DNA of 37,365 bases, taken from assembly GCA_005879535.1 (NCBI GenBank), contig VBKI01000095.1:1-37365 (forward strand), given 5' to 3'. The translations under genes were made by a program, and so were the position numbers. The DNA comes from Deltaproteobacteria bacterium. GTDB taxonomy: Bacteria; Myxococcota; Myxococcia; Myxococcales; 40CM-4-68-19. This document shows positions 1 through 37,365 of the stretch, piece by piece (position 1 is the first letter of the stretch; every line of letters starts with the position of its first letter). Under the pieces are notes generated by a model. The model had not been told where the DNA came from. It did no database searches and saw only the letters and a list, made by a program, of their open reading frames with translations.

Positions 1-985
1 ACCGTGCAGGAGCTGCTGCTGGTTGTGGTCGGAGCGAGAGCGCAAGGGGTTACGCTCGAGGTCGACCCGGCGGGGCCGCCGCTGACGGTGAAGCCCACCG
101 TGCCCGAGGGCGCGCTCTTGGTGCCGCTCGCCGTGTCCTCTACCGTCACGGTGCAGGTGAGCGGGCTGTTGGCCGGGGTCGACGCGGGGCAGTCCAGCGT
201 CGTCGACGTCGTGCGGGTGATGACCGCCACCGTATCGGTCCCGCTGCTGCCGGAGTGAACCGATCCAGGTCCCGGGCTGTAGGTGGCGGTGATGGTGTAG
301 CTGCCGGTCTGATTGGCACTGAAGCTCACCGTGCAGGAGCTGCTGCTGCCGCTGCTCGGAGCGAGAGCGCACGGGGTGACGCTCGAGCTCGAGCCGGCGG
401 GGCCGCCGCTGATGCTGAAGCCCACCGTACCCACGGGCGCGCTTTTGGTCCCCCCCGCCGTGTCGGCCACCGTTACCGTGCAGGTGAGCGGAGTGTTGGG
501 CGAGGTAGAGTCCGGGCAGTCCAGCGTCGTCATCGTCGTGCGCGTGCTGACCTCGACGGTGTCGGTGCCGCTGCTGCCGCTGTGGACCGTGCCGGCGGTG
601 GGGCTGTAGGTGGCGGTAATGGTGTAGCTGCCGGTCTGATTGGCACTGAAGCTCACCGTGCACGAGCTGCTGCTCGTGCTGCCCGTGATCGGCGCCAGCG
701 TGCAGGGGTTTGGGGTGACGGTCGAGCCGGCGGCGCCGCTGATCGTGAAACTTACGGTGCCTTCGGGGGCGCTCTTCGTGCCGCTCGCGGTGTCCGTAAC
801 CGTGACGGTGCAAAGGAGCGGGCTGTTCGCCGAGGTCGAGTCCGGGCAGTCGAGGGTCGTCGAGGTGGTGCGGGCGGTGACCATCAGCGTGAAGGTACCG
901 GAACTCGGATTGATCGGAACGTTCTGTCCGCCTGGCCCATGGCCGACGAGGATGCCACCGGAATAGTTCGCGGTGATGGTGTGAG
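1..985 (-). repeat. Tandem Ig-domain repeats, 327-bp period
   Basis: The anchor GTGCA(G/C)GAGCTGCTGCT recurs at about 4, 331 and 658, a period of exactly 327 bases or 109 codons. A more diverged unit follows near 1015. Units one and two are still close at the DNA level over most of their length, which points to recent duplication or ongoing homogenisation inside the Kelch/Ig gene. The array continues off the left edge, so copy number is unknown. Confidence 0.85.
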
Positions 986-2660
986 TTCCGGGTTCGCTTG
1001 GAGTGAAAGTCACCGAGCAGCTGCTCTGGTCTCGCGAGGAGGCGACGGGCACGAGAACGCAAGTAGCAGGAGCGAAGGTGCCGGCCTTGGAGCTGGTGAA
1101 GCTCACCGTTCCAGGCGGGTTCACCCTGTTTCCAGGCGCGCTCGAGGTGTCGGTCACGATGGCAGTGCAGGTGACCGTGCTGTTGACGAGAACATTGGCG
1201 GCGCTGCAAACGACCCCCGTCGCCGTCGAGTGAGGGGTATTGCCGGGATGGTCGGTGAACGTCGTCTGGGCCGTCCAGCCTGACCCCTGCCCGGTGGCAG
1301 TCGCGAGGAAGGACACCCCGCCATCGAACATGTTGACCTGGAACTCGCTGTTCGTAAATGCGCCGCGGTCATCGGCAATGGCGATGAGGGTGGTGTCTGG
1401 ATCTCCACTCGACTGATGGATGTTGATTGTGATGGTCTCGTTCGGACGCCACCCTTCTCCCGTCAGTGTCACTGTATCGCCGGGCGAGTAGTCCGGCTTG
1501 TCGCTGCGCAGCGTGGAGTAGAAGAACGCCTCGGAGGAGGCGAGCGCGGTCTGAGCGCCGCCGAACCCGCCGGTGGCGAGCACGGTGCCGGTATGCGGGA
1601 CATCGAAGAAGTTGGAGGCGAAGAGCTGCCTCGCGGTGGTCGGCGATTCGACTGCGCCGAACGCGCCAGTGACAGGATCGTAGACCTCGGCGGTCGCGAC
1701 GGGCTGTCCGCCGTTCGTGCCGCCGGCGATCAGGACACGCCCGTTGTAAAGCAGTTGTACGCCGAGGTGACCGCTGCGAGCGGTGCTCATCTGCGCGGGC
1801 ACGAGCGTGAAGGTATTCCTGATGGGATCGTAAACCTCGGCCGTATCGAGGTCCCGGTTCGCCGCGCTCTCGCCGCCAGCGACGAGGACCGTGCCGTCGA
1901 GCAACAGCGCCGCGCTGGCGAGTGCGCGACCGACGCTGAGTCCGCCCGCTGCGGCAACCGTGCCGCTGCTTGGGTCGTACAGTTCCGCAGTCCCCAGTGT
2001 TCCGGACGAGTTGGAGCCTCCTGCGATCAGAACGACTCCCTGAGGCAATCTCGTGGCAGTGTGGTTCTGCCGCGCCGTCGAGAGCGAACTGGGCGCCCCT
2101 GAAACGGCTCGAGCATCCGGATCGTAAAGCTCGAGCTGGGCCACCGCGCTCACGCCGTCGGTGCCTCCTGCCAGCAGCACCCGCCCATCGCCGAGCAGCG
2201 TGCTCGTGTGCTGACTGCGCGGCGTGCTCATCGACCCGACTCGGATGAACGTGCCCGCGGCTGGATCGAAGAGCTGAGCGTCGGCGACCGGCTGCCCGTC
2301 GTTGCCGTTCCCTCCCGCGATCAGGATCGTGCCGTCATTGAGCCGCGTTGCGGTGTGCCCCCAGACGGGAGTGGGCAGAGGCGAGGTGAGAGGCGCGTAG
2401 CGCCCGGTCGCCGGATCGTAGATCTCGGCTGACGCCAAGGGCTGGCCGGCGACATCCTTTCCCCCGGCGATCAACACTGAACCGTTCGCGAGGAGCGTGG
2501 CGGTGTGTCCGCCGCGAGCCTGGTTCAAGTCTGCCATTGGCACCCAGGTCCCGGGCTCTTGCGCCCAGAGCGGCGTCGCAAACAGGAGCGCAGCAGCCAG
2601 AAGCCATGGAGTGCCACGCACACGACGACTGAAGCGGGCGCGTTCGATCGGCGTTGGCAT
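1..2660 (-). CDS. Secreted Kelch-repeat plus Ig-like-repeat protein, 3' truncated by the window edge
   Basis: The frame is open from the ATG at 2660 down to the window edge, giving about 886 codons with no stop. A GGGGGG tract sits 6 bases before the start. Residues 1-38 form a signal peptide ending LWAQ, which suggests export. Next come about six to seven Kelch / galactose-oxidase-type blades, each with a 'HTATLL-dG-VLIAGG ... AE-YDP-TG' pattern. A linker domain beginning 'SDKPDYSPGDTVTLTG' follows. The rest is Ig-like domains of the Big_3 type, rich in 'TVSF' and 'YTITATYS'. Kelch propellers and Ig repeats usually bind proteins or glycans, so I infer a surface or extracellular adhesin-like role; the ligand is unknown. 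The gene stands alone, divergent from the ankyrin gene. The C-terminus, which would hold any sorting domain, is outside the window. Confidence 0.85.
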   Translation of the reverse strand, partial: MPTPIERARFSRRVRGTPWLLAAALLFATPLWAQEPGTWVPMADLNQARGGHTATLLANGSVLIAGGKDVAGQPLASAEIYDPATGRYAPLTSPLPTPVWGHTATRLNDGTILIAGGNGNDGQPVADAQLFDPAAGTFIRVGSMSTPRSQHTSTLLGDGRVLLAGGTDGVSAVAQLELYDPDARAVSGAPSSLSTARQNHTATRLPQGVVLIAGGSNSSGTLGTAELYDPSSGTVAAAGGLSVGRALASAALLLDGTVLVAGGESAANRDLDTAEVYDPIRNTFTLVPAQMSTARSGHLGVQLLYNGRVLIAGGTNGGQPVATAEVYDPVTGAFGAVESPTTARQLFASNFFDVPHTGTVLATGGFGGAQTALASSEAFFYSTLRSDKPDYSPGDTVTLTGEGWRPNETITINIHQSSGDPDTTLIAIADDRGAFTNSEFQVNMFDGGVSFLATATGQGSGWTAQTTFTDHPGNTPHSTATGVVCSAANVLVNSTVTCTAIVTDTSSAPGNRVNPPGTVSFTSSKAGTFAPATCVLVPVASSRDQSSCSVTFTPSEPGTHTITANYSGGILVGHGPGGQNVPINPSSGTFTLMVTARTTSTTLDCPDSTSANSPLLCTVTVTDTASGTKSAPEGTVSFTISGAAGSTVTPNPCTLAPITGSTSSSSCTVSFSANQTGSYTITATYSPTAGTVHSGSSGTDTVEVSTRTTMTTLDCPDSTSPNTPLTCTVTVADTAGGTKSAPVGTVGFSISGGPAGSSSSVTPCALAPSSGSSSSCTVSFSANQTGSYTITATYSPGPGSVHSGSSGTDTVAVITRTTSTTLDCPASTPANSPLTCTVTVEDTASGTKSAPSGTVGFTVSGGPAGSTSSVTPCALAPTTTSSSSCT

Positions 2661-2740
2661 CTAGTACCCCCCACGCCACGAGGACTCGGCGAGTTCCGAG
2701 TGCCTCGCTTACGACCATGGTCTCTCCAGTCGGCCGCGCT

Positions 2741-2772
2741 ATCAGGTAAACCCTTGAATCGGAATCAGGTAA
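2741..2772. repeat. Direct repeat of ATCAGGTAA, 23 bases apart
   Basis: ATCAGGTAA occurs at 2741-2749 and again at 2764-2772, start-to-start 23 bases or roughly two helical turns. It lies 80-110 bases upstream of the Kelch/Ig gene start, in a locally AT-richer stretch. That spacing suits a dimeric regulator, but this is inference from layout only. Confidence 0.3.
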
Positions 2773-2793
2773 TTGCCGAATGGAAGTGAGCTT

Positions 2794-2819
2794 GTTCCAG
2801 ACCGAAGCAGGTCTGGGAC
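2794..2819. other. Strong hairpin in the 2661-3046 spacer
   Basis: GTTCCAGACC (2794-2803) and GGTCTGGGAC (2810-2819) pair over 10 positions, including one G-T wobble, around a GAAGCA loop. No T-run follows on either strand, so it is not a standard intrinsic terminator. It could be an operator dyad or a structured RNA element. The rest of the 386-base spacer shows no gene I can support. Confidence 0.45.
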
Positions 2820-3046
2820 ACCTCTAGCGGCAAGTGTGCGCTCGCTTGGGTCGTCCTTCACGGCCCTGAGGCGGCGTGGAGCTTCGAAGAACTCAAGCGC
2901 GACCGACAGTGAGGTTCGTCACTGCATCCGTTTCTCGCGGCGGTTCGACGCGTGCGCGGTCGGCCACTGGCAATAGCGCGACGAAGGCTCCGAGGAATAA
3001 CGGCGCGCGGCGAGTAGTCGGGAACGGCGGAACATGGAGAAATCCG

Positions 3047-3592
3047 ATGACGAGGTTGCGCACGTTCCCTGCTCCGACTTTTCATTCAATGTCGCTCACC
3101 CGCGCCGCATTCTTCCACGCGCGCGTCGGCGACACTCCCGCTCTCTGCAGCGTACTCGATCACGGCCTGCCGGCAGACGCGTGCAACGAGCGCGGTGAGA
3201 CGCTGCTGCACGTCGCCTGCTCAAACCGGCGCTTCGACGCTGCATGCCTCCTGCTCGAGCGCGGCGCGAAGCCAGAGTCGCGCAGCGATCTCGGCTTCAC
3301 CCCGCTCACAACCGCTGTGATGGACGCGGATCACCGGGTGATCGCGTTGCTTCTCGATCATGGCGCCAATCCCGACGGCGCCGGCCCGGAAGGCCTGACG
3401 CCTTTGATGCTCGCAGCCATGCTCGATTGCGTCGAGCTCGTCGACCTGTTGCTCGAACATGGTGCCTCGTTGGATCTGGCGCTCGCGGACGGTTCGACCG
3501 CGTTATCCGTGGCCCTCGCGGTCGAGGCGCTGCGCGCCGCACAACTCCTGCTGGGTCGCCGGCCCGGCCGAGCGTCACTGATCATGTCCTGA
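3047..3592 (+). CDS. Small ankyrin-repeat protein
   Basis: A 181-residue product. I chose the ATG at 3047 because GGAGA lies 6 bases upstream; a second in-frame ATG at 3089 has no comparable site. At least four ankyrin repeats are visible: 'GDTPALCSVLDHGLPADACNERG', 'ETLLHVACSNRRFDAACLLLERGAKPESRSDLG', 'FTPLTTAVMDADHRVIALLLDHGANPDGAGPEG' and 'LTPLMLAAMLDCVELVDLLLEHGASLDLALADG' in paraphrase of the standard TPL-HxA-LL-GA pattern, plus a partial fifth. There is no signal peptide or membrane segment, so it is probably cytosolic. Ankyrin repeats mediate protein-protein contacts; the partner is unknown. The following lipoprotein gene begins 77 bases downstream with its own ribosome site. Confidence 0.8.
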   Translation: MTRLRTFPAPTFHSMSLTRAAFFHARVGDTPALCSVLDHGLPADACNERGETLLHVACSNRRFDAACLLLERGAKPESRSDLGFTPLTTAVMDADHRVIALLLDHGANPDGAGPEGLTPLMLAAMLDCVELVDLLLEHGASLDLALADGSTALSVALAVEALRAAQLLLGRRPGRASLIMS

Positions 3593-3669
3593 CGGCGAAT
3601 TTCTTTCCGACGAATGCCACAGCGGTCGTCGAACTCTGTGGTTGCGAAACCAGACAAGGAGAAGTGGAG

Positions 3670-4053
3670 ATGGATCTCAAGTCGATGAAGATGGCGGTGC
3701 TGGCGTGCTTGTCGGCGCTCTGCGGTTGCGCGAGCTTGGGCCGCGAGGCGAGGCGAGAGCCGGTCGAGCGGCTCGACGAGCACGGAATCAGCGCACCCGT
3801 CCTGGAGGTCGAGGCGGGCAACGTCCTTGCGTTCGTCAACGCCGATGCGCGACCTCACCAGATCTATTCGAATGACTGCGCCGAGCTGTCGTCTACCGTC
3901 CTCAACCCCGGGGAGACCTACGCCGTCGCGATCGGCGTCGGACCCAAGGTGTGCCACTTCCAGGATCTACTCGCGCCGCTCTCCACCGGCTACTTCGGCA
4001 CCCTCCGGGTACGCGACGAGCAGGAGGAGCGGCGCCTGGCGACGCAGGACTGA
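3670..4053 (+). CDS. Cupredoxin-like lipoprotein, first of a paralogous pair
   Basis: A 127-residue product with AAGGAG 8 bases before the ATG. The N-terminus is a lipoprotein-type signal ending 'SALCGC', a slightly unusual lipobox with Cys at -2. The mature part has an Ig/cupredoxin-like pattern: 'LEVEAGNVLAFVNADARPHQIYSNDC', then 'VGPKVCHFQDLL', then a closing 'GYFGTLRV' strand. The His before the 'SNDC' and the later Cys resemble two type-1 copper ligands. A clean C-x(4)-H-x(4)-M site is not visible, so copper binding is doubtful. The Cys in 'NDC' and in 'GPKVC' are conserved in the paralogue at 4320 and may form a disulfide. Periplasmic or outer-membrane location is inferred from the lipobox. 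Confidence 0.7.
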   Translation: MDLKSMKMAVLACLSALCGCASLGREARREPVERLDEHGISAPVLEVEAGNVLAFVNADARPHQIYSNDCAELSSTVLNPGETYAVAIGVGPKVCHFQDLLAPLSTGYFGTLRVRDEQEERRLATQD

Positions 4054-4319
4054 TGCGCGGCGCGTGAATAAAGCCGCTGGTGCCCTGGTCGCAGCGGTTG
4101 GACCTGGCCGCTCGGAGGGGTATTGCCGCATCGAGTTCAGTCGTTCGAGGCAGTGGTGCCGACCCACATGAGGCCGGCTACAATCTCGTTCGGTGGCTTT
4201 TGCGCAACGACCACGACGCCGAGGATGCCACTCTCTCGCGGCCGCCACCGCGGATGTGCCTGGGCAGGAGAAGGTCATCGTCGGCTCGCCTTGAGGTCCA
4301 CTTCTCTCCGGAGGAATCG

Positions 4320-4691
4320 ATGCACAAACGAATGCTGCTCTTCCCGCTTGCCTTGGCGGCCTGCGGTGGTTCTCCCTCGAGCTCCGGGCCTGCGATGGTT
4401 TCGCTGCGGGCTGGGGGCGTGACTCCCTCCACGATTTCCGTGATGGCCGGGGCTCGGCTGGAGTTCACCAACGAAGATACGGTCAACCATCAAGTTGTCT
4501 CAAACGACTGCTCCGAGCTGAGCTCGCCCGTTCTCGCTGCGGGCGCGAGCTTCACCGCGACGATGGGCGCCGGTCCGAAGACGTGCACGTTCTCGGACGC
4601 TCTCATGCCCGGGAAGACCGCCTTCCAGGGCACGGTGACCGTGCAGCAGTCTTCGACAGGCGATGCCGGTTACGGCAATCCCTATCCTTAG
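4320..4691 (+). CDS. Cupredoxin-like lipoprotein, second of a paralogous pair
   Basis: A 123-residue product; GGAGGA at 4310-4315 sets the ATG at 4320. A short signal peptide ends in the lipobox 'LAACGG'. The core matches the gene at 3670: 'ISVMAGARLEFTNED', 'VNHQVVSNDCSELSSPVL', 'GAGPKTCTFSDALMPG' and 'FQGTVTV'. This is the layout of small plastocyanin-like domains, but the region after the second Cys lacks the usual His, so a complete copper site is not evident. The shared pair of Cys ('NDC' and 'GPKxC') suggests a disulfide. Function unknown. The 266-base gap before it holds only a weak CCGCTG/CAGCGG inverted repeat near 4068-4091. Confidence 0.7.
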   Translation: MHKRMLLFPLALAACGGSPSSSGPAMVSLRAGGVTPSTISVMAGARLEFTNEDTVNHQVVSNDCSELSSPVLAAGASFTATMGAGPKTCTFSDALMPGKTAFQGTVTVQQSSTGDAGYGNPYP

Positions 4692-4704
4692 AGGTCTGGC
4701 GACT

Positions 4705-5271
4705 TCATGATCCGTGGATCGCGGTGAGGATGCCGAATGCGCAGAAGACTGCACCGGCGACCCGCCGCACCGCGACCTCGGGCAAGCAGCGGCCGGCAGC
4801 TCTGCCGATCGCGACCGCCAGCAATGCCCCAACCCAGAGACCCAACGTCGCGCCCGAAAATACCTGCCAGCGGTGGTCCGGGAACCGCGCCACCAGTGCC
4901 GCCGTGCCGATCTGCGTCGCGTCGCCCCACTCCGCCGCGAATACGAGCCAGAAGCTGGTGGTCAGGACCCGATCCGCAGCCGCAGCGTTCGCTGATTCCC
5001 CGATCTCTTTGCGTTGAAAGAGCAGACGCAGTCCGAAGGTGATGAACAGGCCGGCGGTCCCGAATGTGAGCAGCCAAGTTGGCAGCGCTCCCAGGACACT
5101 GGCCAAGGCTACGGCGATGAAACCGTGCGCGAGAAAGGCCGCGCATGCGCCGAGCAACACCGGCCACGGTCGATTCCGCGTGGCGAGGAGCAGCACGGTG
5201 TAGAGCGTCTTATCCGGCAGCTCCGCGAGCAGGATGAGCAGAAAACTCAAGAGCAATGGAAGTGCATTCAC
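4705..5271 (-). CDS. GDT1/TMEM165 (UPF0016) family cation transporter
   Basis: A 188-residue integral membrane protein with about six predicted helices. The family has two copies of an E-x-G-D-(K/R)-(S/T) motif that line the ion path; here they read 'ELPDKTLYT' near the N-terminus and 'EWGDATQIGT' in the second half. This matches a bacterial subfamily with Pro in the first motif. Characterised members export Mn2+ or exchange Ca2+/Mn2+ for protons, so a Mn or Ca transport role is likely. The GTG at 5271 gives the normal family N-terminus ('NALPLLLSFLLILLAELPDKT'). The frame stays open upstream to 5478 but would then overlap the FkbM gene. No strong ribosome site is seen at the GTG, so the exact start is uncertain. 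Confidence 0.85.
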   Translation of the reverse strand: MNALPLLLSFLLILLAELPDKTLYTVLLLATRNRPWPVLLGACAAFLAHGFIAVALASVLGALPTWLLTFGTAGLFITFGLRLLFQRKEIGESANAAAADRVLTTSFWLVFAAEWGDATQIGTAALVARFPDHRWQVFSGATLGLWVGALLAVAIGRAAGRCLPEVAVRRVAGAVFCAFGILTAIHGS

Positions 5272-5336
5272 GTCGACGGCGACCGCGGCTGCTGGCTGGA
5301 AATTCCTGCTGGGAATAATCGCCCTGCTCGACCAGC

Positions 5337-6218
5337 CTACGTCGAAGAGCAAACGACGTTGTAGACCTTCAACGCGCGCACCTGATCGAAGAAGGGTCGC
5401 TCCGGATCGATGCGGGCCCCGCGATCCTCGGCGACCTGGATCCTCACCGGGCGAATGGATTGCAAAAGGCGGATGCATTCGCTCGGGTCGACCCCCGTGC
5501 GGCTCACCACGTCCCGATGAGCCTCGAATCCGACCGCGAACCCAGGCGCCCTGCGCAGGGTCTCCAGCGCGCCGCGGAGCACGTTGATCTCCGCCCCTTC
5601 CACGTCGATCTTGAGCACGACGCTGGCATCTTCGATTCCAAGATCGTCGACGCGCTCGACGGAGAACTCGCCCTCGGCCTCAGGCACGATGAACTTCGCA
5701 GAATCCGTCCGATCGCGTGGGCTGCTGTCGAGCCGCGCCCGGCCCGGGAAGTCGCTCACCGCTGCATTCTTCGGGACGGCGGTCATCGGCAGTCGTCCGA
5801 GATTCGACACGAGGAACGGGAACGCCTCGGCGTTCGGCTCGAAGGCGGTCACGCGACGAAAGTGCGGGAAACGCGCCGCAACGAGCACCGAGAAGATCCC
5901 GATGTCCGCGCCGCAATCGATGAGCTCGATGGGTCGTGGCAGTGACTCCGCTGCGGTGACGAGCGCCTCCACGAACGGGGCTTCGTAGCTGGAGACGTAA
6001 GACTCGTCCCACCATTCGTTGCATTCTCGATGCAGCGGCACGTCGAGCGATCCGCCCAGGACGGGAATCCGGACCACCTTGTCCAGAAGCCCGAGGCGTT
6101 GCGTGATTTCCAACAGCCGCCACCCGCCTCGATAACGGTTGCGGACGAGGTAGACGGCAAGCCGCCAGTACCAGGGAGCCACTGCGATCGGGCTCGTCGC
6201 GTCCATCCCGCTGAACAT
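5337..6218 (-). CDS. FkbM family SAM-dependent methyltransferase
   Basis: A 293-residue product. Motif I for SAM binding is 'DCGADIGIFS' (residues 101-110), followed by 'FEPN' (126-129), where the acidic residue should bind the SAM ribose. The FkbM signature 'KIDVEGAE' is at 203-210. FkbM enzymes O-methylate small molecules or sugars; many sit in glycan or lipopolysaccharide clusters. Here it is divergent from a flippase gene and close to a glycosyltransferase, so methylation of a surface sugar is the simplest inference. I chose the ATG at 6218. A TTG at 6275 extends the frame without adding conserved sequence, and an ATG at 6206 is possible. Confidence 0.85.
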   Translation of the reverse strand: MFSGMDATSPIAVAPWYWRLAVYLVRNRYRGGWRLLEITQRLGLLDKVVRIPVLGGSLDVPLHRECNEWWDESYVSSYEAPFVEALVTAAESLPRPIELIDCGADIGIFSVLVAARFPHFRRVTAFEPNAEAFPFLVSNLGRLPMTAVPKNAAVSDFPGRARLDSSPRDRTDSAKFIVPEAEGEFSVERVDDLGIEDASVVLKIDVEGAEINVLRGALETLRRAPGFAVGFEAHRDVVSRTGVDPSECIRLLQSIRPVRIQVAEDRGARIDPERPFFDQVRALKVYNVVCSST

Positions 6219-6310
6219 AGGCTCGCCCGCGCTCGTGCGGGAGGGCGCCCGGCCACCCGCCTGCCGTGTAGCCAAGGGAGTGAGTAGATTCGTTCAATCG
6301 GGAGGGAGAG

Positions 6311-7834
6311 ATGAGTGGACACCGCTACCCCCTGGCCAAAGGCGGCGGTGGAATGAGCTCGCTTGCGCGGCGGTGGCGTTTGCTATCGGTGCAAGCCTTC
6401 GGTCGTTCTGGACCGCTGGTGCTTTCGCGCGTTGCCTCCGCAGCGCTCACCTTCGGCCTGCCGCTCGTCCTGGTGCGGGTGCTCGATCCGCATTCCTTTG
6501 GAACCTACAAGCAGTTCTTCCTGGTCGCGCAGACGCTGCTGCTCGTCGGGCAACTCGGGCTGACGCAATCGCTGTACTACTTCTTGCCGCGCGGGGCGGC
6601 GCAGCGCGGGGCGTACGTCGCGCAGGTCGTGGCGCTGCTGGCGGGTCTCGGAGCGCTGCTCGGCATCGCCATTTGGACTCTTTCTCCTCTGCTGTCCCGA
6701 TGGCTGGCCTCGCCTGACCTCGTCGGATTGCGCATACCGCTCGCGGTGTATTCGGCTGCGATGCTCGCGGCCGCGCCTCTCGAGGCCACGCTGGTGTGCG
6801 AAGGCCATCTGCGCAAGGCGGCCTTCGCTTACACGGCGAGCGATGTGTTGCGCGCCGCAGCCATCGTCCTCGCGGCCGCCGTCTTCGGCGACACGTGGCT
6901 CTTCTGGGCCGCTTGCCTCGTCGCAGTTTTGCGAGTCGGAACGCTGTGGTCGCTCGTGGGCTCAGGGCTCGCGCCGCGCGCGGCGCCGCGCTGGTCGCTG
7001 CTGCGGCCGCAGCTTGCCTATGCGCTTCCGTTCGCCGGCTCGAGCCTTCTCTACGTGGTTCACAAGTACCTCCCGCAGTACGTGGTCTCCGCCTGTTTCG
7101 ACCCGGCCACCTTCGCGCTCTTCGCCGTGGCGTCGTTTCATCTCCCCGTCATCGACATCATCTACACACCGACGTCAGAAGTGTTGATGGTCGAGCTGGG
7201 CCGCCGGGAGTCGATGCGGGACCTCCCGGGCGCAGTACGCCATTGGCAAGACTCGATCGAGAGGCTGGCGACGCTGCTTTTCCCGGCCGCGGTAGGGTCC
7301 TGGCTGGTCGGTCCGATCCTCCTCCCCATGCTCTTCACGGCCGATTACGCGCCCGCCGTGCCTTTGTTCATGCTGGCGACTGCGGAGATTCCACTGTGGA
7401 TCTTCCCCTGCGACGCGGTTCTTCGTGCGTCGGGAGACACGCGCTTCCTGTTCCGTTTCAATGCCGTTCGCCTGCTGGTCACAGCCGTGCTGGTCCTGGC
7501 CGGCATCCGACTGCTCGGGATTCAGGGGGCGATCGGCGCGGCGATTGTCGCCGAGTCGCTCGGCTGCGCGGTGCTGCTCTCGCGCGCGGGACGATACCTG
7601 CGGGTGTCGACCCGCGATCTGGTCGATTGGCGCGCTCTCGTGCGCATCGCGACCTGTGCGGCCCTCGCGGTCGTGCCGGCGCTTGCGCTGCGATTCGTGC
7701 TACCGGGCGGGCCGCAGCTGCTGATCGCGTCCGTACTCGTCTACTCTGCCGCTTACTTCACGGTGCGAGCCGTGCTCGGCAGATCCGCTGTTGCAACGAC
7801 TGCCCCGTTCACGGCCGGGCTCATCGAGAAGTAG
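6311..7834 (+). CDS. Wzx-like polysaccharide flippase (MOP superfamily)
   Basis: A 507-residue protein with GGAGGGAGAG directly before the ATG. It is hydrophobic almost throughout, with 12 to 14 predicted helices. The N-terminal signature 'LVLVRVLDPHSFGTYKQFFLV' is typical of the polysaccharide export / O-antigen flippase family, as is a 'GLTQSLYYFLPR' segment after helix two. Family members move undecaprenyl-linked oligosaccharides across the inner membrane. The neighbours (GT4 glycosyltransferase, two methyltransferases) support a glycan assembly locus. Its last 82 bases overlap the convergent glycosyltransferase gene. Without a polymerase or ligase in view, the product (O-antigen, exopolysaccharide or glycolipid) cannot be named. 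Confidence 0.85.
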   Translation: MSGHRYPLAKGGGGMSSLARRWRLLSVQAFGRSGPLVLSRVASAALTFGLPLVLVRVLDPHSFGTYKQFFLVAQTLLLVGQLGLTQSLYYFLPRGAAQRGAYVAQVVALLAGLGALLGIAIWTLSPLLSRWLASPDLVGLRIPLAVYSAAMLAAAPLEATLVCEGHLRKAAFAYTASDVLRAAAIVLAAAVFGDTWLFWAACLVAVLRVGTLWSLVGSGLAPRAAPRWSLLRPQLAYALPFAGSSLLYVVHKYLPQYVVSACFDPATFALFAVASFHLPVIDIIYTPTSEVLMVELGRRESMRDLPGAVRHWQDSIERLATLLFPAAVGSWLVGPILLPMLFTADYAPAVPLFMLATAEIPLWIFPCDAVLRASGDTRFLFRFNAVRLLVTAVLVLAGIRLLGIQGAIGAAIVAESLGCAVLLSRAGRYLRVSTRDLVDWRALVRIATCAALAVVPALALRFVLPGGPQLLIASVLVYSAAYFTVRAVLGRSAVATTAPFTAGLIEK

Positions 7835-8955
7835 CGACGCGGCGCAGGGCACAGAGCCCGATACAGCGCGAGCACCCGGTCCGCGACTCGATCAATCGAA
7901 TGACCCTCCACGATCCGGGCGCGCGCGGCCAACCCCATCGACGGCGTTTCCAACGCCCGGATCAGGGCGCCGGCAAGCGCGGGCGGATCCTCGGGGGGAA
8001 CGAGAAGGCCATCGATACCGTCGTCGATGGCGTCCGGCGAGCCGCCCACTGCCGTCGCCACCGTCGAAAGCCCACAGGACATTGCCTCGAGGAGGGCGAC
8101 GGAGAGACCCTCGCTTCGCGAGGGCATGACTGCGACGTCCGCGGCGCGCAGGAATGGCGCAGGATTGCGAATCGGACCAACGAATCGCACTCCGCGCAGC
8201 CCGGCGGCGTGCTCTCGCAGCGCGGCGGCGTCTTCGCCGTCGCCTACGATACATAGCTGCGCCCGGTCCTCGAGATGAGGCCAGGCGTCGAGGAGGACGT
8301 CGATTCCCTTCACGTACGACAGCCGGCCAGCATAGACGACCATCGGCGAATCCGAAAGGCCGAGCTCGCGACGCAGCTGTGCGCGCTCGGTCGAATTCGC
8401 TGGGTGGAAAACGCGGGTATCGACCCCGTTCGGAATGAAATGGATGCGACCTTCGTCCACGCCGGCGCGCAAGAGCTCCACGGTGATCGGCTTGCAGATG
8501 CTCACGAACGCGTCGCCGAAACGTCGCGCTGCCGCAAGCTGCAACCGGCCGGAAGCGCCTCGTGCTTGGAGCTGTGCGACTTCCACCGGGCTGTGCGGGT
8601 TCAACACGAGCGGCTTTCCGAGCATCGCGCGACCCAGGTAGCCGACGAGTGCCGGCGCCATGAGCTGGTGGGCGTGGAACAGATGGATATCGTTCCGCAA
8701 TCGATGCAGCGTCGCGAGGGCGCCGAGCAAGTAGGACGCGGCGCGGATCCCACGCGGCAGACTGGCATCGCCCACGCGATGCACGTGCACGCCGTCCATG
8801 CACTCCTGGCGGGAAAGGCCTGTGTGGTGGCGTGTCAAGACGTGCACTTCGACGCCGTGCTCGACGAGCCGACGCGCGAGCTGCAGGGTATGCGTCTGGA
8901 TACCGCCGATGAACGGCGGAAAAACGCCCGCGAGCATGCCGATACCGAGCGGCAT
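7753..8955 (-). CDS. Glycosyltransferase family 4 protein
   Basis: A 400-residue GT-B enzyme. The N-terminal glycosyltransferase-4 domain opens with 'GIGMLAGVFPPFIGGIQTHT', where the GG-I/V loop contacts the donor. The C-terminal domain carries 'VVYAGRLSYVKGIDVLLDA' and the retaining E-x7-E motif in 'SEGLSVALLEAMSCG', followed by 'AVGGSPDAI'. Members transfer a sugar from a nucleotide-sugar to a lipid-linked or free acceptor, usually in the cytosol. I chose the ATG at 8955; an ATG at 8937 would cut the first strand, and a TTG at 8994 is less likely. The C-terminal 30 residues after 'ALYRALCPAPRR' lie beyond the normal domain and overlap the flippase gene on the other strand. Confidence 0.88.
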   Translation of the reverse strand: MPLGIGMLAGVFPPFIGGIQTHTLQLARRLVEHGVEVHVLTRHHTGLSRQECMDGVHVHRVGDASLPRGIRAASYLLGALATLHRLRNDIHLFHAHQLMAPALVGYLGRAMLGKPLVLNPHSPVEVAQLQARGASGRLQLAAARRFGDAFVSICKPITVELLRAGVDEGRIHFIPNGVDTRVFHPANSTERAQLRRELGLSDSPMVVYAGRLSYVKGIDVLLDAWPHLEDRAQLCIVGDGEDAAALREHAAGLRGVRFVGPIRNPAPFLRAADVAVMPSRSEGLSVALLEAMSCGLSTVATAVGGSPDAIDDGIDGLLVPPEDPPALAGALIRALETPSMGLAARARIVEGHSIDRVADRVLALYRALCPAPRRYFSMSPAVNGAVVATADLPSTARTVK

Positions 8956-9622
8956 CGAGGTTGCGAAGGTACGGACGGCCTCGCTTGGCGGCAACGTCGA
9001 CGAGCATGCGGTCTACGTCCGCAGCGAATGGCACAAATTCCAACAGATGGGCGCCCCGCTGCAGGCTTTTGCTGCGCGCGTGGTTCCGCTGCCGCGTTCT
9101 GTGCTCGACGTCGGCTGTGGTGCAGGGCAGGAACTCTTGCCTTATCTGGACACCGTATCCGTTGGAATCGATGTCCGACGGAGCGGTCTCGTCGAGGGAC
9201 GATCGCTGTTCGGCTCCCGGGCGCCATCGCTGCTCGTCGGCGTCGGTGAAGCGCTTCCCTTCGCCCGCGCCGCCTTCGACGTCGTGCTCTGCCGGCTCGC
9301 CGTCCCCTACATGAACGTCCGGATGGCTCTCGACGAGATGGCGCGCGTCCTCGCTCCAGGCGGCGTGCTGGTGCTGCAGGTACACCACCTGCGCTACTAC
9401 CTGCGGCGACTCCTCCGGGCGCGCACGCTCAAGGAGATCGTGCATGCGCTGCGCGTGATCGGACGCGGCGCCGCCTTCGAGCTCACCGGCCGCCAGATGC
9501 GCGGCGAGGTGTTCCAGCTGATCGGCTCGCTGCAGCGTATGCTCACCGCGGCTGGGTTCGCGGTCGTGGAGATCGACCAGAGGGATCGGACAGCGCCAAT
9601 CGCGGTTGCACGGCGCCGGTAA
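8936..9622 (+). CDS. Class I SAM-dependent methyltransferase (Methyltransf_11 type)
   Basis: A 228-residue product. The SAM-binding motif 'VLDVGCGAGQ' is at residues 56-65, the acidic end of strand two is in 'VGIDV' (76-80), and 'LAPGGVLVLQVHH' is the motif IV/V region. The N-terminal stretch with 'VDEHAVYVRSEWHKF' looks like a real domain start, which favours the ATG at 8936 over the ATG at 9047. The C-terminal part has an amphipathic insertion rich in Arg ('LRYYLRRLLRARTLKEI') that might touch a membrane or a lipid-linked acceptor. With its glycan neighbours, a sugar or glycolipid methyltransferase is plausible; the substrate is not shown by sequence. Its start overlaps the divergent glycosyltransferase start by 20 bases. 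Confidence 0.82.
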   Translation: MPIPSGIEVAKVRTASLGGNVDEHAVYVRSEWHKFQQMGAPLQAFAARVVPLPRSVLDVGCGAGQELLPYLDTVSVGIDVRRSGLVEGRSLFGSRAPSLLVGVGEALPFARAAFDVVLCRLAVPYMNVRMALDEMARVLAPGGVLVLQVHHLRYYLRRLLRARTLKEIVHALRVIGRGAAFELTGRQMRGEVFQLIGSLQRMLTAAGFAVVEIDQRDRTAPIAVARRR

Positions 9623-9630
9623 ACCCTGGC

Positions 9631-9996
9631 CTATTCGTGTGGCCGGACCTGCTTGCGGACCTTCTTGAGGAAAGTCCGGGTGCACCGGCCGTGCGTGCTC
9701 TCGTGGTTCATGATCTCGGCAAGCAGACGCGCCTTCGCGTCCTCGGTCAGCACCGTAGATGCGTTCACTTCGGAGGCGAGCTGGATGCCTTCGGGCGTGA
9801 CCGGAACCTTGGGCCCCTTGGGAGTCACCTCGGCGCGGTAATGTGAGGGCTTCGTCTTGGTGACGTCGTGGAACCGCGACGACGTATCGGCTCGCCGGCC
9901 AGAGCCATGACAGCTTGGACACGTTGCTGAGCTGCGGCCGAGCGCGTTGCCGATGCGCCCGTCCCCGCCGCAGAGGCGGCAGACTTCAGTCTCCAT
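9631..9996 (-). CDS. Small DnaJ-type zinc-finger protein
   Basis: A 121-residue product from an ATG at 9996. The N-terminus carries one pair of DnaJ-like C-x2-C-x-G-x-G repeats, 'CRLCGGDG' and 'CPSCHGSG', enough for one zinc ion; DnaJ itself has four. A charged middle and a C-terminal helical tail ('EDAKARLLAEIMNHESTHG', then a basic 'KKVRKQVRPHE') follow. There is no J domain, signal peptide or membrane segment. A chaperone-like, RNA-binding or redox role is possible, but none is demonstrated. The gene is convergent with the methyltransferase (8-base gap) and divergent from the selenoprotein gene. Confidence 0.7.
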   Translation of the reverse strand: METEVCRLCGGDGRIGNALGRSSATCPSCHGSGRRADTSSRFHDVTKTKPSHYRAEVTPKGPKVPVTPEGIQLASEVNASTVLTEDAKARLLAEIMNHESTHGRCTRTFLKKVRKQVRPHE

Positions 9997-10099
9997 GGGA
10001 AGCGTGTACCACCGATCGACTCCCTCGGCGTTGAGATAGTGAGCGTCCCTACTGCCTCGGGTTCCGCATGCTCATGTTCCGGCTGGCGATGGAGGAAAC

Positions 10100-10639
10100 A
10101 TGGAAATCAAGTGGCGGCACGACGTCGATCAGGTGCTGAAAGAGGCAAAAACCGAGCGCAAGCCTGTTCTGCTCGACTTCAGCGCCGCGCCGACGTGAGG
10201 GGGGTGCGCTCGGCTGGATGCCGAGGTCTACCCGGATGAGCGCGTCGCCCGCTTCATCACGGAACAGGACTTCAAGCGGTTCGGGGAGCGATATGGCGCA
10301 CAGTGGACGCCGACGATCCTGGAGCTGAACCCTGACGGAGTCGAACAACACCGCGTGGAGGGATTTCTCCAGACTGATGATTTCCTCGCCCAGCTGAAGC
10401 TCGGCCTCGGCAAGAGCGCCTTCAAGGCGAAGCAATGGCAGGACGCCGAGCGTCAGTTTCGCGAGATCGTCGATCGATTTGGGCAGTCCGACGCCGCGGC
10501 CGAGGCGCTCTACTGGGCAGGCGTCTCGCGCTACAAGGCGACGGGAGACGCGAGCGCCCTCAAGGAGACGGCGGCGGCCTTCGGCAGCAGGTATAGCAAC
10601 AGCACCTGGGCGAAGAAGGCATCGATCTGGAAAGGATGA
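10100..10639 (+). CDS. Thioredoxin-fold selenoprotein (U-x-x-C) with a C-terminal TPR-like domain
   Basis: The ATG at 10100 follows GGAGGA (10091-10096). The frame is open to a TGA at 10196-10198 and then stays open to the stop at 10637-10639: 180 codons, 179 residues if codon 33 is selenocysteine. The local sequence 'LLDFSAAPT-U-GGC' places U33 where thioredoxins have the attacking Cys, with C36 as the resolving Cys (UGGC). 'WTPTILELNPDG' supplies the cis-Pro (P71), and 'VEGFLQTDDFLAQLKLGLGK' resembles the end of a thioredoxin fold. Residues 97-179 look like a TPR-type helical repeat ('AERQFREIVDRFGQSDAAAEALYWAGVSRYK' style). U-x-x-C thioredoxin-like selenoproteins are known in Deltaproteobacteria. 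No signal peptide is present, so it is probably a cytosolic thiol reductase or peroxidase-like protein. The third beta strand seems missing. The alternative is a nonsense-mutated pseudogene. Confidence 0.85.
10199..10233 (+). promoter_or_regulatory. SECIS-like hairpin for UGA recoding
   Basis: Directly after the TGA, CTCGGC (10209-10214) pairs with GCCGAG (10220-10225) around a TGGAT loop. Below it GGGT (10202-10205) can pair with ACCC (10230-10233), with a small internal loop. The apical loop starts 16 bases after the TGA and has G at its second position. That agrees with the published rule for bacterial SECIS elements: a short stem, a loop 16-37 nt from the UGA, and a G among the first two loop bases. 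SelB would bind this RNA. Confidence 0.75.
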
Positions 10640-10687
10640 GGAGCGGCGCGCTCCGAGGCGATCATCAGTTGCAGCTCTAACCGCCTC

Positions 10688-12832
10688 TCAAGCGCGATGG
10701 AGGCTTTCCACGGCCTGCAATATCGCCTGCAATTCCACTGGCTTGACGAGATGCAGGTCGAACCCGACGGCGCGCGCCCGCGCGACGTCGTTCTCCTGAC
10801 CATATCCGGTGACGGCGATCAGCCGCGTGGTGGCGCAGCGGCCATCCTGCCGGATCCGCTGGGCCAGCTCGTACCCATCCATCAGCGGCAGCCCGAGGTC
10901 GAGAATGCTGACGTCGAACTCCCGCTCGTCGATGAGCGAAAGCGCCTCCAGCCCGTCATGCGCTACCGACACGTCGTGGCCCTCGATGCGCAGAGCTTCG
11001 GCCAGCATCTCCGCTGCGTCGCGGTTGTCGTCCACCACCATCACACGCTTCTTGAGCGAGGCCGCCCGCGCACCGAGCGCCGGAGAGGCCACGTTCTCCT
11101 CCGCAATCGCCTCTCGCAGCACCGGCAGCCGCACGACGAACTCGCTGCCGCGATCCACGCCGTCGCTCCGCGCGGTGACCGACCCGCCGTGCAGCGTCAC
11201 CAGGCTCTTCACCAGGGCGAGTCCGAGACCGAGGCCGCCTTCCGTCCGGTCCGGTCCGCGGCCGCCCTGGACGAAGAGATCGAAGATGCGCGGCAACAGC
11301 TCCGGCCGAATGCCGATGCCGTCGTCGCGGACGCGCACGACGATCTCCTCGCCCTCCCTCTGCGCGGCGACGACGATGTGCCCCGTTTGCCGCGTGTACT
11401 TCGCCGCATTCGTCAGCAGATTCGCAAAGAGCTGCGAGAGGCGCACCCCATCGCCGTGGACGCGCAGCCCTTGACGCGGCAACTCGACGCGCAGGTCATG
11501 GCAGCGTTCCTCCAGCAGCGGGCTGACGATCTCCACCGCCTTCTCGAGGGCTTCCGCAAGCTCCATCGGTCGCCGCCGCAGCTCGAACTTCCCACTGGCA
11601 ATGCGCGACACGTCGAGGAGGTCGTCGACGAGCCTCGAGAGATGCGCCACCTGTCTCTCGATCACTTCGCGCTCGCGCCCGGGAGGCCCGTCCCCGCGGA
11701 GTTTCATCAGCTGCACCGCGTTGGCGATGGGTGCCAGCGGATTGCGCAGCTCGTGGCTGAGCATCGCCAGGAACTCGTCCTTGCGCCGTTCCGCGGCACG
11801 AGCCTGGTCCGCGAGCATCTCCGTGCGGTGTTGGGATCGCACCAGCTCCTCATGGGCGCGGGCGTTGGCGACGGCCGTCGCGATGTGCTCGGCCACGAGC
11901 GTGAGAAAAGTGCGGTACTCGTCGTCCAGATGCAGTCGCGGGCTGAGCCCGGCGATCAGGAAACCGTAGGGTCGCGAGAGCGCCGGGCGCGCGATGGGAA
12001 TGACGGACGCCGATTCGACCGGCTCGGGCCATACCGGACCGCGGATGTCGCCGAATCGCCGGCGCACATCGGGCACGAATTCTGACTTGCCGCTCGCCGC
12101 GAGCAGGACGGGCCATGCGGAGCCGGCAGCGTGGAGATCGATCCGTTCCGGCGCGGCGGGAGAATCGGGCTGCAGGCCGCAGAGGCCAACCCGCCGCGCC
12201 ACCGATCCGTCCATGGAGTAGAGCACGACGAACGGCATCCCGAAGGGGTTCTGCGCCAGGACTTCCTGAGCGCCGCGCCAGGCCGCTGCGTCCGTGTTCG
12301 CTTGCGATGCCCGCGCTGCCAGGTCGCGCACGGTGCGCATGCGGCGCTCGCTCAGCACGCGCCGGGTGGTCTCGATGCAGGTGACGAGGACGCCGCCGAC
12401 GCGGTCATTCTCCTCGCGGATCGGGCTGTACGAGAAGGTGAAGTAGCACTCCTCGGTGAAGCCGTGCCGGCCGAGCGGAAACATCAGATCGTTCGCGTAC
12501 ACCGCGCGGCCCGTTTCCATGACGCCGCGGAACATCGGTCCGATCATGTCGCGGATTTCCGCCCAGCATTCGAGCAGCGGCTGGCCGAGCGCATTGGGGT
12601 GCTTCGCGCCAAGGACCGGGATGTAGCCGTCGTTGTAGAGCATGACCAACTCGGGTCCCCAGCACACCAGCATGGGGAAACCCGATTCGACGCAGATGCT
12701 CGTTGCCGTCCGAAGGCTCTGCGGCCACCATTCCGCGGGCCCCAGCGCGGTGGCGGACCAATCCTTGGCGCGGATCCGCGCTGCCATCTCGCCGGCGACG
12801 GCGCCGACGTCGAGCTTCAGATCTTCCGACAC
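10688..12832 (-). CDS. Hybrid sensor histidine kinase with receiver domain
   Basis: A 714-residue cytosolic protein. Residues 1-165 form a PAS-like region ('GFPMLVCWGPELVMLYND ... SPIREE'), and 170-335 a GAF-like region. A short coiled linker follows. The HisKA H-box 'FLAMLSHELRNPLAP' has the phospho-accepting H360. The ATPase domain has the N box 'NLLTNAAKY' (N475), G1 'DDGIGI' (503-508) and G2 'GGLGLGLAL' (532-540). A receiver domain closes the protein with D601/D602, phospho-acceptor D645 ('ILDLGLPLMDG') and K697. There is no membrane segment, so the signal is intracellular or reaches PAS/GAF by diffusion. No output regulator is adjacent, so the phosphate may pass to a distant partner. The start is a GTG at 12832 with no clear ribosome site; a shorter form is possible. 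Confidence 0.9.
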   Translation of the reverse strand: MSEDLKLDVGAVAGEMAARIRAKDWSATALGPAEWWPQSLRTATSICVESGFPMLVCWGPELVMLYNDGYIPVLGAKHPNALGQPLLECWAEIRDMIGPMFRGVMETGRAVYANDLMFPLGRHGFTEECYFTFSYSPIREENDRVGGVLVTCIETTRRVLSERRMRTVRDLAARASQANTDAAAWRGAQEVLAQNPFGMPFVVLYSMDGSVARRVGLCGLQPDSPAAPERIDLHAAGSAWPVLLAASGKSEFVPDVRRRFGDIRGPVWPEPVESASVIPIARPALSRPYGFLIAGLSPRLHLDDEYRTFLTLVAEHIATAVANARAHEELVRSQHRTEMLADQARAAERRKDEFLAMLSHELRNPLAPIANAVQLMKLRGDGPPGREREVIERQVAHLSRLVDDLLDVSRIASGKFELRRRPMELAEALEKAVEIVSPLLEERCHDLRVELPRQGLRVHGDGVRLSQLFANLLTNAAKYTRQTGHIVVAAQREGEEIVVRVRDDGIGIRPELLPRIFDLFVQGGRGPDRTEGGLGLGLALVKSLVTLHGGSVTARSDGVDRGSEFVVRLPVLREAIAEENVASPALGARAASLKKRVMVVDDNRDAAEMLAEALRIEGHDVSVAHDGLEALSLIDEREFDVSILDLGLPLMDGYELAQRIRQDGRCATTRLIAVTGYGQENDVARARAVGFDLHLVKPVELQAILQAVESLHRA

Positions 12833-12914
12833 TCGTACAGAGGGAGACAGGAGCGGCGGCTACCGCAACAGCGGGGTACTGGGGTCGTCAAGGAGCGAAC
12901 GATACACGCTACGT

Positions 12915-15320
12915 TCACTCCGATCGGAGCGCGATGGCCGGATCCACCTTGATCGCGCGCCGCGCTGGCAGCCAGCTCGCGGCGGCGCCGACGCCGAGGA
13001 GGAGCGCCGCGACTCCGAGATAGATCCGCGGGTCGGCCGCTGCCACCTGGCTGAGCTGGGAAGCGACGACGCGGTGGAACGCAACCGCGAGCCCCAGGCC
13101 TGCCACGACGCCTCCCGCCGCCAGGCCCAGACCGTGGCCCATGACGAGCTGGATCAGCGCACCCGGCGCGGCGCCGATGGCGGCGCGAATCGCGAGCTCC
13201 CGCGTCCGCCGCGCCATCGCGTACGAGATCACCCCGTACGTCCCGAGGGCGGCGAGCGCCAGGCCGAGCATGGCAAACAGCGACACCGTCTGCGCCGCGA
13301 CGCGCTCCTGCGTCAGCGTCTCCGCGTGCACGCGCTCCATCGTCGCCATCTGCGCAATCGCGAGCTCCGGGTCGACCGACGCGACCGCGTCGCGAACGGC
13401 AGCGCCGAGCGAGCCCGGATCCATCGGGCTGCGCACCATCAGCTCGAGGATCTCCGCCGCCGGCGTGGCCGCATTCTGCGCATAGGGAAGGTACCAGGCC
13501 TCGTGCACGTCGAACCGCTCGTGCACGTCGCGCACGACGCCGATCACGGTGCGCCACGGCGACCCTTCCCGCGCGATGCGCAGCCTCTTGCCGATGGGAT
13601 CCTCGTCCGGCCACAGCCTCGCGGCGAGGCGCGCGCTGATCACCGCCACGAGAGGTGCGTCGGGCCCGTCGGCAGCCTCCACGTCACGTCCCCGCAGCAA
13701 AGGAATGCGCATGGCGCCGAGCAGCCCGGGCGTGACCAGCCGGTGGTAGATGCTGGCGGCTTGCTTCTCCTCATGTCCCTCGCGAATGACCGGCGCGCTC
13801 CAGGTCCCGCCGCGCAGCGGGTTCATGGTGACGACGCCTGCAGCCGTAACGCCCGGCGTCGAGGCCAGCCGTGCCGAGAGCTGCGCGACGGTCGTCGCAC
13901 GCCGTGCTCCGTCGGAGTAGCGCGACCGGGGAAGCTCGATCTCCGCCGTCAGCAGCTGCCTCTCGTCGAATCCCAGGTCGCGACCGCGCAGCAGCCGGAA
14001 GTTCTCGATCACGAGCCCCGCGCCGCAGAGGAGGACGACAGCCAGGGCGATCTGGCCCGACACGAGCAGGTTCATCAGCCGGCGACGCCCGCGGCCCTCG
14101 GTTCCCTGCGGCGCGCCGCGCAGCGTAGTCTGGAGATCGGGTCGCGTAGCCTGCAATGCCGGCAGGGCCCCGGCGACGAGCGCCGACGTCAGGGAGACCG
14201 CCAGGGCAAACGCGAGCACGCGCGGTTCGAAGGGCGCCTGCTCGAGGCCCAGTTGCTCGGAGAGGTTCGTGGGCACCAGCGCCCAGATCGCAGGCCCAAA
14301 CTCGGCGGCCAGCACCGTGCCGAGCGCGCCGCCGATGATCGCCAAGAGCGCGCTCTCGGTGAGCAGCTGCCGGATCTGTCGTCCGCGCGATGCTCCGAGC
14401 GCGCTGCGGAGTGCGAACTCGTGCTGGCGCGACACGGAGCGGGCAAAGAGGAGCGCCGCGACGTCCACGCAGGCGAGCAGCAGGAAGAAGCCCAGCACCA
14501 CCAGGAGGGCCAGCGCGACCCGATCCTGATCGCCAATCAAGCTCTCGCGAAGCGGCGCCGCGAGGATCCCGTAGCCCGGGTACGTGCGCGGATCCCGTTC
14601 TCGCATGCGCGAGGCGACGGCGCGCAGCTCCGCGCGGACTTCGCTCAGGGTATGGCCGGGCGCGATCCGGGCGAACACCGCGTAGTCGTCCGGCGAGACC
14701 GGATCGATCCGGGCCGGCAACCAGATGTCTGCGTGATACGGAAAGCGATAGCCCGGAGGCAGCACGCCGACGATGCGGACGGTGCGGCCGTCGATTTGCA
14801 ACGTCCTGCCCAGCACTCCCGGATCGGCGCCCAGGCGGCTCCGCCACAGGGCCGTGCTGATCAAGGCGACGCCCGCATCGATGCCCTCTTCTTCCTCATC
14901 GGGGAGAAAGGCGCGACCCATCGCCGGCCGGACGCCCAGGACCGCCATGCTCCCCGGGGAGAGCACGACGGCGTCGACGCGTTCGGGAGTCTGGCCGCCC
15001 GTCAGCGTGGCGTTGCGACCGGTCTGCGCCGAGATTCCCGACAGCGTCCGCGACTGGGCGAGAATCTCGAGAAAGTGGCGGCCGGTGATGTTCACGGGGC
15101 TGATCGCGCCGCCTGGCGCGGCCGTGAAGTCGCGCAAGCGAACGAGCCGCGCCTCCTCCTCGAAGGGCAGCGGCCGCAGGAAGACCGCGTTCAGGACGCC
15201 GAAGATCGCGCAGGTGCCACCGATTCCGAGGGCGAGCGTCAACAGTGCCGCGGCGCTGAACGCCGTGTTCCGTCGCAGGGAACGCCATCCGAGCCGCAGG
15301 TCGAGAAGCAGGGTGTCCAT
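12915..15320 (-). CDS. ADOP-type duplicated ABC transporter permease (MacB/FtsX superfamily)
   Basis: An 801-residue membrane protein from the ATG at 15320; an in-frame ATG at 15341 adds 7 residues. It opens 'LLLDLRLGWRSLRRNTAFSAAALLTLALGIGG', the characteristic start of the acidobacterial-type duplicated orphan permease family. A large periplasmic MacB_PCD domain follows, then three helices of an FtsX domain ('ALLVVLGFFLLLACVDVAALLFAR ... REFALR'-type). A second periplasmic domain and a second FtsX domain come next ('MARRTRELAIRAAIGAAPGALIQLV'), ending 'LPARRAIKVDPAIALRSE'. Relatives power periplasmic extrusion with a MacB-type ATPase, but ADOPs are usually orphan, and no ATPase gene lies next to this one. 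Substrate unknown. The gap to the kinase is 82 bases, so co-transcription is possible. Confidence 0.88.
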   Translation of the reverse strand: MDTLLLDLRLGWRSLRRNTAFSAAALLTLALGIGGTCAIFGVLNAVFLRPLPFEEEARLVRLRDFTAAPGGAISPVNITGRHFLEILAQSRTLSGISAQTGRNATLTGGQTPERVDAVVLSPGSMAVLGVRPAMGRAFLPDEEEEGIDAGVALISTALWRSRLGADPGVLGRTLQIDGRTVRIVGVLPPGYRFPYHADIWLPARIDPVSPDDYAVFARIAPGHTLSEVRAELRAVASRMRERDPRTYPGYGILAAPLRESLIGDQDRVALALLVVLGFFLLLACVDVAALLFARSVSRQHEFALRSALGASRGRQIRQLLTESALLAIIGGALGTVLAAEFGPAIWALVPTNLSEQLGLEQAPFEPRVLAFALAVSLTSALVAGALPALQATRPDLQTTLRGAPQGTEGRGRRRLMNLLVSGQIALAVVLLCGAGLVIENFRLLRGRDLGFDERQLLTAEIELPRSRYSDGARRATTVAQLSARLASTPGVTAAGVVTMNPLRGGTWSAPVIREGHEEKQAASIYHRLVTPGLLGAMRIPLLRGRDVEAADGPDAPLVAVISARLAARLWPDEDPIGKRLRIAREGSPWRTVIGVVRDVHERFDVHEAWYLPYAQNAATPAAEILELMVRSPMDPGSLGAAVRDAVASVDPELAIAQMATMERVHAETLTQERVAAQTVSLFAMLGLALAALGTYGVISYAMARRTRELAIRAAIGAAPGALIQLVMGHGLGLAAGGVVAGLGLAVAFHRVVASQLSQVAAADPRIYLGVAALLLGVGAAASWLPARRAIKVDPAIALRSE

Positions 15321-15392
15321 CGCGCCGCCGGGAAGTTCCATACGTTCCGAGCGAACGCCGTGCCAAGAGCGTCCAGAGGACAGGAACCCTTT

Positions 15393-15419
15393 GACTGACC
15401 GGCTAGGGGAACGTCAGTC
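15393..15419. promoter_or_regulatory. Inverted repeat upstream of the ADOP permease and GH114 genes
   Basis: GACTGAC (15393-15399) and GTCAGTC (15413-15419) are perfect inverted copies separated by 13 bases, in the divergent spacer 73 bases before the permease start. A dimeric repressor or activator site is a reasonable reading; no binding protein is known. Confidence 0.35.
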
Positions 15420-15532
15420 CCAAAACCGGACGACGCAGCGACATCACAAGGTGGAATTATCCATCTAGCGATAAGCGCGGTGGATCGGCGCGGTCTCTCG
15501 TCGATCTTGACGACACGAGCGGTGGGCCACCC

Positions 15533-15555
15533 CTCCCATACCCAGGCTATGGGGG
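15533..15555. other. Hairpin in the 15321-15654 divergent spacer
   Basis: CCTCCCATA (from 15532) pairs with TATGGGGG (15548-15555) around a CCCAGGC loop, an 8-bp stem with one wobble, 100 bases before the GH114 gene. A smaller GCCC/GGGC stem follows at about 15562-15573. There is no T-run, so a terminator is unlikely. The rest of the 334-base spacer holds nothing I can name. Confidence 0.35.
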
Positions 15556-15654
15556 ATCTGCCCGCAGGGGCAACGGAAGTGCCCTCGTATCTTGCATCCA
15601 CGATGACGAGCGCGCATCGGTCCCGCTCATTCATCTGTCCCGGCGAGGTCCACC

Positions 15655-16548
15655 ATGGATGCGCATCGACTGGGTCTCATCTGCGCCACTCTCATCTTTC
15701 CGGCCGCGGCCACCTCGTCCTTCGCGGCGCTGCCAGCCCCGACTTCGTGTACCGGCTGCTGGCAGCCGCCTGTCGGAGCACGCTTGCAGTACCAGCTCCA
15801 GGGCGTGACCGCGTACGCATCGACCGGCGGCATCAACGTAGACATCACCGCCGTTCCTGCCGAAGGCGGATCCGCCGTCGCACCGGAGGTCTTCGACATC
15901 GACTTGTACGTCGACAGCGCCGTCAACGGCCGCATCGACGAGATGAACACCGCCGCGACGAGCGCCATCCACGCCAAGGGCGCGCGCGCGATCTGCTACC
16001 TGGACGCCGGCACCTGGGAGAACTGGCGTCCGGACGCGAACCAGTACCCGAGCGTCGTGCTCGGACGGAAGAACGGTTGGGCGGGTGAACGTTGGGTGGA
16101 CATCCGTCGCATCGACCTCCTCGGTCCGATCCTCGCGGCGCGCGCGCAGAAGTGCGTGCAGGCCGGCTTCGATGCCATCGAGTGGGACAACGTCGACGGC
16201 TATCAGAATCGTTCCGGGTTTCCGCTCACCGCGAACGATCAGCTGCAATTCAATGCGTACCTTGCCAACCTTGCGCACGGGGTCGGGCTCGCCGTCGGTC
16301 TCAAGAACGACGTCGGTCAGCTCTCGACCCTCAAGCCGTATTTCGATTTTGCCATGAATGAGCAATGCTTCCAGTACAACGAATGCAACTATCCCGCCCC
16401 TGGATTGCCGGACTGGACCGCGTCCGGAAAAGCGGTCTTCAACGTGGAGTACCGTTCCCTGCAGTGCGCGAAGGCCGACGCGTGGCAGTTCGGATCGATC
16501 CTCAAGAATACGAACCTTTACGACGTGCCGTGGACGCCCTGCCGGTAG
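15655..16548 (+). CDS. Secreted GH114-like endo-alpha-1,4-polygalactosaminidase
   Basis: A 297-residue product with a signal peptide of about 24 residues ending 'TSSFA'. The mature part has the TM1410/GH114 TIM-barrel pattern: an early 'FDIDLYVDSA' strand, 'AICYLDAGTWENWRPDANQYP' with the conserved Y-x-D-x-G-x-W-E, 'ERWVDIRRIDLL', then 'GFDAIEWDNVDGYQN' with the acidic residues expected at the active site, and 'AVGLKNDVGQ'. GH114 enzymes cut galactosamine-rich extracellular polysaccharides. It also has several Cys ('CTGCWQPP', 'EQCFQYNECNYP') that probably form disulfides, as expected outside the cytosol. It might degrade matrix of other microbes or remodel the cell's own matrix. A small lipoprotein gene follows 70 bases downstream. 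Confidence 0.85.
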   Translation: MDAHRLGLICATLIFPAAATSSFAALPAPTSCTGCWQPPVGARLQYQLQGVTAYASTGGINVDITAVPAEGGSAVAPEVFDIDLYVDSAVNGRIDEMNTAATSAIHAKGARAICYLDAGTWENWRPDANQYPSVVLGRKNGWAGERWVDIRRIDLLGPILAARAQKCVQAGFDAIEWDNVDGYQNRSGFPLTANDQLQFNAYLANLAHGVGLAVGLKNDVGQLSTLKPYFDFAMNEQCFQYNECNYPAPGLPDWTASGKAVFNVEYRSLQCAKADAWQFGSILKNTNLYDVPWTPCR

Positions 16549-16618
16549 CTTGGGGCGGCGCAGATGGACAAACATCTGCCCGAGCACGATGATTCAGCCC
16601 GCCAGCGATGGGGGGATC

Positions 16619-17038
16619 ATGAAAATCGGACTCGGGGTGATCTTCGCGACGGTGCTCGCGTGCGGTGGCGGAGACCTGAACACGGCGATGAACGGGAAGT
16701 GGGCTGGGCAGGCCACGCTCACGATCTCCGGAGAATCGCCGCAGACGATACCCGGCGGAGTGCAGGTCGCCGTGTCTGGACAGAACGCCGCGTTCACCGG
16801 CGTCTGCCTGGACGCGTCCGGTTCGGTCACCGCGCACGGCAGCGGCAACTCGGCCTCGTGGTCAGGGAGCCTTGTATGCCCGGCGGTTCAATTCACTTGC
16901 GGCCCCGTGGTCATGACGTTCCAGTCCGCATCCGCCACGTTGAACGGATCGACGATGAACGTGCAGGGCGCCGGCAATGCTGCCGGCTGCGGCCTCTCGA
17001 AGGGCTTCACGATCAGCCTCGCCGGCACCAAGCAATAG
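16619..17038 (+). CDS. Small secreted lipoprotein of unknown function
   Basis: A 139-residue product starting at the ATG at 16619 after a GGGGGAT tract. A short lipoprotein signal ends 'ATVLACGGG'. The mature part is a predicted all-beta domain, opening 'LNTAMNGKWAGQATLTISG' and rich in Ser, Gly and Ala. It has four Cys beyond the lipid Cys ('FTGVCLDASG', 'GSLVCPAV', 'FTCGPVVM', 'AAGCGLSKG') that may form two disulfides. The 'GKWAG' opening is reminiscent of small lipocalin-like or calycin folds, but I cannot assign a family. It may be co-transcribed with the glycosidase gene. Confidence 0.6.
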   Translation: MKIGLGVIFATVLACGGGDLNTAMNGKWAGQATLTISGESPQTIPGGVQVAVSGQNAAFTGVCLDASGSVTAHGSGNSASWSGSLVCPAVQFTCGPVVMTFQSASATLNGSTMNVQGAGNAAGCGLSKGFTISLAGTKQ

Positions 17039-17087
17039 ACTGCGAGGTCGTCTTCAACACCGAGGCGCACCCTTTCCGGCGCGTGCC

Positions 17088-18197
17088 TTAGGGAGTTTCG
17101 AGCCGCGAGAGCGCGAACGCGTACGCGCCGAGCGAGATGGCAGCGCTGGTTCCCAGGCGCGAGCGGCCCACGCCGGTACGCTTGTCGGGCTGGTACAGCG
17201 CCTTGCGGGTCGAGCCGGGCACCGCGACTTCGCGCCCGCCCTGGCGGAGGAACTCCTTGCGCCCGCGCGGATCGTCGAGGTCGAACGCGGTCAGCTCGAG
17301 CCGCGCGACGGTCTTGCCGTCCACCGTCCGCAACAGGCCGTTCAGCTCCGCGACGAGGGCGGGCATGAACAACGGGATGGCTTCGCTCATGCCGCCCCCG
17401 ATCACCACCAACCCGTCGATGATCGCGAGCGCCTGCGCGATCGCATCGCCCAGGACCTCGCCGAGCCGCCGGAACGCCTCGCCCGCCGCCTGGGCATCGC
17501 CCGGCGATTCGCCGCGAGCGATCGCCGCGATCTCGCGCGGCTGCGGCGCGGCGTCGAGCGGGATGCCGGTGCGCTGCGCGTATTCGCGGCGGACGGCCCG
17601 GATGCTGGCGCCCTCCTCCGCAAAGGCGTCCCGCACGTCGCGGTGGCGCAAGCTCCACACCTCTCCTGCCGCAGAGTTGTCGCCGAGCAACAGCCTGCCG
17701 TCGTGCACCACGCCGGCACCCAGACCGGTGCCGACAGTGAAGCCGATCAGATTCCGATGGCGGCGCGCGCTGCCCGCCTGCGCGAGCTGCTCGTTGACCC
17801 AAGGCAGGAAGCCTGCCAGCGCTTCGCCGTACGTGAACAGGTCGCCGTCGTTGTTGAGAAACACGGGAATGCCGTACCGGTCCTGCAGCATCGGCCCGAG
17901 AGCGACGCCGCCCCGGAACGCGGGCAGGTTGCCCAGATCGCCGATCACGCCGGCGGGATAGTCCGCGGGCCCGGGAAAGGCGAACGAGATCGCCGCGGCG
18001 TTCTTGCCCGTCGCCGCATGCACGGCGTCGAAGCCCGCCCGGACCTGTTCGAGGCATGCGTCCAGGTCGTCAGCGCGGGAGGGAAGCGTGAGGGGCTCGA
18101 GCAACAGCCGGCCGCTGCGCATCGCATTGAACGTGAACTTGGTGCCGCCGGCGTCCAGCGTGAGCACGACGCGTGGATCGCCGGACAGGACGCTCAC
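17088..18197 (-). CDS. ROK-like sugar kinase lacking the zinc motif
   Basis: A 369-residue product of the ASKHA fold. The phosphate-binding loop 'DAGGTK' is at 15-20, 'FAFPGPADY' at 72-80, the catalytic base is D117 in 'FLNNDGD', and the adenosine-loop motif 'GTGLGAG' is at 156-162. ROK proteins phosphorylate glucose, fructose, allose or amino sugars with ATP. The ROK zinc signature C-x-C-G-x2-G-C is absent: the region after 'GEVWSLRHRDV' contains no Cys. No helix-turn-helix domain precedes the kinase, so it is an enzyme rather than a NagC/XylR-type repressor. The GTG start at 18197 overlaps the stop of the upstream small ORF (GTGA), implying coupling. Substrate unknown. Confidence 0.8.
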   Translation of the reverse strand: MSVLSGDPRVVLTLDAGGTKFTFNAMRSGRLLLEPLTLPSRADDLDACLEQVRAGFDAVHAATGKNAAAISFAFPGPADYPAGVIGDLGNLPAFRGGVALGPMLQDRYGIPVFLNNDGDLFTYGEALAGFLPWVNEQLAQAGSARRHRNLIGFTVGTGLGAGVVHDGRLLLGDNSAAGEVWSLRHRDVRDAFAEEGASIRAVRREYAQRTGIPLDAAPQPREIAAIARGESPGDAQAAGEAFRRLGEVLGDAIAQALAIIDGLVVIGGGMSEAIPLFMPALVAELNGLLRTVDGKTVARLELTAFDLDDPRGRKEFLRQGGREVAVPGSTRKALYQPDKRTGVGRSRLGTSAAISLGAYAFALSRLETP

Positions 18198-18346
18198 GCC
18201 GCCGTCCGAAGGGCAAGCGCGACGATCGCCATGCATGGCAAGCCGAACCCGCAGGCCACGACGCCGAGGAGTGCCATCGGTCCCATCGCGTCGCCGACGC
18301 CCATGACGAAGAACGTCATGAAGACGGGAAGCGTCCGCGGCCGCAT
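18194..18346 (-). CDS. 50-residue hydrophobic ORF coupled to the ROK kinase; possible remnant of a sugar transporter
   Basis: The ATG at 18346 opens a 50-codon frame ending in a TGA that shares GTGA with the kinase start. The product has two hydrophobic stretches: 'PVFMTFFVMGVGDAMGPMALL' and 'VVACGFGLPCMAIVALAL'. The first resembles the opening helix of major-facilitator sugar transporters, where an 'FxVMGxxDAxGP' pattern is common. A transporter gene with a large internal deletion would fit its position before a sugar kinase. It could also be a genuine two-helix small protein. No ribosome site is evident, so translation is uncertain. Confidence 0.4.
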   Translation of the reverse strand: MRPRTLPVFMTFFVMGVGDAMGPMALLGVVACGFGLPCMAIVALALRTAA

Positions 18347-18439
18347 TGCGCGTGAGCGTAGCGCAGGAAAAGTCGGAAGTCCTTCCGTTGCCGAATTCCC
18401 CGGCGGTGGTCACCGTTCTTTCAAACCGGGGGGACGGGC

Positions 18440-20464
18440 ATGGGTGTGCGCATCGGGGCGCTTCTCGTGGCGCTCCTGTCGGTTGCTTGCGGTCCCTCCG
18501 TCGTCGGCGGCACGTCGGAGGTGACGCCGCCCGTCATCACCATCGGCGTGGCCCCGCCCAAGGCTGCCCTCCAGGTCGGCAAATCTGCCCAGTTCAGCGC
18601 CACCGTGACGGGCTCGTCGGACAAGGCCGTGATCTGGTCCGTCCGCGAAGCCGGGGGAGGCTCCGTGACGGGCGATGGTCTCTACAGCGCTCCTTCCTCC
18701 GCCGGCGTGTTCCATCTCGCCGCGGCGAGCCACGCGGATCCGAAGCAGATCGCCGAGGCGGAGATCACCGTCACGACGGGCGCGCCGGCGATTTCCGTTT
18801 CCATCGAACCAGCGCGAGTGACTCTCGTGGCGGGAGCCACCGCCCGCTTCCGTGCCACGATCACGGGCAGCGCCGACGGCGCCGTCACCTGGTCGGCGCC
18901 GGACGGCGGAACCGTGGACAGCGCCGGGCTCTTCACCGCGCCAAAGGCCGCCGGCACTTTCCGTGTCGTCGCGGCCGCCCATGCCGATCCGGGCAAGACG
19001 GCCACTGCGACGGTGGAAGTGTCGCTGCAGTCGGCGATCGCGGTCTCGATCTCGCCGGCAGCCTTCACCGTGCAAACGGGCGGTGCGCAGGCGTTGGCAG
19101 CCACCGTTACCGGCACGGACGACAGCCTCGTGACGTGGTCGTTGCAAGAGACCGGCGGCGGCACCGTGAATGCGGCCGGAATCTATGTCGCGCCGCAGAT
19201 CGCCGGGACCTTCCACATCGTGGCGACGAGCCACGCCGACCCCACCCGCACCGCCGTCGCCGTCGTAACGGTCGTTGCGGCGCCGCGATCGATCGCCATC
19301 TCCCCGCAGACGGCGAGGGTCGCACCGGGCGGGAACGTCCAGTTCCAGGCCACCGTCAGTGGCATGACCGACGGGCGCGTCCAGTACTCCGCCGACGCCG
19401 GTACGGTCGACCGGGCAACCGGGTTCTGGACTGCGCCGCCGTCCGAAGGCACCTTCCATGTCACCGCGCAAAGCGTCGCGGACCCGTCGCTCCAGGCCGT
19501 CGCCGTCATCACCGTCGCCCGTAGCACGACGGTCACCGTGAAGATCCGGTCCAACTCGATTTTCCTCGGCCCGGGCGACGTCACCTCGATCGAGGTCGAC
19601 GTCACGGGCGCCGCCGATCGTTCGGTGACCTGGTCGATCCGCGAAAGTCCGGCGGGTGGCGCGATCGATCAGAGCGTCTCTCCCGCCCGCTACAGCGCGC
19701 CCGTCGCCGAAGGTGTCTTCCACGTCGTCGCGACCAGCAATGCGGACCCGACGGCGTCGGACGTCGCGACGATTACCGTCTCCTTGAACCTGCGCGACGG
19801 CGGAGGTCCGGTTGCCGCGGCCATCCACGCCTACGCAATCTGGTGGGGCAATCCCACCTCGTTTCCGTCCGACGAGAAGGACGCCGTCGAGTCGTTCCTC
19901 GGGACCATCGGCGGATCGTCCTATCTGGCCATCGCGGACCAGTATCTGCGCGGCGCCAAGGCGACGGTCAGCTTCACTTCGAGCCTTGTCGACACTTCAA
20001 CCCCACCGGACGGGGCGGCAGGATCCTCTGAGCTGAATCAAGAGGTCTGCGGCCAGATCGCCGCGCAAGGGCAGAAGCCGGACCCGCTCGGCATGTATTT
20101 CGTCTTCACCCCGAGCGTTCCGCCCGGACTGAACGTGTGCGCCTTCCACAGCTGGACGACGTGCGACGACACCAAGGTCCTCTACGCGTTCATGCCCAGC
20201 CCGACGAACTACGTCTTCTGCAATTCACTCCGGAGCCTCGGGTGCAACACCCATTCGTCGCTGACGCAATCGGTGGTGAACTACCTCGCGCACGAGCTGA
20301 TGGAGGCGATCACCGACCCCTTCGGAAACGCCTGGACCGGGCCGGGCAACGAGATCGGCGACAAGTGCAACGCCGTGTTCGACCACTGCGTCTCGCTGGC
20401 GGGCGCGAAGTGGCAGATCCAGGAACAGTGGTCCAACGCCGCCCACGCCTGCGTGCAGGAGTAG
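18440..20464 (+). CDS. Ig-repeat lipoprotein with C-terminal EXORDIUM/Phi-1-like domain
   Basis: A 674-residue product. A signal peptide ends in the lipobox 'LSVACGP'. Five Ig-like repeats of about 80 residues follow (roughly 33-111, 116-195, 197-277, 281-358 and 361-445), each with 'F-A-V-G-D--V-WS ... G-Y-AP--AG-FHV-A-S-ADP'. The C-terminal domain (455-674) begins 'AYAIWWGN' and contains 'AHELMEAITDPFGNAW' (H618), then 'GDKCNAVF' and 'WQIQEQWSNAAHAC'. This agrees with plant EXORDIUM / phosphate-induced protein 1, in which an 'AHE(I/L)-E--T(N/D)P--NAW' block is the hallmark. The H-E-x-x-E pattern might bind a metal; catalysis is unproven. A second copy of this domain is encoded at 22539. Likely a surface-exposed lipoprotein. 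Confidence 0.75.
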   Translation: MGVRIGALLVALLSVACGPSVVGGTSEVTPPVITIGVAPPKAALQVGKSAQFSATVTGSSDKAVIWSVREAGGGSVTGDGLYSAPSSAGVFHLAAASHADPKQIAEAEITVTTGAPAISVSIEPARVTLVAGATARFRATITGSADGAVTWSAPDGGTVDSAGLFTAPKAAGTFRVVAAAHADPGKTATATVEVSLQSAIAVSISPAAFTVQTGGAQALAATVTGTDDSLVTWSLQETGGGTVNAAGIYVAPQIAGTFHIVATSHADPTRTAVAVVTVVAAPRSIAISPQTARVAPGGNVQFQATVSGMTDGRVQYSADAGTVDRATGFWTAPPSEGTFHVTAQSVADPSLQAVAVITVARSTTVTVKIRSNSIFLGPGDVTSIEVDVTGAADRSVTWSIRESPAGGAIDQSVSPARYSAPVAEGVFHVVATSNADPTASDVATITVSLNLRDGGGPVAAAIHAYAIWWGNPTSFPSDEKDAVESFLGTIGGSSYLAIADQYLRGAKATVSFTSSLVDTSTPPDGAAGSSELNQEVCGQIAAQGQKPDPLGMYFVFTPSVPPGLNVCAFHSWTTCDDTKVLYAFMPSPTNYVFCNSLRSLGCNTHSSLTQSVVNYLAHELMEAITDPFGNAWTGPGNEIGDKCNAVFDHCVSLAGAKWQIQEQWSNAAHACVQE

Positions 20465-20486
20465 TATCCGGGCGGGGCATGCCGCC

Positions 20487-21680
20487 ATGAACAAATTCCT
20501 CGTCGCGGGTCTCTTTCTCGCCGTCTCCGCTCAGGCGCAGCAGAATCAGCAGCCTCCGCCGGCGTACTTGCAGGGAAGGCCGCCGGAGATGGCCGACTCG
20601 AAGCAGGCTCCTCATCCGCCGAAGATGACGGAGACGCCGCCGGAGGAAATCCCGCTCGATCGGATCAAGGTGCCTTCGGGATTCGAGGTGGAGCTGTGGG
20701 CGCACGGCCTGCCAGGCGGAAGGGCGATGGCCCGCGGCGCGAAGGGGAAGATCTACGTCGGCACCCGGTCGATCGGCCGCGTCTACGAGGTCAGCGACCT
20801 GGGCGAGAGGAGGACGGTGCGGATCGTCGCCGAGAAGTTGACCCAGCCCGCCGGCGTCGCCTTTGCCGACGGATCGCTGTACGTGGCGGCGATCGACAAG
20901 ATGCTGCGGTACGACGGCATCGAGGACAAGCCCGACGTCCAGCCCGTCGACCTCACGGCCCGGTTCGCCTTCCCGCCGCTGCAGCACCACAACTGGAAGT
21001 ACATCGCCTTCGGTCCCGACAAGAAGCTGTACGTGCCCTTCGGCGCGCCCTGCAACATCTGCGAGCCACCGCAGGAGTACGCGCAGATCCGGCGGTACAA
21101 CGCGGATGGTTCGGGAATGGAGGTGATCGCGCGCGGGATCCGCAATTCGCTCGGATTCGACTGGCACCCGCAAACGCACGAGCTGTGGTTCACCGACAAC
21201 GGCCGCGACTGGATGGGAGAGGAAGGTCCCGAGGACGAGCTGAACCGCGTCTCCAAGCCGGGTCTCGACTTCGGATTTCCGTACTGCCATGCGAAGGGCA
21301 TGCCCGACGCTCAGATCAAGCGGAAGGATCCGTGCAAGGGAGTGACGCTCCCCGTCGCGCTCCTCGGCCCGCACGCCACGGCGCTCGGCATGCTCTTCTA
21401 CACCGGAGGGATGTTTCCGCCGGCGTACCGCAACCTCATCTTCGTCGCGCGCAAGGGTTCCTGGAACCGCACGCGCCTCTTCGGGTACGACGTCGTGACC
21501 GTGAAGGTCGATGCGGACGGCAGGAATGCGCAGGTGACACCGTTCATGACCGGATTCCTGGACGCCGCCGGCAACAAGTTCTGGGGACGGCCGGCTTACG
21601 TACTGCAGATGCCCGACGGCGCCCTGCTCGTGTCCGACGAACAGAACGGCGCGATCTATCGCGTGCGGCATCGGAAATAG
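20487..21680 (+). CDS. Secreted sorbosone-dehydrogenase-type beta-propeller (glucose/sorbosone dehydrogenase family)
   Basis: A 397-residue product with a signal peptide ending 'VSAQAQQ' and a Pro/Gln-rich linker to about residue 60. The propeller starts 'IKVPSGFEVELWAHGLPGGRAMARGAKGKIYVGTR', typical of the L-sorbosone dehydrogenase / PQQ-dependent sugar dehydrogenase family. It includes 'QPAGVAFADGSLYVAAID', 'HHNWKYIAFGPDKKLYVPFGAPCNIC', 'GIRNSLGFDWHP', 'WFTDNGRDWMG' and the closing 'DGALLVSDEQNGAIYRV'. Relatives oxidise sugars or aldose-like substrates using PQQ in the periplasm; some bind no PQQ. No PQQ synthesis gene is in view. It starts 22 bases after the EXORDIUM-like gene and is followed within 16 bases by the DUF190 gene, so co-transcription is likely. 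Confidence 0.85.
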   Translation: MNKFLVAGLFLAVSAQAQQNQQPPPAYLQGRPPEMADSKQAPHPPKMTETPPEEIPLDRIKVPSGFEVELWAHGLPGGRAMARGAKGKIYVGTRSIGRVYEVSDLGERRTVRIVAEKLTQPAGVAFADGSLYVAAIDKMLRYDGIEDKPDVQPVDLTARFAFPPLQHHNWKYIAFGPDKKLYVPFGAPCNICEPPQEYAQIRRYNADGSGMEVIARGIRNSLGFDWHPQTHELWFTDNGRDWMGEEGPEDELNRVSKPGLDFGFPYCHAKGMPDAQIKRKDPCKGVTLPVALLGPHATALGMLFYTGGMFPPAYRNLIFVARKGSWNRTRLFGYDVVTVKVDADGRNAQVTPFMTGFLDAAGNKFWGRPAYVLQMPDGALLVSDEQNGAIYRVRHRK

Positions 21681-21696
21681 CAGTCGCGGAGGAAGC

Positions 21697-22404
21697 ATGG
21701 AGCAGCGGCCCGCGAAACGGCTCGTCGTCTACGTGGGAGAGAACCAGCGGTGGCACCACAAGCCGCTGTGGCGCGAGGTGGTGGACGTGTGCCGGAAGCA
21801 CGGGCTCGCCGGGACGACGGCCACCAAGGGAATCGTCGGATTCGGGCACTCCGGAAAGGTCCACGAGGACCTGACCCCGGAGGTGATGCCGGATCTGCCG
21901 ATCACCATCGAGGCGATCGACGACGCGGAGAAAATCGACCGCGCCCTGCCCGATCTCGATCTCGTCGTCGAGGACGGTCTGATCGCGGTCCAGGACATGC
22001 AGGTCATCAAGGCGAGGCCGCGCTCGTCGAGGGGGGAGGCCGCGCGCGTGCCACACCAGAAGCTCACCGGCAAGGCCAAGATGCTTCGCGTCCACATCGG
22101 CGCGAACGACACCTGGGAGGGCGAGCCGCTGCATCTCGCGCTGGTGAAACGCTTTCACCAGCTCGACCTCGCTGGAGCGACGGTCTACCGCGGGCTCGAG
22201 GGCTACGGCGCAACCGGCCGCATCCATCGCCAGGCCGTCTTCCGATCCGGCGACGAGCCAATCACGGTGGTGGTCGTGGATGCGGCGGAGAAGATCGAGA
22301 AGGCGTTGCCGTACCTGGATCAGATGGTCGGCAGCGGGCTCGTGGCCATCTCCGACGTCGACGTGATCATCTACCGCGAGGCTGTCGCGGCTGCCTCGCG
22401 TTGA
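21697..22404 (+). CDS. Tandem double DUF190 (PII-like) protein
   Basis: A 235-residue cytosolic product with GGAGGA before the ATG. Two DUF190 domains sit in one chain: residues 8-105 ('RLVVYVGENQRWHHKPLWREVVDVCRKHGLAGTTATKGIVGFG...') and 128-228 ('MLRVHIGANDTWEGEPLHLALVKRFHQLDLAGATVYRGLEGYG...'). A basic linker with 'RPRSSRGEA' joins them. DUF190 proteins are about 110 residues, form PII-like trimers and often sit beside fluoride channel or carbon-storage genes. None of those neighbours is present here. A fused pair could form a pseudo-hexameric ring or use one half as a regulator. Ligand unknown. Confidence 0.85.
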   Translation: MEQRPAKRLVVYVGENQRWHHKPLWREVVDVCRKHGLAGTTATKGIVGFGHSGKVHEDLTPEVMPDLPITIEAIDDAEKIDRALPDLDLVVEDGLIAVQDMQVIKARPRSSRGEAARVPHQKLTGKAKMLRVHIGANDTWEGEPLHLALVKRFHQLDLAGATVYRGLEGYGATGRIHRQAVFRSGDEPITVVVVDAAEKIEKALPYLDQMVGSGLVAISDVDVIIYREAVAAASR

Positions 22405-22453
22405 CCTCTGCGGGAGTGGCGCCCTGCACGACGATGAGGGTACGGGCAACGGA

Positions 22454-22520
22454 CGAATGGCCGATGCGCATCGCCGCGCAAGCGTGTCGTAGTCCGCGCA
22501 CCCGGCCAGCCGGCCATTCG
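22454..22520 (+). promoter_or_regulatory. Structured 5' leader of the second EXORDIUM-like gene
   Basis: CGAATGGCCG (22454-22463) and CGGCCATTCG (22511-22520) are perfect inverted copies 47 bases apart, and CGATGCGCATCG (22462-22473) is a 12-bp palindrome nested at the 5' arm. The whole can fold as a long closing stem with inner hairpins just before the ribosome site GAGGGG (22525-22530) of the gene at 22539. A leader that controls translation or a regulator site are both possible. It matches no riboswitch class I recognise. Confidence 0.4.
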
Positions 22521-22538
22521 CATCGAGGGGAAAAAACA

Positions 22539-23465
22539 ATGAAGCGTCTCGCAGTGGTCTTCCTGGCCGCAGTCGCGGCTTGCGGCGGCACCGAGTCGAT
22601 CGACACCACGACGTCCAATCTGGAAAACAGGGCGGATCGCGGTCAGCCCGAGCCGCCGATGGCGGGAATCCATTGGGCGCGCGGACAGGCGAAGGCGCAT
22701 GGCGGCGGTTCGCCCGACCTGCTCTACCACGGCGGTCCGGTGCTCACGCAGCAGTCCGGCGGCGCCGCGGCAGTGACTCCCATCTTCTGGGGCACCGGCT
22801 GGTCCAGCGACGGACAGAACAAGAAGGGTTGGGTCGACACCTTCTATAAGGGAATGAGCAGCTCCAGCTACGAGTCGACGAACACCGAGTACACGCAGTC
22901 GGGCGGCGCACACGTCGGGACGAGCTTCTCCGTCAACGCCGGCCTGACGGACCTGAGCGCGGCTCCGCGGAACGGCAACAAGACCGGCCCCATCCTCGCC
23001 GAGGTCTGCAAGATGATCCCGACGCCCGTGGCCAACGGGTATTACCCCGTCTACACCGACCTGCCGCGCGGACACGCTGGCTTCTGCGCATGGCACAGCG
23101 CGGGAACCTGCAATGGCGTGAGCGTGCAGTTCGCGTTCTTCTTCGATCTGGACGGCGACCCGGGCTGCGATCCGGAATCTCCGGCCACTTCGTACTCGCA
23201 GGGGGTCGCGGCGCTGGCCAACGTCAGCGGCCATGAGCTCTCCGAGGCGCTCACCGACCCGCATCTGAACGCCTGGTACGACGCAAACGGCGCCGAGAAC
23301 TCCGACAAGTGCGCGTGGACCTTCGGCGCGCAGCTGTTGACCTTCACCAACCGCTCGCAGTGGAAGGTCCAGGGCAACTGGTCGAACAGCGGCTACGACG
23401 GCAACCGCGGCTACAGCGATCCGGCCAAGGGGTTCGTCCGCGGCTGCGTCGACGGAACCAATTAG
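22539..23465 (+). CDS. EXORDIUM/Phi-1-like lipoprotein
   Basis: A 308-residue product; GAGGGG precedes the ATG at 22539. The lipobox 'AVAACGG' places the lipid on C15. After a short linker, the EXORDIUM-like domain runs from about residue 60: 'DLLYHGGPVLTQQSGGAAAVTPIFWG' and 'WSSDGQNKKGWVDTFYKGM' match the plant family's 'Y-HGG-V' and 'W-G--W...Q---I--F' elements. 'SGHELSEALTDPHLNAWYD' (H232, E233) is the family hallmark, then 'SDKCAW' and 'WKVQGNWSNSGYDGNRGY'. Plant members are cell-wall growth proteins; bacterial members are largely uncharacterised. The domain is shared with the gene at 18440 but without Ig repeats. Its stop overlaps that of the convergent RelE-like gene by three bases. Confidence 0.8.
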   Translation: MKRLAVVFLAAVAACGGTESIDTTTSNLENRADRGQPEPPMAGIHWARGQAKAHGGGSPDLLYHGGPVLTQQSGGAAAVTPIFWGTGWSSDGQNKKGWVDTFYKGMSSSSYESTNTEYTQSGGAHVGTSFSVNAGLTDLSAAPRNGNKTGPILAEVCKMIPTPVANGYYPVYTDLPRGHAGFCAWHSAGTCNGVSVQFAFFFDLDGDPGCDPESPATSYSQGVAALANVSGHELSEALTDPHLNAWYDANGAENSDKCAWTFGAQLLTFTNRSQWKVQGNWSNSGYDGNRGYSDPAKGFVRGCVDGTN

Positions 23466-23704
23466 CGCGGCTGGGACAGCTCGACGACGATGATGACGCG
23501 GCGAGTCGTATCGATGCGGTAGACGACGCGGTAGCGGCGCACGTCGATCTGCAGCAGCGAATTCTTCATCGACGACCAGAACGCGCTCGACGGCGGGATG
23601 GTCGTCACCGCGTCGGCGATCTGCTGCATCGTACGGCCAATCTCCAGACGCACGTCTTCCGGGAGCCCCTCCAGATTGACCCCGAGGTGGACCGAATACG
23701 TCAC
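23462..23704 (-). CDS. RelE/ParE-like protein, no visible antitoxin
   Basis: An 80-residue product from the GTG at 23704, preceded by AGGCGA; a TTG at 23716 would add four residues. The pattern 'LEGLPEDVRLEIGRTMQQIAD' (two helices), 'SAFWSSMKNSLLQIDVRRYRVVYRID' and 'RVIIVVEL' (beta sheet) is that of RelE/ParE-fold proteins. Toxins of this fold cut mRNA on ribosomes or poison gyrase. The basic Arg pair in 'DVRRYRVVY' fits a RelE-type surface. No antitoxin ORF lies directly beside it; the neighbour at 23788 is a paralogue. It may be a solitary toxin, an immunity-free remnant or a non-toxic family member. Confidence 0.6.
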   Translation of the reverse strand: MTYSVHLGVNLEGLPEDVRLEIGRTMQQIADAVTTIPPSSAFWSSMKNSLLQIDVRRYRVVYRIDTTRRVIIVVELSQPR

Positions 23705-23708
23705 TCGC

Positions 23709-23753
23709 CTGACCAATTGTCAGTAAAATTCTGTAGTGCCACCAAATGGTGGC
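23709..23753. promoter_or_regulatory. Candidate operator and hairpin before the RelE-like gene
   Basis: CTGAC-CAATT-GTCAG (23709-23723) is a dyad just upstream of the GTG start, and GCCACC-AAAT-GGTGGC (23738-23753) is a perfect 6-bp hairpin behind it. The stretch is AT-richer than its surroundings. Toxin genes are often autoregulated through such dyads, but here it is inference only. Confidence 0.35.
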
Positions 23754-23787
23754 CACCTGTGGAAAATCGTGCAACCGGCGGGCCCGC

Positions 23788-24036
23788 CTACTTTCGGCGC
23801 ACTTCCGTGACGCGGAGCGTCTCGTCATCGAGGACGTAGAAGAACGACCAGTCGCCTACCACCAAGCAGAGGCGGCTGACGCGGACCGACCGCCAGAAGG
23901 CGCTGTCGGCTGCGATGCCGCCGACGCCTTCGGCGATCTCCTCGAAACGCAGGCGCGCTTCCTGCTTCACGTACTCCGGCGCCGCTTCCAGAACTCGCCG
24001 ATCCATGATGACTCGATGGGTCAAGGCGTTCTCCAT
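23788..24036 (-). CDS. RelE/ParE-like protein, paralogue of the neighbour
   Basis: An 82-residue product; GGGAGG lies 6 bases before the ATG at 24036. The order of elements matches the gene at 23462: 'LEAAPEYVKQEARLRFEEIAEGV', 'DSAFWRSVRVSRLCLVVGDWSFFYVLDD' and 'RVTEVRRK'. The 'SAFW-S' block is shared by both. The strand 'LVVGDWSFFYVLD' is less basic than in RelE toxins, so mRNA cleavage is less likely here. The pair may have arisen by tandem duplication. An antitoxin is not seen within 129 bases upstream. The 24037-24165 spacer shows nothing I can name. Confidence 0.55.
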   Translation of the reverse strand: MENALTHRVIMDRRVLEAAPEYVKQEARLRFEEIAEGVGGIAADSAFWRSVRVSRLCLVVGDWSFFYVLDDETLRVTEVRRK

Positions 24037-24165
24037 GAGCGGCCTCCCGCTTCAAAAGGTCGGTAGGTCGGACCCGCGGGTACAAGCCTTGACAGGGGGT
24101 GCGCCCGACCCTCGGCCCGTCGTGGGGCGTGCAGGGTACCGACGCTTGCGTCGTGCAGCGTCCGT

Positions 24166-24957
24166 TCAGCGCGTCTCGGTGGTCGTCTCCGCGGGCCGCC
24201 ACCGGAGGAGCCGCTGCTCGAGCAGGGTGACGATCGCGTCGAGCAGCAGCGCAAAGGCGGTGAGGACGAGGATGCCGGCAAACACCGTATTGATGTCGAA
24301 CGCTCCTTCGGCCTGGAGGATCAGGTAGCCGACGCCGGCGGATGAGCCCAGGTACTCGCCGACGACCGCGCCGACGAACGCCATGCCGACGCTGGTGTGC
24401 AGGCTGGAGAAGACCCAGCTCGTCGCCGAAGGAAGATACACGTGACGCAAGAGCTGCCGGCGGCTCGCGCCGAGCATTCGCGCGTTCGCGAGCACGACGG
24501 GGCTCACCTCTTTCACGCCCTGATAGACGTTGAAGAAGACGATGAAGAACACCAGCGTGACGCCCAGCGCCACCTTGGAGAGGATGCCCAGCCCGAACCA
24601 CACCGCGAAAATCGGCGCGAGGATCACCCGAGGCATCGCGTTCGCCGCCTTGATGTAGGGCTCGAGCAAAGCGGATGCGGTGGGCGCAAGCGCCAGCCAG
24701 AGGCCCACCACCAGACCGAGCGCGGTGCCGAGGCCGAAGGCAAGCACGGTTTCGATCAGCGTGATCCCGAGATGCCGGTAGATCTTGCCGGAGGTGAACC
24801 AGCGCGCCGCGTTTCCCAGCACCGTCACCGGAGTCCCGAAGAAGAACCGCGGAAGCACGCCGGTCTGCGTGAGCACGTGCCAGACGAGGAAGAACCCCCC
24901 GAGGAGAAGGACGCGGCCGACGAGCAGCCGGACCCTATGCGCGCTGGATCTGCGCAT
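24166..24957 (-). CDS. ABC transporter permease, NitT/TauT type
   Basis: A 263-residue inner-membrane protein with about six helices. The BPD_transp_1 core contains the 'EAA' loop as 'VLANARMLGASRRQLLRHVYLPSA', where Gly contacts the ATPase. It also has 'AMPRVILAPIFAVWFGLGILSKV' and 'GMAFVGAVVGEYLGSSAGVGYLIL', both typical of SsuC/TauC/NrtB permeases. GAAGG precedes the ATG by 4 bases. The start overlaps the end of the ATPase gene by 23 bases, so the two are surely co-expressed. It forms the pore of the importer encoded by this operon. Substrate is set by the binding protein at 25756. Confidence 0.92.
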   Translation of the reverse strand: MRRSSAHRVRLLVGRVLLLGGFFLVWHVLTQTGVLPRFFFGTPVTVLGNAARWFTSGKIYRHLGITLIETVLAFGLGTALGLVVGLWLALAPTASALLEPYIKAANAMPRVILAPIFAVWFGLGILSKVALGVTLVFFIVFFNVYQGVKEVSPVVLANARMLGASRRQLLRHVYLPSATSWVFSSLHTSVGMAFVGAVVGEYLGSSAGVGYLILQAEGAFDINTVFAGILVLTAFALLLDAIVTLLEQRLLRWRPAETTTETR

Positions 24958-25759
24958 GGCCCTTCAGCACCTCCGCCTTGAGCAGCTCCCAGATCTCGCG
25001 GTGCAGCTCGAGAAAACCCCGGGTGAGCCGGACTTCGGCCACGTCGCGGGGCCTCGCGAGACCGATGACGAACTCGCCGATGGCCCGCGTCGCAGGGCCG
25101 GCGGAGAGCACGACCACCCGATCTGAGAGCGAGATCGCCTCTTCGAGGTCGTGCGTGATGAACACCACCGACTTGCGATCGGCGGACCAGAGATCGAGCA
25201 GCTCGTTTTCCATCAGCTGCCGTGTCTGCACGTCGAGGGCGCTGAATGGCTCGTCCATCAGCACGATGGCGGGATCGAGGATCAATGTCTGCGCCAGCGC
25301 GACGCGCCTGCGCATACCGCCGGAGAGCTGATGCGGATAGTGGTCGCCGAAGCCCGCGAGGCCGACGCGCCCGAGCCACTCGTCGGCCCTTTGCAAGGCG
25401 TGGCGGCGCTCGATGCCGCGGAACTGGAGCCCCGCGGCCACGTTCTCTCGTGCGCTCCGCCAGGGCAGGAGCGCTTCCGCCTGGAACAGGTAGCCGGCCC
25501 GGCGGTTCAATCCCCGCAGCGGCTCGCCGGCGACGCGGACGATTCCCGCGGAGGGTGCGAGCAGGCCCGCCGCCACGTTGAGCAGCGTCGACTTCCCGCA
25601 GCCCGTGGGTCCCACGATGGAGACGAACTCGCCGGGCGCGACCTGCAGCGACAGCTCGCGGACCGCCGTGTAAGGCGGCGCGATGCGGTCGGTCGCCGGG
25701 AAGATGCAGGTGATCCGTTCCAGCGCGAGCGCCGGGGCGCGCGCCTCGCTCGCGCTCAC
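24935..25759 (-). CDS. ABC transporter ATP-binding protein, NitT/TauT type
   Basis: A 274-residue ATPase from a GTG at 25759 that shares GTGA with the stop of the binding-protein gene. Walker A 'GPTGCGKST' is at 50-58, Q-loop Q93 lies in 'YLFQAEALLPW', signature 'LSGGM' is at 145-149, Walker B 'IVLMDEP' has D169/E170 and the switch H203 is in 'FITHDLEEA'. All parts needed for ATP hydrolysis are intact. The family (SsuB/TauB/NrtD-like) drives uptake of sulfonates, nitrate, pyrimidine precursors or aromatic acids. It acts on the cytosolic face of the permease at 24166. The TTG, GTG and ATG couplings run through the whole operon. Confidence 0.92.
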   Translation of the reverse strand: MSASEARAPALALERITCIFPATDRIAPPYTAVRELSLQVAPGEFVSIVGPTGCGKSTLLNVAAGLLAPSAGIVRVAGEPLRGLNRRAGYLFQAEALLPWRSARENVAAGLQFRGIERRHALQRADEWLGRVGLAGFGDHYPHQLSGGMRRRVALAQTLILDPAIVLMDEPFSALDVQTRQLMENELLDLWSADRKSVVFITHDLEEAISLSDRVVVLSAGPATRAIGEFVIGLARPRDVAEVRLTRGFLELHREIWELLKAEVLKGHAQIQRA

Positions 25760-26775
25760 CTCTTCGCCGCGGCGTCCACGAAGCGGTTGTCGAACGTCTT
25801 CGAGACGTCCACCGTGGACGACATCACCGAAGGCTCGAAGAGCTTCAGCACCTTGTAGACGTTCTGCGCGCCGGCCAGCGAGAAGCGGCCGTCGGTGGAG
25901 TAGCCGTCGATGCTCTTCGCCAGCGCATCCTTGTACGTATCCTTGTCGCCCGCGTAGTACTCCGCCGGAACCACCGCGAGGAGCTGGTCGACCGACGATT
26001 TGTGCGCGAACGCCAGCGCCCGCACCATCGCGCGCGCGACTGCCTGCACCGTGTTCGGGTTCTTGTCGACGAACTCCTTCGTCGAATAGATGCAGCTCGC
26101 CGCGTACTCCCCGCCGTAGTACTTCTTCATTCCTTCCGCGGTGCGGGTATCGGCCACGATCACGATGTCCCGGTCGCGCTCCAGCTTGGTGATCACCGGA
26201 TCGAGGTTGGAGATGCCGTCGATCTCCCCTTTCTTCATGGCCGCCACGGCGTTTGACGAAGCGCCGACGCCGATGATCGCGACGTCGTCGGGCTTGAGGC
26301 CTTCGCCCGCCAGCAGCGCGTTGACGAAGAAGTTCGTGCTCGACCCGGGAGCGGTGACGCCGATCTTCAGCCCCTTGAGGTCCTTCGGCGACTTGTAGCC
26401 TGCTGCGCGAGCCTTCGAGAGACCGAGCGCGATGGAGGCATACCGCGACTGCAGCGCGATTCCGACGGCGGGAATCCCCCGCGCGTGCATGTTGATGGTG
26501 TGCTCGAAAGCGCCGGAGACGAAGTCCGCGCTGCCGCCGATCAACGCCTGGAGGGATTTCGCGCCGCCCGCGAAGTCGACGATCTCGACCTCCAGGCCCT
26601 CGTCCTTGAAGTAGCCGAGGCGGTCGGCCAGCGTGAGAGGCAGATAGTAGAAGAGCGTCTTTCCGCCCACGGCGATCTTGACGTTCTGCTTCTCCAAGGC
26701 GGGCGCGGCCGCGGAGCTGCGCGCCGCGAGGCAGAGCACCGCGGCAAGAGCGAAGCGGATGAGGATGCTCGTCAT
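25756..26775 (-). CDS. ABC transporter substrate-binding protein, NMT1/THI5-like
   Basis: A 339-residue secreted protein; AAGGAG lies 8 bases before the ATG. A signal peptide (1-24) ends 'ARSSAAA' without a lipobox, so it is a soluble periplasmic protein. The mature part shows the NMT1/THI5 pattern: 'YYLPLTLADRLGYFKDEGLEVEIVDFAGGAKSLQALIGGSADFVSG', then 'LKGLKIGVTAPGSSTNFFVNALLAGEGLKPDDVAIIGVG', then 'AAMKKGEIDGISNLDP'. Members bind taurine, nitrate, pyrimidines, riboflavin or aromatic carboxylates; the pocket cannot be read here. Its ATG shares ATGA with the stop of the CoA-transferase gene, linking uptake to CoA activation and suggesting an organic-acid ligand. Confidence 0.9.
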   Translation of the reverse strand: MTSILIRFALAAVLCLAARSSAAAPALEKQNVKIAVGGKTLFYYLPLTLADRLGYFKDEGLEVEIVDFAGGAKSLQALIGGSADFVSGAFEHTINMHARGIPAVGIALQSRYASIALGLSKARAAGYKSPKDLKGLKIGVTAPGSSTNFFVNALLAGEGLKPDDVAIIGVGASSNAVAAMKKGEIDGISNLDPVITKLERDRDIVIVADTRTAEGMKKYYGGEYAASCIYSTKEFVDKNPNTVQAVARAMVRALAFAHKSSVDQLLAVVPAEYYAGDKDTYKDALAKSIDGYSTDGRFSLAGAQNVYKVLKLFEPSVMSSTVDVSKTFDNRFVDAAAKR

Positions 26776-27965
26776 GCGATGACTCCTTTGGCGCGCAGCT
26801 CGCGCTGCCTGCCCTCGTCATATCCGAGCTCGCGCAGCACCTCGGCGGTGTGCTCGCCGAGCCGCGGCCCGAGCCAACGCGTCTCGCCGGGCGTCGCGGA
26901 CAGCTTCGGAACGATACCCGGCAAGAGCACTTCCTCCCCGCCGGGCAGGTGCGCCCTCTTGATCATCTCGCGAGCCCGGTAATGCGCGTCCTGGACGATG
27001 TCGGCGACGCTGTAGATGCGCCCGCCCGGCACCTCCGCCGCCTGCAGTTTCGCCAGGACTTCGGGGAGTGGCAATCCGGACGTCCAGGCCTCGATGGCCG
27101 CGTCCAGCTCGGCGGCGCGCGCCGTCCTGCCGGCGTTGTCGGCGAGGGAGGGATCGGAGGCGAGATCGTCGCGGCCCATCGCGCGCATCAGCCGCCTGAA
27201 GATGCTGTCCGCATTTCCGCCGATGACCACCCAGGCTCCGTCCTTGCAGCGATACGTGTTCGACGGAGTGATCCCTGGCAAAGCGCCGCCGCTCCTCTCA
27301 CGCACGTAGCCGGTCATGGCGTACTCCGGAAGAGTGCTCTCCAGCATGCTGAAGACCGCCTCGTAGAGGGCGACGTCGACGATCTGTCCCTTGCCACCGT
27401 TGGCCTGACGTTGCTGCAGCGCGATCAGGGCGCCGATCACCCCATACAGCGCCGCCAGCGAATCGCCCAGGCTCACCCCGGTCCGCGCCGGCGGCCGGTC
27501 GGGATGTCCGGTCAAATAGCGCAGGCCGCCCATCGCCTCGCCGGTGGCGCCGAACCCCGGCCGATCGCGGTAGGGTCCGGTCTGTCCGTATCCAGAGAGG
27601 CGAACCAGGACGAGGCCGGGATTGTCGCGCGACAGCTCCTCGTAGCCGAGACCCCACTTCTCCAACGTCCCGGGACGGAAATTCTCGATGACCACGTCGG
27701 CACGCCGCGCGAGCGCGCAAACGATCTCCTGCCCTTCCTTCGTTTTTAGATCCGCCGCTACCGACCGCTTGTTGCGCGCCTGCGCGAGCCACCACAGCGA
27801 CGTTCCCTGGTGCAGCTTGCGCCAGTTCCGCAGCGGATCGCCGCTCGCGGGCGGCTCCACCTTGATCACGTCCGCCCCGAAGTCCGCCAGGATGCGCCCG
27901 GCGAACGGGCCGGCGATCAACGTCCCCAGCTCGACGACGCGCAGTCCCTGAAGGGCTTGCGACAA
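26772..27965 (-). CDS. CaiB/BaiF family CoA-transferase (class III)
   Basis: A 397-residue product from a TTG at 27965, 2 bases after the stop of the beta-propeller gene; no strong ribosome site is visible, but no better start exists. The family opening 'LQGLRVVELGTLIAGPFAGRILADFGADVIKVEPP' is present, as are 'RNKRSVAADLKT', 'ADVVIENFRPGTLEKWGLGYEEL', 'LSGYGQTGPY' and 'GGLRYLTG'. Class III enzymes move CoA between acyl groups through a catalytic Asp. By my alignment that position falls in 'VDVALYEAVFSML' and reads Glu, which occurs in some members. The gene is coupled to an ABC importer, so it probably activates the imported carboxylic acid. Substrate unknown. Confidence 0.88.
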   Translation of the reverse strand: MSQALQGLRVVELGTLIAGPFAGRILADFGADVIKVEPPASGDPLRNWRKLHQGTSLWWLAQARNKRSVAADLKTKEGQEIVCALARRADVVIENFRPGTLEKWGLGYEELSRDNPGLVLVRLSGYGQTGPYRDRPGFGATGEAMGGLRYLTGHPDRPPARTGVSLGDSLAALYGVIGALIALQQRQANGGKGQIVDVALYEAVFSMLESTLPEYAMTGYVRERSGGALPGITPSNTYRCKDGAWVVIGGNADSIFRRLMRAMGRDDLASDPSLADNAGRTARAAELDAAIEAWTSGLPLPEVLAKLQAAEVPGGRIYSVADIVQDAHYRAREMIKRAHLPGGEEVLLPGIVPKLSATPGETRWLGPRLGEHTAEVLRELGYDEGRQRELRAKGVIA

Positions 27966-27967
27966 AC

Positions 27968-28987
27968 TCAGCGCAGCCCGCGGATGGGCGGCAGGTGCAT
28001 CGGCAGCCGCGCCACCGTATGCCGCTGGACGGCGGCGGCCCACTGCGAGTCCACCGCGTTGAACCCGAAGAGTCGGAGATCGAGGGAGAGGTTGGTCACG
28101 TAGACGAACCCGCCACGGAACACGAGGCTCGCCGGAAATAGCAGCCCGACCGGCGCGCCGTCCCGCGAGAGGCCGTCGAAGTCGCCGAGCTTGGCGATGG
28201 CTCGCCCGCTCTGGTCGACGACGACGATCTCGTCCGCCTGGTTCGCGCACACCCAGATGTTGTCGTGCTCGTCGATGGCCAGGCCGTCTGCGCCGTTGAT
28301 GCTGTTCGTGAAGACCTCCGCGGTCCGCGTCGCCACCGGAATCTTCACGATCGTGTCGTTCCCGGTATTGGCGACGAACAGCACGGTGTGGCTCCGGTTG
28401 AACGCGAGCCCGTTGGCGCCGAAGGGTGGCACCCCGATCGTCGTCAGCAGCGGGCTCTGCGTCCACACGGTGGCGGCTCCCCCCGTCGGCGCCGTCTGCC
28501 AGATGATGCCCTGGAACGAGTCGGAGATGTAGACGTTGCCGGCGGGATCGAACGTCAGCGCATTCGGGCCCGCAGCGGCACCGCCGGGGATGGTCGTGAA
28601 GATCGTCGAGGCGCCGGTCACCGGATCGACGCGAAGGACGTTCTTCGCGCCGAAGTCGATCACGAGCAGCTCCACGTCGGATGCCCGCGAGCCGAATCGG
28701 TGGAAGTCGAGACCGAGCAGGAGATTGCTCGAGCCCGCCACGTCGACCACACGGAGCAGGCGCCCGGAATCGTCGAAGACCACGACCTGGCCCGGTCCGG
28801 CGGCGCGATTCACGTCGAAGTCCGCGACGTAGACGTTGCCGGCGCTGTCGATCGCAATCCCTTCCGGATGCGCGGTTCCTGGAGGCAGCGTCGCGAACCG
28901 CGTTGCCTGGAGTCGGTTCCAGGCCTGGGCGGAAAACGACAGCGACGAGACGAGGACGAGCGCGACGAACGTCGCGGTGCGGGTCAT
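27968..28987 (-). CDS. Secreted SMP-30/gluconolactonase-like beta-propeller
   Basis: A 339-residue product; GGAGG 5 bases before the ATG at 28987 fixes the start. A signal peptide ends 'FSAQA'. Six propeller blades follow with NHL/SMP-30 type repeats: 'HPEGIAIDSAGNVYVADFD', 'GPNALTFDPAGNVYISDSF', 'GANGLAFNRSHTVLFVANTGNDTIVKI', 'ADGLAIDEHDNIWVCANQADEIVVVD'. The Asp and Asn in 'IAIDSAGN' and 'LAIDEHDN' positions are typical calcium or metal sites. SMP-30 family members hydrolyse lactones. It heads the ABC/CoA-transferase operon, with only two bases before the next gene, so it may process the transported compound outside the cytosol. Exact reaction unknown. Confidence 0.8.
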   Translation of the reverse strand: MTRTATFVALVLVSSLSFSAQAWNRLQATRFATLPPGTAHPEGIAIDSAGNVYVADFDVNRAAGPGQVVVFDDSGRLLRVVDVAGSSNLLLGLDFHRFGSRASDVELLVIDFGAKNVLRVDPVTGASTIFTTIPGGAAAGPNALTFDPAGNVYISDSFQGIIWQTAPTGGAATVWTQSPLLTTIGVPPFGANGLAFNRSHTVLFVANTGNDTIVKIPVATRTAEVFTNSINGADGLAIDEHDNIWVCANQADEIVVVDQSGRAIAKLGDFDGLSRDGAPVGLLFPASLVFRGGFVYVTNLSLDLRLFGFNAVDSQWAAAVQRHTVARLPMHLPPIRGLR

Positions 28988-29060
28988 GGGATCCTCCGGC
29001 AAGGGTCGGGCAGGATAGCGCTTCGACTCCGCGCCGTCTCGATGCGGCGCGTCGTTTCGC

Positions 29061-30785
29061 TCAGGGGAAGCGCCCGGCCACGGCGACGCCTCCGGGCGAG
29101 ACGCCGACCGCCACCTTCGTTCCGTCCGGCGCGTCCGGCTTCGAGAACAACACCGCGAGGCCGGCCACCGTCGAGATCAGCGCCGCGCCCCCGATCGCGA
29201 CGCCCAGCACGGTGCGCCCCGAGATCGCCGACGTTTCCGACCCGGCGGTGAGATCTCTTCCCGATCGCGAGCTCCGGCGGCTGTCGCCGTCGGTGCTCAC
29301 CATCAGTGCGGCTGCTCCGGCAACGGCTCCGAACGCGATCATCGAGACGCCGACCGCGGTGCGGTCGCGCGGCGGTGGCTCGATCTCCGTCTTCGGCGAA
29401 GAGGGCAACGGCGGCTTCGCGGGCGCCGTGTCCGCCGCCTTGGCAGGCTTCACCGTCGGTGGGGCCTTCGTCGCTGCCGCCGCCGCTTCCTGGAGCTGCC
29501 GCTGCACGATGGCCGGCTCCCGGCTCGCCAGCGCGCAGGACATGCTGTCGCCTCCGTCGCATCCCTTCCGCAAGAGATCGGCGATGTGGCCGGGCTCGTC
29601 GCTCACGCCGGCGAGGCGCCTGCAGCTCTTCCCGTCTCCGGCGGCGCAGGCCTTCTCGCGCAGGTCGGTGCCCGCCTTGGCATTGGGCGCAGTCCCGTCG
29701 CCTTCCTCGTACGCGCGCGCGAGGCGGACGCACGCCGCGGCGTTCGACGAGTCGCAGCCGCGCTGCAGCGCGGAAATGGCGCGAGCGGGATCCCGCGCGT
29801 CACCGGAAAACCAGCGATCGCCCGCCTCGGCGCAGGCATCCGCGCCGCCGGCGGCGCAGGCGCGATCGAGGAATTCCTGCGCCTCCTTTGCGTCCTTGGC
29901 CGCGTCGGCAATGCGGGCGAGCTGCAGACACGCGTGCGCCTCCCTCACCTCGCAGTCCAGCGACAGCTCGGCGCGCTCGCGCAGCGCCGCCGAAGGCAGC
30001 AGCGCGACGAGGGGCGAAACCTTGTCGAAGCCGTGCAAGGCCGCGAACCGCACCAGCAGCTCGATCTTCGCCGAATCCGTCAGCGACCCGAGCGGCAAGA
30101 CCCGCCGGAGCCGCGCGATATCGCGGGCGAGCTGACCGTCGACCGCGCGGCGGCCCGCGGCATAGGCCTCCCACTGCTGCGCGCGCGAGATGGCCATCTC
30201 GCGGAACGGATTCTGGCCGGGCATGTCCGCCACGCGCCGCCAGGCTGCCGCCGCATCCTCCGGAGAGTCCCTGCCGTGCGTCTCGATCCTGCGCGCCCGG
30301 TCGTAAGCCACCAGGACGCCGGAGTCCGCGTCGAGGTTCAGCCCATCCTGCGCGGGCTCCGAAGGCGCCGGGACCGCCGGCAGTGAGATGGCGAACGCTC
30401 CGGACGCTTCCTGCCGCGCCCGGAGGATGTCGGCGGTGGCCACTTCGGCGGCCTCGACGAGCTCCCTGCGGCTGCTCGCCGTCGCCGACGCCTTCTTCAG
30501 CACTTCGCCGTTCCGGTCGCGCAGCTCCAGCCAGGCGCGATAGCCGAGCCCGCCGTGGGACACCTTGCCGGTGAGCACGAAGTCGCCGTCGCTCTCGCGG
30601 TCGACGATGCGGGCGGCGGGCAGCATCCGCCGGACTGTCTCGCGAACGCGGTCGGATACCTCGGCGGCGACGACAGGATGGGCGCGCGATCGCAGGTCGA
30701 GGACTGCGATGGTTTCTTCGCCCTGCGCGGCATGGACACCGAGCGCAATGCCGGCGGCAAACAGCGATGCGACGAGCGGCTTCAT
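29061..30785 (-). CDS. Sel1-like Cys-repeat envelope protein with TolB-like N-domain
   Basis: A 574-residue product; GGGAGG lies 7 bases before the ATG at 30785. A signal peptide (1-22) ends 'GVHAAQG'. Residues 25-130 look like the N-terminal domain of TolB/CsgG-type proteins ('ETIAVLDLRSR ... DRVRETVRRMLPAARIVDRES ... FVLTGKVSHGG'). The middle has Sel1-type helical repeats, many with paired Cys ('ACLQLARIADAAKDAKEAQEF', 'AACVRLARAYEEGDG', 'KSCRRLAGV'). An Ala/Pro/Lys-rich linker leads to two hydrophobic segments near the C-terminus ('AVGVSMIAFGAVAGAAALMVS' and 'TVLGVAIGGAALISTVAGLAVLF'). It probably sits in the periplasm with C-terminal membrane anchors and acts as a scaffold. It is the last gene of the minus envelope arm. 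Confidence 0.7.
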   Translation of the reverse strand: MKPLVASLFAAGIALGVHAAQGEETIAVLDLRSRAHPVVAAEVSDRVRETVRRMLPAARIVDRESDGDFVLTGKVSHGGLGYRAWLELRDRNGEVLKKASATASSRRELVEAAEVATADILRARQEASGAFAISLPAVPAPSEPAQDGLNLDADSGVLVAYDRARRIETHGRDSPEDAAAAWRRVADMPGQNPFREMAISRAQQWEAYAAGRRAVDGQLARDIARLRRVLPLGSLTDSAKIELLVRFAALHGFDKVSPLVALLPSAALRERAELSLDCEVREAHACLQLARIADAAKDAKEAQEFLDRACAAGGADACAEAGDRWFSGDARDPARAISALQRGCDSSNAAACVRLARAYEEGDGTAPNAKAGTDLREKACAAGDGKSCRRLAGVSDEPGHIADLLRKGCDGGDSMSCALASREPAIVQRQLQEAAAAATKAPPTVKPAKAADTAPAKPPLPSSPKTEIEPPPRDRTAVGVSMIAFGAVAGAAALMVSTDGDSRRSSRSGRDLTAGSETSAISGRTVLGVAIGGAALISTVAGLAVLFSKPDAPDGTKVAVGVSPGGVAVAGRFP

Positions 30786-30807
30786 ACGGCACCTCCCAAA
30801 AAAACGT

Positions 30808-31584
30808 TCACTCACATCGCAGGAGCCCCCCGGGCTCCGCGAAACACGTCAGCTCGTATCCGGTCTCCGCCGCGCGCCGCCCCATCTCCTCTTCCGAAAC
30901 CGGACCGAAGCGGGCGCGCAGCGCCGCGCGGGCCGTATCGTGCAGGCCCGGGCTCAGCAGCACCTGAAGGACCACCTCGTCGCCCGGCGAAGCGGCGCGG
31001 GCTCGCCCGAGCGGATCTCCGAGCGCGGCGTTGAGGGCCGGATCGCGCACCAGCCGCGGCACGCCGGCGCACGGCGGTCCGGACATCTCCACCACGCGCT
31101 GTCCGTCCAGCGCCAGGACGGAAAGGACCTCGGCGCCCTCGCCCGCGAGGCGCGAGACGACCAGGCAGCCGCCGGCGTTGCGCAGGTGCGCGGCGAGCTC
31201 GCCGGGATTGCGGGGCACGAGCACGCGCATGCGCACGCCGTGCATGGCGGTGGAGTCCGCCGCGATTCGCGCGAGCGGGGGGGCTTGCGCGGGCGCTGGC
31301 GCAGGAGTCGCACGAGGCGGAGCGGTCAAAGGCTTCGCCGCGGGCGGCTGCGGACGGGGCTGCGCCGTTTCGAGCCTGGGCGCCGGTGGAGGACGGGGAA
31401 GCTGCACGACGCGGATGCGGCGCTCCTCTTTCTTCGGCTCCGGCGGCGGCGCCGGGGCCCTTTCCCGGCGGGGCCACGGCAGCGCCGCGATCAGCGCCGC
31501 GCCTGCGAGCGCCAGCGCCTGCAGGGAGACCGCGCGGGCCAGCCGCGGCGGCTCGACGTCGTCAATGGCGGCCAGGCTGTGCAT
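30808..31584 (-). CDS. Single-span, Pro-rich TonB-like envelope protein
   Basis: A 258-residue product. One transmembrane helix near the N-terminus ('AVSLQALALAGAALIAALPW') is followed by a basic patch and an 80-residue Pro/Ala-rich stretch ('PPPEPKKEERRIRVVQLPRPPPAP', then many 'PAP' and 'APP' units) that would span the periplasm like TonB. A C-terminal globular domain (about 125-258) carries four Cys ('GGCLVV', 'GPPCAG', 'LTCFAE', 'LLRCE'). The TonB C-terminal fold is not obvious. The topology suggests a bridge from inner membrane to outer layers. It overlaps the preceding gene by 23 bases, so the arm is co-expressed. Function unknown. Confidence 0.6.
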   Translation of the reverse strand: MHSLAAIDDVEPPRLARAVSLQALALAGAALIAALPWPRRERAPAPPPEPKKEERRIRVVQLPRPPPAPRLETAQPRPQPPAAKPLTAPPRATPAPAPAQAPPLARIAADSTAMHGVRMRVLVPRNPGELAAHLRNAGGCLVVSRLAGEGAEVLSVLALDGQRVVEMSGPPCAGVPRLVRDPALNAALGDPLGRARAASPGDEVVLQVLLSPGLHDTARAALRARFGPVSEEEMGRRAAETGYELTCFAEPGGLLRCE

Positions 31585-31951
31585 CCGCGCTCATCCCCAC
31601 CACCAGCTCGGCGGCGCCCGAAGAAGTCACCTGCGCGAGACAGGATTCTTCGGAAGCGCCGAGGTGCATGACCACGACCTTGCCTCGAGCCGTCTCCCGG
31701 CTCATCGCCTCGCCCGCCAGCGTCCGCGCCGCTCCCGCGTCGCATTTCACGTCGAGACGGTGCGAGCTGGAGGGCGCTGCGCGGGCCTGCTGCGACGGCG
31801 GCGTCAGCCGGAGCAGCAGGAACTGCGCCGAAAGAAGCTGCGCCACCATCACCAGCGCCAGCAGCGCGAGGGCGAACTGCTTCTCGGCGAAGAGCCGGTA
31901 GATCAGTGCTTCCATCTCGTCGAATCCGCCGGTCCTTCCACTCCGGATCAT
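31562..31951 (-). CDS. Small single-span envelope protein
   Basis: A 129-residue product; GGAGG 7 bases before the ATG supports 31951, which shares ATGA with the PBP stop. One transmembrane helix lies at about residues 25-48 ('FALALLALVMVAQLLSAQFLLLRL'). The outside part of about 80 residues has a 'DVKCDAGAARTLAGEAMSR' and a 'GKVVVMHLGASEESCLAQV' segment with two Cys that may pair. The N-terminal 24 residues are cytosolic. No family recognised. Size and topology resemble ExbD/TolR/MotB-type partners, and an ExbB-like protein is encoded on the divergent arm, but the conserved Asp in the helix of that family is absent. Confidence 0.6.
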   Translation of the reverse strand: MIRSGRTGGFDEMEALIYRLFAEKQFALALLALVMVAQLLSAQFLLLRLTPPSQQARAAPSSSHRLDVKCDAGAARTLAGEAMSRETARGKVVVMHLGASEESCLAQVTSSGAAELVVGMSADAQPGRH

Positions 31952-33894
31952 GGCTTTGCCTCCAGTGCGACTGGGGTCTCCTGCTCCGCCCAGGCCGGCA
32001 AGACCGCCGAGCCCGGACGCCGATCGAGCCGGGCGAGCTCCCGCAGATAGGCGTCGATCCCGCGCAGCAATACCGAGCCCTGCAGGCCATCCGGAAGCGG
32101 TGGCTGCAGCGGGCGCAGCGCGGCGACGAGGACCACCGGCCGCGCGTCGAGGCAGAGGCCGATGGCCGCGAGCGCCGAGTCGTCATGCGGCGACGACCCC
32201 GTCTTGCCGCTGAAGACGATCTTCGGCCACCGCGCCGCCAGCCATCGCAGCGTGCCTTCGCGGCGGCGCAGGGCAAGGAGCGCTCCGGTATCGCTCAGGG
32301 CGCAGGTCCCGTCGTTGGCGAAGAGCTTGCGGTGCAGATAGCCGCCGATCTGCTCGGCGGTCGCGCGCGACGAGTTCCCCAGAAGCGACGTCGGATCCTC
32401 CGGCAGCCGGTCCGCGGGAAGACCAGCTCTTTCGCGGCGGTCGCGGAGATAGCGGAACAGGGCCACCCCGGCGGCGCTGTACGACAGCTCCGGAGCGACG
32501 GCGTCGGGGGGAATCGTCTCGCCGAGCTGCGCCAGCAGATCGCCCGCGAGCGCGCGATCGGCCGGCGAGTCGAGCGATGCGCGTTCGTCGGCGGAGATCC
32601 CGGCAACCATCTGTCCGAGCAGATCGGGTCGGCGCTGCGCGAGCAGGGCCGGCAGCATCATCGCGTGCCGCGCAGTCAGCGAGTTGATCGAGCGCGCGAC
32701 GGCCTCGTCGAGCGCCATCGGGCGCGTGGCCGGCGCGACGTCGTTCGGGCAGTAGCGCGACGGGTGCGAGCGGCGCAGCTCCTTCGTCGACCAGATCCAC
32801 CGCACGCAACCGCCGGGTGGAAGCGTCAGCTCGCGGACGGCGCCCGGGCCGAAGGCCTCGACCGCCAGATCCAGCGCTTCGAGCTTCGCCACCGAGCCGT
32901 AGTTGACGGCCATGAGCGCCGCTTCCGCGCCGGAGCGGGCCAGAACCGCGCCGTCCGATCCCAGCGCGGCGAAGGCGGTGCGGACCGCGGTCCCGGGAAA
33001 CTCCGCTTGCAACGTCGCCGAGAGCCCTTCGCGGAATCGGTCGATGGCGGCCACGAGGTCGAGGTCGGCCGAAGGCGCCTCGCCGCTCGCGACCCGCTCC
33101 GTCCACCCTTCCACGAATCGGAACGCCGCCGCAGGGTCGATGTCCGCTCCGTCCAGATAGGACTGGGCCGAGGCGTCCCAGAGCTTCTGCGAGATCAGCC
33201 ACTCCCGGGTCGATGCGATGCGTCGCGCCGAGAGCGTCGGGTGCTCGCGCAGCCACTGCACTCCCCTCGGCGACGCGCCGAGAACGACCTGGTCCTCGCG
33301 CGAGAGCCGGCGCAGCGGCAGCCCGAAGAGCGCCAGCGAGAGCCGGTGAAGGCCGTCGGCCGGCCGCCGCACCGTTCCCATCGACGTGCCGGCGCTCAGG
33401 TTGAGATAGAGCCCCGCGATCTCGTCGGGCTCCGCCTGGCGCACGAGCCAGGTCGCGAACAGCCCCTCGGAGAGCTTGTCGAGAAGCCCGGCGCGCTCCG
33501 CACCGCGCAGATAGAGCTTGGCGAGCTGCTGCGGGATGGTCGAGCCGCCTTGCGGAATGCCGCGCAGGTTCCGGACGATGGCGCGGGCCAGTCCGGACGG
33601 GCTCAGCGGAGGCATCCACCGCGGACGGCGAAAGAAGCCGCGGTCCTCATACCCGGCCGCAGCGGCGGCGACGAGCGACGCGGAGCGGACGTCGGGTTGC
33701 GTCGCCCGGTACTGGACAAGGTCGGCGGCAAAGACCGCCGCGGCCTTTTGCGCGCGTTCGCCGCCCACGAGCGCAAGCGGAGATACGAGCGCTGCCACGG
33801 AGCAGGCGGCAAGGGCGCCCGCGACACCGGCGGCGGCGCCATGGCGCGAGATGCGGGAGATGGCAGCGCGAACGGCGGGAGCGAGAGCGGTCAT
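31948..33894 (-). CDS. Divergent class A penicillin-binding protein (GT51 plus transpeptidase)
   Basis: A 648-residue product from the ATG at 33894, sharing ATGA with the M23 peptidase stop. A signal anchor lies at about 21-44. The GT51 domain has the catalytic region 'YEDRGFF' (E83) and 'ARAIVRNLRGIPQGGSTIPQQLAK', where most family members read 'GGSTITQQ'; the usual His after the first motif is missing. The transpeptidase domain has S-x-x-K as 'SVAK' (S334, K337), S-x-N as 'SIN' (402-404) and K-T-G as 'KTGS' (564-567), so all three catalytic motifs are intact. It should polymerise and cross-link glycan strands in the periplasm. Its partners in the same operon include a peptidoglycan hydrolase. 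Confidence 0.85.
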   Translation of the reverse strand: MTALAPAVRAAISRISRHGAAAGVAGALAACSVAALVSPLALVGGERAQKAAAVFAADLVQYRATQPDVRSASLVAAAAAGYEDRGFFRRPRWMPPLSPSGLARAIVRNLRGIPQGGSTIPQQLAKLYLRGAERAGLLDKLSEGLFATWLVRQAEPDEIAGLYLNLSAGTSMGTVRRPADGLHRLSLALFGLPLRRLSREDQVVLGASPRGVQWLREHPTLSARRIASTREWLISQKLWDASAQSYLDGADIDPAAAFRFVEGWTERVASGEAPSADLDLVAAIDRFREGLSATLQAEFPGTAVRTAFAALGSDGAVLARSGAEAALMAVNYGSVAKLEALDLAVEAFGPGAVRELTLPPGGCVRWIWSTKELRRSHPSRYCPNDVAPATRPMALDEAVARSINSLTARHAMMLPALLAQRRPDLLGQMVAGISADERASLDSPADRALAGDLLAQLGETIPPDAVAPELSYSAAGVALFRYLRDRRERAGLPADRLPEDPTSLLGNSSRATAEQIGGYLHRKLFANDGTCALSDTGALLALRRREGTLRWLAARWPKIVFSGKTGSSPHDDSALAAIGLCLDARPVVLVAALRPLQPPLPDGLQGSVLLRGIDAYLRELARLDRRPGSAVLPAWAEQETPVALEAKP

Positions 33895-34409
33895 TTCGCC
33901 AGTCCCATCCGCTTGAGCACCCGGAGCGTCTCCTCCGGCGTGTACAGCGCGGGCAGCGGATCCCGGGCTTCGCCGCGGTAGTCGAGCAGCGAGAAGTGCA
34001 GATGCGGGCCCGTGGAGTGCCCGGTGCTGCCGACCTCGCCGACGATGCCCATCGCCGGCACGTACACGCCCTCGGAGATGCCGCGCTGCCGCGGATCGGA
34101 TCGCAGGTGGCAATACACCGTGCGCCACCCGTTCTCGTGCTGCACGGTCACGTACCAGCCGCAGGCGCGCGCGCGGCCCGCGTCGGTCACCCTTCCCTCG
34201 CGCGCCGCCACCACCCACGAGCCCGGCGGCGCGACCAGGTCGACTCCCCGATGCAGCCGGCGGTGTCCACCCAGCCGGCGCAAGCCGAACGGCGAGGAGA
34301 CCCGATCGAAGCGGCGGACGTCGATGGGAAAGAGCAGCCAGGGAGCGCGCGGCGCCGGATCCGCGGGCGCGGCGAGCATCAGCACGGTGGCGAACACCGC
34401 GATGCGCAT
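33891..34409 (-). CDS. Secreted M23 (LytM-type) metallopeptidase
   Basis: A 172-residue product from the ATG at 34409, which gives a clean signal peptide ('MRIAVFATVLMLAAPADPAPRA'); an ATG at 34454 would hide it. The M23 core is complete: zinc ligands H53 and D57 in 'HRGVDLVAPPG', H101 in 'YCHL' and H136-x-H138 in 'GPHLHF'. A glycine-rich 'VSSPFGLRR' opening is typical of LytM enzymes. M23 peptidases cut peptide cross-links of peptidoglycan. The gene starts the minus arm and overlaps the PBP gene by 4 bases, so synthesis and cleavage of the wall are coupled. All zinc ligands are present, so it is likely active rather than an EnvC-type regulator. Confidence 0.88.
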   Translation of the reverse strand: MRIAVFATVLMLAAPADPAPRAPWLLFPIDVRRFDRVSSPFGLRRLGGHRRLHRGVDLVAPPGSWVVAAREGRVTDAGRARACGWYVTVQHENGWRTVYCHLRSDPRQRGISEGVYVPAMGIVGEVGSTGHSTGPHLHFSLLDYRGEARDPLPALYTPEETLRVLKRMGLAK

Positions 34410-34410
34410 G

Positions 34411-34481
34411 CCGCGCCAGCAAAAAACCCGGCCAACAGATCCGGTACCGCCCATCGGGAGTTTTTTTGCTTGCCAGCGCGG
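34411..34481. promoter_or_regulatory. Large dyad in the divergent promoter region
   Basis: On the plus strand CCGCGC-C-AGCAAAAAA (34411-34426) faces TTTTTTTGCT-TGCCA-GCGCGG (34461-34481). The arms pair as CCGCGC/GCGCGG and AGCAAAAAA/TTTTTTGCT, with a 4-base offset on the right side. The dyad is centred near 34446, midway between the starts at 34409 (minus) and 34496 (plus). It probably coordinates both arms. The same G-x-TTTTTTGCT core recurs at 35698. Confidence 0.5.
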
Positions 34482-34495
34482 AAAGGGAGGCCGCG

Positions 34496-35119
34496 ATGGG
34501 GCTCTTCGCCCGGTTCTGGCAGTACTCCGTCGACACCTACGGCGGCGCGCCGTTGCTGCTTCTGATCAATCTCATCCAGATCGCCATCCTCGCCTGGGTC
34601 GTCTCGCAGGCGCTTCGTGCGCAGGCCGATCGCGTCGCGGCCAGGATGTCCAAGGACGCCCGGCGCATCCGCGCCGCACGGCGGGCGGAGATCTGGCAGA
34701 AGCAAGTGCGCCCGGTGGCGATGACGATGATGCTGCTCGGACCGGGCCTTGGCCTTGGAATGAGCACGCTGGTCGGCGCGCTGGGGATGGGCGCGCTGGG
34801 CGACGCGATGGGGATCCAGGCCGGAGCCGACGTGCTCGCGCAGACCATGGCCCGCGCGTACCGTGAGATCAGCTACGCCTATTTCCTGATGGTGGGCGGC
34901 ACCTTCCCGATGCTGCTCGGCCCCGTGATCGTCCTCTTCGCGCGGCGCCTCGACGAGGAAGGCAGCGACGCGCGGGGCGGCGACCCGGACGAAGTGCTGC
35001 TCCATACGCTGAAGTCGCTGCTGGCGGTGACCGAGGCGCAGGCGCGGCGGGCGCAGGCCGACGCGGCGCGCACGCACGAGCTCCTCGCCGAGACGCTGCA
35101 GCGGGGAGTCGCGGCGTGA
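34496..35119 (+). CDS. Three-span membrane protein resembling MotA/TolQ/ExbB
   Basis: A 207-residue product; GGGAGG 5 bases before the ATG at 34496. Three transmembrane helices are visible, at about 17-39, 75-99 and 124-149. A basic cytosolic loop lies between one and two ('RVAARMSKDARRIRAARRAEIW'), and a C-terminal cytosolic tail is predicted as coiled coil. The second helix reads 'MMLLGPGLGLGMSTLVGALG', which recalls the 'P-LGLLGTV-G' signature of TolQ/ExbB/MotA proton-channel subunits, and the topology fits. The match is weak, so the assignment is provisional. Its neighbour at 35116 overlaps by 4 bases (GTGA). Confidence 0.5.
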   Translation: MGLFARFWQYSVDTYGGAPLLLLINLIQIAILAWVVSQALRAQADRVAARMSKDARRIRAARRAEIWQKQVRPVAMTMMLLGPGLGLGMSTLVGALGMGALGDAMGIQAGADVLAQTMARAYREISYAYFLMVGGTFPMLLGPVIVLFARRLDEEGSDARGGDPDEVLLHTLKSLLAVTEAQARRAQADAARTHELLAETLQRGVAA

Positions 35120-35688
35120 GCGCAGACGAGATGCTGGCGCTGCTGCGCGATCAGCGCAGGTCCGGTCCCGAAGAACGCACCAGCCCCGTGATGTCGCTCC
35201 CGCTGCGGATCCAGCCCGCCCGCGCTTCCGCGTTGGGCTGGTCGCCAGACCTGTTCTTTCTTACTGTTCTCGTCGGCAACGCGGCGATGCGGACTGAAGA
35301 CGGAGCGCTCGTCGCCCGCGGTGATGGGCCCGTGGTCGCCCTCTGCGCCGAGTACGATCGGCCGCTGATGTCGCTCGGTCCGCCGGCGCTGGCGCCGTAC
35401 TCGCTGGGCCGCGCAAGGCTCCAGGGAATTCCGGCGCTGCGCCTTCCCGGAGGGTGGCTGCGCCCGCCGCTGCGGGTCGAGACCACCCACCGGACCGCGC
35501 GCGCGGCGGCGCGCCGCGAAGATGCCCTGGCGCGGGCCGGCCGGTTCCTCGTCGAGCTGGAAGAAGCGTGGCGGCGGCGGCTGGGCGCGGTGCTCGAGAT
35601 CGCCTGGCCCGTCTACGGACCCGAACACGGCGGAGCGCTGCTCGACGGCGTCGCCGGATCTCCCTTGCCGGAGCTGTCGCTTCGATGA
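35116..35688 (+). CDS. Soluble partner protein of unknown function
   Basis: A 190-residue product from a GTG at 35116, overlapping the previous stop (GTGA) with GGGGAG upstream. It has no signal peptide or membrane helix, so it is cytosolic. A hydrophobic core ('LGWSPDLFFLTVLVGNAAM') and a Pro/Leu-rich middle ('PPALAPYSLGRARLQGIPALRLPGGWLRPPL' in paraphrase) lead to an Arg/Ala-rich helix. The tight coupling suggests it binds the membrane protein at 34496. No family recognised. Confidence 0.6.
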   Translation: MSADEMLALLRDQRRSGPEERTSPVMSLPLRIQPARASALGWSPDLFFLTVLVGNAAMRTEDGALVARGDGPVVALCAEYDRPLMSLGPPALAPYSLGRARLQGIPALRLPGGWLRPPLRVETTHRTARAAARREDALARAGRFLVELEEAWRRRLGAVLEIAWPVYGPEHGGALLDGVAGSPLPELSLR

Positions 35689-35697
35689 CGCCAACCG

Positions 35698-35710
35698 GAT
35701 TTTTTGCTTT
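35698..35710 (+). promoter_or_regulatory. Second copy of the T-tract motif
   Basis: GATTTTTTGCTTT lies 22 bases before the lipoprotein start at 35732. Its core TTTTTTGCT matches both arms of the dyad at 34411-34481. It is followed by the ribosome site AGGAGG (35719-35724). A shared regulator or a common promoter feature is possible. Confidence 0.35.
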
Positions 35711-35731
35711 CGCGAACCAGGAGGACCTCCG

Positions 35732-36490
35732 ATGCACAAGAACATCCTGATCCTCTCGCTGGCGGCGCTCCTCGGCTGCGCCCACGAGGAGGCGCAGACG
35801 CTGACGACGGAGCGAGACTGGGAGAAGGGTCTCGACGCGACGCACGGCCCGCAGATCGCCCCCGTCGGACCCATCGACAGCGACCAGAGCGCGTACAACT
35901 ACATCCGGCGCCGCGAGCAGGACCGCGACCTCGGCAGCAGGATGACCGCGGCCGGTCTCGACGAGATCATCGGCGCGTCGAGTCAAGTGCTGGCCTCGGC
36001 GATGGCGCTGCCGCTCTTCCGCGCCGGCGTGTACTTCGGGTCGCCGCGGCTGATCGAGCGGGCCTGCACCGCGGGCAGGCGCGTCACCCATTCCGCGCTG
36101 CGCTCCAGCGGCAACGTCGACGCCGTCCTGCAGGGCTGCGGCGCGCTCACCGCGCCCAAGCAGGGATCTTCCGACGCCTGCGGCGACGGCAAGCAGAAGC
36201 TGCGCGACGCCTACGCGCTGCTCGCCGCCGACAAGGCGCCGGAAGCTGGGCGAGCCGCCGCCGAAGCCGTGCGCTTTCTCCGCGACCGCTGCCCCAAGAT
36301 GACGGCACCGCTCCGCACTCCGGTCGATCCCGGCTCGCGCGGCTTCCTCATCGTCTGGGTGCTGCACGCGAACGACGCGCCTCCGGTGACCTTCCTCGCC
36401 GGCGAGACGGCGCCCAATACCGCCGACGCGATCAACGACGCCTTCCTCCGCGGCGTGCAGGCGGTCCGCACCGTCGCGCACAACCCCTGA
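35732..36490 (+). CDS. Lipoprotein of unknown function in the envelope cluster
   Basis: A 252-residue product; AGGAGG precedes the ATG at 35732. The lipobox 'ALLGC' anchors it by C16. The mature part is helical. It opens with a Gln/Asp-rich linker ('PIDSDQSAYNYIRRREQDRD'), contains paired Cys ('IERACTAGR', 'LQGCGAL', 'SDACGDGK', 'RDRCPKM') and ends with a short beta region ('SRGFLIVWVLHAND'). The Cys spacing resembles degenerate Sel1 or TPR-like repeats, echoing the Sel1-type gene at 29061. No family assigned. A next gene starts 12 bases downstream with AAGGAG. Confidence 0.65.
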   Translation: MHKNILILSLAALLGCAHEEAQTLTTERDWEKGLDATHGPQIAPVGPIDSDQSAYNYIRRREQDRDLGSRMTAAGLDEIIGASSQVLASAMALPLFRAGVYFGSPRLIERACTAGRRVTHSALRSSGNVDAVLQGCGALTAPKQGSSDACGDGKQKLRDAYALLAADKAPEAGRAAAEAVRFLRDRCPKMTAPLRTPVDPGSRGFLIVWVLHANDAPPVTFLAGETAPNTADAINDAFLRGVQAVRTVAHNP

Positions 36491-36502
36491 AAGGAGATCC
36501 CC

Positions 36503-37039
36503 ATGTCGAACGAGCGACCCGAGTTCCCGCCCATCGAAAGCTCCCCGCCGCGGCGCACCTGGCCGTGGGCCGTGGCCGGCGCGGCGCTGGTCGTCGCGCT
36601 GCTCTGGGTGGCGCGGCGCGCGCCGGCGGCGGCCGACGCGCGCCCCGCCGCGCTCACCACCGCGGCGGCCATCGGCGAGACGAAGCCGGCGATTGCCACC
36701 GAAGCGGCGAAAGCGACCGCTCCTGCTGCGAAGGCCTCCCCCGCTGCGAAGGCGCCGGAGAGCCCGAACGTGCTCGGCGGAGCCGTCGCCGCCGCGAAGA
36801 ACGTCGCCATGGTCGCGCGCGCCGAGCTCGATCGCGAGCTGGGCCGCACGAAGGCGGCGCAGGCGCAAGTGGCCTCCTACCGCAAGCAGATCGACGATCT
36901 GCAGAAGCAGCTCGGCGCCGCACGCACGCAGATCGCCGCCATGCAGGTGGCGCAGAAACCTCCGCCGCCGTCTGACCAGGAGCAGATCCTGCAGACGCTC
37001 GCCCCCGTCCTCCGCGCCGGCAACGGCGGCAGCCCCTGA
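36503..37039 (+). CDS. Membrane-anchored coiled-coil protein
   Basis: A 178-residue product with AAGGAG before the ATG. A short cytosolic N-terminus leads to one helix ('TWPWAVAGAALVVALLWVA'). A 50-residue Ala/Lys/Pro-rich linker follows, then a coiled coil from about 100 to 150 ('AELDRELGRTKAAQAQVASYRKQIDDLQKQLGAARTQIAAMQ'-like heptads). It ends with a Pro-rich tail. Such proteins act as spacers or oligomeric stalks in the periplasm. No enzymatic motif. Confidence 0.7.
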   Translation: MSNERPEFPPIESSPPRRTWPWAVAGAALVVALLWVARRAPAAADARPAALTTAAAIGETKPAIATEAAKATAPAAKASPAAKAPESPNVLGGAVAAAKNVAMVARAELDRELGRTKAAQAQVASYRKQIDDLQKQLGAARTQIAAMQVAQKPPPPSDQEQILQTLAPVLRAGNGGSP

Positions 37040-37066
37040 CCGATGCCCATCCGACTGGAGACGCAC

Positions 37067-37365
37067 ATGAACCGCGCCCTTCTCCTTCTCGCCCTTGCCG
37101 CCGCCATCCCGGCGAGAGCGGCCGACAAAGAGTTCAAGCCGATCAAGGCCTCGGAATCCGTGACCTATCCCTTGCCGCCCATCCCGTTGCCGGCGGTACA
37201 GCCCGCGGACGGCAAGTGGGCGGAGACCGAGGACAGCCCCGCGCTCCGCGTGAGCCGCGCCTGGGTCAAGCTGGGGCAGGCTGCGGGCGTCGAACGCAGC
37301 GAGGCCACGCGCCGTCTCTACCAGGGGTGGAAGAACGAGGTAGCCCAGAACGGACCGCACGGCCG
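37067..37365 (+). CDS. Secreted protein, 3' truncated by the window edge
   Basis: The ATG at 37067 follows CTGGAG by 6 bases. A signal peptide ends 'AAAIPARA'. The visible 99 codons have a Pro-rich start ('YPLPPIPLPAVQPADGKWAE') and a helical part ('ALRVSRAWVKLGQAAGVERSEATRRLYQGW'). No family can be assigned to this fragment; the frame runs off the right edge. Confidence 0.65.
   Translation, partial: MNRALLLLALAAAIPARAADKEFKPIKASESVTYPLPPIPLPAVQPADGKWAETEDSPALRVSRAWVKLGQAAGVERSEATRRLYQGWKNEVAQNGPHG

Follow-up and report, generated by a model that had tools for sequence, protein, structure and literature searches.

We identify, in a soil bacterium, a stand-alone protein that is very probably a selenoprotein, encoded at 10100–10639 (+) of the window, the whole 37,365-nt stretch of DNA analyzed here. 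The predicted coding sequence specifies 179 aa, in which a Thioredoxin_2 domain with a UxxC active site is followed by a short tetratricopeptide repeat (TPR) domain. UGA codon 33 would be read as selenocysteine (Sec) through SelB, tRNA-Sec, and a downstream hairpin, giving a UxxC disulfide reductase with a client-binding TPR. Directly observed are a conserved UGA, the genes of the Sec machinery, a hairpin whose codons are synonymously frozen, and the order of the domains. The preliminary description of this DNA, which had proposed a probable selenoprotein from the in-frame TGA, gains support from the machinery, the conserved TGA, and the hairpin alike.

Reading frame and selenocysteine machinery

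What does the frame itself reveal? It runs from an ATG through 31 codons to a TGA (10196–10198, +; codon 33) and then through 146 sense codons to a TGA stop, within one codon of the 32 and 147 counted earlier. A good ribosome binding site, GGAGG, lies just 5′ of the start (GGAGGAAAC-ATG; 10090–10099, +), as the preliminary description had noted, and most homologues have similar purine-rich upstream sites. The length of the open frame was dropped as evidence: the window is GC-rich and holds 183 open reading frames (ORFs) of at least 80 aa, so long chance ORFs are frequent and the case rests on homology. It is homology that exceeds chance, because the TGA coincides precisely with the leading Cys of a CxxC motif and is kept in all close full-length relatives. 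Codon 33, the first residue of UGGC, stands at the attacking-Cys place in SAAPT-U-GGC, as had been claimed, and forms an invariant column across the window and its Myxococcota and Acidobacteria homologues. The resolving Cys predicted three residues further on is Cys36 of UxxC (TGC, 10205–10207, +), likewise invariant in the homologue alignment.

Standard annotation was expected to lose the 5′ half of the gene, and translation table 11 indeed yields only a GTG ORF at 10355–10639 (94 aa). Taken at face value, that call would have translation end at the TGA, with a small TPR protein made independently from the GTG ORF. We consider this barely credible, since homologues are conserved continuously across the TGA, the U/C column aligns with the CxxC of Thioredoxin_2, and dN/dS between the window copy and its relative L056 is well under 1 on each side of the UGA (0.17 upstream and 0.31 downstream). 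Selection thus keeps the sequence on both sides, including the downstream conservation on which the selenoprotein proposal had depended.

We then asked whether the source genome (5.16 Mb, reported complete) has the means to decode UGA as Sec. It contains one tRNA-Sec (70 bits, above the Rfam cut-off), which ARAGORN calls as tRNA-SeC with anticodon TCA, together with SelA (500 bits), SelB (302.7 bits over its stretches), and SelD (355 bits), each above its cut-off. The check for selA, selB, selC, and selD that had been proposed thus finds all four components alongside the in-frame UGA. SelD itself carries an in-frame TGA, in the motif GSGUACK (L018:1501–2433), and is a predicted selenoprotein; because UxxK is the known Sec site of SelD (PMC13188914), this genome appears to make use of Sec decoding beyond the present gene.

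A bSECIS-like hairpin follows the UGA. From the UGA onward the sequence reads GGGGGGUGCG-CUCGGC-UGGAU-GCCGAG, with a 6-bp stem (10209–10214 paired with 10220–10225, +) that begins 11 nt past the UGA and a 5-nt apical loop, UGGAU (10215–10219), with G at its second position. The UGA-to-loop distance is 16 nt, and the minimum free energy (MFE) is −19.1 kcal/mol for a 44-nt stretch. Published bSECIS rules call for a loop of 3–9 nt, a stem of 4–16 bp, G within the first two positions of the loop, a distance of 16–37 nt from the UGA, and an MFE at or below −7.5 (PMC13188914); the loop, stem, spacing, and MFE found here all lie within them. The MFE z-score is only modest (−1.7, or −1.45 against synonymous randomization), and codon freezing is therefore the stronger argument. 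Across 21 close homologues, the hairpin codons CGG (20/21), CTG (20/21), GCC (19/19), and GAG (20/20) rank as the top four of 76 testable columns for synonymous conservation; codons just outside the hairpin are variable. One close member, L085, has the shared hairpin broken and an alternative stem, CGGCTC/GAGTCG, at nearly the same place just past the UGA.

Homologues in Myxococcota and Acidobacteria

How widely is the TGA shared? Two same-genus genomes carry it at the same codon: the protein L023/L056 is 65% identical to that of the window, and L024/L057 is 86% identical to L023 over its own intact part. A separate scan added the Acidobacteria proteins L058 and L059, also with TGA at the motif, which falls at residue 33 or 34 across these four relatives. 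A profile search of 396 Acidobacteriota genomes then gave 28 matches, the genome of L059 among them, and 24 of the 28 (24/396 genomes) have TGA at the UxxC motif. Of the other four, L093 (HCKGC) is a Cys form of full length, and L094–L096 are thioredoxin (Trx)-only CxxC proteins; the TGA counted in L096 lies at its end. SelA was found in all 24 TGA-carrying genomes and in 15 of 20 noncarriers (one-sided exact P ≈ 0.014, uncorrected for kinship), and no SelA match was found in the genome of L093. The UGA is therefore conserved or replaced by Cys, and the earlier expectation of U or Cys at residue 33 is borne out, with TGA in two phyla and Cys in a genome that gave no SelA match. More diverged Sec branches belong to the family as well (NPNUIGCKQMD and SPGULGCRRMD; L086, L087, and L089–L092); they have no CUCGGC hairpin, and another SECIS would be required there.

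Because a TGA lies a single base from TGC or TGT, it could in principle be an ordinary nonsense mutation, or an error of sequencing, in a gene that encodes Cys. Yet the same TGA recurs across two phyla, in more than 25 genomes, with SelA present wherever tested, and the hairpin codons are synonymously frozen; conservation refutes this reading, to which we assign next to no credence.

Within Myxococcota, the profile search at 1e-20 recovered the family in only 3 of 195 genomes, all from this genus. Weak order-level Trx matches (E ~1e-13) were set aside as probably other Trx proteins, given that result. In a phylogenetic tree the myxobacterial copies group with the Acidobacteria copy L073 among Acidobacteria (support 86/82, short of firm). 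This placement and the presence in a single genus fit, but do not prove, a horizontal transfer into the myxobacterial lineage. No shared neighbour genes were seen by eye across L023, L058, L059, and the window. In the window, the neighbouring gene at 9631–9996 (−) encodes a protein of 121 aa that contains two CxxC pairs and gives weak, below-cut-off matches of a DnaJ zinc-finger-like kind.

An apparent deletion in the window's copy

The copy in the window differs from the other members of the family in a feature that the preliminary description did not mention. In alignments its frame is ~13 codons shorter than those of its relatives, with a gap after Q56 (junction 10267–10268, +) that affects the window copy only; the missing residues, which form the strand that follows the active-site helix, read FLPARIHVREQKA in L023. 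An AlphaFold model of the window copy has pLDDT of ~40–50 over residues 28–70 of the Trx domain, with the TPR near or above 90. In same-genus L024/L057, a deletion or frameshift lies in the TPR half, and the C terminus (DSIWAKKASVWKK) runs on in another frame; because this half is broken, the gene may be decaying in the genus.

Is the window gene, then, a recently decayed or misassembled copy, in which the TGA is a true Sec codon by descent and a 39-nt in-frame loss destroys the Trx fold? We regard this as a serious reading that falls just short of probable. The gap is unique to the window copy, model confidence collapses in its Trx domain while the TPR stays above 90, the sister copy is damaged as well, and four of the seven genomes of the genus gave no match to the gene (of these four, one is only 61% complete and three have SelA). 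However, the loss is in-frame; the UGA, hairpin, Cys36, and C terminus are otherwise intact; and the AlphaFold alignments were shallow, with four rows. Decay would concern the window copy only and is compatible with the selenoprotein explanation for the family. On the selenoprotein reading, the lost strand and the model together suggest that the window allele may be impaired, in decay, or a product of misassembly and is perhaps no working enzyme, but we are highly confident that its UGA was inherited as a Sec codon.

Domain architecture and relation to known systems

The Trx half of the protein is a Pfam match to Thioredoxin_2 (PF13098; gathering score 27), with 43 bits for the window copy and 53.8 for L023. 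The remainder is TPR (TPR_6, YbgF-like; 10400–10630, +), in keeping with the TPR-like downstream half described earlier. No signal peptide was obvious by eye, and the protein is cytosolic-looking. The AlphaFold model of L056 is of high confidence (pLDDT 89.6) and has a Trx fold like those of DsbH and DsbD-gamma with five helices at the C terminus; in Foldseek, some of this helical region matches the TPR of YbgF. We infer Sec insertion, the direction of the reductase reaction, and client binding from these features, and with them a disulfide reductase that relies on Sec, binds substrates through its TPR, and is perhaps chaperedoxin-like. SelB and tRNA-Sec would decode UGA codon 33 as Sec, directed by the downstream hairpin; the Sec33 selenol would attack a substrate disulfide; Cys36 would resolve the Sec33 intermediate, as in UxxC thioredoxins; and the attached TPR helices would most likely bind client proteins.

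How does this architecture compare with known systems? The folds closest to the Trx domain, and its Pfam matches, are the C-terminal (gamma) domain of DsbD, DsbH, and Thioredoxin_7, but the window protein has no membrane domain, carries a TPR extension, and has Sec in place of the first Cys. Local Trx-domain similarity and Sec are shared with the TsoB, VPGUxxT, and Trx7/PDZ selenoproteins of NCBIfam, with scores far under their cut-offs (47 vs. 805, 32 vs. 275, and 16 vs. 300 bits, respectively). The L056 model gave a weak Foldseek match to the Salmonella Trx protein 3qdn, which we take to be CnoX (TM 0.28 of target, rmsd 10.3 Å). In CnoX/YbbN chaperedoxins, which are cytosolic, a Trx domain precedes TPRs, and the protein from Caulobacter acts as a CxxC reductase (PMC6282202). 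The window family likewise has a Trx fold followed by TPR and looks cytosolic, whereas its TPR is shorter and YbgF-like and it uses Sec. The architecture recalls the CnoX chaperedoxins as a likeness; a member of that family would also have holdase activity and pass clients on to GroEL and DnaK. We think it unlikely, though worth stating, that these proteins form a Sec-dependent chaperedoxin family, reaching from Acidobacteria into a myxobacterial genus, whose UxxC Trx and client-binding TPR repair over-oxidized cytosolic proteins.

A “thiol:disulfide interchange protein” with PF13098 and UxxC, predicted to contain Sec, is already listed (PMC13188914). It has the Thioredoxin_2 domain with UxxC in common with the window family, which, judged against the table description, adds a C-terminal TPR. 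That table, from 2026, covers 119 families of prokaryotic selenoproteins; UxxC proteins with PF13098 are among them, but none is fused to a TPR, and the review text makes no mention of TPR or tetratricopeptide (PMC13188914). No NCBIfam model, selenoprotein families included, was matched above its curated cut-off. A full-text search of open-access papers returned none on a Sec Trx–TPR fusion, and the deep-Sep paper mentions none. The Trx–TPR selenoprotein looks like a new, uncatalogued family within a known kind of protein.

An apparently uncatalogued Sec-using Trx–TPR family is thus carried by ~6% of the Acidobacteriota genomes in our scan, with members that standard gene calling truncates. 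Its hairpin, nearly frozen across phyla, offers a compact marker for locating more of them. Because Sec is the rule in this family and Cys the exception, it is well suited to the question of why Sec has been retained.
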